DNA from: Pedobacter cryoconitis | Lineage (GTDB): Bacteria; Bacteroidota; Bacteroidia; Sphingobacteriales; Sphingobacteriaceae | Direction of reading: 5' to 3' | Length of the DNA stretch: 64,000 nucleotides | NCBI RefSeq assembly: GCF_001590605.1 | Contig: NZ_CP014504.1 | Location: forward strand, 4,092,001 to 4,156,000 | Part shown: positions 1 through 64,000 of the stretch, in pieces | Position numbering within the stretch: position 1 is the stretch's first letter | How the letters are laid out: every line of letters begins with the position of its first letter | The notes under the pieces: model-generated | What the model was told of the DNA's origin: nothing | Database searches by the model: none | The model's input: the letters and a program-made list of their open reading frames with translations, nothing else | Program-made: the position numbers and the translations under genes

Positions 1-552
1 GTTTTCATGGATAAACTGTAACTGCTTTTCAAAGCGCGCTGCTTTGAATTGATGCATGTATTCATCAAATTCTTTAAAAAATGGATAGGAACGCCACAAA
101 TAAGGAGAAATCCTGTTCCTGTAATTTTTATAAGCAGCAGTGACTGTACCTCCGATAAACTTGTTATACGCCATATACGCGTCATTGATCTTTGAACCGG
201 TAACCTGACCACGTATCAAAGAATCCTGAGCGGTAACTTTAATTTCAGAATTGTCTAAAAACAGACCTAACTCATCCGTATTATTTTCCAGACCAATACT
301 ATCTTTTCCAACACCGTATCTGTCTAAACTTAAGTAAGCGAGTCCTGGCTTTTTTGCAATGCCTTTAAATTGAAAGATGCCATTATTTACAACTGCTGAA
401 TCCAGTATTTTAGCTTGATAAGAATCCAAATACACTTTTGCAGGTCCATGGAGACCTTTGATTTCTCCCTTGATTGTAAAACCTTTCTGTTGAGCAGCAG
501 CTCCACTTATTCCAACACTAAAAACTAATAACCTTAAAAATATACGCTTCAT
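1..552 (-). CDS. DUF4369-type exported protein, N-terminal part (cut by window edge)
   Basis: The minus-strand frame opens at an ATG at 552 and stays open for 184 codons to the window edge, so the C-terminus is missing. The start MKRIFLRLLVFSVGISGAAA is a clear Sec signal peptide, followed by a beta-rich segment (KGEIKGL...KVYLDSYQAKILDSAVV..GIFQFKG) of the DUF4369 type. In Bacteroidota that domain commonly sits in front of a TlpA/AhpC-like thioredoxin fold, which would lie in the unseen part. The likely role is periplasmic thiol/disulfide chemistry. The domain call is by motif reading; the catalytic CxxC is not visible here. Confidence 0.65.
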   Translation of the reverse strand, partial: MKRIFLRLLVFSVGISGAAAQQKGFTIKGEIKGLHGPAKVYLDSYQAKILDSAVVNNGIFQFKGIAKKPGLAYLSLDRYGVGKDSIGLENNTDELGLFLDNSEIKVTAQDSLIRGQVTGSKINDAYMAYNKFIGGTVTAAYKNYRNRISPYLWRSYPFFKEFDEYMHQFKAARFEKQLQFIHEN

Positions 553-694
553 AAAATGGGTAACTATAACTAAAATGAAATGAATAAATCATCATTTCGG
601 GGCCAATATAGCAGAAACTTACAGAGATTAACTAATTTCCAATACTCCAATATGGGATTTTTATTTAAGTTAAATCTTTTGATTAACTTTGGAT

Positions 695-1006
695 ATGCAG
701 ACGAAGGTTCAAAATAAACAATCCTTATTTTCTTTACTAAAAGCTAACAGCCACAAGTTAAGATCATTTGGCGTGTCTAAATTAAGCGTATTCGGCTCCT
801 TTATTACCGGTAGGCTCCATGCAGATAGTGATGTCGACCTTTTAGTCGAATTTGAACCTGAGCAAAAGACCTATGATAACTTTATGGACTTATCTTTCTT
901 TCTGGAAGATTTATTAGGAAGAAAAGTCGAAGTTGTAACCCCTCAGTCACTTAGTAAGTATATCGGTCCTCATATTCTAAATCAGGCAGAATATGTTCCA
1001 CTTTAA
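695..1006 (+). CDS. MNT-type minimal nucleotidyltransferase, no HEPN partner seen
   Basis: A 103-residue protein with the polymerase-beta-like nucleotidyltransferase signature GSF-ITGR-LHADSDVDLLVEF, with G34-S35 and the metal-binding pair D46/D48. Such MNT proteins usually act as antitoxins that AMPylate a HEPN toxin encoded next door (MntA/HepT type). No HEPN gene follows: a strong hairpin terminator comes 28 bases downstream and the next gene is on the other strand. An in-frame TTG at 689 is possible, but the ATG at 695 is the better start. A TAACTTTG box at 684-691 lies so close that the transcript would be nearly leaderless; no -33 box accompanies it. Fold assignment is firm, role is inferred. 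Confidence 0.8.
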   Translation: MQTKVQNKQSLFSLLKANSHKLRSFGVSKLSVFGSFITGRLHADSDVDLLVEFEPEQKTYDNFMDLSFFLEDLLGRKVEVVTPQSLSKYIGPHILNQAEYVPL

Positions 1007-1033
1007 CATCCTAAGCTTAATTTAAATATTTTT

Positions 1034-1085
1034 ATATAACAAAAAATCCTTAACTATTAATTTAGATAAGGATTTTTTGTTATAT
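1034..1085. terminator. Bidirectional hairpin terminator
   Basis: A perfect 19-bp inverted repeat (1034-1052 with 1067-1085) encloses a 14-base loop. The stem contains A6/T6 runs, so it gives a U tract in both directions. It separates the MNT gene from the convergent secreted-protein gene. Confidence 0.85.
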
Positions 1086-1169
1086 CTTCCATAAAAGAGA
1101 TGTTATCCCATTCATTAATGCTATTTTCTATCATCTCATTGAGATCATAAAAATTTCATTTACCAAATG

Positions 1170-2399
1170 CTAATCATTCCAATTATTAAACATCTCAGAG
1201 TAACCAACCTGAGATGGATTTTCAAGTGAAGTAATCTTAAATTGGTAGAAAAAACTATTCCCAGCTGGTATACTATTATCCCCAGGTCTGGTAAAATAAC
1301 CATTATTTGGAGTAGATTCAGTTAGCCTTTTAACAAGAATACCTGAACCATCATATAAATCAATTGATACATTAGTTGCACTTATTCTATCTGGTAACCA
1401 GTTAGCAGTAAGCCTTTCACTATAAGAACCTGAACTATCCGGCCTGAATATCCAAAAAGCATTTGGGAAAGCATTTGGAAAACTACTATCAAAAAGGCCG
1501 GCATGATCATTAACAAAGTGAAAAATACCACTTCTTCCAGTTTTATGACCCGATACATCTTCTATTACAATATAGAACCTATACATCGGGATATAAGCGA
1601 AAGGCAGATCTAACGAGGAAAAATCAACAGCATAACTACCTGTGTTTGGGATTGTTTTTTTCATCCGAATAGCTGGCTTATCAAGAAATGATGAATATAG
1701 AGATATAGTAACTTCATTTGAAGTCAATTTTGAGGCATTCCATTTCAAATTTAACTGTTCAGCAGGTAATTTAATCCCAATAGGATTAAGTTCTATCAAA
1801 AGATGATTCACTGACTGATCACCGTTACCTGGCACATCATCACTCAAACGACGCGCCGGATAAGTTATCAGATCAAAGATATCAACTGTAACAGGTGCAT
1901 AAAATATACCAATCATATTATTTGATAGATACTTCGTCAAAGTTTTCTTCTGATTGCTATCATAATATGTTAACTTAATCATTAGGGAGCCTGTTGTTAT
2001 TTTCGCTGGTAATTCAGCAGTTAAAGCTTTATCATACTGTAAATATGCATAACCTGAGTCCCAGTCTGTTGCTCCCTGCTTAAAATCCTTATTGGTAATT
2101 TGCCTTGGAGCAGAAATCTCCTGATATGTTCCGCATACTCCACAATTAGAATACACCAATGTAACAGTTGAAGTTGGGTCTTCGTAGCTACCATTAGCTA
2201 ATAGATTCCTACTTAACATGACCTCAAATTTAAAAGCCGTTTTCACATTCGCATCTGTTACTTTCAACTGCCCTGATACTTGGTAAGCTGCCTGAATTTT
2301 AAACGAATTCAATGCTACATCAGCTTTTGAGATGAAAGCATTAACAATAACCAAAGCAAACAGAAGAAAGGCTTTTTTAATTAGGTTTAAACTTTTCAT
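1170..2399 (-). CDS. Secreted protein of unknown function, 409 aa
   Basis: It begins with a signal peptide (MKSLNLIKKAFLLFALVIVN to about residue 26, cleavage near SKA). The mature part is rich in beta-strand-like and aromatic/Asn/Ser residues, with a C-G-V-C-G motif around residue 90 that could form a local disulfide. No HExxH or other catalytic motif is visible, and I do not recognise a family. It starts 2 bases after the stop of the upstream lipoprotein gene, so the two are almost certainly co-transcribed. A surface or extracellular role is likely from the signal peptide only. Confidence 0.7.
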   Translation of the reverse strand: MKSLNLIKKAFLLFALVIVNAFISKADVALNSFKIQAAYQVSGQLKVTDANVKTAFKFEVMLSRNLLANGSYEDPTSTVTLVYSNCGVCGTYQEISAPRQITNKDFKQGATDWDSGYAYLQYDKALTAELPAKITTGSLMIKLTYYDSNQKKTLTKYLSNNMIGIFYAPVTVDIFDLITYPARRLSDDVPGNGDQSVNHLLIELNPIGIKLPAEQLNLKWNASKLTSNEVTISLYSSFLDKPAIRMKKTIPNTGSYAVDFSSLDLPFAYIPMYRFYIVIEDVSGHKTGRSGIFHFVNDHAGLFDSSFPNAFPNAFWIFRPDSSGSYSERLTANWLPDRISATNVSIDLYDGSGILVKRLTESTPNNGYFTRPGDNSIPAGNSFFYQFKITSLENPSQVGYSEMFNNWND

Positions 2400-2401
2400 A
2401 A

Positions 2402-2725
2402 TTATTTCCCGAAAGTTGATTGGTAAACATTTGCAGAAGAATAGTCAGACTTAACCTGATCCCTGGTAAACTTATGTCCTCTTATGATGAACTCGTTGAT
2501 CGCGCTATCATAACTGATTTCTTTCTTATCTACGTTTAAGGTTATAGACAAAAATTTAATTAAACTTTCATTAGAAACAGAGTTAATTTCTGTCTTTACT
2601 TCGGTATTTGTATTCTCTGCTACGGGTTGTTCTGTTTTCTTACAAGACGAGCCAACCACAATAGCTAATATTAACATAAAAGCCACTTTCATTAATGAGA
2701 GCTTTAAAATAGATTTATTTTTCAT
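2402..2725 (-). CDS. Small lipoprotein, 107 aa
   Basis: It has a type II signal peptide: a basic N-terminus, a hydrophobic run, then VVGSSCKK with the lipobox cysteine near residue 28. The mature 79 residues form a short folded segment ending KFTRDQVKSDYSSANVYQST. This pattern resembles the N-terminal lead-in seen in some Bacteroidota secreted metalloproteases, but no protease domain follows. It is the first gene of a two-gene unit with the 409-residue secreted protein. Function unknown; it could be an anchoring or inhibitory partner of that protein. Confidence 0.7.
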   Translation of the reverse strand: MKNKSILKLSLMKVAFMLILAIVVGSSCKKTEQPVAENTNTEVKTEINSVSNESLIKFLSITLNVDKKEISYDSAINEFIIRGHKFTRDQVKSDYSSANVYQSTFGK

Positions 2726-2775
2726 AGTTTATTTTTCTTACAATGTAAAAACATCTTATTAAGGCTTCATTAAGA

Positions 2776-2801
2776 CAAAATTAACATATCAGTAAAAACA
2801 A
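2776..2801 (-). promoter_or_regulatory. Candidate promoter of the lipoprotein operon
   Basis: On the minus strand a TAATTTTG box (2776-2783) fits the Bacteroidota -7 consensus TAnnTTTG. A TTG lies at 2799-2801, giving a 15-base spacer, which is shorter than usual. The transcript would have a leader of about 45 bases. Confidence 0.45.
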
Positions 2802-2826
2802 CATATTTAACAGAAAACAAAAAAAA

Positions 2827-2908
2827 TTCTAACAAATAGTCTTTACATAAAAAAGGCGTGTTATCTATTGATAACACGCCTTTTTTATGTAAAGACTATT
2901 TGTTAGAA
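2827..2908. terminator. Perfect 39-bp hairpin, terminator overlapping a stop codon
   Basis: Positions 2827-2865 and 2870-2908 are perfect inverted copies around a 4-base loop (tatt). The inner part, with A6/T6 next to GGCGTG/CACGCC, is a classic intrinsic terminator. The outer part covers the stop codon and the last Phe codon of the TonB receptor gene. It can end minus-strand transcription from that receptor. The lipoprotein gene promoter lies just beyond its distal side. Confidence 0.85.
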
Positions 2909-5900
2909 GCTGTATCTCAAGCCAAATTGCATTTGGAATCTTGATGCAAAGAAGTCTTTTGAATAACTACTTGCATTATCTTTATTAAATGTATAAGTCG
3001 GATAAGTAGTAGCTGTTCCAGCTGTTCCTGGTTTCAAACCTATACTTGCCATTGAGTTATACGTGTTAGGAGAGAAATACTGAACTCCCCAGTCTTTGTT
3101 TAATAAGTTTGTTAAGTTAACGATGTCATAAGTGAATGTTAAAGTATGTTTATGCTTTCCGCTTTCTACGATTCTGATATCCTGAGTAAAACGGAAGTCA
3201 AGTTGCGTATTCCAAGGTGTACGTGCTGCATTTCTTTCTGTGAAATTACCTCTTCTTGTTTTAAGATATTTATCACCATCGATATAAGAATCAAACGCTG
3301 CTGCTTGTGCCACTGCTGAAAATGCCGGAGTTCCTGGTGCTGTAGATGTTGCGGGTACGGCTGCTATATCTTTAAAGAAATTAACAGTTTCACCAGCTTT
3401 AGGAATATAAGCCAGACTTACGTTCTGACCAGTTCCATTAATCGTAGTATTCAGGAATCCATAAGAGTAAGGGGAACCTGATTGTGCACTATAGAACAAA
3501 GAAAAACTTGATACATATTTATTCGCCTTATCCCATGCAAATCTATAATTAACTGTAGATATGATACGATTACGTACATCAAAGTTAGAAGTCGCTAACT
3601 GAGGATTGTTAGGGCTTAAAGCCTGGTTCAACTGCCAGTTAGATTCCATTGAATTTCTGATACCGTTAGTCAAATCTTTAGACTGTCCATAAGTATAAGC
3701 CGCCATTACATCTAAACCGAAAGGGAAAGATTTTGAAACCTGACCAGTCACACTGTAACGGTATCCTTTACTTGTATTAGAAAGCAAGTAAGCATTAGTA
3801 TATAGAGGATTAATTGGAGTCTTTGCATAAATTGGTTGTTGATGTTGCGTATCGTAAACCAAATAAGTAGGGTTATCAGTAATATTGATCTGTTGGAATT
3901 TCAAATCATTGATAACTTTAGTATAAATACCTTCTACTGTAAATTTCCATTGGTTCTCAGTTTTATAATCAAAAGCTAAACTGCTTCTCCATGTTTTAGG
4001 CATTTTGAAATTGTTATCAATTAAATCTACCTGAGTTGCACCATTTGGATCATTAACATTAATTGGTTTACCATTTTTATCAACTTGTTTAGAAACAAAT
4101 CCGGCTTCACCATTTCCATTCAAAGCATCTCTGATTGGATCAGTTCCTGCTGTATATGCAATTTTAGTCTTATCGTTATCATATGCACCATAAGTTACCC
4201 CGTTATTGTAATAAGCATAACCTAACCATGCAAAAGGAACTCTACCTGTGAATAAACCACTACCACCACGCATAATTAAACTTTGGTCGCCCAATACGTC
4301 GAAGTTAAATCCAACACGAGGAGAGATTTGAATCTGACCGAAGAAGCTATTTTTAATCTCGTTCGGTTTTGTATAAGTAAAAGTTGTACCATAGTTAGCA
4401 TCTACAGGAGAACCAGTAGTTTTTGAACTTAAAGGTTGTTTGTTTGGCATATCAGCTAAATCAAATCTCAAACCATAAGTTAATTTGAAACGATCAGATA
4501 CTTGCCATTGATCTTCACCATAAACACTATACATATTTAACTTGAACTGTGCTGGTGGATTAGCTATAATGTTATCCCTTGTATTGTCAGCATAATTGTA
4601 GTTGGTACGAACACGGTTAGGAATGCCATTCAGGAAATCATTTACACTACTATAAGATACACGACCATTCCAGGCATTCACGAAACCATAAGTGATATTA
4701 TATAACTCATTGTGCGTACCAAAAGTAAACGTGTGTTTTCCTTTAGTTAAAGTAAAGTTGTCAGTAAATTCAAATGTTTTTTGTTTCATATTGAAAATAC
4801 TCGCTTCACGGTCTGTACCCAAAAAGATAGTTCCACCATTTGCTCCGCTAATTTCAATCTGCGGCAAAGCAGGATTAGAAGTTGGCGTTCTATAATCATG
4901 GATATTTGAATAACCAACTACTAAGCTGTTAGACATTTCATTATTAATTCTGCTTTTTAACTCAGCAACAGTAGAACTTTGATTATTTGTTTGTTTATAA
5001 TCAATACCACCAAATCTAAAGTTTGACTGATCACGCTCTAAATTCGTCGCTTCAGAAGTAATGGTGTTGTTACGGATAGTCAATTGATTTTTATCATTGA
5101 TATTCCAGTCTACACGATTGAAGAATTTATTTGATCTGGCATAGATATTATAGTTTCCAAAAGAACCAGCATCAATACCATATTTGTTCTTCATCAGATC
5201 AGAGATTTTCTGCGCCTGATCTAAAGTCAGAACTTTCATGTCAGGAGAACCAGCACCTAAGATCACAGGATCCTGACGACGGGTAATCTCCTCATTTGTA
5301 AAGAAGAATAATTTATTTTTAATAATAGGGAATCCCAATCTGAAACCAGTCTGGTAATCATGAAAAGCAGAAGGCTCTTTTGAACCATCACCAGCTTTGT
5401 TTTTACCAATCAAATCAGCATTACGACCGTAACCATAAACAGATCCCGATACATCATTGGTACCAGAACGCGTTACCGCATTCACACTACCACCAGTAAA
5501 GTTACCAATCTTAACATCGTAAGGAGCTAATAACACCTGAACATCCTGAATCGCATCAATCGATACCGGGTTTGTTCTTGTACTGCTACCTGGCATACCA
5601 GAACTTCCGCTCTGACCACCTAATGAAGGACTGAAACCAATGGCATCATTATTAATCGCACCATCAATAGTTACGTTATTGTATCTGAAGTTGGTCCCCA
5701 TGAAAGAGTTATCTTTACTGCCTTGTGGAGTTGTACGGGTTAAATCCGTTAAGCTTCTGCTTACAGTTGGCATATTTTTGATTTGCTGCTCACCAATCTG
5801 AGTACCCGAACCAATTTTAGTACCGCCTTTTGTACCTTTAACAGTTACTTCACTCAATTGTTGTCCTTCATCTGTTAAGGTGAAGTCTAAGCGCTGGTCA

Positions 5901-6214
5901 GTACCCAGACCAAGGCTGTTAATGTCTTTTTCCTGTTTATTATAACCTACATAAGTTACAGTGATTTTGTAAGGTCCACCAGGATTTAAGTTATTGATAC
6001 GGAAGTATCCATCAGATCCTGTAACCGCACCATATTTAGTTCCGGTTGGAACATGTAAAACTAAAACACTGGCTCCGGGAATAGTCTGTCCCTTTGCATC
6101 TTTAATTTTACCGTTAACGCTTGATGTCGTTACCTGAGCATTTACTCCTAACCCCATAAAAAGGAGAAAAGTAAGCATCACGCAGGAGAGATTAATTGTT
6201 AGAAATTTTTTCAT
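2903..6214 (-). CDS. Oar-like TonB-dependent outer-membrane receptor
   Basis: A protein of 1103 residues. The start at 6214 was chosen over 6277 because MKKFLTINLSCVMLTFLLFM begins a proper signal peptide ending GVNAQ; the 21 residues before it look non-coding. Next comes a carboxypeptidase-regulatory-like domain (residues ~30-115, SSVNGKIKDAKGQTIPGASV), a TonB plug (~125-260), and a long beta-barrel ending in ..FGLRYSF with the terminal Phe typical of outer-membrane barrels. Size and layout match Oar-like receptors, which import or sense unknown substrates. It stands alone and its own terminator overlaps the stop codon. The upstream region has 11-bp phased repeats. Confidence 0.88.
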   Translation of the reverse strand: MKKFLTINLSCVMLTFLLFMGLGVNAQVTTSSVNGKIKDAKGQTIPGASVLVLHVPTGTKYGAVTGSDGYFRINNLNPGGPYKITVTYVGYNKQEKDINSLGLGTDQRLDFTLTDEGQQLSEVTVKGTKGGTKIGSGTQIGEQQIKNMPTVSRSLTDLTRTTPQGSKDNSFMGTNFRYNNVTIDGAINNDAIGFSPSLGGQSGSSGMPGSSTRTNPVSIDAIQDVQVLLAPYDVKIGNFTGGSVNAVTRSGTNDVSGSVYGYGRNADLIGKNKAGDGSKEPSAFHDYQTGFRLGFPIIKNKLFFFTNEEITRRQDPVILGAGSPDMKVLTLDQAQKISDLMKNKYGIDAGSFGNYNIYARSNKFFNRVDWNINDKNQLTIRNNTITSEATNLERDQSNFRFGGIDYKQTNNQSSTVAELKSRINNEMSNSLVVGYSNIHDYRTPTSNPALPQIEISGANGGTIFLGTDREASIFNMKQKTFEFTDNFTLTKGKHTFTFGTHNELYNITYGFVNAWNGRVSYSSVNDFLNGIPNRVRTNYNYADNTRDNIIANPPAQFKLNMYSVYGEDQWQVSDRFKLTYGLRFDLADMPNKQPLSSKTTGSPVDANYGTTFTYTKPNEIKNSFFGQIQISPRVGFNFDVLGDQSLIMRGGSGLFTGRVPFAWLGYAYYNNGVTYGAYDNDKTKIAYTAGTDPIRDALNGNGEAGFVSKQVDKNGKPINVNDPNGATQVDLIDNNFKMPKTWRSSLAFDYKTENQWKFTVEGIYTKVINDLKFQQINITDNPTYLVYDTQHQQPIYAKTPINPLYTNAYLLSNTSKGYRYSVTGQVSKSFPFGLDVMAAYTYGQSKDLTNGIRNSMESNWQLNQALSPNNPQLATSNFDVRNRIISTVNYRFAWDKANKYVSSFSLFYSAQSGSPYSYGFLNTTINGTGQNVSLAYIPKAGETVNFFKDIAAVPATSTAPGTPAFSAVAQAAAFDSYIDGDKYLKTRRGNFTERNAARTPWNTQLDFRFTQDIRIVESGKHKHTLTFTYDIVNLTNLLNKDWGVQYFSPNTYNSMASIGLKPGTAGTATTYPTYTFNKDNASSYSKDFFASRFQMQFGLRYSF

Positions 6215-6304
6215 TTTTCTTGCTTCTGTTTTTTTTGTAAAACTAGGGCAGCAATGTGACGTTAATATTAATTTCACATTAAAGCGACGCAGGTTTAATG
6301 TTAA

Positions 6305-6366
6305 ATTAAGATTGGATTAAAACGGGATTAAAAAATGTGATTAAAGGGTCAATAAAACGGTTTATA
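6305..6366 (-). promoter_or_regulatory. 11-bp phased direct repeats upstream of the Oar-like receptor
   Basis: On the plus strand ATTAA(A/G) motifs start at 6305, 6316, 6327 and 6340, followed by AATAAA at 6351 and TTTATA at 6361: spacing 11, 11, 13, 11, 10. Read on the minus strand these are TTTAAT/CTTAAT direct repeats. Direct repeats spaced by one helical turn are typical of OmpR/PhoB-family response regulator sites. No clear TAnnTTTG box was found between here and the gene start, so the core promoter is not placed. Confidence 0.4.
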
Positions 6367-6459
6367 CAGCATATAATCTTAACATGTAAACAACAAGAAG
6401 CCTTAAAGTAATATTGTGTTAATATTAAGCTTGTGTTAAGTAGCCCATAAAACGCAAAA

Positions 6460-6486
6460 AAGAGCTGATCATAATGACCAGCTCTT
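6460..6486 (-). terminator. Terminator of the TonB/beta-helix lipoprotein operon
   Basis: On the minus strand AAGAGCTGGTC pairs with GATCAGCTCTT across a 5-base loop, with one G-U pair, followed by a run of T. It lies 29 bases beyond the stop of the 468-residue lipoprotein. Confidence 0.85.
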
Positions 6487-6514
6487 AGAAAATATTAGTA
6501 TTAATCTAATTCAA

Positions 6515-7921
6515 TTAGAATGACGCGCCTGTTGAAGCTACAGATCCTGATTTTAAAGTAAAATTAGGAGCAGTAAGACTAAATGGAGCTGACAATAAAG
6601 CTGAAGCAGCTGTCTCATCAATTATTGTGTTCGCATTTGCAGTAAGGTAAGTTTTCAATAAATCTACACTTGCAAAAGAACCGTTGTTTGGAAGACCAAC
6701 TTCCACATCTCTACCTGCAGTATACGATTGATAGATATTAGTTTTAATTAATGATGAACCATCTGTTAATGCATCACTGGTTTCTTTGTTACGAACATCT
6801 ATACCATATTTGAAACCTATAAAAATAGAATTTGCAAGAATCATTTTCGATCCGCGTCTCCACATATTAGCATATTCATGTTTATCGTCAATTTTACCCA
6901 CGTTTCCAGGACCAATTAAAGTCAGATTAGAAATAACCGGACGTGTTTTTGGCGCAACAACAAAGTCTTTTTCAGAGTTATCAGATTCAATACCATTAGA
7001 CTGACCACCCTGGTCTGCTAATGCAGGATCACGCTGACCTGCTAAAAACTGAAGTTTTCCGGAGAAACCATTGTCAAAGTCAAACACATCATCAACGTTA
7101 GCGGTCGATATCAGGTGTTTCGCATTTACTGTTCCACCAAACCACTCAAATGAATCATCACCAGAGTAAGCAACCTGTATATAATCAACAGTTGTTGCAC
7201 TTCCAACAGATCCAAATGTTACACCATTGATTTCATTCGAAGGCTGAAATGCGATACCAGGAAATTCAACACGTACATATTTTAGCACACCTGAATTATC
7301 AGCAGCATCAGTACCACCATGATTACCGAATGGAGCAGTTAAACCACCTTCAATTAAACCAGTACCACCTGGTATATTATTTGTCGACTTTCCTAAAACA
7401 ATTATTCCACCCCAGTCACCAGGAGCTCTTTCACCAACAGCTTTATTAGAAGTAAATACAATTGGTTTAGCAGCGGTACCTTCTGCAATTAGTTTACCAC
7501 CACGGGTAACAACAAGTGTACCTTTAGAAGTTTGATCTCCTCTGATCACAGTTCCTGCAGGAATTGTTAAGGTAACACCATCTGTTACATACACAAAACC
7601 AGATAATAAGTAGACCTTACTTGCGTCCAGTGTTCTGTTCGCAGTAATACTTCCAGCTAACGTCTCTGTTGCAGCACCATAAACCGTAGTTTTTGGTGTG
7701 AAATTTGCCCAGCCAGCGGTCCAGTCTGTTGTTCCAAAAGCACCTCTGTAGGTTACTTTTTCAAAAAAAGAATCAGCTAAAAGAGCATTTGATGGACCTG
7801 AATTTACTGGTGGGTTAACAATAGGATTAACAGGATTATCAGTACTTTTTGAACAGCCGGTAAAAGTTGCAGTACCAGCCATTAATAAGGCAACTATGCC
7901 TAAGTTTAATTTGTTTCTCAT
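6515..7921 (-). CDS. Surface lipoprotein with beta-helix-like repeats, 468 aa
   Basis: The lipoprotein signal has the lipobox cysteine in TFTGCSK (residue 23), followed by a Pro/Asn/Val linker. The body has the Gly/Asn/Val-rich pattern of a right-handed parallel beta-helix: GFVYVTDGVTLTIPAGTVIR, RGGKLIAEGTAAKPIVFTSN, GDWGGIIVLG. No catalytic motif is recognised. It follows the 934-residue TonB receptor after 79 bases on the same strand, and the two appear to form a receptor/surface-lipoprotein pair with one promoter and one terminator. Substrate is unknown; a role in capture for the receptor is inference. Confidence 0.75.
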   Translation of the reverse strand: MRNKLNLGIVALLMAGTATFTGCSKSTDNPVNPIVNPPVNSGPSNALLADSFFEKVTYRGAFGTTDWTAGWANFTPKTTVYGAATETLAGSITANRTLDASKVYLLSGFVYVTDGVTLTIPAGTVIRGDQTSKGTLVVTRGGKLIAEGTAAKPIVFTSNKAVGERAPGDWGGIIVLGKSTNNIPGGTGLIEGGLTAPFGNHGGTDAADNSGVLKYVRVEFPGIAFQPSNEINGVTFGSVGSATTVDYIQVAYSGDDSFEWFGGTVNAKHLISTANVDDVFDFDNGFSGKLQFLAGQRDPALADQGGQSNGIESDNSEKDFVVAPKTRPVISNLTLIGPGNVGKIDDKHEYANMWRRGSKMILANSIFIGFKYGIDVRNKETSDALTDGSSLIKTNIYQSYTAGRDVEVGLPNNGSFASVDLLKTYLTANANTIIDETAASALLSAPFSLTAPNFTLKSGSVASTGASF

Positions 7922-8000
7922 TTTTTTCAGTGTGATAATTAGAATTTATAAGGCTATTTTGTTTTCAGTTTAGAGTTATTAGTATTAAATCAGGTTTAGT

Positions 8001-10805
8001 CTATTTGATTCTATAAGAGAAACCAAGTGTAATAGTCGAACCAAAACGATCAGAAATATTTATATGATCAGTTTTTGCATCAAACCCAGCATTTGGATCT
8101 GTTCCTCTTGGCTTTTGATAAAATATGGCTTTGTTATTTAGGATATCGCTATAATTCAATTTGACCTCAGCTCTTGACTTAGCAAACTTTTTTGAAATCT
8201 GAAGATCGAGTACGTTTCTTGATTTCTCATAAATATCTGGGTCCTGCACATTCCCTACGGCCCAGATCCGTTTTCCAATTCTGTTATACAACAAGCTAAC
8301 GCCCATTGAATTTTCTGCTTTTGAATTGTATTGCACACCCGCATTGATTAAATATGGGGATTGACCTTGTAAAGGGCGTTCGCCTGTTTTATTTACTGTT
8401 TCAGATACTTTTACTTTCGATTTCATATAAGATGCATTCGTACTGAAAGTAAAATCATTAAATCGTTCACCTATAAAATCCAAAGACCTTCTGAATTCCA
8501 TTTCTATCCCATACAATGTTGCGGATTCAGAATTGGTATAGCCAAAAGTTCTTCCTGAAGTACCCAGCTGCAAGCTTTGTTCTATAGGAAGGTCAAAGTG
8601 TTTATAGAATGCAGATACTGAAAATACCTGACCGGACGAAGGGTAAACAGCGTAGCCAAGGTCCACATTAGTAGTTTTAGACTGTTTCAAATCAGGATTA
8701 CCAACAACTGAAACGTTTTTATTAAAATCATAAAAACTAAATGGAGCAATCTCTCTAAACTCTGGTCTCCCTACAGTTTGTGAGCCAGATAGACGAATAT
8801 TAGCCTTCTCCGTCAGGTTATAAATTAAGTTTACGGAAGGCAGCAAGTTGGTGTAAGTAGTATCAACTACTAATGGGGTAAAAGTATTGTCAGCGCTGGT
8901 TAACTTTTGATGGTACGATTCTAATCTCGCACCAATACCTAATCTTAGTTTTTCAGTAAGATAACCGTCAAACATCACATAACCCGCATTTAAAAATGAA
9001 TTCGCATTGTACTGATCAGCACCGTTTGTAATCTCATTCAGTACAAAACCATTCTCTCTGATATTCTCAGGAGCAAAAATCTGATCCTGAGGTAGATTTA
9101 GCAAAGAAGTATCAAATGTGCCATTTCGAGAAAATCCAATTACCCTTGCTGCAAAATCACGTTTTCTATACTGTCCAAAATAACCAAACTTGATCTTGTT
9201 ATTATCCTGGAACCACTTTACCGGCACTGTAATATCAAATGATCCACCATATAAGTTTTCATTCAATTTAGAAGAGAAATTACCACCGAATCTGGGGTCA
9301 GCCTGTCCTGAAGAAGGAATACTGGCCCTGGTATAACCTGGCTGTCCATTTTCCTCCTGGTATTCCATTCTTTTAAAACCTGGTTCTTTTCTATCCGTAT
9401 TTGCAAAATTCAGATTCCAGTCTAATTTAATTTTGCGCTCTTCAGACAACAAGTGATTACCTGTTAACTGATTTGAGATTAATGACCTTTGCAACAGATA
9501 ATCAGCAGTTCTTAGAAACTTAGTTTGAGAATCATCAAAACCTTCACGAGAAGTGAATTGGTTTTCAAGGACCTTGTTATAGATGTTTTTTAATGCGATT
9601 TTATTATTGCCCCATGAATAGGCAAAATTTGCAAGTCCACCGATATTTGTATTATAACTATATACTTTATCATTAAACTGATCACCTAAAGCATCTCCCG
9701 CATAAGCTTTTTGCTCACTCTCTTTCAATCTTTCATCATAACGATATGAAAGTGACAATACAGTACCAAACTGGCTATCATCTTTAAATCTTTTTGTTGT
9801 ACCGTAATTCGCCTGAAATATTGGCCCCAATATTGATTTCACGCCACCGTATCCCCAATTATTCGCGAATTGTTTTGACATGGATACCCTGTCAGCAACA
9901 GGCAAATTTAAATAATCTGACCTCGATGGAAATGAAGAAGGAATATTTCTGTCCTTATGATAAGTACCAAAAACTCCGTTTCCACCATTGGTAGTTTTCA
10001 AAAAATCTTTAAAAGTTGACTGTGTATTGAAAGATGTCCCTAAAGAAAGGTTAAGGAATTTGTTATCTGGAAAATCTTTAGTGGTTATCTGTACAACGCC
10101 TCCTGAAAAATCTCCGGGAATATCGGCAGAAGCAGTTTTATTGACAACAATTGCATCAATTAAATTGGCTGGAAGAATATCAAATGAAAATGCTTTTTTA
10201 TCAACTTCTGTATTTGGTAGTACAGCATTATTAAGCATAGCTGAATTATATCGGTCCGATAAACCTCTGACGATAATAAATTTGTTATCCTGTATACTTG
10301 CGCCACTAACGCGTTTTAACACATCTGACGTATTTCTATCAGGACTCTTTCTGATCAGCTCAGCAGAAATACCACTCGAAATACTCAGGTTAGCTTTCTG
10401 ATTTGCATATAATGTGCTTACAGATTCCTGACGAGCTTTAGAAGTTATCACGACTTCATTTAAGTCCTGAGAATTTGATTCCTCCATTACGATGTTAATC
10501 GTAGTGGCAGAATTTGCGCCAACCGCTATCTCAGTAATTTCTTTTGTGGCATACCCTACATAAGATGCTTGTACAGTATATTTACCTGGAGCCAGGCCTT
10601 CGATAATATATCTTCCCTCTACATTTGTGGAAAGACCTTTCGATGTGTTTTTTATTTTAACGGTAACACCAATAAGAGTCTCACCAGTCTTTTTATCAGT
10701 TACAGTACCTGCTATTTTACCGGTACTTTGTGCAAATCCTGCCGCACTTATAAATACGCAAAATAACGTAATTATAGCTTCTTTAAGTTTTAGTTGTAAT
10801 TTCAA
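8001..10805 (-). CDS. TonB-dependent receptor, 934 aa
   Basis: A signal peptide (to about residue 25, SAAGFAQ) is followed by a carboxypeptidase-regulatory-like domain (GKIAGTVTDKKTGETLIGVT, ~29-110), a TonB plug (~125-250) including the IIVRGLSDRYNSAMLNNAVLP stretch, and a barrel ending GFSYRIK. The 'GDFSGGVVQITTKDFP' stretch at the plug end is typical of the family. It heads an operon with the beta-helix lipoprotein. A good -33/-7 promoter lies 24 bases upstream, overlaid by an array of GTTAA-like repeats every 11 bases, which suggests control by a PhoB/OmpR-like regulator, possibly phosphate starvation. The substrate is not known from sequence. Confidence 0.87.
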   Translation of the reverse strand: MKLQLKLKEAIITLFCVFISAAGFAQSTGKIAGTVTDKKTGETLIGVTVKIKNTSKGLSTNVEGRYIIEGLAPGKYTVQASYVGYATKEITEIAVGANSATTINIVMEESNSQDLNEVVITSKARQESVSTLYANQKANLSISSGISAELIRKSPDRNTSDVLKRVSGASIQDNKFIIVRGLSDRYNSAMLNNAVLPNTEVDKKAFSFDILPANLIDAIVVNKTASADIPGDFSGGVVQITTKDFPDNKFLNLSLGTSFNTQSTFKDFLKTTNGGNGVFGTYHKDRNIPSSFPSRSDYLNLPVADRVSMSKQFANNWGYGGVKSILGPIFQANYGTTKRFKDDSQFGTVLSLSYRYDERLKESEQKAYAGDALGDQFNDKVYSYNTNIGGLANFAYSWGNNKIALKNIYNKVLENQFTSREGFDDSQTKFLRTADYLLQRSLISNQLTGNHLLSEERKIKLDWNLNFANTDRKEPGFKRMEYQEENGQPGYTRASIPSSGQADPRFGGNFSSKLNENLYGGSFDITVPVKWFQDNNKIKFGYFGQYRKRDFAARVIGFSRNGTFDTSLLNLPQDQIFAPENIRENGFVLNEITNGADQYNANSFLNAGYVMFDGYLTEKLRLGIGARLESYHQKLTSADNTFTPLVVDTTYTNLLPSVNLIYNLTEKANIRLSGSQTVGRPEFREIAPFSFYDFNKNVSVVGNPDLKQSKTTNVDLGYAVYPSSGQVFSVSAFYKHFDLPIEQSLQLGTSGRTFGYTNSESATLYGIEMEFRRSLDFIGERFNDFTFSTNASYMKSKVKVSETVNKTGERPLQGQSPYLINAGVQYNSKAENSMGVSLLYNRIGKRIWAVGNVQDPDIYEKSRNVLDLQISKKFAKSRAEVKLNYSDILNNKAIFYQKPRGTDPNAGFDAKTDHINISDRFGSTITLGFSYRIK

Positions 10806-10828
10806 TTTTGCCTTGATTAGTGTACAGG

Positions 10829-10857
10829 CAAAAGTATTACCACAATATTAACAGCAA
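10829..10857 (-). promoter_or_regulatory. Bacteroidota promoter of the 934-aa TonB receptor operon
   Basis: On the minus strand a TTG (-33) at 10855-10857 is followed after 18 bases by TACTTTTG (-7) at 10829-10836. This is an exact fit to TTG-N17-23-TAnnTTTG. The transcript should start near 10824, giving a leader of about 20 bases. Confidence 0.75.
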
Positions 10858-10907
10858 GTAACCTGAAAATTACCATTAGTTAACCATAAGATCAACCCAG
10901 CATTAAC
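10840..10907 (-). promoter_or_regulatory. Seven GTTAA-like direct repeats with 11-bp phasing
   Basis: Read on the minus strand, motifs of the form G(T)TAA/GTTGA/GTTAC/GGTAA begin at 10907, 10896, 10884, 10873, 10862, 10852 and 10840. The spacing is 10-12 bases, about 11 on average. The array covers the -33 box and runs upstream. This is the architecture of PhoB/OmpR-family operators (7-mer plus 4-base spacer), so an activator binding several dimers is likely. Which regulator is not visible in the window. Confidence 0.5.
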
Positions 10908-10940
10908 ACCTAGGCTGGCCAGTATTTAAAAACGGTTTAT

Positions 10941-11465
10941 TTAGTATTTTAATCCCATTTTAATGCAGATAAAGTGCAATAACCAAATAGGACCTATTAA
11001 CAAAAACTTAACATCCTGTAAAAATGAAGGTTTCTTTCCTTCGATTTTATGACCGATGAATTGTCCAATCCAGGAAAGCACAAAAATTACTGCACAAACC
11101 AGCCACAGTGCAGGTCCACCAGCCAATTCCCACTTCTCCAGTTGTACAATTATAGCAGCAGCAGCAAAGATTAATAAGATCATCAAATAAGAAAGTACCG
11201 GCGACAGACGGTAATAATAATATCCTGAAAAAGCAATCACAAAAGAAGCCCAGTTCACAAAACCATTATACTTTCCAAGGAAAGCCAGATGTGGAAAAGG
11301 GATAGCCCAGATCATTCCCAATAAGCTAAATACGATCAAAGGCACACAAACCCAGTGAATCAATTCGTTAGAAGGATTCTGATGACTTTCTGAGTAGGTA
11401 TCAAATAGAATATCCACTTCCTTTTTACGCTCCAATTTTTCCACCGGGGATTTCTGCTTCTTCAT
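10941..11465 (-). CDS. DUF962/Mpo1-like integral membrane protein
   Basis: 174 residues when started at the ATG at 11465 (MKKQKSPVEKL); the longer reading frame runs through the terminator hairpin of rny and is rejected. It has the DUF962 (yeast Mpo1/YGL010w-like) pattern: YSESHQNPSNELIHWVCVP near residue 30, four hydrophobic segments, and a conserved tail GHKIEGKKPSFLQDVKFLLIGP. Yeast Mpo1 is an iron-dependent 2-hydroxy fatty acid dioxygenase that uses conserved histidines; H in ESH, ELIH and IGH may play that part here. It lies just after the rny terminator and may depend on read-through. Confidence 0.75.
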   Translation of the reverse strand: MKKQKSPVEKLERKKEVDILFDTYSESHQNPSNELIHWVCVPLIVFSLLGMIWAIPFPHLAFLGKYNGFVNWASFVIAFSGYYYYRLSPVLSYLMILLIFAAAAIIVQLEKWELAGGPALWLVCAVIFVLSWIGQFIGHKIEGKKPSFLQDVKFLLIGPIWLLHFICIKMGLKY

Positions 11466-11481
11466 TGTATAAAAATAAAAA

Positions 11482-11505
11482 AAGCGATAGAATAATCTAT
11501 CGCTT
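11482..11505 (-). terminator. rny terminator
   Basis: On the minus strand a perfect 9-bp stem (AAGCGATAG with CTATCGCTT, loop of 6) is followed by a T7 run. It stands 24 bases beyond the rny stop codon. Confidence 0.85.
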
Positions 11506-11529
11506 CGGTAATAATATTTATTGAGCCAT

Positions 11530-13092
11530 TTATTTAGCAAAGGCAACCGAACGGGTTTCTCTGATTACAGTAACTTTAATCTGACCAGGATAAGTCATCT
11601 CCGTTTGAATACGGTTAGAAATATCCGCTGCCAGTAATTCTGCCTGCTGATCAGTTACTCTCTCACTCTCAACTACCACTCTCAATTCTCTACCAGCCTG
11701 AATAGCAAAAGTTTTCTCTACACCAGGATAAGAAAGAGCCAGCTCTTCTAATTCTTTTAAACGCTTGATATAACTTTCAACAACCTCACGTCTTGCACCA
11801 GGGCGGGCACCAGAAATTGCGTCACAAGCTTGTATGATCGGCGAGATCATAGAAGTCATCTCGATTTCATCATGGTGAGCTCCGATTGCATTACAAATTT
11901 CAGGATGTTCCTTATATTTTTCTGCAAGCTGCATTCCTAAAATAGCGTGAGGCAATTCAGGGTTATCATCAGGTACTTTACCTATATCATGCAGTAATCC
12001 TGCACGTTTAGCCATCTTAGCATTCAAGCCTAATTCTGCTGCCATTGTTGCACAGAAATTAGCAACCTCACGGGAGTGATGCAGTAAATTCTGTCCATAA
12101 GAAGAACGGTAACGCATACGTCCAACCATTCTGATTAACTCAGGGTGCAGACCATGAATCCCTAAATCAATAACCGTGCGTTCACCTATTTCTACAATTT
12201 CATCTTCAATTTGTTTCTTCGTTTTTGCGACCACCTCTTCAATACGTGCCGGGTGAATACGTCCGTCAGTTACCAGACGGTGTAAAGCTAAACGGGCAAT
12301 CTCTCTTCTTACCGGGTCAAATCCTGATAAAATAATTGCCTCAGGTGTATCATCGACAATGATCTCAATACCAGTCGCTGCTTCAAGTGCACGGATATTT
12401 CTACCTTCACGACCAATTACACGGCCTTTAATCTCATCACTTTCGATATGGAAAATAGAAACTGTATTTTCTATCGCTGCTTCCACAGCTGTACGCTGTA
12501 TAGTTTGGATCACGACTTTTTTAGCTTCTTTAGTTGCAGTTAACCTCGCTTCATCCACAATATCCTTTACCTGGATCATTGCCTGAGTTCTGGCTTCCTG
12601 CTTCATGTTTTCTACCAACTGGTTTTTTGCCTCTTCAGCACTTAATCCGGCGATAGTTTCCAGTTGTTTCACATGCTGGTTTTTCAGCAAGTCAACCTCT
12701 TCTTGCTTTTTAAGCGCAATGTCAGTCTGTTTATCCAGGTTTTTCTTGCTGTTATCCAGTTCCTGTTCCTTGCGGTTCATGTTTTCCAAACGCTGGTTCA
12801 CAGATTGTTCCTTCTGTTTAATCGCGTTTTCTCTTTGATTTACCTGGTTATTTTTTGCATTTACTTCCTGCTCATGTTCAGTTTTCAATTGTAAAAACTT
12901 CTCTTTAGCTTCCAGCAACTTGTCTTTCTTTAAGATCTCTGCATTACTTTCTGCTTCTTTCAAGATCTTCTTCACTTTTGACTGTGCAGCAATCTCCTGT
13001 TTTTTCAACAGGTTGCGCAGTAAATATCTGCCAACCAGTATTCCAACAACTAAGCTGGCCAGTACATATCCAATTATTCCTATTATTTCCAT
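11530..13092 (-). CDS. rny: Ribonuclease Y
   Basis: 520 residues, the usual length. RNase Y is a membrane-anchored endoribonuclease that starts bulk mRNA decay. Visible parts: one N-terminal membrane segment (residues 1-24), a long charged coiled coil (~30-200) rich in Lys/Glu/Gln, a KH domain with the [15 protein letters not shown] loop (~215-275), and an HD domain with LLHDIGK (H368, D369) and the later GAHHDE motif. The frame matches full-length homologues end to end, with ...TRSVAFAK at the C-terminus. It is preceded on the same strand by the probable 6S RNA and zapA. Confidence 0.96.
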
Positions 13093-13172
13093 TTTAATTT
13101 ATATATATAAACGTGCATAAACATAACCTATGCTCATGCAAGCCTCTCCTTACCTTTCTTAAATTCTGACTT

Positions 13173-13311
13173 AAAAAAAAACCGTTGTTCAATTTTAAGT
13201 TTCCTGCGTTGCCGCTCTAAATACATGCAGTGATTAACAGCAACTGATCCCAGCCACCTGCCTGTATTTAAAGATTACGAAACATGAAACAAAAAATTCA
13301 ACAACGGTTAA
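13173..13311 (-). ncRNA. ssrS: Probable 6S RNA
   Basis: The zapA-rny gap holds a long rod-like fold on the minus strand. AACCGTTGTT at the 5' end (13300-13309) pairs with AACAACGGTT at the 3' end (13180-13189). The closing stem continues through GTTTC/GAAAC, then there is an open central region, then a terminal stem starting TAAATACA/TGTATTTA. The 3' end runs straight into a T9 tract, as an intrinsic terminator would. Shape, size (~135 bases) and position next to zapA, as in many bacteria, fit 6S RNA, which sequesters the housekeeping RNA polymerase. No covariance model was run. Confidence 0.65.
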
Positions 13312-13345
13312 ATTCCTTTATACGCTTTGAAATTACGGACCGATC

Positions 13346-13636
13346 CTATTTGGTAAAGAAATCGTTCAGTAAACTATCTAATTCTTCAACTTTTTCAGCT
13401 ACTGCAGTATCTTGATCCTGCACTTTATTTTCTACCCTTAACACAGCTGTTGCATAATGCAATACTGCCATAGATAGCAAATCCTGTTTATCTCTGACCG
13501 CATAATTTTCCTGATAGTCCTTTATACGCTCATTAATAATTTTGGCTGCCCGCCTTACAATTTCTTCCTCTTCCATATTCACCTTTAAAGGGTAAATGCG
13601 GTCCGAGATAGTTATTTTTATCGAGATTTCTCCCAT
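13346..13636 (-). CDS. zapA: Cell division protein ZapA
   Basis: 96 residues, typical ZapA length. The N-terminal half is the FtsZ-binding head (MGEISIKITISDRIYPLKV, EEEIVRRAAKIINERI) and the C-terminal half a coiled coil (LRVENKVQD...EELDSLLNDFF). ZapA stabilises FtsZ filaments at the division ring in the cytoplasm. It follows a small coiled-coil gene by 31 bases and precedes the 6S RNA, so the three probably share a transcript, with the RNA processed or started separately. Confidence 0.92.
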   Translation of the reverse strand: MGEISIKITISDRIYPLKVNMEEEEIVRRAAKIINERIKDYQENYAVRDKQDLLSMAVLHYATAVLRVENKVQDQDTAVAEKVEELDSLLNDFFTK

Positions 13637-13667
13637 TTCTTAGCTTTGTTTCAATTTCGTGTAATCC

Positions 13668-13958
13668 CTATTTTTTAAGCAACACTACACATTTATCGAT
13701 TTCACGCACAAAATCGTTAATTTTTTGCTTTATATCAAGTGTCTTCTCGCTTGTCCCTTCAATACTCTTCGCCAATTTAAGCACCCTCATCTTCTCATCC
13801 AAATCTGAGTTCTTAATTTTCGCCGCATTCAAGGCTAACTTAACAGATGAATTCTCCTGCTTCAACAACTCGTTTTCCTCTTGTAATGCATTACAAAGCT
13901 CGATAAGCCGGGCCGCTTTATGTAATACTGAATCTAATTGTTCTGCAACCGAAGACAT
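13668..13958 (-). CDS. Small coiled-coil protein upstream of zapA
   Basis: 96 residues, almost entirely predicted coiled coil (LCNALQEENELLKQENSSVKLALNAAK has regular heptad leucines), with no signal peptide or catalytic motif. A coiled-coil gene directly ahead of zapA on the same strand suggests a division-ring partner, comparable in size and character to ZapB. I do not claim homology to ZapB; the family is not named here. Confidence 0.75.
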   Translation of the reverse strand: MSSVAEQLDSVLHKAARLIELCNALQEENELLKQENSSVKLALNAAKIKNSDLDEKMRVLKLAKSIEGTSEKTLDIKQKINDFVREIDKCVVLLKK

Positions 13959-14012
13959 CTTTTATTTAAAAATTGATAGTATTTATATTATTCCTAAAAG
14001 TAACAAATAAAA

Positions 14013-16412
14013 TTACTTTCTTATCTCTGCTTTCGCACTTTGGGCTAAGTTAGCGATAATCTTTTGCATAACTGCATCAATTTGCTTGTCAGTCAAAGTC
14101 TGCTGATCATCCTGTAAAGTAAAGTTCAATGCATAAGACTTCTTATTTTCCGGTAGTTTATCACCAACATACACATCAAAAATCTGCACATTCTTCAGCA
14201 ATTTCTTCTCTGTTTTGAAAGCAATTGTTTTCAAAGCTTCAAAGGTGACATCCGTATCTACCAGCATAGAAAGATCTCTTCTTACCGCAGGATATTTAGG
14301 AATCTCTTTGCTGATTACTTTATTCTTTCTGACAATATCCAATAATAAAGCCCAGTCAAAATCTGCATAATAAACATCCTTATCTACATCCGTTTGTTTT
14401 TTATCTGCTGCAGTTACCGCACCGAAAGAAACAATTGCCTGTGGCCCTCTGAAATACTTCAACCCGAAAGCAAAGTTCTCATCACTAATTTCTTCTGTCT
14501 GGTAATTTGTAATTCCCAATCTGCCAATTACCGCATCAACTGCAGCCTTTAAGTTGTAAAAACTCACCGGAGCAGGCTTTTGATTCCACTGCTCTGTTGC
14601 ATCCGAACCAGAAAGCACCAATAACAATCTTGGGTGCTCTACATATTTTTCATTTATCAAATGATAAGTTTTACCAAATTCATAAAACTTAACATCCCCG
14701 TTTTTTCTGTTCTGGTTATAAGCAACGCTCTCCAGTGCCGGCATCAGTAAACTCTGACGCATTACATTCAGGTCTGAACTTAAAGGATTCAGAATCTGTA
14801 CCACTTCTTCCGTATTTTTAGAATAGGTGCCTTTAGTTAAAGAGTTACACCAGATTTCTAAATAACCGTTAGCCGTTAACATATCTGCAACCACATGTTG
14901 TGTCTGCTCTCTGTCTGGCTTGGCAGAGAAGGTAAGTGAAGCATTCACTTTATTTGGGATCTCTATATTATTATAGCCGTAAATTCTCAATACCTCTTCA
15001 GTGATATCACACTCACGTGTAACATCTACCTTAAAGCTCGGAACTTTTAAAGATAAGCCTTCAGCTGTTTCTGAAGCAACCGTAATACCTAATGAGGTAA
15101 TGATCGCTTTAATTTCCTCATCCGGAATAGCTGCACCAATCAGCCTGGTAATATTTTTATAGCTAACCTCTAAATCAAACGGAGCAACCGGCGCTGGATA
15201 TATATCTGAAACTACAGAAGAAATCTCTCCACCTGCCAGTTCCTGAATCAACAAGGCAGCATATTTTAAAGCTGTAACTGTCATTTCAGGATCAGTACCA
15301 CGCTCATAACGGAAAGAAGCATCCGTTTTTAAAGTATGCCTTTTCGCTGTTTTACGTACCGATACCGAATTGAAATAAGCACTCTCTAAAAATATATTTT
15401 TAGTTTCTGCACTCACTCCAGAATTCTTACCACCATAAACACCTGCAATCGTTACTGGCTTCTCTGCATCACAGATCATCAGATCTTCAGCAGATAACTT
15501 ACGTTCTACGCCATCTAAAGTAACAAATGGAGTTCCTTCAGCAACCTTTTGTACAATGATCTTTTTTCCTGACAGCTGATCTGCATCAAAAGCATGAAGC
15601 GGCTGGCCTAAACCATGCAGCACATAATTGGTAATATCTACTATATTATTAATTGGACGGATGCCGATTACTTTTAATTTATCCTGTAACCAGTCCGGAG
15701 AAGTTTTAACCGTTACCCCACTGATCGAAACACTGCTGTATCTCGGGCAGGCAATTGGATCGGCAACTTCAACAGCAACTGTTAAATTCTCATTTGCTGT
15801 TTTAAAAGAAACAATAGCTGGCATTTTCAAATCAATTCTCAGGTAAGCCGCTAAATCTCTGGCTACCCCTAAATGTGAAGCTGCATCAGCTCTGTTTGGC
15901 GTTAATCCAATTTCAAAAAGGTAATCATCTTCCATTTTGAAATAATCTTTAGCTGGCTGACCGATCAGTGCGTCTTCTGCAAGGACCATAATACCAGCAT
16001 GAGAACCACCCAGACCAATTTCATCTTCTGCACAAATCATCCCTTCAGAAACTTCGCCTCTGATTTTTGATTTATTGATTTTAAAAGGTTCGCCTTCATT
16101 CGGATAAACAGTAGTCCCTACCGTTGCTACAACAACTTTTTGTCCTTCAGCAACATTTGGTGCACCGCATACAACCTGAATCGCTTCTGCAGCCCCAACA
16201 TTTACCGTAGTAACCCTCAGCTTGTCTGCATTGGAATGTTGAACGCATGTAAGCACATGGCCAATCACTAATCCTTCCAGACCACCCACCACTGGTTGTA
16301 CTTTTTCAAGGCTTTCCACTTCCAGACCGATATTGGTCAGAATCAATGAAAGCTCCTGTGGATTAAGGTCAGTTTGTATGAATTGTTTAAGCCAGTTGTA
16401 TGATATCTTCAT
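14013..16412 (-). CDS. pheT: Phenylalanine--tRNA ligase beta subunit
   Basis: 799 residues from the ATG at 16412 (MKISYNWLKQF), the conserved PheT start; the longer frame to 16496 has an atypical 28-residue extension and runs through the promoter box. PheT pairs with PheS to charge tRNA-Phe. The order is: N-terminal tRNA-binding OB domain (VVGGLEGLVIGHVL, VCGAPNV), B3/B4 editing domain, B5 domain, catalytic-like core, and a C-terminal ferredoxin-fold anticodon-binding domain (FKTEKKLLKNVQIFDVYVG). pheS is not adjacent in this window; the tRNA-Phe gene is at 61.5 kb. Confidence 0.96.
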   Translation of the reverse strand: MKISYNWLKQFIQTDLNPQELSLILTNIGLEVESLEKVQPVVGGLEGLVIGHVLTCVQHSNADKLRVTTVNVGAAEAIQVVCGAPNVAEGQKVVVATVGTTVYPNEGEPFKINKSKIRGEVSEGMICAEDEIGLGGSHAGIMVLAEDALIGQPAKDYFKMEDDYLFEIGLTPNRADAASHLGVARDLAAYLRIDLKMPAIVSFKTANENLTVAVEVADPIACPRYSSVSISGVTVKTSPDWLQDKLKVIGIRPINNIVDITNYVLHGLGQPLHAFDADQLSGKKIIVQKVAEGTPFVTLDGVERKLSAEDLMICDAEKPVTIAGVYGGKNSGVSAETKNIFLESAYFNSVSVRKTAKRHTLKTDASFRYERGTDPEMTVTALKYAALLIQELAGGEISSVVSDIYPAPVAPFDLEVSYKNITRLIGAAIPDEEIKAIITSLGITVASETAEGLSLKVPSFKVDVTRECDITEEVLRIYGYNNIEIPNKVNASLTFSAKPDREQTQHVVADMLTANGYLEIWCNSLTKGTYSKNTEEVVQILNPLSSDLNVMRQSLLMPALESVAYNQNRKNGDVKFYEFGKTYHLINEKYVEHPRLLLVLSGSDATEQWNQKPAPVSFYNLKAAVDAVIGRLGITNYQTEEISDENFAFGLKYFRGPQAIVSFGAVTAADKKQTDVDKDVYYADFDWALLLDIVRKNKVISKEIPKYPAVRRDLSMLVDTDVTFEALKTIAFKTEKKLLKNVQIFDVYVGDKLPENKKSYALNFTLQDDQQTLTDKQIDAVMQKIIANLAQSAKAEIRK

Positions 16413-16433
16413 GTTATATTTTCTTCTAAAATG

Positions 16434-16441
16434 CAAAGATA
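16434..16441 (-). promoter_or_regulatory. -7 box of the pheT promoter
   Basis: TATCTTTG on the minus strand matches TAnnTTTG exactly and lies 22 bases before the chosen pheT start. No TTG -33 element is present at the right distance, so this rests on the -7 box alone. It supports the shorter PheT start. Confidence 0.5.
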
Positions 16442-16495
16442 TAAAATAATGCTTTGCTGTATATTGATTAGCCCATAAACATGGAAGAATTGACA

Positions 16496-17194
16496 CTAAA
16501 TAATTTCTTCATCTGCCATGCTATAGAACTTTTTATTGGTAATAATGAGGTGATCAAGCACAGGGGTGTCTAATAAAAGACCAGCTTCAACCAGTTTTTT
16601 AGTGACTTCAATATCCTCTTTACTAGGCTTACAGTTACCCGAAGGATGATTGTGCGCAAGGATGAGATAAGCCGCCTTCATGGCAATTGCTTTTTCAAAG
16701 ATGATTTTCGGATCAACAGTTGTACTCGCCTGTCCCCCTTTGCTAATCATGTGTTTGCAGATTACAAAGTTGGCTTTATTTAAAATCAGCATCCAGAACT
16801 CTTCATGATCCAGATCTGCCATTACAGGGCGCAATAAATCAAATGCATCATTGGAAGAGTGGATCTGAGGGAATTCCTCATGAGGTTTTTCTTTTCTGCG
16901 GCGACCAAGTTCAAGTGCTGCAATAATGGACAATGCTTTAGCCTCTCCTATCCCCTTAAACAAGATTAGTTCCTGGAAGGATGCTTTAGCTAGTAAATCG
17001 AGGTCATTCCCATAATTAAGCAGTATCCGCTGACTCACCTCTACGGAGGTTTCCGTTTGATTTCCCGAACTGATCAGGATAGCAATCAGCTCTGCATCCG
17101 ATAAATGCCTGCGGCCATTCAGAATTAGTTTCTCGCGTGGACGGTCGGCAGGCGCCAATGATTTAATTCCTATTTTCTGTTCATATTTTACCAT
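16496..17194 (-). CDS. radC: RadC family (JAB/MPN) protein
   Basis: 232 residues from the ATG at 17194 (MVKYEQKIGIKSLAPADRPR); the upstream extension overlaps the rpsT terminator. It has an N-terminal helix-hairpin-helix-like part (ILFKGIGEAKALSIIAALEL) and a C-terminal JAB/MPN metalloprotease-like domain with the E-H-x-H-P-S-G-x(n)-D set visible as LAHNHPSGNCKPSKEDIEVT. The family is widespread; the old link to recombination repair is not well supported, and the biochemical role is unclear. It sits between rpsT and pheT, each with its own signals. Confidence 0.9.
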   Translation of the reverse strand: MVKYEQKIGIKSLAPADRPREKLILNGRRHLSDAELIAILISSGNQTETSVEVSQRILLNYGNDLDLLAKASFQELILFKGIGEAKALSIIAALELGRRRKEKPHEEFPQIHSSNDAFDLLRPVMADLDHEEFWMLILNKANFVICKHMISKGGQASTTVDPKIIFEKAIAMKAAYLILAHNHPSGNCKPSKEDIEVTKKLVEAGLLLDTPVLDHLIITNKKFYSMADEEII

Positions 17195-17202
17195 AAACAA
17201 AA

Positions 17203-17232
17203 AAACGGGATAAGCCAAAGCCTATCCCGTTT
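17203..17232 (-). terminator. rpsT terminator
   Basis: A perfect 10-bp stem AAACGGGATA/TATCCCGTTT, extended by an inner GC pair region, is followed on the minus strand by a T run. It lies 20 bases after the rpsT stop. Confidence 0.88.
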
Positions 17233-17252
17233 ACAATATTGTAAAGCTATTA

Positions 17253-17507
17253 CTATTTTAAGCCGTTAACAAATTTAGTTAACTTAGATTTGTTGTTTGC
17301 AGCTTTGTTTTTGTGAATAACATTTTTCTTAGCTAAACGATCTAACATAGAAATCACTTTAGGCAATAACTCCTGACCTGATTTTTTATCTACAGATGCA
17401 CGTAATCTTTTAACAAAAGTACGAGTAGTTTTTGCTTGGTATCTGTTACGTAAACGTTTAGTAGCGTTTGCTCTGATTCTTTTTAAAGATGATTTATGAT
17501 TTGCCAT
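17253..17507 (-). CDS. rpsT: Ribosomal protein bS20
   Basis: 84 residues, starting MANHKSSLKRIRANATKRLR, the conserved S20 start, and ending SKLTKFVNGLK. Very basic and helical. It binds 16S rRNA in the small subunit. It is a single-gene unit: a -33/-7 promoter stands ~75 bases upstream and a strong terminator follows. The leader of about 70 bases could carry autoregulation, but no specific motif is seen. Confidence 0.97.
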   Translation of the reverse strand: MANHKSSLKRIRANATKRLRNRYQAKTTRTFVKRLRASVDKKSGQELLPKVISMLDRLAKKNVIHKNKAANNKSKLTKFVNGLK

Positions 17508-17583
17508 TTTCTAGTATAATAATATTTTTATATGTAAAGGTCTGATCATTACAACAAACCCTGTTTATCCTTTTTTCGGACTG

Positions 17584-17614
17584 CAAATATAGAACTTATG
17601 TTTTTAATATGCAA
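17584..17614 (-). promoter_or_regulatory. rpsT promoter
   Basis: On the minus strand TTG at 17612-17614 and TATATTTG at 17584-17591 are separated by 20 bases, a full match to the Bacteroidota housekeeping promoter. The start site would be near 17579. Confidence 0.7.
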
Positions 17615-18163
17615 AACGATATTACAAATATTTTAAATATTCTTGATTATACTATAATCTGATTATAAGATTCTTAAATATTGATTCACCATATTTTGCA
17701 AAAATACAGTATTACATTAGTTGTGATATCACAATCATGCAGTTTATTATATAACAAACTATATAATTATATTATCTGTCTGTGTGATTCATATCAACTA
17801 CAGTTTCATCTTCCATGACATCAAGTAATCTTACTATAAAACACCTATTGTGCAGGGGTACTGTAGGGGTTGTGTTGTAGGTTGAAGTAGCCTTGAACTA
17901 GCATTGAAGTAGTATTGAAGTAGCCTGAGGTACTTCAAGGGTAGTCGAACCCTGCTTCAACCCTACTTCAATGTATACCACAACCCCTACAGTACTATAC
18001 CAGAATGTCAAGTCAAATCAGGAATAGACATAGACATATCCGTCACAGGAGAAAAAAGATAGGTACTAAAAATTCTGGAAGAATTTATGTGAAGATAGTC
18101 AGGCCTGTATTTTTTTAGTTCAAGCATTCACAGCTATAATTAGTAAATTGGGGGACAATATTT
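17615..18163. other. Long intergenic region between rpsT and the ATPase gene
   Basis: About 550 bases without a supported gene. The first 230 bases are very A/T-rich with nothing recognised. The middle holds the large repeat hairpin described separately. The remaining part is plain A/T-rich DNA up to the -7 box of the ATPase gene. It marks the left border of the accessory pocket. Confidence 0.6.
17858..17995. repeat. 138-bp hairpin element built from 11-bp repeats
   Basis: Perfect 17-bp inverted ends (17858-17874 and 17979-17995) enclose four tandem 11-mers of the form TTGAAGTAGcc (17882-17925), then after a short turn four 11-mers of the inverse form TnCTTCAAccc (17931-17974). The two halves pair in the same register as the ends, with the first and last 11-mers nearly perfect and the inner ones imperfect. 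It contains no gene. It may be a dispersed intergenic palindrome or a MITE-like element; other copies would have to be looked for in the genome. Confidence 0.8.
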
Positions 18164-18171
18164 TAAATTTG
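18164..18171 (+). promoter_or_regulatory. -7 box before the ATPase/TOPRIM pair
   Basis: TAAATTTG fits TAnnTTTG and lies 17 bases before the ATG. The nearest TTG upstream (18148-18150) is only 13 bases away, so the -33 part is weak. Confidence 0.45.
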
Positions 18172-18188
18172 TAGAAAACCTAATATCA

Positions 18189-19442
18189 ATGCCAGAAAAC
18201 GAAAATCTTCCATCCTTGTTTCTTGACGAATTACATGTCAAAGGTTTTAAATCTATTGAGGATTTAGAGGCTAGGCTAAATCCAGGGTTGAATATTCTTA
18301 TAGGAAAAAATGGCGCAGGAAAGTCTAATTTTCTAGAATTTCTTGATTCAGCAATAGCTACTATTTATAAAAAAAAAGGATTTTCCTTTCAATCTGCATT
18401 TCTGAAACTCAATGACAGAAACAACAATAGATTCGATCTTAACATCAGAAAACCAACTAAGAAAAATCTATTAGGAGAAAGTAACCGAGTCAATGATGAG
18501 TTGTATCACCATAGCTTATTCATCAATGACTCCATAGTATTTGACAGTTATGACGAAGAAATCATTGGCAAAGAATTTGATTTTAATGGCAAAAAAATAA
18601 AATCAAGCAGAAGCATAAATACTATCCTTTTAAAGCTGGGTCATAGCTTTATATCCCCACTTTATATCCGCTTCAATCTTACAGAGCAACTGGATGGAAT
18701 TGCAACACCGGGAATTATACAAATCCCCTTGATTTACGATTTTATCGATTGGGAGTTTGGCAAAACTACTCGCTTTTTAACAGATATAATCGATAATGCT
18801 TCGTATAGTTTCCAGAATACTTATGAAGATAAACTTATGGCATTACCAGAAGATAGAGATACTTTTGAGAGAGAAAAAATCATTCAGAGCGTAGATGTAT
18901 CCTGGTTCTTGGAAAATCTGATTATTCCTGAAGAATCTATCGGGAACCTCATACGCTTTTCACCTATTCAGGGATTAAGATTTAATGAAGGTATTAACAT
19001 TTATAGAGACGAGAAATCCATCACAGCAGAAAACATTAAACTGGAATTCCTTATTAACGAGCGCTGGATTCCCTGGTCACATCTTTCTGATGGAACTAAA
19101 CGGTTATTCTATTTAATTACGGAAATCACTAACAATAAGACAGGTCTAATCCTCATAGAAGAGCCTGAACTTGGCATTCATCCACATCAGTTTGATCTCC
19201 TCATGCAATTTATCAAGGAACAATCCTTACAAAAGCAGATCATCTTATCCACTCACTCGCCAAAAGCGCTGGATCATCTGGAAGAAGACGAACTGGATAA
19301 AATTCTCATTGCTGTATACGATCGTGAAAAAGGAACACAACTTCACCATCTCAATCCAGAGCAAATACACAAAGCAAAAACCTATATGAACGAAGTGGGT
19401 TACTTAAGTGATTACTGGTCACTTTCAGATCTAGAAGAATGA
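18189..19442 (+). CDS. AAA/ABC-type ATPase (OLD/RecF-like), putative defence ATPase
   Basis: 417 residues. Walker A GKNGAGKS at 39-46, an ABC-like signature LSDGTKRL near 299, Walker B LILIEEPE at 320-327 followed by LGIHPHQ, and the switch histidine in LSTHSP near 356. This is the single-chain SMC/RecF-like 'AAA_21/AAA_15' layout with a long insert (about 60-290) in place of coiled coils. The next gene overlaps its stop by 4 bases and encodes a TOPRIM-like protein, so the pair resembles split OLD-type nucleases and PARIS-like phage defence systems. Cytosolic. Defence is inference; the ATPase call is firm. Confidence 0.85.
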   Translation: MPENENLPSLFLDELHVKGFKSIEDLEARLNPGLNILIGKNGAGKSNFLEFLDSAIATIYKKKGFSFQSAFLKLNDRNNNRFDLNIRKPTKKNLLGESNRVNDELYHHSLFINDSIVFDSYDEEIIGKEFDFNGKKIKSSRSINTILLKLGHSFISPLYIRFNLTEQLDGIATPGIIQIPLIYDFIDWEFGKTTRFLTDIIDNASYSFQNTYEDKLMALPEDRDTFEREKIIQSVDVSWFLENLIIPEESIGNLIRFSPIQGLRFNEGINIYRDEKSITAENIKLEFLINERWIPWSHLSDGTKRLFYLITEITNNKTGLILIEEPELGIHPHQFDLLMQFIKEQSLQKQIILSTHSPKALDHLEEDELDKILIAVYDREKGTQLHHLNPEQIHKAKTYMNEVGYLSDYWSLSDLEE

Positions 19443-20020
19443 TTAGAGTCGGCTTGGTAGGAGAAGATCCAAATGACACCTCTTCATTGAAGATATTATT
19501 GAATAAGAAATATAGTGGCCGCGTACATTTTCAACCTTTATTGAAACGTATCAGAGGTCACCAATTAGACAGCATAAAGACGAAAAGAGCTGTTGGAGCA
19601 GAAATGTCATTGAATAAATGCAGTTTCATTTTATTTATTCGGGATTTAGATGGCCTCCATACTCAAAAAGATCTATTACAACTCAAAAACGAATGGTTTT
19701 CTTCACTCAATCAGGTTTGTGGAAATCAAAATATCTTTCTACTTAACATCTGGGAACTAGAAGCCATGATCTTTGGCGATATTGAAACATTTAATTCCAA
19801 ATATGGTACTACGATCAAAGCAGACAAAAACCCTATGATGATTTCGAACCCTAAAGAAGAATTGAAGAGAGCTACCTATAAGGGGCGCAAGCGATTTGAA
19901 GAATCTCACTGTCCGGAAATATTTGAGGCTCTTGACTTTGATCGTGTGGTATCTAGATGTGATTTTTTTAGAGATTTCATAATTCAGTTTGAAAGAAGAC
20001 TGGAAATTAGATCAAAATAA
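19439..20020 (+). CDS. DUF4276/TOPRIM-like nuclease partner of the ATPase
   Basis: 193 residues, start ATG overlapping the ATPase stop (ATGA), which implies translational coupling. TOPRIM-like features: an N-terminal strand with a conserved acid (VGLVGED, E9/D10), a central hydrophobic strand ending in D-x-D (FILFIRDLDG, D69/D71), then NIWELEAMIFGD and a basic/aromatic tail (RCDFFRDFI) as in DUF4276 proteins. It would supply a metal-dependent nuclease site controlled by the ATPase. The exact Pfam family is my reading of motifs. Both genes are A/T-rich and stand between repeat elements. Confidence 0.7.
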   Translation: MIRVGLVGEDPNDTSSLKILLNKKYSGRVHFQPLLKRIRGHQLDSIKTKRAVGAEMSLNKCSFILFIRDLDGLHTQKDLLQLKNEWFSSLNQVCGNQNIFLLNIWELEAMIFGDIETFNSKYGTTIKADKNPMMISNPKEELKRATYKGRKRFEESHCPEIFEALDFDRVVSRCDFFRDFIIQFERRLEIRSK

Positions 20021-20085
20021 TCAGCTACTTAGGTTAAAAAATGAATATATTCTCATTAAACCCTTTCATTCAATACTCAAAATAC

Positions 20086-20093
20086 TATTTTTG
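20086..20093 (+). promoter_or_regulatory. Candidate -7 box for purN
   Basis: TATTTTTG fits TAnnTTTG. If used, the transcript would begin near 20098 and carry all three 52-bp repeats in its leader. No TTG is present at -33, so support is weak. Confidence 0.35.
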
Positions 20094-20128
20094 ACAAAAA
20101 ACTACTTTATATGGATTCAACGCTATCC

Positions 20129-20284
20129 CTAATGAAAACCGGCGTAGCCAGCTTGAATACCATTAAATAACAATAAACAACTAATGAAAACCGGCGTAGC
20201 CAGCTTGAATACCATTAAAGAACAATAAACAACTAATGAAAACCGGCGTAGCCAGCTTGAATACCATTAAAGAACAATAAATAC
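20129..20284 (+). repeat. Three tandem 52-bp repeats ending at the purN start
   Basis: Units start at 20129, 20181 and 20233 (52-base period), and a fourth partial start (ctaatgaaaa at 20284) contains the purN ATG. The units are almost identical: unit 1 differs from 2 and 3 by one base (t for g) near the end, and unit 3 is one base shorter. Each unit has its own ATG followed by a mini-ORF: MKTGVASLNTIK in unit 1 and MKTGVASLNTIKEQ in units 2 and 3, with stops 6-13 bases before the next ATG. They look like duplications of the purN translation start region. Confidence 0.9.
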
Positions 20285-20286
20285 TA

Positions 20287-20865
20287 ATGAAAAAACGTAT
20301 AGCAATCTTTGCCTCCGGTTCGGGTTCTAATGCCCAGAAAATTATGGAACTGTTCAAACACAGTCCTGAAGTAGAAATTGCGCTGGTATTGACCAACAAC
20401 CCTGATGCATACGTTTTACAACGTGCAGATAATTTTGAAATTCCTTCTCACATTTTTGACAGAAAAGAATTCTATCAGACCGAATCTATCATCAATTTAT
20501 TAAAAAATCTGGATATAGACCTGATTGTTCTGGCTGGTTTTCTCTGGCTGATTCCTCAAAACCTGATTGCAGAATATCCCGGCCGTATTATCAATATCCA
20601 TCCTGCCATACTCCCTAAATTTGGCGGTAAAGGAATGTATGGTGATCATGTGCATAAAGCAGTACTGGCAGCAGGAGAAACTGAAGGCGGCATCACAATT
20701 CATTACGTAAATGAAAATTATGACGAAGGAGAATACATCTATCAGGCCAAATATAAAATTGATAAAGATGACAATTTGGAAATGGTAAAATTCAAGGGGC
20801 AACAGCTTGAACACCAACATTATCCCCGTATTGTGGAGAGTATTTTGAAAAAGATAAAAAAATAA
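20287..20865 (+). CDS. purN: Phosphoribosylglycinamide formyltransferase
   Basis: 192 residues. PurN transfers a formyl group from 10-formyl-THF to GAR, step 3 of de novo purine synthesis. Visible: the N-terminal strand and phosphate loop IAIFASGSGSNAQKI, the catalytic N/H region INIHPAILPKFGGKGMYG, and a downstream catalytic Asp in NYDEGEYI. The start is fixed by MKKRIAIFASG. The gene before purH on the same strand keeps two purine steps together, although purH has its own -7 box. The repeated start-like leader is unusual. Confidence 0.96.
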   Translation: MKKRIAIFASGSGSNAQKIMELFKHSPEVEIALVLTNNPDAYVLQRADNFEIPSHIFDRKEFYQTESIINLLKNLDIDLIVLAGFLWLIPQNLIAEYPGRIINIHPAILPKFGGKGMYGDHVHKAVLAAGETEGGITIHYVNENYDEGEYIYQAKYKIDKDDNLEMVKFKGQQLEHQHYPRIVESILKKIKK

Positions 20866-20910
20866 GGTACTTTTTATCATTTCTCTCTGAAATTTATCGC
20901 TTAAAAATCA

Positions 20911-20918
20911 TAATTTTG
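20911..20918 (+). promoter_or_regulatory. -7 box of the purH promoter
   Basis: TAATTTTG fits TAnnTTTG, 21 bases before the purH ATG. No TTG -33 box is present at the proper distance. Confidence 0.45.
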
Positions 20919-20938
20919 CGGCTCAAAAATCACACCCA

Positions 20939-22465
20939 ATGAGTCAACAAATAAAGATCAAAAACGCTTTAATCTCAGTATATTACAAAGACGGTCTAGA
21001 ACCACTTGTTCGCTTGCTTGCACAGCAAGGTGTTCAGTTGTTTTCTACAGGTGGAACAGAACAGTTCATTAAAGACTTGAATTTACCTGTTACAGCTGTT
21101 GAAGATCTGACAGGCTATCCCTCTATTTTAGGCGGAAGGGTTAAAACTTTGCATCCAAAAGTTTTCGGTGGTATCTTAAACCGCAGAAACCTGGCAGCAG
21201 ACAAAGTACAGATTGAAGCATATGAAATTCCTGAAATCGACCTGGTTATTGTTGATTTATATCCTTTTGAAGAAACACTGAAAGCTGGTGGTTCTGAAGA
21301 AGAAATCATTGAAAAAATTGATATTGGCGGTATATCTCTGATCAGGGCTGCTGCAAAAAACTTTAATGATGTAGTGATCCTTGCTTCAAAAGATGACTAT
21401 GCAACCCTTCAACAACAATTAGAAGAACAAAATGGGGAAACTTCTTTAGCACAGCGTAAAGCTTATGCTAAAAAAGCATTCCACACTTCTTCTCACTACG
21501 ATACAGCAATCTTCAATTATTTCAATACTGAAGAGCCGCTTACTTTATTCAAACAAAGTATCAATACTGCAAAAACTCTTCGTTACGGAGAAAATCCACA
21601 TCAGCAAGGTGTTTTTTACGGAAATCTGGATGAAATGTTCACCAAATTAAACGGAAAAGAACTTTCTTACAATAACCTGGTTGACGTTGATGCAGCAGTG
21701 AGTTTGATCGATGAATTTATCGAACCTACTTTCGCCATCTTAAAACATACCAACGCCTGCGGGATTGCTTCGAGAGAAACGATCGGACAAGCCTGGGACG
21801 ATGCTTTAGCCTGTGATCCTGTATCTGCATTTGGTGGTGTACTGATTGCAAACCGTGAAATTGATTTAGCTACAGCGACCGAAATCAACAAATTGTTTTT
21901 TGAAGTGCTGATTGCTCCTTCTTACGAATCTGCTGCGGTTGAACTGTTCAAAGCAAAGAAAAACAGGGTAATTCTTCAGCGCAACCCTGTTGAATTGGGT
22001 AAAAAACAATTCAAAACTTTATTGAACGGTGTGATTGAGCAGGATAAAGATTTAATTATCGAAGGAACTGATCAAATGGTTACCGTTACAGAGAAATCAC
22101 CTTCAGCTGCGGAGCTAAAAGATCTTTTTTTCGCAAATAAAATTGTAAAACATACTAAATCCAACACAATTGTGTTTGTAAAGGATAATACTTTACTGGC
22201 AAGTGGAGTTGGACAGACCTCAAGAGTTGACGCTTTGAAACAGGCAATTGTAAAAGCAGATGCTTTCAACTTCAGTTTAATCGGATCGGTAATGGCTTCA
22301 GACGCCTTTTTCCCATTCCCTGACTGTGTTGAAATCGCTGCCGGAGCAGGTATTACGGCTGTCCTTCAACCAGGTGGTTCAATTAAAGATGCGGATTCCA
22401 TTAACATGGCGAACGAAAAAGGTATCGCAATGGTTACCACTGGCATCAGACATTTTAAGCACTAA
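20939..22465 (+). CDS. purH: Bifunctional AICAR transformylase/IMP cyclohydrolase
   Basis: 508 residues, normal length. It carries out the last two steps of purine synthesis, formylating AICAR and closing the ring to IMP. The N-terminal MGS-like cyclohydrolase domain (LLAQQGVQLFSTGGTEQFI, GRVKTLHPKVFGGIL) covers residues ~1-190. The AICAR transformylase domain follows, with LRYGENPHQQG, the catalytic ILKHTNACGIA (Lys-His) and the C-terminal SDAFFPFPDCVE...VLQPGGSIKD. Follows purN by 73 bases. Confidence 0.97.
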   Translation: MSQQIKIKNALISVYYKDGLEPLVRLLAQQGVQLFSTGGTEQFIKDLNLPVTAVEDLTGYPSILGGRVKTLHPKVFGGILNRRNLAADKVQIEAYEIPEIDLVIVDLYPFEETLKAGGSEEEIIEKIDIGGISLIRAAAKNFNDVVILASKDDYATLQQQLEEQNGETSLAQRKAYAKKAFHTSSHYDTAIFNYFNTEEPLTLFKQSINTAKTLRYGENPHQQGVFYGNLDEMFTKLNGKELSYNNLVDVDAAVSLIDEFIEPTFAILKHTNACGIASRETIGQAWDDALACDPVSAFGGVLIANREIDLATATEINKLFFEVLIAPSYESAAVELFKAKKNRVILQRNPVELGKKQFKTLLNGVIEQDKDLIIEGTDQMVTVTEKSPSAAELKDLFFANKIVKHTKSNTIVFVKDNTLLASGVGQTSRVDALKQAIVKADAFNFSLIGSVMASDAFFPFPDCVEIAAGAGITAVLQPGGSIKDADSINMANEKGIAMVTTGIRHFKH

Positions 22466-22549
22466 TTTTTTAACTGCGAATACAATAAAAAGACGTAGTT
22501 TTACATTAAATAGTATATAGAATTTTTAATAATAACTTATCACCTATAA

Positions 22550-23572
22550 ATGGGTTTATTTAACTGGTTCACACAAGAGGTTGCCATCGATTTAGGCACC
22601 GCCAACACCCTGATAATACACAATGACAAAGTGGTTGTTGATGAGCCTTCAATAGTTGCTTTTGACAGACAAACAAATAAAATTATCGCAATAGGCCGTC
22701 AGGCGATGCAGATGGAGGGTAAAACCCATGATAACATCCGTACCGTAAGGCCACTGAAAGATGGTGTTATCGCCGACTTTAACGCTGCAGAAGCAATGAT
22801 CAAAGGTATGATCCGTATGCTGAATGGTGGAAAAGGCTGGATGTTCCCATCTTTGAGAATGGTAATCTGTATTCCATCAGGGATTACTGAAGTTGAAAAA
22901 CGTGCAGTAAGAGATTCGGCAGAAATTGCCGGTGCAAAAGAAGTTTACTTAATTCACGAACCAATGGCAGCTGCTGTAGGTATTGGAATTGACGTAGAAG
23001 AACCGATGGGTAATATGATTATCGATATCGGTGGTGGTACTACTGAAATCGCTGTAATTGCACTTTCTGGTATTGTATGCGATCAGTCTATCCGCGTTGC
23101 GGGAGATAACTTCGATTCAGATATCGTAAATTATATCCGTCGTCAGCACAATATTATGATTGGTGACCGTACTGCGGAGAAAATCAAAATTGAAGTTGGA
23201 GCTGCTTTACCTGAATTATCAGATCCACCAGCAGATTTCGCGGTACAGGGAAGAGATTTAATGACAGGTGTACCGAAACAAATTACGGTTTCCTACACTG
23301 AAATTGCACACTGCCTGGATAAGTCAATCTCTAAAATTGAAGAAGCAATTCTGAAAGCATTAGAGATTACCCCACCAGAACTTTCTGCGGATATTTACCA
23401 GACTGGTATTTACCTGACAGGTGGAGGAGCGTTATTACGCGGACTGGACAAACGTGTAGCAGCTAAAACTAAACTTCCGGTACACGTAGCAGAAGATCCA
23501 TTACGTGCGGTTGTCCGTGGTACTGGTATCGCACTGAAAAATATCGGTAGCTATAAATTTTTAATGCAATAA
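22550..23572 (+). CDS. mreB: Rod shape-determining protein MreB
   Basis: 340 residues. Bacterial actin homologue that organises lateral wall synthesis on the inner face of the membrane. The N-terminal MGLFNWFTQEVAIDLGTANT contains phosphate loop 1; phosphate loop 2 is IIDIGGGTTEIAVI; the adenosine motif is IYLTGGGALLRGLD. It starts the rod-complex block mreB-mreC-mreD-mrdA-rodA. A terminator-like hairpin after mreB means that the downstream genes may be expressed at a lower level or from a separate start. Confidence 0.97.
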   Translation: MGLFNWFTQEVAIDLGTANTLIIHNDKVVVDEPSIVAFDRQTNKIIAIGRQAMQMEGKTHDNIRTVRPLKDGVIADFNAAEAMIKGMIRMLNGGKGWMFPSLRMVICIPSGITEVEKRAVRDSAEIAGAKEVYLIHEPMAAAVGIGIDVEEPMGNMIIDIGGGTTEIAVIALSGIVCDQSIRVAGDNFDSDIVNYIRRQHNIMIGDRTAEKIKIEVGAALPELSDPPADFAVQGRDLMTGVPKQITVSYTEIAHCLDKSISKIEEAILKALEITPPELSADIYQTGIYLTGGGALLRGLDKRVAAKTKLPVHVAEDPLRAVVRGTGIALKNIGSYKFLMQ

Positions 23573-23595
23573 ATTAATCATTACATACAGTATAA

Positions 23596-23633
23596 AAAAA
23601 TGTGAGCCGCTTGTATAAAGCACTCACATTTTT
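23596..23633. terminator. Hairpin terminator after mreB
   Basis: A perfect 11-bp stem AAAAATGTGAG/CTCACATTTTT (23596-23606 with 23623-23633) with a 16-base loop ends in a T run. It would partly uncouple mreB from mreCD-mrdA-rodA. Confidence 0.75.
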
Positions 23634-23680
23634 ATCATTAAATAAAATGAGGACTGTATTTCAATACAGAATGAAGAAAT

Positions 23681-24520
23681 ATGCGTAACCTTTGGATTTT
23701 CATAAATAGATACAACGCATTTTTTCTGTTTGTCATCTTTTTCACCATTGGCATCATCCTTACTGTTCAAAACAATGCTTACCAAAGAAGTGTAACGCTT
23801 AATTCTACTAATGAGGTTGTTGGACATGCCTATGATCGGCTTAATGTATTCAAAAAATACATGAACCTGGGCACCGTAAATGATAGCCTTGCCGTTGAAA
23901 ATGCAAGACTTCATACTGCACTGCTTGCCCTTAAAAATATAGACAGCGCCAAAAATACACTGGTTAAAGATACCGCTACTCACGTGCAGTATACTTATCT
24001 GGCAGCCAGAGTGATCAAAAACTCTGTCACCCTGAGAAATAACGTCATTACGATTAATAAAGGGGCTTTAGACGGGATAGAAAGCGGGATGGCTGTCATC
24101 TCTGCCGGTAAAGGGGTAGTCGGGATTATCCGCGATGTATCGCCACACCTGGCTACGATAGAATCTTTGCTGAATAAAGACGCGAAAATCAGTGTCAGCA
24201 TCAAATCAACAAAAGCATTAGGTTCACTGGTATGGGGTGACCGGAATTCTGATTACAGAACAGCGTTTATTAAAGACGTTCCCAACCACTTTAAAGTAAA
24301 ACTAAAGGATACAGTCATCACTTCTGGTTTTGGCTCCTTCCCTCCTGGCATACAGGTAGGAACGATCAGTAACAGAGGGATCTCTACCGGAGATAATTTC
24401 CTGACTATACAGATTAACCTTTTTAATGATTTCAGCACTTTGCAATATGTGTATGTGATCAAAGATAAATTGGCAGAGGAAGAAAAAGCATTAGAATCAA
24501 AATTGCCGAATGAACAGTAG
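23681..24520 (+). CDS. mreC: Rod shape-determining protein MreC
   Basis: 279 residues. One N-terminal membrane helix (FFLFVIFFTIGIILTVQ, ~14-30), a coiled segment, then the periplasmic beta-rich MreC domain (VITINKGALDGIESGMAVIS, GKGVVGIIRDVSPHLATI, DTVITSGFGSFPPGIQVGTI). It links MreB/MreD to PBP2 in the elongasome. mreD begins inside its last codons (11-base overlap), indicating translational coupling. Confidence 0.95.
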   Translation: MRNLWIFINRYNAFFLFVIFFTIGIILTVQNNAYQRSVTLNSTNEVVGHAYDRLNVFKKYMNLGTVNDSLAVENARLHTALLALKNIDSAKNTLVKDTATHVQYTYLAARVIKNSVTLRNNVITINKGALDGIESGMAVISAGKGVVGIIRDVSPHLATIESLLNKDAKISVSIKSTKALGSLVWGDRNSDYRTAFIKDVPNHFKVKLKDTVITSGFGSFPPGIQVGTISNRGISTGDNFLTIQINLFNDFSTLQYVYVIKDKLAEEEKALESKLPNEQ

Positions 24521-25025
24521 AATCATATTAATCAATATCTTAAGGTGGTTCATTCTGCTTTCCATACAGATTCTTTTGTTAAGGAACCTGAGTTTCTATG
24601 ATCTGGCTACTCCTTTCACCTATATTTTGTTTTTACTGCTGCTACCTTTCGGTATTCCTAACCCTATTCTATATCTCATCGCTTTTGGGACAGGCTTAAC
24701 ACTGGATGCTTTCTACGATACCTTGGGTGTACATACTGCAGCCTGTGTAACGCTGGTCTTTGTGCGGATTCTGTTTATTTCTGTCACGGTAAGCCGCGAG
24801 AATTTTGACGAACCCGAACCAACTTTAGGTAACATGGGCTTTAAATGGTTTGGCTTATATGCTTTACTTTGTACCTTTTCGCACCACCTTGTGCTTTTCT
24901 TATTAGAAGCTTTTAAATTAACAGAACTCTCGTATACTTTGTTAAGATGCCTGCTTAGCGGTATCTTTACTTTATTTACTGTTATATTGATAGAATTTAT
25001 CTTCTATAATAGAAAAATGCGCTAA
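24510..25025 (+). CDS. mreD: Rod shape-determining protein MreD
   Basis: 171 residues, a small polytopic inner-membrane protein with about five hydrophobic segments. Sequence conservation in this family is low; the call rests on its size, topology and exact position between mreC (11-base overlap) and mrdA (1-base overlap, TAATG). It takes part in the elongasome with MreC. Confidence 0.9.
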   Translation: MNSRIILINILRWFILLSIQILLLRNLSFYDLATPFTYILFLLLLPFGIPNPILYLIAFGTGLTLDAFYDTLGVHTAACVTLVFVRILFISVTVSRENFDEPEPTLGNMGFKWFGLYALLCTFSHHLVLFLLEAFKLTELSYTLLRCLLSGIFTLFTVILIEFIFYNRKMR

Positions 25026-26962
25026 TGGAGAATCTTTTCAACCGAAAATATATTATACAAGGTCTGTTTATAGTAGTTGCACTTATTTTATTAGGGCAGC
25101 TTTTTTATATACAAGTAGCCAGTGACCGCTATTTTTTATCCGCAAACAGTAATGTATTGCGGAAAAAATATACTTTCCCTGCTCGTGGGGTCATTACAGA
25201 CCGGAACAATAAAGTATTGGTTCAAAATGAACCGGTATATGATCTGATGGTCACCCCCAGCCTGGTTAAACCCTTTGATACGCTTGCTTTATGCAGGATT
25301 ATTGGTATTGATATGGCTGGATTTCATAAAAGGTTTAATAAGGCCAGAAACCAATCTAAATACCAGCGTTCTGTATTTGAGAAACAATTATCTGTACAAA
25401 CCTATGCTGCTTTACAAGAGAGACTCTCCCGGTTTATTGGGTTTGAAACACAAAACAGAACAGTAAGGCATTATCCTGACAGTGTGGCCGGACAATTTTT
25501 TGGCTATGTAAAAGAGGTTTCAGACAAAGATATTGAGGAAAGTGACGGCTATTACCGTCCGGGTGATTATATCGGGAAATCGGGTGTAGAACGTCAATAT
25601 AATGATGTACTCCGCGGAGAACGTGGTGTAGAGAATACGATTTATAATGCCAGGAATGTCCCTCAGGGAAGTTATCTGAATGGTAAATTTGATACACTGG
25701 CCATTTCCGGAGAAACATTAGTGTCTTCACTGGACATTGATATTCAGAAGTTAGGAGAACAATTGCTGAAAAATAAGGTGGGAAGTATCGTAGCAATTGA
25801 GCCGAGTACTGGTGAAGTGCTGGCTTTTGTCAGCAGCCCTACTTACGACCCCAACCTGATGGTAGGCAGGCAGCAGGGCAATAATTATATGGATATTTTC
25901 CGTTCACCTAACAGACCTTTTTTAGTCAGGCCGCTTTCAGGTTATTACTCTCCGGGTTCTTCTTTTAAACCACTCGATGATTTAATTGCGCTGCAGGAAG
26001 GTGTAATTGATCCGAATACGACTTTTAACTGTCCTGGGGGCTATTGGGCAGGAAATCACTTTGTAAGTTGCGAACACGTAGATGGGAATATCTCCCTTCG
26101 TAAAGGATTGGCAAGATCTTGTAATACTTATGCTTGTTATGTATTTCAAAAGCTGATGACGCAAAAGAAGTACAAAAATAAAATTGAGGCTTATGATTCC
26201 TGGTCTGCAAAAGTGCGTAAGTTTGGTCTGGGTTCCAAACTCGATCTGGATATGCCTTTTGAACGTAAAGGACGGATATTTACTTCAGAAGAATATACCA
26301 AAAGATTTGGTAAACATTGGGGATATACGACTGTAATCTCCTTGGCAATTGGACAGGGTGAGATGAGTGCTACACCTTTACAGATGGCTAATATCATGGC
26401 GATCATTGCGAACCGCGGCTATTATATCAAGCCTCACCTGGTTAAAGGTATCGGAGAAAAGAAGGATGTAAAAAAAGAATACCTGGTTAAAAATTCTGTA
26501 GATATTGATGCAGCACACTTCGAACCGGTTATTGATGGGATGCAAGACGCAGTTAATGCATCTTATGGTACAGCGCGGGCTTCAGCGATCCCAAACATTC
26601 TTTTCTGTGGAAAGACCGGTACGGTACAGAATCCGCATGGAAAAAATCACTCTGTGTTTGTTGGTTTTGCTCCGCGTGATAATCCAAAAATAGCCATTGC
26701 CGTAATTGTAGAGAATGCGGGTTTTGGTGGGGTTTATGCAGCGCCTATCGCCAGTTATATCACAGAAAAATATTTAACAGGCAAGATTTCTGGGGGAAGA
26801 TTAGCGCAGTCAGAGGCGATGAAGAAACTTGTAGTTTTACCTGACGTACCTAAACCGAAAATTAAATGGGCCCCTAAGGGTGCAGATTCTGCTGCTAAAC
26901 CGGTGGCATTGCCTGCTTCACCAGAAAATAAAATTGTAAGTACTCAAACAACTATTAACTAA
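25025..26962 (+). CDS. mrdA: Penicillin-binding protein 2 (peptidoglycan D,D-transpeptidase)
   Basis: 645 residues. Cross-links lateral-wall peptidoglycan in the periplasm. One N-terminal membrane anchor (YIIQGLFIVVALILLGQLF), the pedestal/dimer domain (FPARGVITDRNNKVL), and the transpeptidase domain with SPGSSFKP (S-x-x-K near residue 310-313), SCN (~364) and KTG (CGKTGTVQN, ~529). The C-terminal tail (~610-645) is Pro/Ala/Lys-rich. It starts within the stop codon of mreD and is followed 4 bases later by rodA, its glycosyltransferase partner. Confidence 0.96.
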   Translation: MENLFNRKYIIQGLFIVVALILLGQLFYIQVASDRYFLSANSNVLRKKYTFPARGVITDRNNKVLVQNEPVYDLMVTPSLVKPFDTLALCRIIGIDMAGFHKRFNKARNQSKYQRSVFEKQLSVQTYAALQERLSRFIGFETQNRTVRHYPDSVAGQFFGYVKEVSDKDIEESDGYYRPGDYIGKSGVERQYNDVLRGERGVENTIYNARNVPQGSYLNGKFDTLAISGETLVSSLDIDIQKLGEQLLKNKVGSIVAIEPSTGEVLAFVSSPTYDPNLMVGRQQGNNYMDIFRSPNRPFLVRPLSGYYSPGSSFKPLDDLIALQEGVIDPNTTFNCPGGYWAGNHFVSCEHVDGNISLRKGLARSCNTYACYVFQKLMTQKKYKNKIEAYDSWSAKVRKFGLGSKLDLDMPFERKGRIFTSEEYTKRFGKHWGYTTVISLAIGQGEMSATPLQMANIMAIIANRGYYIKPHLVKGIGEKKDVKKEYLVKNSVDIDAAHFEPVIDGMQDAVNASYGTARASAIPNILFCGKTGTVQNPHGKNHSVFVGFAPRDNPKIAIAVIVENAGFGGVYAAPIASYITEKYLTGKISGGRLAQSEAMKKLVVLPDVPKPKIKWAPKGADSAAKPVALPASPENKIVSTQTTIN

Positions 26963-26966
26963 GCAA

Positions 26967-28232
26967 ATGACTACGCAACAAGGCAGCCGCTTTTTCTTCA
27001 ATGTAGATTGGATCACCATTTTGATTTACACGGCCTTATGTACTATTGGCTTCGTTAATATTTATGCTTCCCTTTATAATCCTGAAACGTCTACATTCTT
27101 TAACTTTAGCAGTAACTACGGGAAACAATTAATTTATATCATCACAGGCTTAATGCTGGGATTCTCTATCCTGCTGCTTGATGCCAAATTCTTCAGTGTA
27201 TTTTCACCCGTAGTTTATGGGATTACGATGTTACTGTTGATGGCCGTGCTGGTTGTTGGCCGTAAAGTGGCAGGTAACCAGGCCTGGATTCCTCTGGGTG
27301 CTTTCAGGTTGCAACCTTCTGAGCTGGCTAAATTCGGAACTGCCTTGCTCATTGCCAGATATGTCGGGAATTTCAACCCCAAGTTTACTGATGTCAAATC
27401 TATTTTCTTTGCGGGCCTGATTATAGGCTTTCCGTTATTCCTGATTATGCTTCAGCCAGATACGGGCTCTGCATTGGTATTTCTTGCCTTTATGTTTCCT
27501 TTGTACAGGGAAGGCCTATCAGGTTATTTCCTGTTGATTTTTCTCGGGATGATCGTGCTGTTTATTGCCGATTTTCTGGTCCCTTCTTATATCCTGATCC
27601 CAATCATAGCTGTGGTGGGAGGTTTCTTTATTTATCAGAACAGACGAAAACAGAAGATGATGTTTTCGATGATCCTGACCACGATTGTAGCCATTGCTTA
27701 TTTATTTCTGGTTAAGGTTGCTTATGAAAAGGTTCTGGAGCCACATCAGCGTACACGGATTGAAATCATGCTCGGTCTTAAAACAGACCCTAAAGGAGCT
27801 GGTTATAATGTGATCCAGTCCAAGATCGCCATTGGAGCGGGACAACTAACCGGAAGAGGTTTTCTGGAGGGCACACAAACTAAATATGGCTATGTGCCTG
27901 AACAAAGTACTGACTTTATCTTCTCAACAATTGGAGAGGAATGGGGATTTATGGGTTGTGCTGTAGTTATCGGATTGTATATATTTTTACTGCTCAGAGT
28001 AATCAACCTGGCAGAAAGGCAGCGCTCTACCTTTTCCAGGGTCTATGGGTATTGTGTAGCCAGCATTATTTTCTTCCACGTTTTTATAAATATAGGGATG
28101 ACTATTGGTATCATCCCGGTAATCGGTATTCCATTGCCATTTATCAGCTATGGCGGGTCATCGTTATGGAGTTTTACCGTATTACTTTTTATCTTCCTGA
28201 AACTGGATTCCAATAGAATGGGCTTTATTTAA
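26967..28232 (+). CDS. rodA: Peptidoglycan glycosyltransferase RodA
   Basis: 421 residues, a SEDS-family polytopic membrane protein with about ten helices. RodA polymerises lipid II into glycan strands together with PBP2. Conserved parts seen: GRKVAGNQAWIPLGAFRLQP, MLQPDTGSALVF, the loop ...AGQLTGRGFLEGTQTKYGYV followed by PEQSTDFIFSTIGEEWGF, and the C-terminal PVIGIPLPFISYGGSSL. Its last 8 bases overlap the 3' end of the convergent acidic protein gene, so no terminator fits between them. Confidence 0.96.
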   Translation: MTTQQGSRFFFNVDWITILIYTALCTIGFVNIYASLYNPETSTFFNFSSNYGKQLIYIITGLMLGFSILLLDAKFFSVFSPVVYGITMLLLMAVLVVGRKVAGNQAWIPLGAFRLQPSELAKFGTALLIARYVGNFNPKFTDVKSIFFAGLIIGFPLFLIMLQPDTGSALVFLAFMFPLYREGLSGYFLLIFLGMIVLFIADFLVPSYILIPIIAVVGGFFIYQNRRKQKMMFSMILTTIVAIAYLFLVKVAYEKVLEPHQRTRIEIMLGLKTDPKGAGYNVIQSKIAIGAGQLTGRGFLEGTQTKYGYVPEQSTDFIFSTIGEEWGFMGCAVVIGLYIFLLLRVINLAERQRSTFSRVYGYCVASIIFFHVFINIGMTIGIIPVIGIPLPFISYGGSSLWSFTVLLFIFLKLDSNRMGFI

Positions 28233-29433
28233 CAGTAAAGCGCTGGTTTAACAATTCATAAAACTGATCCACTGTTTCTTGTTTCGATGCCCAGTTATTC
28301 TTCACTGCATAACTGCTTTGTAAAAATTCGTCCGCGCTTTTAAAATCAGGCATTTTGTTAACCAGATCTATCGCTTCTGCATAGGCAAGGTTATAACCAT
28401 TAAACAAATCTTTGATGTAACGCATCTTATCATTCAGACTGATGGCTTGTTTCAGGTCTTTAATCTGTACTCTGCTGCTCCCAGAATTAATATTCCTGGC
28501 ACTGGTATTACCAGACAGGATATCATTTAATGTAGGCTTTGCTATAGGCTTTTCAGGCTCAATTGCTGCCTGGTTTTGCACAGGTGAGAATAATTCTTCC
28601 TGAACAGGCTTAGTTTCAAATGTAAAAATTGGTTCTTTAACTGGCTCCGGTTTATCAACTGAAACTGGTTCTTCTATAACCTCTTCTTTGATATGCTCAA
28701 TAATAGGAACTGGTTCTTCTTTAACAGGTTCTATAACAGGTACAGGCTCTTCTTTTACCGGCTCTTTTACAGGAATAATCTCTTCTTCCGGCTCAGGTTC
28801 TGGCTTAGGTACTATTTCGGCAGCAGCCTGTACAACTTCTTCTTCCTTCACCTCCTGATGAAAAACTGGCTCTGCCTCAACTTCCTCTACCTCAGGCGCC
28901 AGGAAAGGTTCTGAGACCAGGAATGGCTCAGGCCCTACCTCATCATCTTCTGGCAACTGTATCCCCAGACTATCCATTTCCCTGAGCTTTTGTTTCTGTG
29001 CAATAATCAGCTCTTCTTCCTTGCTCAATGGCCTGTCAAATATGGCATCAACTGATTTTTCTTCGAACTCGAATTTATCGGTAGATGGCTTCTCATTTAA
29101 GATGAACTCAAAATTCGAAGGTTCGTTATCCAGTTTAAAAATATCATCATCCAGTCTGGGCCTGGCAGGCAGAATTTCATGCGTAGAAGAAAAATCTTCT
29201 GCAGGCACCTCTTTTTTGATTTCGGCAGCGCCGGACAATATCCGGGGGGCAGTACCGCTATTTATTTTCTTAATAATATGGACATGGTCAGACAAGAAAC
29301 TGGCATTTGCCAGGAAAAGTTCAAGCTCCAATTCATTGAGTTCACGGGGATTTTGAGCAAGATATTGGTACTGGTCATTTAACTCATTAAGTATCTGCCC
29401 TATCTTTTTGAATATGTCCTCCTGGTTCATCAT
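28225..29433 (-). CDS. Acidic protein with Glu/Pro-rich linker, 402 aa
   Basis: The N-terminal ~60 residues (MMNQEDIFKKIGQILNELND) and the C-terminal ~85 residues (IKDLKQAISLNDKMRYIKDL ... LNQRFTVK) look helical and folded. Between them lie about 200 residues of low-complexity linker full of Glu, Pro and Val (EPVKEEPVPVIEPVKEEPV and similar). There is no signal peptide or membrane segment. It is convergent with rodA and overlaps it by 8 bases, and diverges from tdk. A TACTTTTG -7 box stands 48 bases upstream. Function not recognised; the layout suits a cytosolic tether joining two helical ends. Confidence 0.8.
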   Translation of the reverse strand: MMNQEDIFKKIGQILNELNDQYQYLAQNPRELNELELELFLANASFLSDHVHIIKKINSGTAPRILSGAAEIKKEVPAEDFSSTHEILPARPRLDDDIFKLDNEPSNFEFILNEKPSTDKFEFEEKSVDAIFDRPLSKEEELIIAQKQKLREMDSLGIQLPEDDEVGPEPFLVSEPFLAPEVEEVEAEPVFHQEVKEEEVVQAAAEIVPKPEPEPEEEIIPVKEPVKEEPVPVIEPVKEEPVPIIEHIKEEVIEEPVSVDKPEPVKEPIFTFETKPVQEELFSPVQNQAAIEPEKPIAKPTLNDILSGNTSARNINSGSSRVQIKDLKQAISLNDKMRYIKDLFNGYNLAYAEAIDLVNKMPDFKSADEFLQSSYAVKNNWASKQETVDQFYELLNQRFTVK

Positions 29434-29480
29434 AGTTGTATAACGTAAGAATTGGTAATTTATGTTGATAACTAAACACT

Positions 29481-29488
29481 CAAAAGTA
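29481..29488 (-). promoter_or_regulatory. -7 box of the acidic protein gene
   Basis: TACTTTTG on the minus strand, an exact TAnnTTTG match, 48 bases before the start codon. The TTG -33 box is not evident. Confidence 0.4.
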
Positions 29489-29534
29489 CTACAAAATTTC
29501 GATATTCGCCGGTCATTACACCCCAGAATACAGC

Positions 29535-30110
29535 ATGTTATTTAGCGAACAAAATTACAGCAGAGGAGAATATGGCGGCAGCATTGAAGTAATTTGCGGC
29601 TCCATGTTTTCAGGCAAAACGGAAGAACTGATCAGAAGATTAAAGCGCGCAGAGATTGCTAAACTAAAAGTAGAGATCTATAAACCTGCAACAGACACCC
29701 GTTACGATGAAACCGCAGTCGTATCCCATAATTACAACTCTATTGAAGCTACTCCTGTAGCACACTCTTCTGCAATCCTATTGCTGAAATCTGACACACA
29801 GGTTGTTGGCATTGATGAGGCGCAATTTTTTGATGATGAATTACCTGAGGTTTGTAATAAACTTGCGAATAAAGGGATCAGGGTAATTGTAGCTGGTCTG
29901 GATATGGATTTCAGTGGTCAGCCTTTCGGCCCCGTTCCTGCCTTAATGGCCATCGCAGAATTGGTTACAAAGGTAAATGCAGTCTGCGTAAGATGCGGAA
30001 GCCCCGCCATGTACTCTTTTCGCAGGGTAGCCAGCGACGCTAAAATCCTGCTCGGAGAAAAAGAAAGTTACGAGCCAAGATGCAGAGCTTGTTTCCATGC
30101 AAGAGATTAA
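29535..30110 (+). CDS. tdk: Thymidine kinase
   Basis: 191 residues, type II (TK1-like) thymidine kinase, salvaging thymidine to dTMP in the cytosol. Walker [15 protein letters not shown] near residue 22, the Asp-Glu motif [10 protein letters not shown] (catalytic Glu), the lasso/zinc region [13 protein letters not shown], and the second Cys pair in YEPRCRACF complete a four-Cys zinc site. It diverges from the acidic protein gene. Confidence 0.96.
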
Positions 30111-30125
30111 CCTAAATTTCCAGGC

Positions 30126-31652
30126 TTAGCGAGCAAGATGCGGTTTCACCAGGTAGATATCCCCGTCTTTGAAACTATATTGCTTCAGTACGTCTGCTCT
30201 TTTTCGCAAAGCAGCCAGATTGAGCAGATCAGGATCATTTATGGAGTGGAACCAGATCACATATACAGCATCCCTGGAAAAGAAATCTTTAATATCCTCG
30301 TCCTCAATCCAATGTGGCAGTGAGGCAGCTCTTAAACCACCGTTAAAGTATACTGCTTCTGCCGCATTAGCGTATAACTTATGTTCAGGTTTAAAAACTG
30401 AAGCATGCTTTCTGAGGAATGCGGCAGTCTGAGACTTTTTCCAGGAGTCGTCTGTATAACCGGAAATACCGTATTCACTGACTTCCTGGTACATCCCATA
30501 AAGCTTAACAAGCTCATTGGCCTGAAAAGCTATCAGCACAACGCCTGTACAGCCTAAAGCTATGCGGCGCTTTACCACAGGAAGCCCGATCATTGCTTTT
30601 GGTATCCAGCAAGTTAGTGTAATCAGCATTGGAATAAATACTGGAGATATAAACCTGTTATTTATTTGCTCAAAATGTGAAAGCGTCGAAATTCCGATAA
30701 TAAAAACGGTATAGACTATAAAAAATGCAGCAAAGCAGTTCTCTGCAGTGGTATAAGCTATAGCAAGCCAGGCCCGCTTCAAATATATTGCACAAACTAT
30801 CATGAACAGGACAATAGCCGTAATCATATAGGAACCTGGGTGCGTATCCAGCGCAGGGAGCCACCAGCAAATCACCTTCCCATAATAGAAAATATTATCT
30901 CCTAAAGAGGTAATCCCGGATTCCCTGGGCCCGGTAAGCGATTCTGCCACTATGGTATTGCGGACCAGATTGGCGACCAGCAAAGTGATAGAAAGAAAAC
31001 CGAATAAGAAACAGTGCAGTATTTTTTTCTTCCATTCCAGCGAACGGTCAAAGACCATCAGCATTAAACCGGTTGCAATAACTGTAATACCTGCATATCT
31101 GGTTACACAGGTTATTGCAGCAATGAATGCACAAAAGAGTAAGGCAACTATTGAACGCGTCCTTAAATAGCCTCTAAAGGCTATCAGGAACAAAATTGAC
31201 AGCAGAATAAATAATGTTTCAGACCAAAACATGCCATAAACATCAAATAGTGATGGGCTGATGGCAATAGACAAGAGTATCACGATTTTATAAATACGGT
31301 TTTTCTCCTGAAATGACTCCATCAGGTTACCGGTACAAAAAATGACCAGTGCAAAAAGCAAAGCATTCAACCAGGGGCCCGCAGCAACCGGGTCAATTCC
31401 GGAAAGGAAAGCTGCTACACTTAAAAATAAAGGATAAAATACAGGAAAGTCAATTATTGGATTTAAATTGTAATCCAGTAAAGCTCCATATTCAGGGATA
31501 TTTCTGGCGACACTTACATAAACAATAGAGTCGGGTGAGATTCCAATTCCACCATGTCCGGTATAAATCAAGAGCAGGATAAAGCCAAGCAGCGCAACAA
31601 GAAGGCTATCCAGATTTTTAAAAGCTGATAAACCAGCCAGGATCTTATTCAT
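30126..31652 (-). CDS. Polytopic GT-C-fold glycosyltransferase-like membrane protein
   Basis: 508 residues with about 10-11 membrane helices and a soluble C-terminal part (~400-508). The N-terminal region has an early acidic site (GISPDSIVYVSVARNIP) in the first extracytoplasmic loop, followed by FPVFYPLFLSV, as in GT39/ArnT/PMT-like GT-C enzymes that use polyprenyl-linked sugars. The exact substrate cannot be told. It is a single gene with a TATATTTG box 27 bases upstream. It could also be an uncharacterised membrane protein of the same fold without known activity. Confidence 0.65.
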   Translation of the reverse strand: MNKILAGLSAFKNLDSLLVALLGFILLLIYTGHGGIGISPDSIVYVSVARNIPEYGALLDYNLNPIIDFPVFYPLFLSVAAFLSGIDPVAAGPWLNALLFALVIFCTGNLMESFQEKNRIYKIVILLSIAISPSLFDVYGMFWSETLFILLSILFLIAFRGYLRTRSIVALLFCAFIAAITCVTRYAGITVIATGLMLMVFDRSLEWKKKILHCFLFGFLSITLLVANLVRNTIVAESLTGPRESGITSLGDNIFYYGKVICWWLPALDTHPGSYMITAIVLFMIVCAIYLKRAWLAIAYTTAENCFAAFFIVYTVFIIGISTLSHFEQINNRFISPVFIPMLITLTCWIPKAMIGLPVVKRRIALGCTGVVLIAFQANELVKLYGMYQEVSEYGISGYTDDSWKKSQTAAFLRKHASVFKPEHKLYANAAEAVYFNGGLRAASLPHWIEDEDIKDFFSRDAVYVIWFHSINDPDLLNLAALRKRADVLKQYSFKDGDIYLVKPHLAR

Positions 31653-31678
31653 TTAAATAGAGTAAAGCTTTTTTGTAA

Positions 31679-31686
31679 CAAATATA
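31679..31686 (-). promoter_or_regulatory. -7 box of the membrane glycosyltransferase gene
   Basis: TATATTTG on the minus strand matches TAnnTTTG. The leader would be about 20 bases. No TTG -33 box. Confidence 0.45.
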
Positions 31687-32031
31687 GTGAGAAACGATCA
31701 GATATTGTTTTTTTGTATGTGATTAGGCGGCCGGATTAATTATTCTGGAAAAATTTGTAATAATTAGCGGATATTATACAGTTAAAGTTTTTTTCTGTAT
31801 CTTATCCTCTGTTATTTTACATCACCAGCTGCCTGTTTAGAACTTAAATTGTTTTAGAAAAATTAATCTCCTATGTGCTTAATAATAAGGGTTTACAAAT
31901 TTTGAAATAGATTAAATTAGGCAACATTATATTGTCAGATTTCAATAATTTAACTTATAAAATAGAAACACGTCATATTTACACTTATTTATGTAAATTA
32001 TAAATGGGAATATAAATTACTTAGTTGGCAA
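31687..32031. other. Intergenic region before the XRE regulator
   Basis: About 345 A/T-rich bases with no supported gene, RNA or terminator. No exact TAnnTTTG box was found before the XRE gene. Confidence 0.5.
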
Positions 32032-32298
32032 ATGGAAGGAAAGGTAAAACTAGATCTTATTGAACAGCATGTGGTTGATTTCGTCAGAAAATTAAGAGCT
32101 GATAAGAAATTAAGACAGGAAGATATTGCCTACATTATTGGGGTTAAAGCATCTTTCATTGGCAACGTGGAAAACAGTGGAAATCCGGCTAAATACAATT
32201 TGAAACACATCAATGTATTTGCTGATCATTTCGGATTGTCGCCCAGAGATTTTCTGCCATCTACAGCGCTGCTCGAGAAAAAAGACAAAAAAGTATAG
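32032..32298 (+). CDS. XRE-type helix-turn-helix regulator, 88 aa
   Basis: A single lambda-repressor-like HTH domain: VRKLRADKKLRQEDIAYIIG, then VKASFIGNVENSGNPAKYNL with the recognition helix. The C-terminal part (INVFADHFGLSPRDFLPSTA) ends with a Lys-rich tail. There is no effector domain. It converges on a paralogue pair of unknown genes and may regulate them or itself; proximity is the only evidence. Confidence 0.85.
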   Translation: MEGKVKLDLIEQHVVDFVRKLRADKKLRQEDIAYIIGVKASFIGNVENSGNPAKYNLKHINVFADHFGLSPRDFLPSTALLEKKDKKV

Positions 32299-32303
32299 TC
32301 CGT

Positions 32304-32354
32304 CAGTTGAAAGGTTTGATACGTCTCCAAAGATTTTATTAAACCTTTCAATTG
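32304..32354. terminator. Bidirectional hairpin between convergent genes
   Basis: Inverted repeat 32304-32317 with 32341-32354, 14 bp with one mismatch (core TTGAAAGGTTT/AAACCTTTCAA), loop 23 bases. Its right arm covers the last codons of the convergent unknown gene. Likely terminates both sides. Confidence 0.55.
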
Positions 32355-33100
32355 ATGTTTTTCCGCAAAGAGTTATACCATTCTTTATAGAACGCTCTGT
32401 AAACAGCAATACGTTTGTCCAGGTTTTCTTCTTTCTTTAGCCGGTCATCGAGCAGAAGTAACTTTTCGCCATACCGCTTATGAATTTCCTGGTGAATGGG
32501 TATGCTGTTCTTTTTGTCGCCAAGGCTTAGCCGAATCATCCCAAAAAGTGACATACAAGAATTCGTTTCCACAAATTCTATCAGATTTATCGCCCTTTCA
32601 TTGGCCATAGAAATATTATTCATGAAATATTGCAAGACCTGGACTGCTTTAACACCATTCATCCTGCACAGCAGATTAAAATCAAAAGTCAGCGCTAAAG
32701 ATTGGTCATCATCCAGTGGAAAGTTTCGGGGATAGTTAACCAGCGGTGACATATCAATCTCCCATTCTCTCATCAGGTTAAAACTTTCTTTCATCTTATC
32801 GACCGTTGTCAGGTATGGATTCTCATTCAGCTCGCCCAGCATTAAAATATATTTCAGGGATATCCGTTTTACCTTCCTGTCTGTAACTGCTTTTACCTCT
32901 GCATTTACCTCTTTTTTACAATCAATTACGATACTCGTGGCCCATAAGGATACCGCTTCCATTTCACCCCCGTTAAACGCATAAAAAGACACCCTGTTTA
33001 CAAAGTATTGTAAGACATCTTCTAGTTTAAGATTGTTGATGGCACAGGCCACCCTGAAATCTTCAGTGTAGGCTAACGTATCCAGTCCTTTTGAGTCCAT
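32348..33100 (-). CDS. Unknown protein, duplicated-domain family, copy 1
   Basis: About 250 residues from the ATG at 33100 (MDSKGLDTLAYTEDFRVACA), chosen because it aligns with the start of its paralogue; a longer frame to 33205 has an unconvincing N-terminus. It is related along its length to the next gene. Inside the protein the same pattern occurs twice: YTEDFRVACAINNLKLEDVL + QYF near residue 10 and LTFDFNLLCRMNGVKAVQVL + QYF near residue 135. No signal peptide, membrane helix or catalytic motif. Predicted helical and cytosolic. Family not recognised. Confidence 0.75.
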   Translation of the reverse strand: MDSKGLDTLAYTEDFRVACAINNLKLEDVLQYFVNRVSFYAFNGGEMEAVSLWATSIVIDCKKEVNAEVKAVTDRKVKRISLKYILMLGELNENPYLTTVDKMKESFNLMREWEIDMSPLVNYPRNFPLDDDQSLALTFDFNLLCRMNGVKAVQVLQYFMNNISMANERAINLIEFVETNSCMSLFGMIRLSLGDKKNSIPIHQEIHKRYGEKLLLLDDRLKKEENLDKRIAVYRAFYKEWYNSLRKNIN

Positions 33101-33266
33101 ATTATTTATTTTATTTTCCTCACAGGCATAAAGATGTCCATGACTCAAGAGTTTTAATTTTGCTGATTTGCTGCGCCGCACAATTGTTCCCTTGTGAGCA
33201 GTCAAAGATGTAACTCACTTGTTCCCTGTTCATACAGCCCATCAAGGGAGGAATAACCGGGTTTGA

Positions 33267-34019
33267 TTAATTGATGTTTTGATTTAGTGCATTATACCAC
33301 GCTAGATAAAATTTATTATAATTTCTTACTTTGTTTTCAAGATTACTTTCCCCCTCTTGCTTTTCGTCCAGTTTCTGTAATTGAGCGGCGTATTTTTTAT
33401 ACAGGTCCTGCTGAGGCAATATTTTGTTTCTGAAACTTTCATGGTTACTGCTCAGCAGCAATAAGAAAGCTGTACTGGGATCAGTCTTAACGACCTGATG
33501 AAGATTTAAAGCCCGCTCTCTTGCTAGAGATACCTGGTTGATAAAATACTGAAGCAGCTCTTGTATTTTGGTGCCGTTCATCCTGCACACTAAATTAAAG
33601 TCAAATGTAAGCTCAAGCAAGTAACCATCACTGGTTTGTATCTCCAGTTCATAATCTGTAATAGGAAGCATTGCTAAAGACCATTCTTTCATTAAGGAAG
33701 CAATCTTGTAATGCGCTATGATTTTGTAAGTTCCACTGCTCATATTTAATGCAGTCAGTTTCTTGATGTATTTTAAACAAATTTCTTGTATTCTATGGTC
33801 ATTTACTGGCTGCGGTTGCCCGCCATGCACTTCTTTAAAATCAATACATGCAGTCGTAGCCCAGAAGTACATCGGATCCATATTACCACCTATGAATGCA
33901 TAAAAAGAGACATAACTAATAAAATACTGCAGCAACTCCTCAGGCTTCAGGTTATTTATTTTACAGGCAATTTTAAATTCCTGAGTATAATTGAGTTTAA
34001 TTTGTCTTTTTGTCTCCAT
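33267..34019 (-). CDS. Unknown protein, duplicated-domain family, copy 2
   Basis: 250 residues, a paralogue of the downstream gene on the same strand 166 bases away. It shares the start pattern (YTQEFKIACKINNLKPEELL + QYFISYVSFYAF), the second internal copy (LTFDFNLVCRMNGTKIQELL + QYFINQVS), and the C-terminal ending AWYNALNQNIN versus EWYNSLRKNIN in copy 1. The internal repeat of about 125 residues suggests an ancient domain duplication followed by a gene duplication. Function unknown; the conserved Cys in each half and the aromatic QYF motif are notable. Confidence 0.75.
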   Translation of the reverse strand: METKRQIKLNYTQEFKIACKINNLKPEELLQYFISYVSFYAFIGGNMDPMYFWATTACIDFKEVHGGQPQPVNDHRIQEICLKYIKKLTALNMSSGTYKIIAHYKIASLMKEWSLAMLPITDYELEIQTSDGYLLELTFDFNLVCRMNGTKIQELLQYFINQVSLARERALNLHQVVKTDPSTAFLLLLSSNHESFRNKILPQQDLYKKYAAQLQKLDEKQEGESNLENKVRNYNKFYLAWYNALNQNIN

Positions 34020-34581
34020 CTTTCTTGTTCATTATGATTTAAACATAAAAACAGGTTTCTTTCTTCCAGGAAGATGAAACTTTATTCGGTCTGCAAAAAC
34101 CTTCAAAATAGCCTTTTTAAGTTCAAAGGGTAACTTTAACCTCTAAAATAATATTTTTGATTAAAAACACAGAAACTTAGGATATGTTTTTTTCAAATCA
34201 AAATATTTTTAACTCTAATTGACAAAAAATTTCCTTAAAAATGTTATTGGATTTCAGCCAATTGTTAAATGATTTTGACAATATTATTTATACTTTGAAT
34301 TTTCCAGGAAATACCAGCAGTTGATAACTTGTTATTGTTTAGGACATTATTACTGATTAAATTACTAACTTAAGGCCTTGATAATTAAGATTAATTGCTT
34401 TTATGGGACGTCTGCTTAGATTAATGCCCAAAACAGCGTTTTTTAAGCATAAAGACAATCATTTTTGCTATTTCTTAATATATTTAGAATAATTTTTAGC
34501 AAAAACCGTTAAACAAACACACCAACAGGTGTTTAAGCCAATCAAATGTTTAATTAAATTTTATTGCCAGGTATAATTTAA
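34020..34581. other. A/T-rich intergenic region before the ECF sigma gene
   Basis: About 560 bases with no supported gene or RNA. It separates the divergent paralogue pair from the ECF sigma unit. No full -33/-7 promoter was found on either strand, as may be expected if the sigma gene uses another factor. Confidence 0.5.
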
Positions 34582-35166
34582 ATGAAATATAAAAGTCTCT
34601 CTGATAATTCGTTGGTAGATCTGTTAAAAGATAGCGATGGGCTGGCTTTTAAAGAAATCTATACGCGGTATTGGATGGGGATTTACAAAGCGGCTTATGT
34701 CAAGGTATACCATAAAGAATTAGCAGAAGAACTGACGCAGAATCTCTTTGCAGATCTTTGGAGGAGAAGAGAAAGTATTGCGGTTAACGCGCTGGACTGC
34801 TATTTATTCGGAAGCCTGAAATACAGTATTATTAATCATTACAAATCGCAGCTGGTTAAAGAAAAGTATCAGGACCATGTGAATGGCCAGCAATCCCCTA
34901 TTACCAGCAGCACCGAAGATCTCGTGCTGGTCAATGATCTTTCTAAAGCGCTGAACCAGGGAATTGCACTCCTGCCAAAAAAGACAGGGGAAGTATTTAA
35001 ATTAAGCAGGATTGATAACCGTTCTACCAAAGAGATTTCCCAGCAGTTGAATATTTCAGAAAAAGCAGTGGAATACCACATTACACAATCGCTGAAAAGT
35101 ATGCGCTTTCATTTAAAGGAGTACCTGTTTTTATTACTCACTTTCGTTTTCTTTCATAAAATTTAA
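34582..35166 (+). CDS. ECF-type RNA polymerase sigma factor (FecI-like)
   Basis: 194 residues. Region 2 is seen as LAFKEIYTRYWMGIYKAAYV ... ELAEELTQNLFADLWRRRES, and region 4 as ALLPKKTGEVFKLSRIDNRS plus TKEISQQLNISEKAVEYHIT. This is the Bacteroidota FecI-like group that is controlled by FecR anti-sigma factors and TonB receptors. The hydrophobic C-terminal tail (LLLTFVFFHKI) is a bit unusual for a soluble factor but common in this group. It is followed by FecR, SusC with STN domain, and SusD, a standard trans-envelope signalling set. Confidence 0.92.
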   Translation: MKYKSLSDNSLVDLLKDSDGLAFKEIYTRYWMGIYKAAYVKVYHKELAEELTQNLFADLWRRRESIAVNALDCYLFGSLKYSIINHYKSQLVKEKYQDHVNGQQSPITSSTEDLVLVNDLSKALNQGIALLPKKTGEVFKLSRIDNRSTKEISQQLNISEKAVEYHITQSLKSMRFHLKEYLFLLLTFVFFHKI

Positions 35167-35229
35167 ATTTCTTTTATTTTTCTTTAGGGATAGGGCCACT
35201 TAAATGTACATATAGTTTAAAGGCACCAA

Positions 35230-36279
35230 ATGAAAAGACAAGCCCTTCATTCATTATTAGAAAAATACCTGGAGAACAAATGTTCTCAGGATGAGTTAAT
35301 CGTGATTGAAAAATTGTATGGTATGCTGGACCGGGATGACCTGGAAGAGATTTATCCCGATGAGTTACAAACACTTGAACAAAAACTATGGGACAGAATT
35401 AACCTGGAAACAGGTAGCAGTGACCAAACTCATCTTTCAACTCCGCATCCGGGCCTTTTAAAACGTATGCCGATGCTAACCTGGTTTGCTGCTGCTGCGC
35501 TCGTTGCATTTACCTTAATTACTGGTTATTTATTTCTGAACAATCATCAGGATCCGCAATTTTTAAAGTTCCAGGCGCTAACCAGTATCCTGGAAAAGAA
35601 AAACAATACTTCTGCCCCGCTGCGAATCAATCTGGAAGATGGTAGCGTTGTAATCCTGCAACCTTCTTCTTCTTTGACTTATCCAGCGCATTTTTCAGCA
35701 AAGACCCGGGAAGTATCTTTAAAGGGAGAAGGCTATTTTCTGATCAGTAAGAACCCACACAGACCTTTCTTTGTCTATAATAAAAATGTAATTACCAGGG
35801 TAGTTGGAACCAGTTTCATTATCAAGTCCAATCCGGCTACTGAGGAAACACAGGTGATTGTAAAAACCGGAAAAGTAATGGTTTGCCTCAATAAGGATCA
35901 GCATTTAAATCTTAAACATCTTTTTAATCAGCATAAAAAAGTAATCCTGACACCAAATCAAAAGACAACTTATAAAAAGGATGATGATGATTTTGAAACG
36001 ACTCTGGTGGCCGATCCTCTGCCTATCCTGCCAGCGGGGAGTCAAAGTAAGTCCAAAGCGGCCTATGTCTTTGAAGAAGCTCCGTTAACAGCGGTACTGA
36101 ATCAATTACAGACTACCTATGGGATTGCATTCATCATTGAAGACCAGGAGCTTTACAACAATACGTTTACAGGAGATATTTCCAGGCAGAATTTATATCA
36201 GAAGCTAGACCTGCTGTGCCATACCATAAAGGCACATTATGAAATATCAGGGACCAAAATAATTATTAAAACAAAATAA
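35230..36279 (+). CDS. FecR-type anti-sigma factor
   Basis: 349 residues. A short cytoplasmic N-terminus (1-75) that would hold the sigma factor, one membrane helix (MLTWFAAAALVAFTLITGYL, ~81-100), a periplasmic FecR domain (RINLEDGSVVILQPSSSLTY, VIVKTGKVMVC), and a C-terminal DUF4974-like STN-type domain (YVFEEAPLTAVLNQLQTTYG). It transmits substrate occupancy of the SusC STN domain to the sigma factor. Starts 63 bases after the sigma gene. Confidence 0.92.
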   Translation: MKRQALHSLLEKYLENKCSQDELIVIEKLYGMLDRDDLEEIYPDELQTLEQKLWDRINLETGSSDQTHLSTPHPGLLKRMPMLTWFAAAALVAFTLITGYLFLNNHQDPQFLKFQALTSILEKKNNTSAPLRINLEDGSVVILQPSSSLTYPAHFSAKTREVSLKGEGYFLISKNPHRPFFVYNKNVITRVVGTSFIIKSNPATEETQVIVKTGKVMVCLNKDQHLNLKHLFNQHKKVILTPNQKTTYKKDDDDFETTLVADPLPILPAGSQSKSKAAYVFEEAPLTAVLNQLQTTYGIAFIIEDQELYNNTFTGDISRQNLYQKLDLLCHTIKAHYEISGTKIIIKTK

Positions 36280-36440
36280 CCGATCAATTAACCTAACCAA
36301 AAATCAAAGTAGCCTATGGACCGATTGAAAATCTACTAACTAAATTCCTCAAAAAAAGAGGCTGACAAAGTTCCCCAACATTGCCAGCCAATAATCTCTG
36401 TACGAAATTTTCACATTAACGAACAAAAACTTCTAAAGGT

Positions 36441-39400
36441 ATGAAAAAAAAGCGATTTGTTGCTTTAATCAAAACAGCAATGCGGATATCCATGACACAA
36501 ATTTTTCTTGGCATTTTATTTACCTGCACGTCCTTCGCCAAGAATGTGACGGGGCAGGAAATATTAAATAAGGAAATTTCAATTCATATTAACCAAGGCC
36601 AGATCAAGCAGATACTGACCGAAATACAACTGCTCACCAAGGTAAACTTCGTCTACAGTTCCACGATGATCAAAGCGCAGCGTAAGGTAACGGTAACTGC
36701 GGTAAACAAGCCTTTAGGGCAAATACTGAACGAGACGCTGAATCCTTTGAATATTTATTATAAAGTGGAAGACAACCAGATTCTGCTTTATGAGAAAGAC
36801 TTTTCAGCGTTAACAGCTGGTGTGCTGACTAATCAAAACCAGCTCACAGTAAAGGGTAAGGTAACTTCTGATAAAGGGGAACCATTACCAGGGGTAAGTG
36901 TCAATGTCAAAGGAACTAAAATAGGCACAACAACCGATGCCAATGGAAGCTATGCGATTGTTGCAACCGCGCCGGATGCCATATTAGTCTTCTCTTATAT
37001 TGGTTTTACGGCCAAAGAAATGCCTGTAAATGGGCGTACAACCTTAAACGTACAGCTTGCTGAAGAACTTACTTCTTTAGGAGAAGTCGTAGTGGTGGGT
37101 TATGGCACGCAAAGAAAGAAAGATCTGACCAGTGCAGTATCTGTAGTGAATGTAGGGTCAATGATTAAACAGCCAACTGCATCGGTCAACAATCTGCTGC
37201 AGGGTCAGGCATCTGGTGTAACGGTATTAGGCTCAGGACAACCCGGAGAAGAGCCGCAGGTAAGGATCAGAGGTGTGAATACCTTTGGGAATAATAATCC
37301 GCTATATGTAGTGGACGGTGTACCTACGCAAAGCATTGCCGATCTGAACCCGAACGATATTGAGACTATGCAGGTATTGAAAGATGCCGGATCAGCTTCA
37401 ATTTATGGGTCAAGAGCAGCAAATGGTGTAATTGTTATTACCACTAAAAAGGGTAAGGGTAAAGTAACGGTAACTTATGATGCTTATTATGGTACGCAGC
37501 GCCCAAAGGAAGGTAATGTATGGAATATATTAAACCCTCAGGAAATGGCAGATCTTAAGCATATGGCGATGACCAATTCGGGAGCAACAGATTTTGTAGA
37601 TTCCTTATACGGAAGCGGCCCAACCTATGTACTGCCTGATTATATTTTACCTGCAGGTGCTAAAGAAGGTGATCCAAGAGCCGATCCTTCCCGTTATAAA
37701 CTAAAACCATTTTACACTTCTGCTGACGAATACAATAACTTTTATCGGATTTCAAGGGCGAATAAAGAAGGAACAGACTGGTATCACGAAATATTCAGAC
37801 CTGCATCTATTACCAGTCAGAATGTGGCTATTACAGGAGGATCTGATCAGGGGAGTTACCTTTTCTCTGCCAATTATTTCAATCAGCAGGGTACTTTACT
37901 GAATACTTACCTGAAAAGATATACGATCCGTTCTAATAGTCAGTATAATGTGAGTAAACATGTCCGTGTGGGTGAAAACCTGGCGTATTCCATTACCAAT
38001 AATCCGCAGATTGCAGGTTTAAGTGGTGACAATGCTATTGGTCATGCTTTCAGAGAACAGCCTATTATTCCTGTCAGAGATATCATGGGTAACTTTGCCG
38101 GATCTTATGGTGGTAACTTGGGTGATGCTTATAATCCGGTAGCGATGCAGGAACGTACTAAGGATAATAAATCCCAACAGAACAGGCTATTCGGGAATAT
38201 TTTTGCAGAGGCTGATTTAACAGACTTTTTGACGATAAGATCTCAGTTTGGCGGAGAAAACTATTCAGGTGCTACCCGTACATTTGTATATCCGCAGTAT
38301 GAGAATTCAGAAAACTCAACAACCAATTCGTATTCAGAATCTGCTTTGGATGGGTATAATTATAGCTGGACCAATACATTATCTTTTAATAAGACATTTA
38401 ATAAACACCGGATTAAAGCGGTAGCAGGAACAGAGTTTTTCAGAGAAAATACACACGTTTCTACAGGTTCTAACCAGGGATATTTTTCTTTTGATCCGGA
38501 TTACACCAATCTCTCGACCGGAAGCGGACCGATGAAAACAACGAGTGAGCGGACAGCTAATACTTTATTCTCCCTGATTGGAAGAGTAGATTATAGTTAT
38601 AATGATAAATATCTGATTGGTGCAACGCTACGCCGCGATGGTTCTTCGAAATTTCTTCAGCATGTATATGGCTGGTTCCCTGCGGTAAGTGCGGGATGGA
38701 GAATTTCTCAGGAAGGTTTCCTTAAAAATGTAAAATGGATCACTGACCTGAAAATCAGAGGTGGTTATGGCATCATGGGAAATCAGCTGAATGTAAGTGG
38801 CGGTAATTCGTTCACAACTTTCGGAAGTAAAGTAGGTACCTCTTATTATGCCATTGGGGGAGGAAACAACATCGTTTCAGGATTCTATCAGAATCAAACT
38901 GGTAATCCAAATGCCAAATGGGAGAAAAATATCAATTCAAACTTTGGTTTTGATGCTACGTTATTTGGTGGACATATTGATATCTCCGCTGATTATTACC
39001 GCAAAAACATCAAGGATTTGTTGTACAATCCTGAAATGATCGCTACAAGTGGTGCAGCAAAGGTACCTTTTGTCAATATAGCACAAATGAAAAACAATGG
39101 TTTTGACATCTCGGTTTCCGGAAATACCCAGGTTAGCAGTTCGGTCAAATTGAATGCTACTGCAACAATCACGACTTACCACAATGAAATCCAGAAGATC
39201 TCTGGCGGTTCTGATTATTATGATGTAGATGCGCGTCGTTTTGATGGAAGTAATATTATCCGTAACGCAGTAGGACACCCGATTAGTCAGTTTTTTGGCT
39301 ATAAAGCAGATGGCTTCTGGAATTCTCAGCAGGAGGTGGATGAGGCGAATAAAAAAGCACAGGCAACTACGGGTAATGCCAATGATGTATACCAGACTGA

Positions 39401-40004
39401 TATAGGTGTGGGCCGTTTTAAATATGCAGATGTGAATGGTGATGGCCGTATTACTGCAGAAGACCGTACCTTTCTGGGCAATGCAAATCCTTCTTATAGT
39501 TATGGGTTAAATTTAGGGCTGACTTATAAAAACTGGGACTTTAGTGCATTTTTATATGGTGTTCAGGGCAATTCTATCTGGAATCAGGTTAAATGGTGGA
39601 CAGATTTTACGCCATCCTTTGGAGGTGCTAAAAGCAAAACAGCTTTATATGATTCCTGGACTCCACAAAATCACAATGCAAAAGCACCAATTCAGGAAAC
39701 AGCGAATTCATTCAGTACCAATGCGGTTCCGAACTCATACTTCGTAGAAAACGGTTCTTACCTGAGATTAAAAAATGCACAGATTGGTTATTCGTTCAAT
39801 TCAGCAAGATTGCAGAAAATAGGTGTAAGTAAACTAAGAGTTTACCTGTCGGGAGCAAATTTGTTTACGGTTACCAAATATTCTGGTGTTGATCCGGAAA
39901 TAGGAACATCGAGTGAAACCGGACAGCAGACAGCTTATGGTGTTGATGATGGCTCTTATCCTAGTCAGCGCACTTTCTTAGTCGGCTTAAACTTATCCTT
40001 TTAA
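36441..40004 (+). CDS. SusC/RagA-type TonB-dependent transporter with STN signalling domain
   Basis: 1187 residues. Signal peptide (to ~37), secretin/TonB N-terminal STN domain (~47-115, ISIHINQGQIKQILTEIQLL), carboxypeptidase-regulatory-like domain (~130-210, VKGKVTSDKGEPLPGVSVNV), plug with LGEVVVVGYGTQRKKDLTSA and VRIRGVNTFGNNNPLYVVDG, and a barrel ending LVGLNLSF. The STN domain makes it a transducer for the adjacent FecR/ECF pair. SusC imports oligomers captured by SusD. The substrate cannot be read; there are no glycoside hydrolases in the cluster. Confidence 0.95.
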   Translation: MKKKRFVALIKTAMRISMTQIFLGILFTCTSFAKNVTGQEILNKEISIHINQGQIKQILTEIQLLTKVNFVYSSTMIKAQRKVTVTAVNKPLGQILNETLNPLNIYYKVEDNQILLYEKDFSALTAGVLTNQNQLTVKGKVTSDKGEPLPGVSVNVKGTKIGTTTDANGSYAIVATAPDAILVFSYIGFTAKEMPVNGRTTLNVQLAEELTSLGEVVVVGYGTQRKKDLTSAVSVVNVGSMIKQPTASVNNLLQGQASGVTVLGSGQPGEEPQVRIRGVNTFGNNNPLYVVDGVPTQSIADLNPNDIETMQVLKDAGSASIYGSRAANGVIVITTKKGKGKVTVTYDAYYGTQRPKEGNVWNILNPQEMADLKHMAMTNSGATDFVDSLYGSGPTYVLPDYILPAGAKEGDPRADPSRYKLKPFYTSADEYNNFYRISRANKEGTDWYHEIFRPASITSQNVAITGGSDQGSYLFSANYFNQQGTLLNTYLKRYTIRSNSQYNVSKHVRVGENLAYSITNNPQIAGLSGDNAIGHAFREQPIIPVRDIMGNFAGSYGGNLGDAYNPVAMQERTKDNKSQQNRLFGNIFAEADLTDFLTIRSQFGGENYSGATRTFVYPQYENSENSTTNSYSESALDGYNYSWTNTLSFNKTFNKHRIKAVAGTEFFRENTHVSTGSNQGYFSFDPDYTNLSTGSGPMKTTSERTANTLFSLIGRVDYSYNDKYLIGATLRRDGSSKFLQHVYGWFPAVSAGWRISQEGFLKNVKWITDLKIRGGYGIMGNQLNVSGGNSFTTFGSKVGTSYYAIGGGNNIVSGFYQNQTGNPNAKWEKNINSNFGFDATLFGGHIDISADYYRKNIKDLLYNPEMIATSGAAKVPFVNIAQMKNNGFDISVSGNTQVSSSVKLNATATITTYHNEIQKISGGSDYYDVDARRFDGSNIIRNAVGHPISQFFGYKADGFWNSQQEVDEANKKAQATTGNANDVYQTDIGVGRFKYADVNGDGRITAEDRTFLGNANPSYSYGLNLGLTYKNWDFSAFLYGVQGNSIWNQVKWWTDFTPSFGGAKSKTALYDSWTPQNHNAKAPIQETANSFSTNAVPNSYFVENGSYLRLKNAQIGYSFNSARLQKIGVSKLRVYLSGANLFTVTKYSGVDPEIGTSSETGQQTAYGVDDGSYPSQRTFLVGLNLSF

Positions 40005-40031
40005 TCACCTTTTGGTTTAAAAAATATTAAG

Positions 40032-41819
40032 ATGAAAAAATCTACATTTATTTTATTGACTGTACTGGTTTTGACAGGACAATCATTCTATTCCTGTAAA
40101 AAGGCTTTACAACAACCTCCGCTAGGTTCAGTTTCTGAAGAACTGGTAGCGAATAAAAACGGAGTAAACTCCTTACTGATTGGCGCATATGCGGCTTTAT
40201 ATGGGATGCAGGGAGAAAACCAGAGTTTAGGTGGCGGCGAAGCCTGGCAAGGCTCACCAAGTAACTGGGTTTTTGGATCAATTGCTGGTGGTGATGCTTC
40301 CAAGGGGAGTGATGGCTCTGATCAGCCCGCTATTGACCCTATTGCCAACTTTTATTCTGATGCAAACAATACTTATTATAACGGCAAATGGAAAGCGCTG
40401 TATGAAGGTGTTTCCAGGACGAATAATGTGTTAAAGTTTCTGGCAAAAGCGACGGATATCACACCAGAAGAAGGAAAAATCATCGCTGGACAGGCCAGGT
40501 TTTTAAGAGCTCACTTTTATTTTGAAATTAAGAAGTTCTGGAACAATGCGCCTTGGATCGATGAAACTATCACCGATTTCAATCAGCCGGTCAGTACTGA
40601 GTTATGGGCCAAAATTACAAGTGATTTCAAATTTGCTTATGAAAATCTTCCTGCAACGCAGGGTGAAATAGGCAGAGTCAATAAATGGGCGGCAGGTGCT
40701 TATCTGGCCAAGTCTTATTTGTACCAGAAGAAATATGCTGATGCTAAAGCAATATTTGATGTAGTTATTTCATCAGGAGTAACCAGCAGCGGTAAGAAGT
40801 ATGATTTGAATGCTTCATTCGAGGATAATTTTATGCCTGGCAAAGAAAATAATCCGGAAGAAGTATTCACCATACAGATGGCTGCAAATGCAGATCCGTC
40901 CGGGCCATCAAGTGGCAATAATGGAGACATGCTGAATTTTCCTTATGGGGGCAGTCCTTTTGGGTGCTGCGGATTCTTTCAGCCTTCTGTTGATTTGGTA
41001 AACAGGTTCCGGACTAATGAAACTACGGGCCTTCCTTATCTTTCCAATTACAATGACTATGCGGTTAAAAACGATATGGGCGTTGGTGGAGGTACAGCTT
41101 TTGTACCTGACCAGGGAACTTTAGATCCAAGGATAGACTGGACAGCCGGCAGACGTGGTATTCCTTATCTGGACTGGGGAAATTACCCGGGTGCAGCGTG
41201 GATCAGAGATCAGAGTTACGGCGGGCCTTATGGACCCAAGAAAAATATTTACTGGCAAAAAACTGCAGCAACTGATGCAGATAAAACGACCTGGGCACCT
41301 GGGTCAGCTATCAATTACCTGGTCATCCGCTTTGCCGATGTTTTGTTACAGGCAGCCGAATGTGAAGCACAGGCAGGAAGTCTGGCTACGGCACAGCAAT
41401 ATGTAAACAGGGTAAGAGCCAGAGCTGCGAATAAAGAGGGTTGGGTTTATAAGTACACAGATGATGCTAATCCGCTTGGAGGATTCTCCGATGTTCCTGC
41501 AGCGAATTACAAAGTAAGTGAATATCCTGCCGGCGATTTTGCCAGTCAGGGTCAGGCTTATGCGCTGAGTGCAATTTATTATGAACGCAAAATAGAACTG
41601 GCGATGGAAGGACACCGCTTTTTTGACCTGGTACGCTGGGGTATTGCAGAGAAAGAACTGAATGCCTATTTCACTTTCCAGGGCAAGATAACTTCTGATG
41701 TACGAAGGGGAAAATTCACGTCCGGAAGAAATGAGTATTACCCTGTACCTCAACGTCAGATTGACCTGAGTATTCAGGGCGGCACAAAAATACTGACACA
41801 AAATCCTGGATATAATTAG
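40032..41819 (+). CDS. SusD/RagB-type outer-membrane lipoprotein
   Basis: 595 residues, starting 28 bases after susC. Lipobox SFYSCKK (Cys ~22), then the SusD N-terminal helical domain (LVANKNGVNSLLIGAYAALY; GQARFLRAHFYFEIKKFWNN) and the RagB/SusD C-terminal part (YERKIELAMEGHRFFDLVRW; NEYYPVPQRQIDLS). It forms the lid of the SusC pore and binds the substrate on the cell surface. Confidence 0.95.
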   Translation: MKKSTFILLTVLVLTGQSFYSCKKALQQPPLGSVSEELVANKNGVNSLLIGAYAALYGMQGENQSLGGGEAWQGSPSNWVFGSIAGGDASKGSDGSDQPAIDPIANFYSDANNTYYNGKWKALYEGVSRTNNVLKFLAKATDITPEEGKIIAGQARFLRAHFYFEIKKFWNNAPWIDETITDFNQPVSTELWAKITSDFKFAYENLPATQGEIGRVNKWAAGAYLAKSYLYQKKYADAKAIFDVVISSGVTSSGKKYDLNASFEDNFMPGKENNPEEVFTIQMAANADPSGPSSGNNGDMLNFPYGGSPFGCCGFFQPSVDLVNRFRTNETTGLPYLSNYNDYAVKNDMGVGGGTAFVPDQGTLDPRIDWTAGRRGIPYLDWGNYPGAAWIRDQSYGGPYGPKKNIYWQKTAATDADKTTWAPGSAINYLVIRFADVLLQAAECEAQAGSLATAQQYVNRVRARAANKEGWVYKYTDDANPLGGFSDVPAANYKVSEYPAGDFASQGQAYALSAIYYERKIELAMEGHRFFDLVRWGIAEKELNAYFTFQGKITSDVRRGKFTSGRNEYYPVPQRQIDLSIQGGTKILTQNPGYN

Positions 41820-41833
41820 CCAGAAAATTCATT

Positions 41834-41864
41834 CAGGAACTCCCTATATTTAAGGAAGTTCCTG
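41834..41864 (+). terminator. Weak hairpin after susD
   Basis: A 12-bp stem with one mismatch (CAGGAACTCCCT with AGGAAGTTCCTG) and an 8-base loop lies between susD and the DUF5009 gene. It lacks a T run, so it may be an RNA-stability or attenuation hairpin rather than a full terminator. Confidence 0.4.
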
Positions 41865-41893
41865 TTAAAAAAAGGAATAAATCTATTAAGCCT

Positions 41894-43033
41894 ATGAAAC
41901 CACTAACCGAGCGTTTTCTTTCCCTGGATGTATTCCGTGGCATGACTTTATGTTTCATGATCATTGTAAATTCTCCCGGAAAAGGCGCAACACCTTTTGG
42001 CATACTTGAACATGCCGCGTGGCATGGGTTCACCCCTACCGACCTGGTTTTCCCTTCGTTTCTTTTTGCAGTAGGGAATGCGATGAGTTTTTCTATGAAA
42101 AGATTCAGCCAGATGGACAATTCCCAGGTGCTGCTGAAAATATTTAAACGTACTTTTCTAATTTTCCTGATTGGTTTCCTGATCTACTGGTTCCCGTTTT
42201 TCAAACATGATAACCATGGACATATCATATTTGCAGACATCAGAGATACCCGTATTCTGGGTGTTTTACAAAGAATAGCGCTATGTTTTGGAATTGCTTC
42301 GCTAATGATCCATTACCTGTCAGGAAAAACTGTCATCTGGATGAGCGTTCTCTTTCTGGTAGGCTATTGGGTTTGTTTATTAGTTTTTGGTGATCCTGGT
42401 GCTGAACTAACGATGACAGGGAATGCAGGGTATTACCTCGATAAATTCGTGATGGGAACTTCCCATATGTATCATGGTGATCATCTGAATGGGCAACATA
42501 TTGCCTTTGATCCTGAAGGGATATTAAGTACAATTCCATCTATCGTGAATGTAATTATCGGATACTTTGCCGGTAAATTTATTCAGGAAAAAGGGAAAGG
42601 GTATGAAAGTATTGCCAAGCTTTTCCTGGTTGGAAGTTTATTCGTCTTCATTGCGGTGTGCTGGAATTCAGTACTACCTATCAACAAAAAATTATGGACT
42701 AGTTCATTTGTACTGGTAACCACCGGACTTGACCTGATGATTATTGGTGTACTGCTCTATATTATTGAGGTGAGACAAGCTACTCAATGGACTAAATTCT
42801 TCGTGGTTTTTGGAAAAAACCCGTTGTTCATTTATATCGTTTCAGACTTATTATTGATTATTATCGACTTACTCTTCCCACAATCACATTTTAGCACGTG
42901 GATAAATGTTAATTTCTTCCAGGTCATTGCACCAGGGCCTATCGGCTCCTTATTATTTGCAATCAGCTTTATGCTAGCATGTTGGCTGGTAGGGTATATA
43001 CTGGACAGACGTAAAATCTATATCAAAGTCTAG
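41894..43033 (+). CDS. DUF5009/NagX-like acyltransferase-family membrane protein
   Basis: 379 residues with about ten membrane helices. The conserved start RFLSLDVFRGMTLCFMIIVN followed by HAAWHGFTPTDLVFPSFLFA is the signature of the family related to heparan-alpha-glucosaminide N-acetyltransferase (HGSNAT/NagX/YeiB-like). These proteins acetylate amino sugars across the membrane or have undefined roles; D and H of the two motifs are candidate catalytic residues. It follows SusCD on the same strand, so an amino-sugar substrate for that cluster is a reasonable guess only. Confidence 0.82.
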   Translation: MKPLTERFLSLDVFRGMTLCFMIIVNSPGKGATPFGILEHAAWHGFTPTDLVFPSFLFAVGNAMSFSMKRFSQMDNSQVLLKIFKRTFLIFLIGFLIYWFPFFKHDNHGHIIFADIRDTRILGVLQRIALCFGIASLMIHYLSGKTVIWMSVLFLVGYWVCLLVFGDPGAELTMTGNAGYYLDKFVMGTSHMYHGDHLNGQHIAFDPEGILSTIPSIVNVIIGYFAGKFIQEKGKGYESIAKLFLVGSLFVFIAVCWNSVLPINKKLWTSSFVLVTTGLDLMIIGVLLYIIEVRQATQWTKFFVVFGKNPLFIYIVSDLLLIIIDLLFPQSHFSTWINVNFFQVIAPGPIGSLLFAISFMLACWLVGYILDRRKIYIKV

Positions 43034-43051
43034 GCTGTTAATTTCAGCGCT

Positions 43052-43086
43052 AACAAGTTATCCACATAAAATGTGGATAACTTGTT
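43052..43086. terminator. Bidirectional terminator containing two perfect DnaA boxes
   Basis: A perfect 16-bp inverted repeat (43052-43067 and 43071-43086, loop aaa) between convergent genes. Each arm contains the DnaA box consensus TTATCCACA (43058-43066 plus strand, 43072-43080 minus strand). It could act as a terminator, a DnaA-binding site, or both. Confidence 0.7.
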
Positions 43087-43105
43087 TATAATTGACCCGG
43101 TTCAC

Positions 43106-44176
43106 TTAATGCCATGCTTTTCTGAGGAACCGCAGCCAGTTTCCCTGCATCAGGTTTTTAATATCCTCTGCTGTATACCCTCTTTTTGTTAAAAGCGCTG
43201 GTATCTTCTGCAGATCTGCAATACTTTCCACATCATAAGGGCATTGTTCTGTTCCGAATGCACCATCCAGATCTGAACCGACCCCTACGTGCAAAGTATT
43301 ACCTGCGATCTGGCAGATATGATCTAAATGATTCACCATAACTTCGAGATTACAGTTCATACCTCTTGGGGTTGATTGTCCGCGAACCCAATTTGGTACC
43401 ATCATCCAGGCATCAAGCGCTAAGCCGATAACTGCACCCCGGGTAATTAAGGCTTTAATTTGTCCATCGCTGTATTGACGGTTGTGATTTACTAAAGCTC
43501 TGCAATTGTTATGAGATGCCCATACGTGTCCGTTAAAATGATCCAGTGCCTCCCAGAAACTGTCATCGCATAAATGGGTAGCATCCAGAATGATGTTTAA
43601 ACGTTCCATCTCTTTGAGCAGCTCATGACCTTTTGGGCCCATAAAGCCTGTGGCATCTGTACCTTGTGCGTATCTTCCGGGACCATAATGTGCCGGGCCA
43701 ACTGCGCGAAGACCGTTGGCATGGGCGCGTTCCAGCTGTTGAATGGTGATTATGGAATCTGCTCCTTCCAGACTTAAAATATACCCAATAGGTTTTTTCT
43801 CGTCATCCTGCCCATTTTCCCACAACTGCACATGCTTTTCAAGAGTCTCCAGGTTATTGATTTGTACCATTTCCCCGGCTTCTTCCATGGCCTTATACCA
43901 GGCCAGTTGTCCCTGGGTTTGTGCCCAGGCTTGTTCTGGTGAATGCCAGCCAGGTAAATTATTTCCAGGGGCAACGTAACGTGCAATCTGGGTAGCAACG
44001 ACCAAACCTATCTTACCTTTTCTAAGCTCCGGTAAAGAGACCACAGCTTTGCCGCGATCGGGTTTGTCTGTGAGCCCTTGTTCTCTGTCATTGATCGCAG
44101 AAATTGGTAAACGCAGATCGCGGTTCCATTCCAGCGCATTCATACTTAAATCCAGGTGTGCATCTATAGTAAACAT
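43106..44176 (-). CDS. Membrane dipeptidase family (M19) enzyme
   Basis: 356 residues. The M19 metal site is complete: HxD (DAHLDLS, H7/D9), Glu in LSLEGAD, His in LDATHLCDD, His in VWASHNNCR, and Asp in GVGSDLDGAFG. Such enzymes cleave dipeptides, often with a D-residue at the C-terminal position, and also some D-amino acid derivatives. No signal peptide, so probably cytosolic. It closes an operon with a D-serine dehydratase-like enzyme, RidA and a GntP-type permease, which supports a D-amino acid/dipeptide substrate. Confidence 0.9.
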   Translation of the reverse strand: MFTIDAHLDLSMNALEWNRDLRLPISAINDREQGLTDKPDRGKAVVSLPELRKGKIGLVVATQIARYVAPGNNLPGWHSPEQAWAQTQGQLAWYKAMEEAGEMVQINNLETLEKHVQLWENGQDDEKKPIGYILSLEGADSIITIQQLERAHANGLRAVGPAHYGPGRYAQGTDATGFMGPKGHELLKEMERLNIILDATHLCDDSFWEALDHFNGHVWASHNNCRALVNHNRQYSDGQIKALITRGAVIGLALDAWMMVPNWVRGQSTPRGMNCNLEVMVNHLDHICQIAGNTLHVGVGSDLDGAFGTEQCPYDVESIADLQKIPALLTKRGYTAEDIKNLMQGNWLRFLRKAWH

Positions 44177-44187
44177 CAGCTTAAAAA

Positions 44188-45300
44188 TTAAATATTAATC
44201 TTCCTCTCCCGTGAAATAACCTTCCACTCTCCTGCTAGTTTATGATTGTTAATGAGCGTTGCATTGCCGTAAAGTGCTACTGTAGGACAGATATGCACGG
44301 GTAAACCATACAGGACATCCCCGATCTGGAAACCATGGTCTGCTCCTGCTTCCAGTAACAGATGTTCTTCACTCTGGCTTACGGCTTCTGCTGTGGGTGC
44401 ATTTAAGAAATGAACCCTCTTTTTTAATGGGGTTTCTGCTGCAACAGATTTATGTCCGAGGTCTACGGTAATTTTTGTAGCAGAAGTCAGCGAAATTACC
44501 CTGGTGATGACCAGGGCTGCAGGCAGATAGTCTTGTTCTGCAAAAGCATCCTGATATCCTTTATCCCACAGCACAAATGTCCCCGGACTGCATTCTATAA
44601 AGTCCAGCTTCGCATAAACCGGAAAAGTAGGTGTTCCTCCGGCTATAATGACCGGTTCTGCCATCCCTTTCCCAACAATCTGTTTGGTTAATTGATCAAT
44701 AGGCGCTAATATAATTGCTGCCTGCTTTTCTCTTAATACGTAATCTGCGTCATGAATGTGACCATCATAAGCATGAAGCCCTGAGATCTCCACACCTTTT
44801 TCGGCTGTTGCAGCTTCATAAAGTGCTAACGCATGCCCATCTGGTCGTATACCAGTTCTGTTCATCCCAACGTTAAGGTCAAGAAAAACACGTATGTTCA
44901 CTCCTGAAACTATTGCCTTATGGCCAATCTCTTTCAGAGAGAATTCATTATCGATCAGACAGGAGAATACAGTATCCGGATAGGTTTTGATCAATTGAAT
45001 AAACCGGTCTATCTTCGGTCCTACAGGTTGATAGGCTAACAATACATCCGGTGTTTGACAAAGACCAAGCATCTCTGCCTCAGCAATAGTTGCACATTTA
45101 AATTTAGTGATTCCGGCTGTTAGTAATTGTTGCGTGATCTCTATTGTTTTATGGGTTTTAACATGTGGTCTTAACCTGTTTATGTCACTAATGCTTTGCT
45201 TTAATAGTTCAATATTTGCAGTTATTCTCTCCTGATAAAATACCAGGGCTGGCGAGTCCAGCTGATCCACTTCATCAATTAAATACCAGTCCGCTGCCAT
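44188..45300 (-). CDS. D-serine dehydratase/D-threonine aldolase family PLP enzyme
   Basis: 370 residues from the ATG at 45300 (MAADWYLIDEVDQLDSPALV), one base after the RidA stop codon region; a longer frame overlaps ridA. Fold-type III (alanine racemase-like) PLP barrel with the Schiff-base lysine in RPHVKTHK, and the phosphate-binding Gly region IAGGTPTFPVY. The C-terminal metal site reads PVHICPTVALY: H-x-C, which is the zinc pair known in eukaryotic-type D-serine dehydratase, whereas D-threonine aldolases typically have H-x-D. With RidA next to it, which removes the 2-aminoacrylate made by serine dehydratases, D-serine deamination is the favoured reaction. Confidence 0.8.
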   Translation of the reverse strand: MAADWYLIDEVDQLDSPALVFYQERITANIELLKQSISDINRLRPHVKTHKTIEITQQLLTAGITKFKCATIAEAEMLGLCQTPDVLLAYQPVGPKIDRFIQLIKTYPDTVFSCLIDNEFSLKEIGHKAIVSGVNIRVFLDLNVGMNRTGIRPDGHALALYEAATAEKGVEISGLHAYDGHIHDADYVLREKQAAIILAPIDQLTKQIVGKGMAEPVIIAGGTPTFPVYAKLDFIECSPGTFVLWDKGYQDAFAEQDYLPAALVITRVISLTSATKITVDLGHKSVAAETPLKKRVHFLNAPTAEAVSQSEEHLLLEAGADHGFQIGDVLYGLPVHICPTVALYGNATLINNHKLAGEWKVISRERKINI

Positions 45301-45301
45301 A

Positions 45302-45775
45302 TTACTCCTGTAATTCAAACATTGCTTCAATTTCTACCGGAATATTATCAGGCAATGAGCCAAAGCCTACAGCACTGCGTGTACCTATCCCGTTTTCTTC
45401 TCCCCATACTTGTGCAAATAATTCACTGCAGCCGTTGATAATAAAGGGATGTTTTTCGAAGTCTGATGTACAATTGACCATGCCTAAAACTTTGATTACC
45501 CTCTTTACCCGGTTCAATGTACCCAGGTTCGTTTTAATGGTGGATAACATGGTCAGCCCAACTTGTCTTGCTGCCAGCTTACCTTCTTCCTGAGTAAGAT
45601 CAGCACCGATACGGCCAATAATCAGGCTTTTATCATCATTAACAGGCCCGTGTCCGGACAAGTAAAGGTATTTACCATCAATCAAATATGGTTTATAAAC
45701 TCCAAGAGGTGTAGGTGCCGGTGGCAGCGTTAACCCTAGTTTTGCAAATTGCGCTTCTGCACTTAAGTTTTCCAT
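45302..45775 (-). CDS. RidA family enamine/imine deaminase
   Basis: 157 residues. The RidA signature is present: TRSAVGFGSLP with the substrate-binding Arg, and PVEIEAMFEL with the conserved Glu. RidA proteins hydrolyse reactive enamines/imines such as 2-aminoacrylate to keto acids. It has an extended N-terminus (~20 residues) relative to E. coli RidA, as in some Rid subfamilies. It lies between the permease and the PLP enzyme, a position that fits detoxifying the product of that enzyme. Confidence 0.92.
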   Translation of the reverse strand: MENLSAEAQFAKLGLTLPPAPTPLGVYKPYLIDGKYLYLSGHGPVNDDKSLIIGRIGADLTQEEGKLAARQVGLTMLSTIKTNLGTLNRVKRVIKVLGMVNCTSDFEKHPFIINGCSELFAQVWGEENGIGTRSAVGFGSLPDNIPVEIEAMFELQE

Positions 45776-45785
45776 TGTATATTTT

Positions 45786-47099
45786 TTAGATAATTTGATT
45801 TAATAAAAGTACCCCGATCAGTCCAACTGTTCCAACTATGGATTCCATCAGTGCCCATGATTTAAACGTATTTTTCAGGCTGAGGTTGAAATATTCTTTA
45901 AACATCCAGAATCCGGCATCATTTACGTGAGAGAACATCAGGCTTCCTGCTCCTACGGCAAGTACCATCAGATTCGGGTTTGTATTCGTTGCAACCATCA
46001 GGGGTAAGATAATGCCTGCAGTAGTTAAGCCAGCTACCGTAGCTGAACCTACACAAAACCTGATAACAGCGGTGATGAGCCACCCAAGGAACAAGGGTTG
46101 CATGTGGAGTTCCTTTAACATTACTGCAATTTGTGCACTTACCCCACTATCTACCAGTACCTGTTTTAATGCGCCAGAGCCACCAATAATCAGCAGAATA
46201 AGGGCCACATCTTTAATGGCTTCTCCATAGAGCTCCATGATATAGGTCATTTTCTTTCCCTGGAAAATACCAAGCGTCAGTGTTGCGGTAATTAAGGCAA
46301 TCAACATCACCACATTTGATTCTCCGACAAGTCCCATCAGGTTGTTTAGTCCGGGCGCCTGCTTAGCGGAGAAGGATAATACCGCAGCAACCACGAGTAA
46401 TAAAACCGGTAAAAGAGCAGTAAAAAAACTATTGAAAGTACCTGGCAGTTCGTGTTCTGGTTTATCAACAGGAACAAAGCTTTTTAATGGAGTGGAAGGA
46501 ATATTTTTTAGTGTTCTGGCAAAAAGTGGGCCGCCAATCACAATTGCGGGTATGGCTACGATCAGACCGTACAATAAAGTAAGTCCCATGTTTGCTTTGA
46601 ATTGTATCACTAAAGCAGATGGAGAGGGATGTGGTGGAAGAAATCCATGGGTCACAGAAAGGGCAGCCAGCATGGGGAGACCGATATAAATTGCCGGCAG
46701 TTTATATTTATAGACTACGGAAAAGATTAACGGAATCATTAATACGAATCCTATTCCGTAAAAAAGGGGGATACCAATTAAAAATCCAGTGACGACTACA
46801 CCCCATTGAATGTATTTTTCTCCGCAGATATTCATGATCACAGCAGCAATCCGCTGGGCTGCTCCACTATCGGCAACCAGTTTCCCAAGCATAGCGCCTA
46901 CGGTAATAATGATAAGTAATGAACCCAGCACATCACCTATTCCTTTTTCGACAGAGCCGGCAATTTTATTTAGCGGAATACCCAGCGCGATGCCGGCAAT
47001 GATGGAAACGATCAGGAAAGAAAGAAAAGCATTGATCCGCATGACGGACACCATTACAATTAATAACAGGATACAAAGCAGTACAATAATCAGGGTCAT
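45786..47099 (-). CDS. GntP/DsdX-type permease
   Basis: 437 residues with about 12 membrane helices, the GntP family length. Typical segments: ITVGAMLGKLVADSGAAQRI, the HGFLPPHPSPSALVI loop, and VGSATVAGLTTAGIILPL. The family covers gluconate:H+ symporters and the D-serine permease DsdX. Because it leads an operon with a D-serine dehydratase-like enzyme, RidA and an M19 dipeptidase, D-serine (or a related D-amino acid) is a better guess than gluconate. A TAAACTTTG sequence about 40 bases upstream, with a TTG 22 bases further up, may be its promoter, though the -7 box has one extra base. Confidence 0.88.
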   Translation of the reverse strand: MTLIIVLLCILLLIVMVSVMRINAFLSFLIVSIIAGIALGIPLNKIAGSVEKGIGDVLGSLLIIITVGAMLGKLVADSGAAQRIAAVIMNICGEKYIQWGVVVTGFLIGIPLFYGIGFVLMIPLIFSVVYKYKLPAIYIGLPMLAALSVTHGFLPPHPSPSALVIQFKANMGLTLLYGLIVAIPAIVIGGPLFARTLKNIPSTPLKSFVPVDKPEHELPGTFNSFFTALLPVLLLVVAAVLSFSAKQAPGLNNLMGLVGESNVVMLIALITATLTLGIFQGKKMTYIMELYGEAIKDVALILLIIGGSGALKQVLVDSGVSAQIAVMLKELHMQPLFLGWLITAVIRFCVGSATVAGLTTAGIILPLMVATNTNPNLMVLAVGAGSLMFSHVNDAGFWMFKEYFNLSLKNTFKSWALMESIVGTVGLIGVLLLNQII

Positions 47100-47167
47100 T
47101 CAGCTCTTTTTAGATCAGATAAGATACAAAGTTTAACTGTAGCAGGAGAGGAAATTCCAATAAAAAA

Positions 47168-47214
47168 GAGGCTGTTAACACTCCTGAATTTATCCTCAGA
47201 AATTTAACAGCCTC
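47168..47214 (-). terminator. Terminator of the GMC oxidoreductase unit
   Basis: On the minus strand GAGGCTGTTAA pairs perfectly with TTAACAGCCTC (11 bp, 25-base loop with extra internal pairing), followed by a T6 run. It separates the GMC unit from the permease operon. Confidence 0.8.
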
Positions 47215-47231
47215 CTGAAAATGAGGTTGAA

Positions 47232-47858
47232 TTAAACGTTTTCCATTCCGTACTGCTTCAATACATCGGCAGGCACTCCAGTCCATTTATTGGGTACATT
47301 ACCTACATATCCTAAATCTTTGACACCCATTTCTGTCGTAAAAAATCCAGAGGCCGTCAAATCTCTCATCAAACTGAAAAATGCTGCTCCCTGTTGCATT
47401 CCAGGTTTAACTTTTTTGGGGTAAGCAATATCTTCTACCATTTCAATACGCTGTTTTTCGGATGCGTCTTTGAAGGTTTGCTGAAAACGGTTAAGGCATT
47501 GGATATCCAGCCATTTTAATCCGCCACGCATAGGTATCTGGTGACTGGGAATATCTTTAACAATAAATTCAATAAATTCAGGCACTTTAGCATCTGTTGC
47601 ACTCCCTGATTTCCCATCCTTCGGAATGATAATATCTGAGAGGATTGCAATAGTGGCCATCTCATGTGCATTGAAGAACTTTGCTGCATTTAAAGCATTG
47701 TCTCTTTCTACTTCGAAAGCTTCTCTGCCTGGTTGAGCAGCAGCTTTTTCATCTGCTGCTTTATCTATTTTAAGCGCTCCTGGTTTACAAGCTTCCAGCA
47801 ATACTGCTGAACTTATAGCCGTTAAGCCTAAGGCTTTGAGTGATTCACGTCTGTTCAT
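47232..47858 (-). CDS. Gluconate 2-dehydrogenase subunit 3 family protein
   Basis: 208 residues. It starts MNRRESLKALGLTAISSAVL, a Tat-like/lipoprotein leader with a lipobox-type LLEACK. The mature part has ATIAILSDIIIPKDGKSGSATDAKVPEFI, the Gluconate_2-dh3 pattern. It is the small partner of GMC-type sugar/alcohol dehydrogenases and often helps export the large FAD subunit. It follows the GMC gene by 11 bases. Confidence 0.9.
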   Translation of the reverse strand: MNRRESLKALGLTAISSAVLLEACKPGALKIDKAADEKAAAQPGREAFEVERDNALNAAKFFNAHEMATIAILSDIIIPKDGKSGSATDAKVPEFIEFIVKDIPSHQIPMRGGLKWLDIQCLNRFQQTFKDASEKQRIEMVEDIAYPKKVKPGMQQGAAFFSLMRDLTASGFFTTEMGVKDLGYVGNVPNKWTGVPADVLKQYGMENV

Positions 47859-47869
47859 GTCTATTTTGG

Positions 47870-49609
47870 TTAGCTCAGGTTTAATTTTTTCTTTTCTGCC
47901 AGGATATATTCTGCTGTACGCATCGATAGCGCCAGAATAGTCCAGGTTGCATTTTTATCACCTTGTTGTACAAATGGGGCAGCATCCACAACAAACAGAT
48001 TCTTACAATCGTGTGCCTGGCACCATTTATTTAAAGCAGATTTCTTTGGGTCATCTCCCATTCTGACCGTACCTACTTCATGGATAATTTTACCCGGAGC
48101 CTCCAGTCCATAATTATCTTCAGCGCTATGAACTTTTGAAGTCACAATAGCACCCATGGTATGCATCATTTCCTGGAAGGTTTCTTGCATGTGTTTGGCT
48201 TGTTTAACTTCTTCCACAGCCCATTTATAGTTAAAACGTAATACAGGGATACCGTATTTGTCCACTACTTTAGGATCTATTTCACAGTAGTTTGATTCTC
48301 TGGCTATCGCTGTTCCACGACCAGCCATACCTACTTGTGTACCGAAGAAGCGTCTGTAATCATCTTTTAAAGCGACACCATATCCACCTGCTTCTTTCAT
48401 TTTGCCGTCTCTTGCGGGTACAGCGCCGTTCATGTTCTCTATACCACCACCAAAGCCGTAACCTGGCATATGTAATCCACCACCGTATTCAATATGGTAA
48501 CCACGCGGAAAGTCCAGTTTTTTATTGTCAAGCCACCATGGAGAATAAATATGAACACTACCTACTCCATCTTCGTTATAACGTTTACGGTCCATGAGTT
48601 GTGGCAGAAACCCGCTTAAACTCGCACCTGTTGAGTCATGCAGATATTTACCGACTACATTACTATTATTTGCCAGACCGTTAGGGTGAGCGACAGATTT
48701 AGAGTTTAGCAACAATCGTGCGGATTCGCATGCACTGGCTCCAAGGATAACTATTTTTCCTCTAACCTGATGTTCTTCCATTGTAGTTTTGTCTACATAA
48801 GATACACCAGTAGCCAGACCACCTTTGTCTGTGAGTACTTCACGTACCATTGCATTGGTGATTACAGTCAGATTCCCTGTTTTTACTGCTGGTATAACCA
48901 GGCAGGATGAAGAAGAGAAGTCACCGTAAACTTTACAGCTTCTGCCGCATTGACCACAGTAGAAACAAGGTGCACGATCTTTATTATTTGGTAACGCTTC
49001 TGTTAATACTGACCCGCGGCCCGGAATAACGGTTACGCCATTCTTTTTAGCTGCTTTTTTAATAAACAGTTCATTTAATCTGGGTTTTGGCGGCGCCATG
49101 AAAATACCGTCTGGCTCGCTTTCTATACCTTCTACAGTTCCGTAGATTCCGATTAACCGGTCTACTTTATCGTAAAATGGTTTGATCTCTTCATAAGTAA
49201 TAGGCCAGTTGTCTGTCAATCCGTCTTTACACTGAAAATCCTCAGGTCCCATTCTCAGAGAGATACGTCCCCAGTGATTGGTTCTTCCACCCAGCATCCT
49301 TGAACGGAACCAGGCAAATTCGGAATTGTTCTTTTGTGTGTAAGGTTCTCCGTCAAGTTCCCAACCTCCATAAGCAGCATCAAAATCTCCAAATGGGCGT
49401 ACAGTTCCTGCACCACGTCTTGGAGATTCCCATGGCCATTTTAGTTGCTGCGCATCCAGACGTGGATCAAAATAAGCACCTGCTTCAAGCATCAGTACTT
49501 TTTGACCGGCATTGGCCAGCACATATCCTGCCATACCTCCACCCGCACCGGACCCAACTATTATGGCGTCATATTCGACGTCTGACTTTTTAATTTGAAA
49601 TTCGTTCAT
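47870..49609 (-). CDS. GMC family FAD-dependent oxidoreductase
   Basis: 579 residues. FAD-binding motif DAIIVGSGAGGGMAG (G19-G24), the LGGRTNHWGRISLR stretch, a Cys-rich insertion (APCFYCGQCGRSCKVYG) typical of sugar dehydrogenase large subunits, and a C-terminal catalytic/FAD region (EVGTVRMGDDP ... NLFVVDAAPFVQQGDKNATW). It oxidises a sugar or polyol hydroxyl in the periplasm; the exact substrate is unknown. It has no signal peptide of its own, so export would rely on the Tat-like partner subunit encoded after it. Confidence 0.9.
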   Translation of the reverse strand: MNEFQIKKSDVEYDAIIVGSGAGGGMAGYVLANAGQKVLMLEAGAYFDPRLDAQQLKWPWESPRRGAGTVRPFGDFDAAYGGWELDGEPYTQKNNSEFAWFRSRMLGGRTNHWGRISLRMGPEDFQCKDGLTDNWPITYEEIKPFYDKVDRLIGIYGTVEGIESEPDGIFMAPPKPRLNELFIKKAAKKNGVTVIPGRGSVLTEALPNNKDRAPCFYCGQCGRSCKVYGDFSSSSCLVIPAVKTGNLTVITNAMVREVLTDKGGLATGVSYVDKTTMEEHQVRGKIVILGASACESARLLLNSKSVAHPNGLANNSNVVGKYLHDSTGASLSGFLPQLMDRKRYNEDGVGSVHIYSPWWLDNKKLDFPRGYHIEYGGGLHMPGYGFGGGIENMNGAVPARDGKMKEAGGYGVALKDDYRRFFGTQVGMAGRGTAIARESNYCEIDPKVVDKYGIPVLRFNYKWAVEEVKQAKHMQETFQEMMHTMGAIVTSKVHSAEDNYGLEAPGKIIHEVGTVRMGDDPKKSALNKWCQAHDCKNLFVVDAAPFVQQGDKNATWTILALSMRTAEYILAEKKKLNLS

Positions 49610-50195
49610 ACTACCTGCTTTTATTATTAAATGGTTTTAGCTCGTATTTGGCGTATGTAATTTAGTATTAAAATCTAAATTTTGGAATTTTTATCAAATA
49701 AGTTACTGATGATCGATTCTGTCTCCGGATGAAATATTGTTAGTTATATAGTTTGCTGTTGTATAGTAACTTAGTCAATATTAAAAACTCAACATAGCTT
49801 AGAAATAAATAATTAAGACATCAAACTGCGTTTGAGACAAATTTTGATCTAAAATCTCACATCACACTGATTACCAAGAAATAATGGCAAGGTATTTGAC
49901 GTTATTCTGACAAACAACCAAATACATTTAAACCAATAGTTATGGCTTTCAAAGCAACCTCAGACTTTTTGGACAGGAAGTACCATGTACTTCAATTTGC
50001 CTGTTTCCTAAATCAGGATAAAGGTTTTTCTGATATCAAGGATCGCATCAGGATGACAATGCATTAACCTCCTACTAAATTTAAATCCTTCTTAAGTGCA
50101 TTCACATGTGCTGTCGATATTACGAATTACCATCCGCCAGCATGAATCACAATTGAATCAAAAAAACATTAATCATCTTTCCAAACTCAAAGAAA
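49610..50195. other. Intergenic region with an Hcp remnant, left border of the T6SS island
   Basis: About 590 bases. It contains only the short Hcp/TssD-like ORF at 49942-50067, described separately. The rest is A/T-rich with no other gene, RNA or terminator that I can support. It probably holds the promoter of the vgrG unit. Confidence 0.55.
49942..50067 (+). pseudogene. Truncated Hcp/TssD-like tube protein
   Basis: A 41-residue ORF beginning MAFKATSDFLDRKYHVLQFA. Bacteroidota T6SS tube proteins (TssD/Hcp, ~130 residues) start very similarly (MAFKA.L...GKEYNVL...) and here the match stops after about 25 residues, the rest (DKGFSDIKDRIRMTMH) being unlike the family. It lies 128 bases before vgrG, where an hcp gene often stands. 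Either a decayed gene or a short remnant kept by chance; too short to be a working tube subunit. Confidence 0.6.
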
Positions 50196-52016
50196 ATGGA
50201 AAACAAAGTAAAAGTTAATATTAGCATAGAGGGTACGCCTATAACTACCTTCTCGAGTTTTAATTTAAACCAGCGCTTTAATGAGCATCATACTTTTGAA
50301 TTGCGATTTAATCAGGATCAAATTGAATTGCCAGGTTCATTATCATTAAACCGTTCAAAAGACTTCATCGGTAAAAACCTGGCTATTGAATTTGGTGACA
50401 TCCCTGGCAAAGAAAATCGGTTCTCTGGCATTATTACCAATGTAAAAATCGCACAAAAACATGGCTTTATGGGAGATATTATTGTAAGTGGTTTCAGCCC
50501 GACAATTTTACTTGACCGCGGCCCCGATCTTGGTTCTTACCTGGGTAAGGATTTAAGTGCTATTATTTCTCAGGCAACAAAAGAAGTACCTGCAAATGAT
50601 CTTCAAATACAGGTAAATCCGAGCCGTAAAGGTCCTATCGATTACCTGATCCAATATAGAGAAAGTGACTTCGATTTCATCAACCGCCTTTCGGCACAGT
50701 ACCATGAATGGTTTTTCTATAACGGTGCAGCTCTTGTATTTGGAAAACCCGATGATTTCAAAGCAATAGAATTAGTTTATGGCCGGGATCTGAGTAGCAT
50801 CCAGTATGGAATGCAAATTGCGCCTCTAAAATATAAAAAATTCGCTTATAACCCTAAACAGGATGAGTTGCTTGCAGCAAACGGAGAAGGTCAGAGTTCC
50901 GGCCCTCCTGATCTCGCACATGCAATTACAGCTTCCAACTCTGTATATAGTAAAACTTATAATCAACCACTGATTACACGGGCCGATAATAAAATGGAGA
51001 TTGACAGTTTTGTGAAAAATGAACAGGATTCAATCAAGTCTGGCCTTGTAAATATTAAGTGCGAAGGAGATAATCCCCAGGTTTGTATTGGAGGTATTGC
51101 AGACATTAGTATGAGCGTCCGTAAGTTAAATGACTTTTCCTTAGAAGATTTTGGCAAGTTTTTAGTGACCAGTGTTTCTCATTCTATTGATGGTGTTGGC
51201 CGTTATAAGAATAATTTTGAGGCTATTCCTTCAGATACTGAGCGAGTGCCGGTCAATCCTCTGCAAAATCCTCAGCCTGATATGCAGCTTGCTAATGTAA
51301 TAGAAAATAATGACCCTGATGGCCATGGACGTATTAAAGTCAAATTCAAATGGGCTTGTGATTGTAATGATGTCACAGAATGGCTTAGAGTGGTTACACC
51401 AGATGCAGGGAGTTCAGAAAAAGTAAGTAAAAACAGGGGATTTGTGTTTATCCCTGAAATTGGTGACCAGGTAGTTATTGCTTTCGAAGAAGGTAATATA
51501 GCCCGCCCGATTGTGATGGGAAGTGTATTCCATGGTAAAAGTGGTAGTGGTGGCAGTGGTAGTAATAACAGCAAAAGCTTAACTTCTAAAAGCGGCCATA
51601 CGATACAACTGGATGACGGTGCAGGAATTACAGTAAAAGATAAAGATCAGAATTTCATTGTGCTGGACGGTGCTGGTAAGGCACACTTTGAAACCAAAGA
51701 ATCTATTTTAATTCAATGTGGGGAGAGCAGTATTCTGATGGACAAGGCAGGAACCATTATTATTAAAGGTAAAAACATTTTAACATTGGGTGAAAATATA
51801 GGGCAGTCTGCCACGGCCAGTATTGGTATTGGTGTTGGGCCTAAAGATGCTACGCCGACTTCAGGAATAGGCATTGAACCAACAACACTTGATATAGGTA
51901 CTGATACTTTGTCAATGAGTGGAAAAACAGAAGCTAACCTGGCTTCTCCCGCAAAAGTAACGATCGGTGGTCAGGGTGAGACCAATGTAGTTAGCGGAAC
52001 AATCAACCTTAATTAA
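50196..52016 (+). CDS. vgrG: VgrG-type T6SS spike protein (TssI)
   Basis: 606 residues. gp27-like N-terminal part (VNISIEGTPITTFSSFNLNQ; IQYRESDFDFINRLSAQYHE), gp5-like OB domain (VIENNDPDGHGRIKVKFKWA; VIPEIGDQV-type sequence FIPEIGDQVVIAFEEGN), and a C-terminal beta-helix needle of Gly/Thr/Ile repeats. Acts as the tip of the type VI secretion tube. There are no sheath, baseplate or membrane-complex genes around, so it is an orphan vgrG that must use a main T6SS locus elsewhere (subtype iii expected for Bacteroidota). It is followed by an adaptor-like gene and an RHS toxin. Confidence 0.93.
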   Translation: MENKVKVNISIEGTPITTFSSFNLNQRFNEHHTFELRFNQDQIELPGSLSLNRSKDFIGKNLAIEFGDIPGKENRFSGIITNVKIAQKHGFMGDIIVSGFSPTILLDRGPDLGSYLGKDLSAIISQATKEVPANDLQIQVNPSRKGPIDYLIQYRESDFDFINRLSAQYHEWFFYNGAALVFGKPDDFKAIELVYGRDLSSIQYGMQIAPLKYKKFAYNPKQDELLAANGEGQSSGPPDLAHAITASNSVYSKTYNQPLITRADNKMEIDSFVKNEQDSIKSGLVNIKCEGDNPQVCIGGIADISMSVRKLNDFSLEDFGKFLVTSVSHSIDGVGRYKNNFEAIPSDTERVPVNPLQNPQPDMQLANVIENNDPDGHGRIKVKFKWACDCNDVTEWLRVVTPDAGSSEKVSKNRGFVFIPEIGDQVVIAFEEGNIARPIVMGSVFHGKSGSGGSGSNNSKSLTSKSGHTIQLDDGAGITVKDKDQNFIVLDGAGKAHFETKESILIQCGESSILMDKAGTIIIKGKNILTLGENIGQSATASIGIGVGPKDATPTSGIGIEPTTLDIGTDTLSMSGKTEANLASPAKVTIGGQGETNVVSGTINLN

Positions 52017-52032
52017 TTTTATCATAGCTTCC

Positions 52033-53322
52033 ATGAACCCGATACAACTGGAAATGTTAAAGATAGACCGGCAATGGCAACAGGTTGTCAGGCAAAACCC
52101 GCTCGAAACACTGTTCCTCTGTCTTGGAGAAAGACATGAGGTGAATTTATTTGAGGCTTATTTTAAATACCAGCTGACTGAAGAAAGCAGAACAAACGAT
52201 ATGTTCCTGATCCATTATCAGGATTTCAATAGTAGTAAAACTTATGGACAAAGCCTTGTTAAAGAATGGAAAGAGGTTTTTGACCTCTGGCAAGAGGATA
52301 CAAGCAAAGGTATAGTTTGGGAAACTGAACTGACGGAAGAGGCCAAAAAACAGGAAACGGATGCTTATTTACCAGTAATAGCTCTGATTCGTCTTTGTAA
52401 TCTTTATCCTCATTTGAAGATGAAAAAGATATATGTACAGCTTGCTCCGACTGTAATTAACGATGTGCCTGGTCTTTCTACCTGGGTGAATGAGTGGTGT
52501 AAATGTATCCAAGAGGTTAAGAATACACAGATTAAGCTGGTTTATACAGAACATCATCTGCACCGTACATTGAAAAAGCTGAAACAGGGAATAGAATTCA
52601 GGCTGAATATTAACATCACTCAGCTGATGCAAAATACAGCGGCCCATAGCAACAGAACGAAAAACGATCCCGAAACCGATTTTCAGCAGCAGATATTAAT
52701 TGCTAGTAATTACCTGACCGAGGGTAAACATGAACAGGCGAATGCAGTATTGGAAAGAGCGATACAGATTGCCATGAAACAGGGTTTACATGAAGCTGTA
52801 GTTACCGCAAGGATTATGTTAGCACAAAGCCTGGCTGTAAAAAAGCATAAGAGCGCGGCGCATGAACAGTATAAATTAGCTATACAAACGGCTGGTGAGG
52901 CTACCTTATTAGGTGCACATATCCATATGAGTTATGGTAGTTTTCTGCTCGGCCAGACTGGAAAAGATGAGGCGATAGCATATTTTGAGAAAGCAATTAA
53001 AATAGCTGAGGGAATTGGAAATGATTTTATCGCGATGGAATGTACCCGATTGATTGGACAGCTATCAGAAAACAAATTGACGGGTTCGGGAAAAGCAATG
53101 GGCTATTACAACAGGTGTCTTGAAATAGGGAGAAAAATGCCGCTTGAAAAAAGAAGGCAGAGTTCGATGGCTTATACAGCAGCCATTATAATTAAAAAAT
53201 ATGGAGAAAATAGTCCTGAAGGCAAAAAGCTGGATCAGGACATGCGAAGAGATATAGGAGAAGATTGGAAATCAATGTCTGAAATGCCAGAAAATCATGC
53301 AGACCCATTATCGAAAGGATAA
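52033..53322 (+). CDS. TPR-containing T6SS adaptor/chaperone-like protein
   Basis: 429 residues. The N-terminal ~210 residues form a domain I do not recognise. The C-terminal half (~220-400) has several TPR-like helical repeats (ASNYLTEGKHEQANAVLERA, HMSYGSFLLGQTGKDEAIAY plus FEKAI). Placed 16 bases after vgrG and 12 bases before the RHS effector, it is most simply a loader that attaches the effector to VgrG, as other adaptor families do elsewhere. That role is inference from position. Confidence 0.75.
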   Translation: MNPIQLEMLKIDRQWQQVVRQNPLETLFLCLGERHEVNLFEAYFKYQLTEESRTNDMFLIHYQDFNSSKTYGQSLVKEWKEVFDLWQEDTSKGIVWETELTEEAKKQETDAYLPVIALIRLCNLYPHLKMKKIYVQLAPTVINDVPGLSTWVNEWCKCIQEVKNTQIKLVYTEHHLHRTLKKLKQGIEFRLNINITQLMQNTAAHSNRTKNDPETDFQQQILIASNYLTEGKHEQANAVLERAIQIAMKQGLHEAVVTARIMLAQSLAVKKHKSAAHEQYKLAIQTAGEATLLGAHIHMSYGSFLLGQTGKDEAIAYFEKAIKIAEGIGNDFIAMECTRLIGQLSENKLTGSGKAMGYYNRCLEIGRKMPLEKRRQSSMAYTAAIIIKKYGENSPEGKKLDQDMRRDIGEDWKSMSEMPENHADPLSKG

Positions 53323-53334
53323 AATTATATTCTG

Positions 53335-56300
53335 ATGAAAAAGATTAAAGCAACTAAACCGGATAAGTCTGCTGACAGATCAATCAGCCTGTCTGCAAGT
53401 ATAACTAAAGCCGAACCAAAAAGTGACGGCGGAAGTCTAAGCGCGGGCAATTCTACGCCTGCCGTAATAAGCCCTTTAAAGTTGATTAAAGCCGAAAAGG
53501 TTGGTGGAAGTAATAAAGCTGTTCAGCATGTCAGCAAACATTTTGATATAGTTTTGGCTGTAGATTTTCATTGGACAACCATCCCTATTCCTCCTTCGTT
53601 TGGAATTATTCCATTACCACTACCCCATCCATTTCTGGGGATGGTATTTGATCCCATGGATTATCTGCGTTTTAATATCCCTGTACCTGCATTTGCACAA
53701 GGGCTGATTGGTATGCCAAGCATCCCAATGGGTGGTAGTGTTTTTGTACATGGCCGGCATAAAGCAACCACAACGACAACGGTAATGGGCGTACTGTTAC
53801 CTTTCAGACATATCACTTCTCTTCCTGTTTATTTCATTGTGAATATTGCCGGATCTCCGCATGAGGGAGAGGTTTACTGGGGTTCCACAACGGTAAAAGC
53901 ACAGGGTTCTGAATTAAGTGGTTCAAATCCGGGCCAGGTACTGACCTGCTGGTGTCCGCCAATGGGCTTAAAACCATTGCCTACTGTACCAGCTAAATTA
54001 AAAAAGAATCCACTGGCCTATTTTGCTTTTTACAGTGATTTATTGAGTATGTATGTGCAGATCAATACGGGTAAACCGGTATTGGTTGGAGCAGAATTCA
54101 AACCTCATCAGTATACACTCAAAGAATATGTAATGAGATTTGCAGCGATAGGTTTGATGCGGGGGCTAACTAAGATCGGTGGAAAATTGCTGACAGGGCT
54201 TAATCATATTCTTCAGAATATGTTCGGTGGCAAGTTCAAAAATAATCCTTTATCCAAAATACTTTGTTTCTATGGTCTGGAACCTGTTAATTTCGTTACA
54301 GGAGCTATGTTTTTTGAATGGACAGATTTTGAGCTGCCGGGAGGCCACACTTTACAATGGAACAATGTCTGGCGTAGTGATAAACCTTATGCGGGAATGA
54401 TGGGCAACCAGGTTTATAACAATTACGATTTGTATATCTATCCTGATGCCGAAGCGGGAGTTGCGGGTTTCAGTCATCCTTCGGAAAACATGGTTATGCC
54501 GATGCCCTATATCGAACCTTATTCTGGAAGACAATATGACCGGACGCAGAAAATCTGGATGGAAAGACCGGATGAGCAAACATGGATTTTGACGATTAAC
54601 CAGGATATTTATACTTATAAAGTATTTAAAAGTGCAGATTATGGTGAAATCTATCGGGTTGACCACATTGCTTATACGAATGGCAGTTCTCTTTCTTTTC
54701 AGTATAGAAACGGTTTGTTATCGGTTATCACAGACGATTCGGGCAGAAAGCTTGAAATGGAGCATACTGAAAATGGCGCTGCCATTGCTGCTGTATTTTA
54801 TAAATACAAAAACACCAACCAGCTAATGGTCCGCTATGCTTATGATGAGCAGGGCAATATGATCAGGGTTTATGATCAGGCTGATCAAAGCATCAATTTT
54901 GATTATGATGAAAATAACCGGGTGATCAAAAGGGTTAACCGTAACGGCATGCAGTATTTCTGGCGTTATGATAGCCTTGGCAGGGTTATCCACACCGAAG
55001 GGCAAGATGGATTTATGAGTGGTACACTTCGCTATTTCCCTGAAGAAGGTTATAATGAGGTTCATTATCACAGTGGCAAAACGGAGCGTTATTTTTATGA
55101 CGAGGATGATCTGGTTTATAAAAAAACAGATGCCATGGGCGGTGAAACCTGGTATGAATATAACCGTTATAATGAACGGAAAATGATAGCCAGCCCCGAA
55201 GGAAGAGTGATCGGTTATGAGTATGATGAAATGGGAAATATTACTACTTATCATATGCCGGATGGTGAAGCTTATACTTACCAATATGATTTACAACATA
55301 ATCTTATCTTGCGCAGTGATCCTGCAGGGATGACAGAAACATGGACTTACAATGAACATAATCAGTTGCTGAGACATGTACAAAAAGATGGACGTATGCT
55401 GGAATTTTTCTATGTTGAAGGACAGCAATTACCTGTTTCCTGCAAAGATAACTCCGGACTTGAAATTCTTTGGACTTACAACAGACAGCATCAATTGATT
55501 GAAGCGGTTACGTCTGACGGGAATAGCCGCCGCTGGGAATATGATGATTATGGCAGATTGATCCGTTTTAGTCCAGACGGGTATAAAACCACCACATGGG
55601 AAAGAGATGATATGGGCCGGGTAACGGCAGTGAAATATTTTGGTGAGGAAGCGTTGAAATTCAGATATGATGCCTATGATCTTCCTGTTTATGCCAGTGA
55701 TGGAAATGAAGAATGGCGTATGGATTACACGCCTATGGGTAGTTTAAAAACTCAAACCCGAAGCAGCCGTTTATCGGGCGAAACAGCTCAGACACTGCGT
55801 TTCACTTACGACAAATGGGAAAACTTAAAAGGAATTACGAATGAAAAAGGAGAAATATACAGCTTTTTAAGGGATGCAAATGATGATGTTATACAGGAAA
55901 ATGGTTTTGATGGACAAGAGCAACGATATGTGCGTAACCGTGATGGGCAGGTTATTAAAACTTTACAACCTGATGGAAAAGCAGTGTATCACAATTATGA
56001 TCTGGCTGGAAGACTGGTTTACAGCAAGTATGAAGATGATACTTATCAAGCCTTTCAATATGATAAGTTAGGTTTACTGATTGCAGCAGAAAACGAACTT
56101 TCTTCTGTTAATTTTAGTCGCAATCCATTAGGGATGGTTACCCAGGAAATTCAGGATGGACATAGTATCAGTTATCAATATGATGTTTTTGGTAATCTGG
56201 TAAACCTGAAGAGTTCTCTGGGGGCAGTAGTTGATTATCAGTATGACGCGATGGGTTATCTGAGTAATATGGCAGCTAAATGTGAAGGAGGCCCTGAATG

Positions 56301-57912
56301 GACTGCTGGAATCAGCAGAAATAAAAAAGGACAGGAAGTCCTCCGTAGTTTAAGCGGTGGTGTGACGGCAACTTTTGATTATGACCATGAAGGCCATCCG
56401 ATCAGTCAAAAAGTAGAAGCTGCTAAGTCTATTACGTCTTATAAGCAATACGGCTGGGGACCAAATGATAAGCTGAATACTTGTCTGAATAGCATTACCG
56501 GTGGTAAGGTAAATTACAGATATGATACGTTTGGCAGTCTTTCTTCGGCAACTTATAGTGATGACGGAAAAGTTGTTTATAAGAATCCTGATGCTACCGG
56601 AGATTTGTACAAAACAGCTAACCGTAGTGACAGAAGATATGATAAAGGTGGAAAATTGCTGAAGGATGATCAGTGGTATTACCGTTACGATGCCCATGGA
56701 AATCTGGTTCAGAAAAGTAAACGAAATATAAATGGACTGGAAAGATCTGTGGTTACAGAACCGGAAGGGAACAGCTTATTTGAGAAGAAACTGAACTGGG
56801 GGATTGTTGATCCGAATAGTCCGGTGGCAGACCAGATTACCGGACTGACTGACGCACCTCCGGGATTACCAGAATGGCAGATTGGTGACTGGGCTTATGC
56901 ATGGACGGCTGGAGGGATGATGAAGGCAGTGAAAAACCCTAAGGGAGAAGTAATTCATTTTGAATATGATGCACTGGGAAGACGACGAGCGAAGATAGTT
57001 GGCGAAAAAATATACCGTTACGTTTGGGATGGTAATTTGTTACTCCACGAATGGAACTATCCGCTGGCAGAAAGGCCAAATCTGGTAGTTAATGAAGATG
57101 GATTGCTGAGTTACGATAAGGATGAACCGTTGGGTGAAGAGCTGATTACGTGGGTATATGATCAGAATATATTTACTCCAAGTGCGAAACTGGTTAATGG
57201 AGAACGATATTCTATTGTCAGTGATTATCTGGGTACACCAGTCCAGGCTTTTGATGATACAGGTAAAAAAGTATGGGATTGTGAACTGGATATTTTTGGA
57301 AAAATACGTAAACTTACGGGGGATAAAGGATTTATTCCCTTCCGGTATCAGGGGCAATATGAAGATCAGGAGACTGGTTTGTATTATAATAGGTTTAGGT
57401 ATTATGATGCAGAGATAGGAAAGTATATCAGCAAGGATCCGATTGGGCTAAATGGAGGAATGTCTCTATATAGTTATGTACATGATATAAATAGCTGGAT
57501 TGATGTTTTGGGATTATCAACAAACCCTGGTAGCTTTACAACATTTACTGATAGTAAGGGCTTAACACTTACTGTTAATGGTTATACTGACATAAGTCAT
57601 TTAAATGATGCTCAACTTAAAGCATTGTATTATGCGAATAAGGGTTCAGGTAGAGGCCTGTCTCCGAAAGATGCAAAGGGCAATGTAATAGTCCTACATC
57701 ATTACAAACAAAAACCAGAAGGCCCAATTGTTGCTATGCCACAACATCAGCATGACAAACCACACACTAACCCTGGGCAACATCCAAATGGGAAGACTAA
57801 AGGTGGTGGCTTAACCGCTGATGAAAGAATTGCATTTAATGATTGGAAAAAGGATTACCACGCTAACCTAGCAGAGACTGAAATGAAATCTAGAGGACTA
57901 AAATATAAATAA
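53335..57912 (+). CDS. RHS polymorphic toxin with PAAR-like front and HNH (LHH-like) nuclease tip
   Basis: 1525 residues. N-terminal ~300 residues carry PAAR-like Pro/Gly-rich segments (GMPSIPMGGSVFVHGRHKAT) plus hydrophobic patches. A long series of RHS/YD repeats (e.g. YDEQGNMIRVYDQADQSINF, YDSLGRVIHTEGQDG) forms the cocoon, ending at the conserved PFRYQGQYEDQETGLYYNRF and the DPIGLNGGMSLYSYV core end. The variable tip (residues ~1396-1525) carries VIVLHHYKQKPEGPIVAMPQ + HQHDKPH, an LHH-type HNH/Endo VII nuclease motif. Base composition becomes A/T-rich at the tip, as in exchangeable toxin cassettes. A SUKH immunity gene follows 3 bases later. Confidence 0.9.
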   Translation: MKKIKATKPDKSADRSISLSASITKAEPKSDGGSLSAGNSTPAVISPLKLIKAEKVGGSNKAVQHVSKHFDIVLAVDFHWTTIPIPPSFGIIPLPLPHPFLGMVFDPMDYLRFNIPVPAFAQGLIGMPSIPMGGSVFVHGRHKATTTTTVMGVLLPFRHITSLPVYFIVNIAGSPHEGEVYWGSTTVKAQGSELSGSNPGQVLTCWCPPMGLKPLPTVPAKLKKNPLAYFAFYSDLLSMYVQINTGKPVLVGAEFKPHQYTLKEYVMRFAAIGLMRGLTKIGGKLLTGLNHILQNMFGGKFKNNPLSKILCFYGLEPVNFVTGAMFFEWTDFELPGGHTLQWNNVWRSDKPYAGMMGNQVYNNYDLYIYPDAEAGVAGFSHPSENMVMPMPYIEPYSGRQYDRTQKIWMERPDEQTWILTINQDIYTYKVFKSADYGEIYRVDHIAYTNGSSLSFQYRNGLLSVITDDSGRKLEMEHTENGAAIAAVFYKYKNTNQLMVRYAYDEQGNMIRVYDQADQSINFDYDENNRVIKRVNRNGMQYFWRYDSLGRVIHTEGQDGFMSGTLRYFPEEGYNEVHYHSGKTERYFYDEDDLVYKKTDAMGGETWYEYNRYNERKMIASPEGRVIGYEYDEMGNITTYHMPDGEAYTYQYDLQHNLILRSDPAGMTETWTYNEHNQLLRHVQKDGRMLEFFYVEGQQLPVSCKDNSGLEILWTYNRQHQLIEAVTSDGNSRRWEYDDYGRLIRFSPDGYKTTTWERDDMGRVTAVKYFGEEALKFRYDAYDLPVYASDGNEEWRMDYTPMGSLKTQTRSSRLSGETAQTLRFTYDKWENLKGITNEKGEIYSFLRDANDDVIQENGFDGQEQRYVRNRDGQVIKTLQPDGKAVYHNYDLAGRLVYSKYEDDTYQAFQYDKLGLLIAAENELSSVNFSRNPLGMVTQEIQDGHSISYQYDVFGNLVNLKSSLGAVVDYQYDAMGYLSNMAAKCEGGPEWTAGISRNKKGQEVLRSLSGGVTATFDYDHEGHPISQKVEAAKSITSYKQYGWGPNDKLNTCLNSITGGKVNYRYDTFGSLSSATYSDDGKVVYKNPDATGDLYKTANRSDRRYDKGGKLLKDDQWYYRYDAHGNLVQKSKRNINGLERSVVTEPEGNSLFEKKLNWGIVDPNSPVADQITGLTDAPPGLPEWQIGDWAYAWTAGGMMKAVKNPKGEVIHFEYDALGRRRAKIVGEKIYRYVWDGNLLLHEWNYPLAERPNLVVNEDGLLSYDKDEPLGEELITWVYDQNIFTPSAKLVNGERYSIVSDYLGTPVQAFDDTGKKVWDCELDIFGKIRKLTGDKGFIPFRYQGQYEDQETGLYYNRFRYYDAEIGKYISKDPIGLNGGMSLYSYVHDINSWIDVLGLSTNPGSFTTFTDSKGLTLTVNGYTDISHLNDAQLKALYYANKGSGRGLSPKDAKGNVIVLHHYKQKPEGPIVAMPQHQHDKPHTNPGQHPNGKTKGGGLTADERIAFNDWKKDYHANLAETEMKSRGLKYK

Positions 57913-57915
57913 AAT

Positions 57916-58353
57916 ATGAACGAGAACTTAATCAAAAGAATAGAAGATTTTTTATTCGATAAGGATAATTCATTATTCTTAGGCAAACCTGCAGAAGATA
58001 AAATAATTACTGATGCAGAGAAAAAACTAAATGTAAAATTTGACAAAGATTATATTCAATTCATTAAATTATTTGGAGGCAGTTTTGTTGGACTTCCTGT
58101 ATATGCTTTCTCAAATTCAGAGATGCTATCAGGCCAAACAGTAGTCGACCTAACAAATGAATTTAGAGAATCTTATGAAGTTGATGACAGATGCCCAATT
58201 ATACAATCAAGTTATGTCATTTCTGTTGAAGGCAATGGTGATCCTATAATGATTAATCCTTCGGGAGAAGTTTTAATTTACTACCATGATGATGATTTAG
58301 TGGAAACAATAGCCCCTTCATTTGAAAAATTGATAGAGAACAACCTGAATTGA
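57916..58353 (+). CDS. SMI1/KNR4 (SUKH) immunity protein for the RHS toxin
   Basis: 145 residues. SUKH superfamily pattern: ITDAEKKLNVKFDKDYIQFI followed by KLFGGSFVG, and the C-terminal PSFEKLIENNL. SUKH proteins are common immunity proteins for nuclease toxins. It starts 3 bases after the toxin stop codon, the normal place for the cognate immunity gene. Confidence 0.88.
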   Translation: MNENLIKRIEDFLFDKDNSLFLGKPAEDKIITDAEKKLNVKFDKDYIQFIKLFGGSFVGLPVYAFSNSEMLSGQTVVDLTNEFRESYEVDDRCPIIQSSYVISVEGNGDPIMINPSGEVLIYYHDDDLVETIAPSFEKLIENNLN

Positions 58354-58414
58354 TCCTAAGTTCTAGAATTTAAAAATCTGAAGCAAGAAATTAAACGCAT
58401 TGTAAGTCTAAAAT

Positions 58415-58846
58415 ATGTTATCAGATAAAATAAAGAATTTTTGCAAAAGCAAAAATTGGTGGTATGAGGAATTTACACAACAATATTCCAATGTAATATT
58501 AGATTTAGAAATCTCTTTAGATTCAGATTTTGCACAGTTCTATTTGCATGCAGAACAGGGGCCAACATTTTATAGCAGGAAAAAGGAACTCTATCAAATT
58601 TGTTGGTCTTCAATTAACTCATCGTATATGGATCAAATAAATCATTTACAAAAAGTATTGGCCATACCACATGAATATATTCCTCTTGACAGTTTTGAAG
58701 GTGAGGGTGGTTTTTTTTATAATCGAAAAACAGAAGAGGTCATAGAAATAGCATTAGGAGAAAAGTTGAAAGATTTTTTAGATGGTAAATTACTTCCTCA
58801 ATGGAAAACCATTAATAGTTTCCTTGAGTGGTATTTTGAATTATAG
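58415..58846 (+). CDS. SUKH-like second immunity protein
   Basis: 143 residues, a divergent SUKH/SMI1-type layout: AEQGPTFYSRKKELYQICWS, IPLDSFEGEGGFFYNRKTEE, and the tail WKTINSFLEWYFEL. Not close to the first SUKH gene. A broken near-copy of its central and C-terminal parts lies at 60508-60757. It probably protects against the same or a former toxin tip at this locus. Composition is very A/T-rich. Confidence 0.7.
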   Translation: MLSDKIKNFCKSKNWWYEEFTQQYSNVILDLEISLDSDFAQFYLHAEQGPTFYSRKKELYQICWSSINSSYMDQINHLQKVLAIPHEYIPLDSFEGEGGFFYNRKTEEVIEIALGEKLKDFLDGKLLPQWKTINSFLEWYFEL

Positions 58847-58928
58847 CGAGCTCAATCTGTTTTTCCTACCGTAGCCATTCGATTATTTATGTTAGCTTAT
58901 AAAAAGAGATAGCAAAATGTAATTAATC

Positions 58929-59246
58929 ATGAAAAATAAACCCCTTAATAAAATGTCTAAATTTCATGATGTAATAAATGAATTTGATGTCCTGCAAAAC
59001 AATTATGAATTTGACAATTTAACAGGTGGCAAAAAAGATTTTGATTTAGTACATGAAAGATTAAAGGAAAGCGGCGAGTTAAAATCAAAAGCCGAAGCTA
59101 AAAGGTTCTTAAAAGAGAATGGTTTAACAGCTCACCATCATCAGGATATGAGAACGATAGAATTGATTCCATCTGACTTACATAATAATGTGCCACATGA
59201 AGGGGGCGCATCTAAATTGAGAAAAATTACCGGAGCCTATCATTAA
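58929..59246 (+). CDS. Orphan WHH-like HNH nuclease toxin domain
   Basis: 105 residues with no delivery domain, signal or RHS core. The C-terminal half carries GLTAHHHQDMRTIELIPSDL then HNNVPHEGGAS. This is the WHH-type HNH/Endo VII pattern (HHHQD...M.L+P..+H....H.GG) with Ala in place of Trp. It looks like a displaced tip from another RHS or polymorphic toxin, kept beside its immunity gene. The ATG at 58953 is an alternative start. Whether it is expressed is unknown. Confidence 0.72.
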   Translation: MKNKPLNKMSKFHDVINEFDVLQNNYEFDNLTGGKKDFDLVHERLKESGELKSKAEAKRFLKENGLTAHHHQDMRTIELIPSDLHNNVPHEGGASKLRKITGAYH

Positions 59247-59266
59247 GCTATTAAAGCATAGAATAT

Positions 59267-59857
59267 ATGAAAAATAAAATAGAAGAACATTTTGATGAAA
59301 TTGGAGGAGTTACATTTAATGCATCCAATCAAGTCTCATCTAAAGAATTTGAGCACGAAATAAATATATTGGAAGAATATTTCTCCTCTAAAATTAATAA
59401 TGTTTTACTTGAAACATGGTTTCAGTATAACGGACAAATTTTTAAAGAGAGTATTGGGATCGAAGTGAAAGAGAATATTCCAATCTTGGGAGATTCGAAA
59501 TTTATAGACTTTGGACGCTTTTTTTCCATTGTAAATAGAGGTGACAATGTTTTCGGGATGATTAAAAGCAATGATGATATATTTAATAAGCATTTCCTCC
59601 CTTTTTCGGAAGCACTAGAGGGTGATTTTTTTGCTTATAACATTATTGATAAAGGAGTATATTATATCCTACATGATTTTAATGAGAATGAAAAACCTAA
59701 TTACAAAGTCTCTGATAGCGTTGAAAACTTCTTTTTATCCCTAAAGAGAGAGACCCAAGATCAACTAGAAGAAAACAATACTCCAAAATTAGTGAAAGAA
59801 AAAGTTTCATCTTCTCTATTGGATAAATTGAAAAAATTCAAAAAAGACAATCCATAG
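59267..59857 (+). CDS. SUKH-like immunity protein paired with the orphan toxin
   Basis: 196 residues, starting 20 bases after the WHH-like toxin. SUKH/SMI1-type features: SIVNRGDNVFGMIKSNDDIF, FLPFSEALEGDFFAYNI and YYILHDFNENEKPNYKVSDS, which resemble SUKH immunity proteins of nuclease tips. A Lys-rich C-terminal tail (LDKLKKFKKDNP) extends beyond the domain. Likely the cognate antidote of the preceding cassette. Confidence 0.75.
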   Translation: MKNKIEEHFDEIGGVTFNASNQVSSKEFEHEINILEEYFSSKINNVLLETWFQYNGQIFKESIGIEVKENIPILGDSKFIDFGRFFSIVNRGDNVFGMIKSNDDIFNKHFLPFSEALEGDFFAYNIIDKGVYYILHDFNENEKPNYKVSDSVENFFLSLKRETQDQLEENNTPKLVKEKVSSSLLDKLKKFKKDNP

Positions 59858-59906
59858 GTGTTTATTAATAATATCCACTAATAAAGAATAGACGTATAAA
59901 TAATTT

Positions 59907-60500
59907 ATGAAATCTATTAAGCCAAAAGAATCAGCCTTTATATATAATCCAAAAGGTAATGAACTAACCTTAATAGCAGACCTGAGATTTAATTATGATT
60001 TAAATTGCCGAAGATTTCTATTAGATGAAAATCCTTACGGTGAACCATCCCTAGTAGAAATATCTGATGTCAAAATCAATGAAGAATCAACAGTATTATC
60101 TTTTCATGCATTTTATCGAAAGAAAGAAGTTGATTTTAGATTAGAAAGCACCAATAGTCGTGACAATATAATTTTTCAAACAATTGCAAATTTTGACCTT
60201 TCATTTAATGGTAAAGAAGATCTTGATAAAGTTCAATTATTTTTCAAAGGCGGAAAATTCAACGAGTTAGAAACCCTAAAACAATCATCAGATTATGAAT
60301 TAATTTCATCATTAACAATATTTAATGACAATGATGAAATTGTATTAATTAAACAGAATCCATGGGGTAGGTTTAAAGTAGGTGCTATCGAACTCACAGA
60401 TAAACAGCAAATAATTTACAAATTGGAAGATGGTTCAAGTGGTATATATCAGGTAGATATTAATCCTGAAGTTTACAGTATCTTCTCTAAATTAATTTAA
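59907..60500 (+). CDS. Unknown small protein in the immunity array, 197 aa
   Basis: No family recognised. Beta-rich with no signal peptide or membrane helix; segments such as FIYNPKGNELTLIADLRFNY and VLIKQNPWGRFKVGA show a regular strand pattern. Very A/T-rich like its neighbours. By position between immunity genes it is probably an immunity protein or a passenger of an exchanged cassette; this is not shown by sequence. Confidence 0.55.
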   Translation: MKSIKPKESAFIYNPKGNELTLIADLRFNYDLNCRRFLLDENPYGEPSLVEISDVKINEESTVLSFHAFYRKKEVDFRLESTNSRDNIIFQTIANFDLSFNGKEDLDKVQLFFKGGKFNELETLKQSSDYELISSLTIFNDNDEIVLIKQNPWGRFKVGAIELTDKQQIIYKLEDGSSGIYQVDINPEVYSIFSKLI

Positions 60501-60507
60501 TATTTCT

Positions 60508-60757
60508 ATTGACAGTTTTGAAGGTGGAGGTGGTTTCTTTTACAATCGAAAACAGATAGCCCAATTGTTGCCATGCCACAACATATTGAGAAACTATTTC
60601 TCGAATTGAGTGGAGAAATGAAGACCTTCTTTGAGAAATTTGGATTAAAAGAAACTAAGGATAAAGTGTGGGAATTATGGCCATCCCGAAAAATATATAC
60701 CACTCACTAGCTTGAATAAGAAGACACATGGAAAACATTTAATGAATTTTTAGAATC
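60508..60757 (+). pseudogene. Mosaic pseudogene: immunity fragment joined to toxin fragment
   Basis: The first 50 bases (60509-60557) nearly repeat 58686-58735 of the second SUKH gene (IDSFEGGGGFFYNRK versus LDSFEGEGGFFYNRK), with a one-base deletion in an A run that shifts the frame. Directly joined, 60558-60584 matches 57721-57747 of the RHS toxin tip (SPIVAMPQH versus GPIVAMPQH) at 25 of 27 bases. Further on, TWKTFNEFLES (to ~60757), after an in-frame TAG, recalls the SUKH tail QWKTINSFLEW. It is a recombination scar of older toxin/immunity cassettes. Confidence 0.8.
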
Positions 60758-60788
60758 CACTCCCCCCACTATAGTCATCAGACTAAAT

Positions 60789-61274
60789 ATGAAATATAAA
60801 CTCTTTGCCGAACTAAACGGATTTGTTATTTACAATCCATTACTACTAGAAGATTACTTAGATAAAAATTCTTTAGATAAAAAAGATGTTTTCAAACATT
60901 TTACAGAAACTGAACATGGTGACATAATTACCAGAGAAGGAATCGCTATTCCAATAATCGGACTTCCTGATGATTATTATAACTTTCAGATAGGGAATAA
61001 AACAACCGTACAAAATAAAATGATTGATTCTTCAGGCTGGATATTCAATGGTCAAAATGGAATAGTTAGAATAATTGGGATTGGTTACTTTAAAGATATG
61101 AGCGCTATAAACGAAATCAATAGTCTGAATTTTAGAATGGAAGAAGGTTGGAAAGAATTAAGTATAATAAGTTATTATGACGATGAGCCAGGATTTATAC
61201 TAGAATTTGAGGCTGCTGACCATAAGCCAGATTTCTCCGGAGATCTCGAAACTAATTATGGATTTGAGTGGTAA
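60789..61274 (+). CDS. Unknown small protein at the end of the immunity array, 161 aa
   Basis: No family recognised. No signal peptide or membrane helix. It has the size, acidity and A/T-rich composition of polymorphic-toxin immunity proteins (FKHFTETEHGDIITREGIAI, SYYDDEPGFILEFEAADHKP). It follows the mosaic pseudogene and is the last gene before the strong terminator at 61454-61488. An immunity role is inference from context. Confidence 0.55.
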   Translation: MKYKLFAELNGFVIYNPLLLEDYLDKNSLDKKDVFKHFTETEHGDIITREGIAIPIIGLPDDYYNFQIGNKTTVQNKMIDSSGWIFNGQNGIVRIIGIGYFKDMSAINEINSLNFRMEEGWKELSIISYYDDEPGFILEFEAADHKPDFSGDLETNYGFEW

Positions 61275-61453
61275 GAAACAGATTTATTATTAGAATTATT
61301 AAGTCAAAAGGCAATGAGTTAGGTAGATTTCAAATGAAACCGTCCGAAACGTCTGTCAAACAACTATGATCAATTCAACAAAAAAACTGTCGAACTTCCC
61401 TGTATTTTATAGTCTGCATTACAAAAAGTGACAGAAAAATACTTTAAAAATCA

Positions 61454-61488
61454 AAAAAGCCTGTTTTCATTATAAAAACAGGCTTTTT
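61454..61488. terminator. Bidirectional terminator between the T6SS island and tRNA-Phe
   Basis: A perfect 14-bp stem AAAAAGCCTGTTTT/AAAACAGGCTTTTT with a 7-base loop. It gives a T run in both directions, ending the immunity array and the tRNA transcript. Confidence 0.85.
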
Positions 61489-61495
61489 GTAGAAG

Positions 61496-61568
61496 TGGTG
61501 TGGGCCGGGATCGAACCGGCGACACAAGGATTTTCAATCCTTTGCTCTACCGACTGAGCTACCGCACC
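61496..61568 (-). tRNA. tRNA-Phe (GAA)
   Basis: A complete cloverleaf on the minus strand, 73 bases without CCA. D arm GCTC-AGTCGGTA-GAGC, anticodon stem AAGGA/TCCTT with loop TTGAAAA (anticodon GAA), variable loop GTGTC, T arm GCCGG-TTCGATC-CCGGC, discriminator A; CCA is not encoded. The acceptor stem GGTGCGG/CCACACC has a C-A mismatch at pair 5:68. It has its own promoter and terminator. Confidence 0.94.
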
Positions 61569-61619
61569 ATCCTTTTATTAACATGATTTCGATCATGCTC
61601 CACCTCGGTTGGTGGGCTG

Positions 61620-61648
61620 CAAATGTAGTTTCTTTTTTTGGATTTCAA
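61620..61648 (-). promoter_or_regulatory. tRNA-Phe promoter
   Basis: On the minus strand TTG at 61646-61648 and TACATTTG at 61620-61627 are 18 bases apart, a full match to the Bacteroidota housekeeping promoter. A small CATGAT-TTCG-ATCATG hairpin lies in the short leader before the tRNA. Confidence 0.72.
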
Positions 61649-61684
61649 AATGGTTAGTGCATTTTATTTAAAAAAAATGCATTT

Positions 61685-62065
61685 TTATTCATCTGAGTCA
61701 GAATTCACAGGCTCCAGTGTCTTCAACTCTTCTTCAGTAAACAGCCTTGAATGTATAATAAATCCAACATCCAGCGTTGATTCAAGGGAGAAACCGGCGG
61801 CTCTCCCTTCAATAACATCTACAGTAAGCTGGGTATGTTTCCAGTATTCAAACTGATCTCCAGCCATATAAAACTTACATCCTTCAATTTCTCCAAGGCA
61901 AACATCATTAGATCCGATCAGAAAACCTCCTTTTTCAAAACAATGTGGATAGGATCCCTCACAACATCCTCCGCTCTGATGAAAAAACAGCTCACCATAT
62001 TCAACTTTCAATTGATTGATTACACCTATGGCTTTTTCTGTAACTAAGATTCTCTTGCTGCTCAT
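61685..62065 (-). CDS. DUF779 domain protein
   Basis: 126 residues. It has the DUF779 pattern with a Cys/His cluster: QSGGCCEGSYPHCF, then FLIGSNDVCLGEIEGC and FYMAGDQFEYWKHTQLTVDV. DUF779 genes are usually found beside aldehyde dehydrogenases of the AcoD/ExaC kind, as here. The conserved cysteines suggest metal binding or redox function. It lies 2 bases after the stop of the dehydrogenase gene and ends the operon. Confidence 0.9.
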   Translation of the reverse strand: MSSKRILVTEKAIGVINQLKVEYGELFFHQSGGCCEGSYPHCFEKGGFLIGSNDVCLGEIEGCKFYMAGDQFEYWKHTQLTVDVIEGRAAGFSLESTLDVGFIIHSRLFTEEELKTLEPVNSDSDE

Positions 62066-62067
62066 GA

Positions 62068-63135
62068 TTATTTAGCAATTTTAACCAATATTTTCACCTG
62101 TGTAGGATTGTTCAGCAATGCTTCAAACCCTTCTTCTACGATATTTTCAAGCTCAATTCTTGCAGTTACTAGTTTTTCAACAGGCATTCTGCCAGTATGA
62201 ATCAGCTGAATCACTTCAGGAAAGATGTTCCGGTAAGCTATAGTACCCTTAATGGTAATTTCACGCACAACCAGATCAAAAGCATTCGTGGTGACCGGTT
62301 TTCCAAAAAGAGCGACTAATAAAGCAGTACCTCCATTTTTCAAACTAGCAATTCCAGCATCATAAGTTGCCTGCACACCTGCCGCATCAATATAAATATC
62401 CGCACCGCCAGCAGTTAATTGCTTAACCTGAGCTGATACATCCTTTTCTTTTCCGTTGATGACCTGGGTAGCACCAATTTCAAGCGCTTTCTCTAAACGT
62501 TTTTCGGCAACATCTACAACAATCACGGTTGCAGCACCTGCTGCAATTGCAGCCTGTACACAGAGTAACCCAATCGGCCCGGCTCCAAATATAACACAGG
62601 ACTGTCCGAGCTTTAATCCACTGCTTTTTACCGCATATACAGCTACCGCAGCTGGTTCAACTAATGCGCCTTGCTCAAAACTCATGTGGTCCGGAATAGG
62701 ATGTACCATATAATCTTCTACGACAACAAACTTCGCAAAACCACCGTTCGAAGTTAGTCCGATAAAACCCAGAGGTTCTGACAGATTATACTCACCAGTC
62801 ACAATAAAGGGACTTTCAGGATTTCTAAAAAGAGGCTCTACTACTACACGGTCCCCTATTTTCACTTGCTTAACTTCTTCTCCAACCTCGGTTACCACGC
62901 CAGAAAATTCATGGCCTAAAGTGGTTACGCCGATATGTCCGTTTAAAGGATAGGGCACATCTGCAGGAATCAACATCGGCCCGTGCGCATACTCATGCAA
63001 ATCAGAACCACAAATACCTGCGTACTGCACTTCTATTTTCACTTGTTTACTATCCGTTGAGGGTATAGGGGCATCTTCTACTCTAATATCTTTAGCAGCA
63101 TACCAACGGGCAGCTTTCATAACAGGAACCGACAT
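62068..63135 (-). CDS. Zinc-type alcohol dehydrogenase, 2,3-butanediol dehydrogenase-like
   Basis: 355 residues, MDR superfamily. Catalytic zinc ligands C42 (AGICGSDLHEY), H75-E76 (TLGHEFSGVV) and the later EPAAVA Glu; Rossmann motif GAGPIG near 186. The region after RVVVEPLF has no cysteines (RNPESPFIVTGEYNLSEPLG), so the structural zinc of most family members is missing. Closest by feel to (R,R)-butanediol dehydrogenase/sorbitol dehydrogenase types; the substrate is uncertain. Operon with an upstream aldehyde dehydrogenase and downstream DUF779 gene. Confidence 0.85.
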   Translation of the reverse strand: MSVPVMKAARWYAAKDIRVEDAPIPSTDSKQVKIEVQYAGICGSDLHEYAHGPMLIPADVPYPLNGHIGVTTLGHEFSGVVTEVGEEVKQVKIGDRVVVEPLFRNPESPFIVTGEYNLSEPLGFIGLTSNGGFAKFVVVEDYMVHPIPDHMSFEQGALVEPAAVAVYAVKSSGLKLGQSCVIFGAGPIGLLCVQAAIAAGAATVIVVDVAEKRLEKALEIGATQVINGKEKDVSAQVKQLTAGGADIYIDAAGVQATYDAGIASLKNGGTALLVALFGKPVTTNAFDLVVREITIKGTIAYRNIFPEVIQLIHTGRMPVEKLVTARIELENIVEEGFEALLNNPTQVKILVKIAK

Positions 63136-63172
63136 ATAAAAAAATTGTTTAATAATAATTCAATAAACTAAC

Positions 63173-64000
63173 CTAAAAGAATCCTAATCTGTTCTTGTCA
63201 TAAGAGATCAGCATATTCTTAACACTTCTGTAATGGTCCAGCATCATTTTATGGTTTTCTCTGCCAAATCCGGATTTTTTATATCCGCCAAATGGTGCAT
63301 GGGCTGGATAAGAGTGATATTGGTTCACCCATACACGACCAGCCTGGATAGCACGTGGCACCTGATATAACTCATGCGCATCACGTGTCCATACGCCGGC
63401 ACCTAACCCATATAAAGTATCATTTGCAATTTCAATAGCTTCTTCGACTGTTTTAAAAGTAGTTACGCAAAGCACCGGGCCAAATATTTCTTCCTGAAAG
63501 ATCCGCATCTTATTGTGCCCTTTAAAAATAGTTGGTTCGATATAATATCCTGTTTCCAACTCACCTGGTAATTTATTGATACCTCCGCCGGTCAAAACTT
63601 CCGATCCTTCTTCAATTCCTATTTTGATATAAGATAATATTTTTTGATACTGCTCATTGGAGGTTTGCGCACCCATCATACTTTCTTTATCCAGCGGATT
63701 CAGTGTTTTAATGGCTTTTGTACGTTCAATAACGCGGCTGATAAACTTATCATAAAGCCCCTCCTGTATTAATAACCGGGACGGACAGGTACAAACTTCT
63801 CCTTGATTCAATGCAAACATCACTGCTCCTTCTACTGCTTTATCAAAGAATTCATCATCCTGGGCGCCTACAGAATCAAAAAATATGTTTGGCGATTTAC
63901 CGCCTAGCTCCATTGTCGATGGGATAATGTTTTCTGCAGCATACTGCATAATTAAACGGCCGGAAGTGGTACTACCTGTAAAAGCAACTTTAGAAATTCT
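63173..64000 (-). CDS. Aldehyde dehydrogenase, C-terminal part (cut by window edge)
   Basis: The frame is open to the window edge; 276 codons are visible, including the stop. It begins inside the protein with [20 protein letters not shown], then [13 protein letters not shown] (catalytic Glu), [14 protein letters not shown] (catalytic Cys), [16 protein letters not shown], and [20 protein letters not shown] near the C-terminus. This is the NAD-dependent AcoD/ExaC acetaldehyde dehydrogenase type. The missing N-terminal part lies to the right of the window. With the alcohol dehydrogenase and DUF779 it forms an alcohol/aldehyde oxidation unit. Confidence 0.92.

Follow-up and report, generated by a model that had tools for sequence, protein, structure and literature searches.

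An ATPase/DUF4276 gene pair of Pedobacter cryoconitis matches the candidate defence system HEC-01 and has a hypervariable ATPase middle

Introduction

What system is encoded by two overlapping genes that stand among housekeeping genes of the Pedobacter cryoconitis chromosome, and what might it do for the cell? A first-pass annotation, made from the DNA letters alone, had placed two reading frames at 18164-20020 and proposed that they form an unlisted defence system, carried on an acquired island marked by repeats on both sides. We followed up that proposal in a window of 64,000 nucleotides (contig NZ_CP014504.1, positions 4,092,001 to 4,156,000), whose coordinates are used throughout. Both frames are present, with the correction that the first starts at 18189 and not at 18164. 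We refer to them as genes A and B (Table 1).

Table 1. Coordinates of the gene pair, its motifs and the surrounding cassette in the window
Feature	Position	Strand	Remarks
Mobile cassette, approximate extent (promoter region, A and B)	18128..20030	+	Compared with the empty sites of sister species G013 and of G006, and the occupied site of G416
Gene A, 417-aa ABC-type ATPase (AAA_21; PADLOC HEC-01A)	18189..19442	+	
Walker A of A (GKNGAGKSN, residues 39-47)	18303..18329	+	G39, N41, G44, K45 and N47 invariant in 36 homologues
Hypervariable middle of A (residues ~59-258), candidate sensor	18363..18962	+	
ABC signature of A (LSDGTKRLF, residues 299-307)	19083..19109	+	
Walker B (residues 320-329) to switch H356 of A	19146..19256	+	
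Conserved C-terminal motif of A (GYLSDYWSLSDLE region, residues 405-416)	19401..19436	+	W410, L415 and E416 invariant
Gene B, 193-aa DUF4276/TOPRIM-like protein (PADLOC HEC-01B)	19439..20020	+	
B codons E9 (metal A glutamate) and D13 (metal B acid)	19463..19477	+	Invariant in 40 homologues; E-x3-E/D spacing as in Bp OLD E400/E404
B DxD codons D69 and D71	19643..19651	+	Invariant
B codons E106 and E108	19754..19762	+	Invariant; spacing as in Bp OLD T506/E508
B codon K139, counterpart of catalytic lysine K562 (Bp OLD)	19853..19855	+	Invariant

An ATPase without a nuclease domain and a partner with a TOPRIM-like fold

The product of gene A matched the Pfam family AAA_21 (3.3e-24) and is a complete RecF/Rad50-like ABC ATPase. 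Its Walker B sequence is LILIEEPELGIHPHQ and its switch STHSP, and across 36 homologues K45, S300-D301-G302, the Walker B residues E324-E325 and the switch residue H356 were invariant. No nuclease domain was found in the chain, which stops about 60 residues past the switch histidine, in agreement with the initial reading of this gene. The predicted model of A (pLDDT 90.2) had the fold of SMC/Rad50 heads and PtuA ATPases, with Z of about 20, and the solved sequences nearest to it were PtuA, AriA, OLD, GajA and Rad50. The conserved motif at its C-terminus is a possible docking site for B.

Gene B had been described as having an E...DxD pattern of a TOPRIM/DUF4276 fold, and both halves of that description were borne out. 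Its product scored 39.0 bits against DUF4276 (PF14103), above the curated Pfam cut-off of 30.2; this was the sole Pfam match at E <= 1, so that PF20469, the OLD-like TOPRIM family, was not among the matches. The predicted model of B was confident (pLDDT 92.9). Foldseek alone returned 0 matches to it at E <= 0.001, and hhalign of the B profile against 10 OLD TOPRIM sequences gave a probability of 0.1%, that is, no sequence relation. The two best VIA-align matches were both TOPRIM domains, those of the class 2 OLD nucleases from B. pseudomallei (Z 9.2, rmsd 4.2, 166 aligned) and X. campestris (Z 8.4, rmsd 4.3, 162 aligned), followed by matches at Z 7.9 and below, with Ts OLD further down. Taken alone, these structural matches are moderate evidence for a TOPRIM fold.

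The residue pattern strengthened this reading. Thirteen columns of B were invariant across 40 sequences, and among them E9, D13, D69, D71, E106, E108 and K139 reproduced the OLD-type two-metal pattern in order and in short-range spacing. In the B. pseudomallei enzyme (Bp OLD), metal A is bound by E400, D455 and D457 and metal B by E404, T506 and E508, and the lysine is K562 (PMC6755086). The seven residues of B follow the same order with the same short intervals (+4, +2, +2); from its order and helix position, we infer that K139 corresponds to K562. In the model, strand 2-7 is followed by E9, and strand 63-69 ends at D69, with D71 next, giving the alternating beta/alpha core that characterizes TOPRIM domains, in which strand 1 leads to a glutamate and strand 3 to DxD. 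The residues of the metal set are where they would be expected: they follow strands 1 and 3, lie in helix 1 and occupy the beginning of the helix that comes after strand 4. Because hhalign and Foldseek alone gave nothing, the TOPRIM assignment rests on VIA-align and the residue pattern together. Based on these features, B looks as though it would work like an OLD TOPRIM nuclease, and the profiles do not support its membership of that sequence family.

Relationship to HEC-01 and other ATPase/nuclease systems

Searches against PADLOC-DB 2.0.0 gave HEC-01A as the best family for A (2.7e-31), a model matched by all 36 of its homologues, and HEC-01B as the only family for B (1.3e-9), matched by 31 of 40. 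The side-by-side arrangement of an ATPase gene and a DUF4276-type gene that marks HEC-01 was also found, with the two genes overlapping by 4 nt in the window and adjacent at every homologous locus; this comparison was made through the public models alone. Judged by these sequence matches, the pair is the candidate defence system HEC-01, listed in the 2023 database, and not a new type, so the earlier description of it as unlisted did not survive. HEC stands for Hma-embedded candidate, and PMC12988326, which cites a 2024 preprint by Payne et al., reports antiviral activity for several HECs, including HEC-06.

The proposal that this pairing differs from Gabija, OLD nucleases and PARIS was confirmed. 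As in PARIS (AriA and AriB), the ABC ATPase and the TOPRIM nuclease would be separate genes, and A matched the AriA models (3.1e-25) as well as AriA chains, but B matched neither DUF4435 nor AriB. The ATPase is of the type found in class 1 and class 2 (GajA) OLD proteins, and B has the two-metal residues in the same order, but here there are two chains and not one, and the TOPRIM parts have no detectable sequence relation. Unlike in Gabija, no UvrD-like helicase gene GajB adjoins; the next genes in the window are rpsT and purN. AbiL (AbiLi/AbiLii, RloB-type) likewise combines an ATPase with a small, separate TOPRIM-like protein, but B matched DUF4276 and not AbiLii or RloB. Among solved proteins, A came closest in sequence and structure to Septu and retron PtuA, whose partner is the HNH nuclease PtuB and not a TOPRIM protein. 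Elsewhere the host genome encodes another protein of the OLD type, a single chain about 701 aa long (L075, G000:C1:2036362 region).

The combination of an ABC ATPase with a TOPRIM protein, and the resemblance of A to SMC heads, also raised the possibility of an anti-plasmid system like Wadjet, which would act on a form of DNA and not on a phage protein; the Wadjet TOPRIM nuclease JetD is related to the OLD TOPRIM according to a review (PMC10568477). We consider this highly improbable, as neither a kleisin nor any other Jet-like gene is conserved beside the pair and the predicted model of A lacks a long coiled coil.

A hypervariable region in the middle of A

Comparison of closely related copies showed that A is not evenly conserved. 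In four of five close pairs, the middle of A was 34-49% identical, the ATPase lobes 64-86% and B 77-88%. Between the window and G416, identity was 78% over residues 1-58 of A, 34% over 59-258, 81% over 259-417 and 87% in B. The corresponding values for the three lengths of A and for B were 69, 38, 86 and 88% in L016/L018, 64, 49, 77 and 77% in L017/L022, and 81, 42, 70 and 79% in L025/L026. In the fifth pair, L034/L035, which is near-identical, A was evenly conserved throughout. For the window and G416, the middle had a dN of 0.60, compared with 0.12-0.14 for the lobes; synonymous sites were close to saturated.

On the basis of these sequence comparisons, the middle of A is probably a recognition region that changes fast under pressure from changing triggers. 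A duller alternative is that it is a linker under relaxed constraint, which is less likely because the model folds most of its roughly 200 residues with good confidence. What is new here is this hypervariable, probably sensing, middle of A together with the complete two-metal set in a DUF4276 protein.

The variable region also bears on whether the pair is a toxin-antitoxin or addiction module, in which B would be a toxic nuclease, A its neutralizing partner and persistence selfish. Two coupled genes that are rare, mobile and stand alone would suit such a module, some AriA chains have been deposited as "AriA antitoxin", and the reading overlaps with abortive defence. However, a complete ATPase and a fast-evolving region are more than an antitoxin needs, and the plasmid collection we searched held no copies, so that we regard an addiction module as quite unlikely.

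Coupling and distribution of the pair

The translational coupling suggested previously was evident as an ATGA overlap at 19439-19442, in which the start codon of B lies over the stop of A. A contig profile search with a four-sequence alignment (a single-sequence query gave none) recovered 44 independent loci, in all of which A immediately preceded B and shared its strand. These loci were from Bacteroidota, except for one from Ignavibacteria and one from Rhodothermia. Each had two open reading frames, with no fused form among the 44, and no third gene was conserved beside the pair. Both genes had dN/dS values of 0.05-0.19, indicating purifying selection, and the distance matrices of A and B were correlated (r=0.70; at most 0.19 in 2000 permutations), to which common ancestry contributes. 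Chance association is excluded, because the A-B order is kept everywhere, the genes are under purifying selection and their distances are correlated.

Each gene is present as a single copy in the complete, 5.95-Mb host genome. Within Pedobacter, the pair was present in 8 of 145 genomes, one of these being a decayed remnant. That remnant, with a broken frame, is in G410 (L141:5627-6654), and in G193 (L012/L015) B is interrupted by a TAG; such decayed copies fit a dispensable cassette. The Pedobacter changchengzhani copy clustered apart from the other Pedobacter copies, in a tree whose deeper forks are poorly resolved.

A cassette that has come and gone beside purN

The neighbors on the left of the pair, all on the minus strand, are rpsT, a RadC-like gene and, at a greater distance, pheT (Phe-tRNA synthetase beta); those on the right are purN, purH and mreB. 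In most genomes of the genus that were examined, rpsT and purN are adjacent, usually with 200-650 nt between them. The gap is 577 nt in sister species G013, which lacks the pair and whose purN is 99% identical to that of the window, and 2779 nt in the window. These comparisons delimited a bare unit of about 1.9 kb without an integrase or transposase inside. The rarity and patchiness of the pair and the empty site of the sister species upheld the view that it was acquired and is not core.

The rpsT-purN spot (17508-20286 in the window; the same interval in L133-L138) varies across the genus, with a superoxide-dismutase-like gene in G012 and G025 (L136, L137) and one gene each in G028 and G059. 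The interval holds a 195-aa gene in L134 and, on the opposite strand, a 287-aa gene in L135; in other cases it is empty. In G416 the pair occupies the matching position on the purN side, and its left flank is an aldehyde-dehydrogenase-like gene; G006 has that flank without the pair. The same left flank was also seen in G022 and G023. All four combinations of left flank with presence or absence of the pair exist, and the pair has therefore come and gone at the purN spot. In addition, dS between the window and G416 was 0.58 for purN and 0.59 for purH, and about 1.45 for B and the C-terminal lobe of A. As the copies of the pair are more diverged than their flanks, this suggests separate arrivals or allele replacement, although codon bias of purN and purH could be part of the gap. 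Two Mucilaginibacter loci (L016, L018) carry the pair between a pheT-like and a radC-like gene, within a few kilobases of the place that corresponds to its site in the window, a hint that insertions are tolerated in this cluster of genes. Elsewhere in the window, 58001-61000 has about 30% GC compared with 35-45% over most of the window and may likewise have been acquired.

The repeats on both sides of the pair exist, as the first-pass annotation had noted, but neither bounds the module. The left repeat (17858-17995) is a palindrome of about 138 bp made of 11-bp units (TTGAAGTAGC-like) that is dispersed over 12 places in the host genome (24 matches, both strands) and may be REP- or MITE-like. 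The right repeat (20129-20284), unique within the host genome, consists of three tandem 52-bp units that immediately precede purN. Each unit is a mini-frame running from ATG to stop (MKTGVASLNTIK, with or without EQ). Similar units (CCGGCGAAGCCAGCTTGAATACC), variable in number, occur in the purN leader of relatives, also where the pair is absent, and are possibly a regulatory leader or RNA element. A repeat-bounded island was thus rejected.

Genomic surroundings

A link to defence islands found no support. Proteins encoded within two genes of the pair (141) had few PADLOC matches (E <= 1e-10), with no clear excess over those three to five genes away (140), and several of the near matches were to common enzyme types, such as a DndA/SspA match of the cysteine-desulfurase type. 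The one clear defence neighbor was an AbiLi/AbiLii pair directly upstream of A-B in L043 (L043:3508-5187). In the survey of homologues the pair was usually solitary, with ordinary neighbors that changed between loci, as would be anticipated for a gene pair outside any fixed housekeeping context. No copies of A-B were found in the plasmid, phage and viral-contig collections searched.

The mostly housekeeping surroundings, together with the fold of A, which resembles Rad50/SMC heads no less closely than defence ATPases, would also suit a chromosomal DNA-repair or genome-maintenance pair, comparable to RecF with the TOPRIM protein RecR or to a small Mre11-Rad50-type ATPase/nuclease. PMC12796447 reports that an archaeal OLD ATPase has a role in the cell cycle and not in defence. 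We nevertheless think a repair function unlikely, given that the pair is rare and patchy across the genus, missing from the sister species, decayed in some genomes and variable in position, and that a hypervariable middle is not expected of a repair sensor.

A proposed mechanism and its implications

We consider it probable that this HEC-01 member is a two-component abortive module resembling OLD and PARIS systems, with the middle of A as the sensor, ATP as the gate and B as the enzyme that cuts nucleic acid. The two conserved halves of A would dimerize around ATP, and its middle would recognize a product of an invading phage or plasmid. B, as a separate TOPRIM-type two-metal nuclease, would bind A and be held or gated by it until recognition led to an ATP-driven change in A that activates or releases B. 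B might then cut DNA, as OLD/GajA do, or tRNA, as AriB does, and its cutting would stop the infection or kill the cell. Sequence and model show the ATPase anatomy, the OLD-like catalytic set in B, the strict A-B coupling, the patchy turnover and the hypervariable middle of A. Against a defence role stand the lack of neighbor enrichment, the lack of plasmid, phage or viral copies and the possible relaxed constraint in A.

We also propose, tentatively and with slightly more doubt than belief, that HEC-01-type pairs are their own two-gene class of OLD-like immunity, with an exchangeable, fast-evolving sensor between conserved lobes and sensor alleles that replace each other at one constant place in the chromosome, in this case upstream of purN. 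Since the pair is already catalogued, the value of these findings lies in testability and not in discovery. Because the two-metal set is complete, dead mutants can be designed precisely. Should the middle of A be the sensor, natural alleles such as those of the window and G416 (B 87% and lobes about 80% identical, middle 34%) would help to find what this class of ATPase senses in OLD-like and HEC-01 systems.
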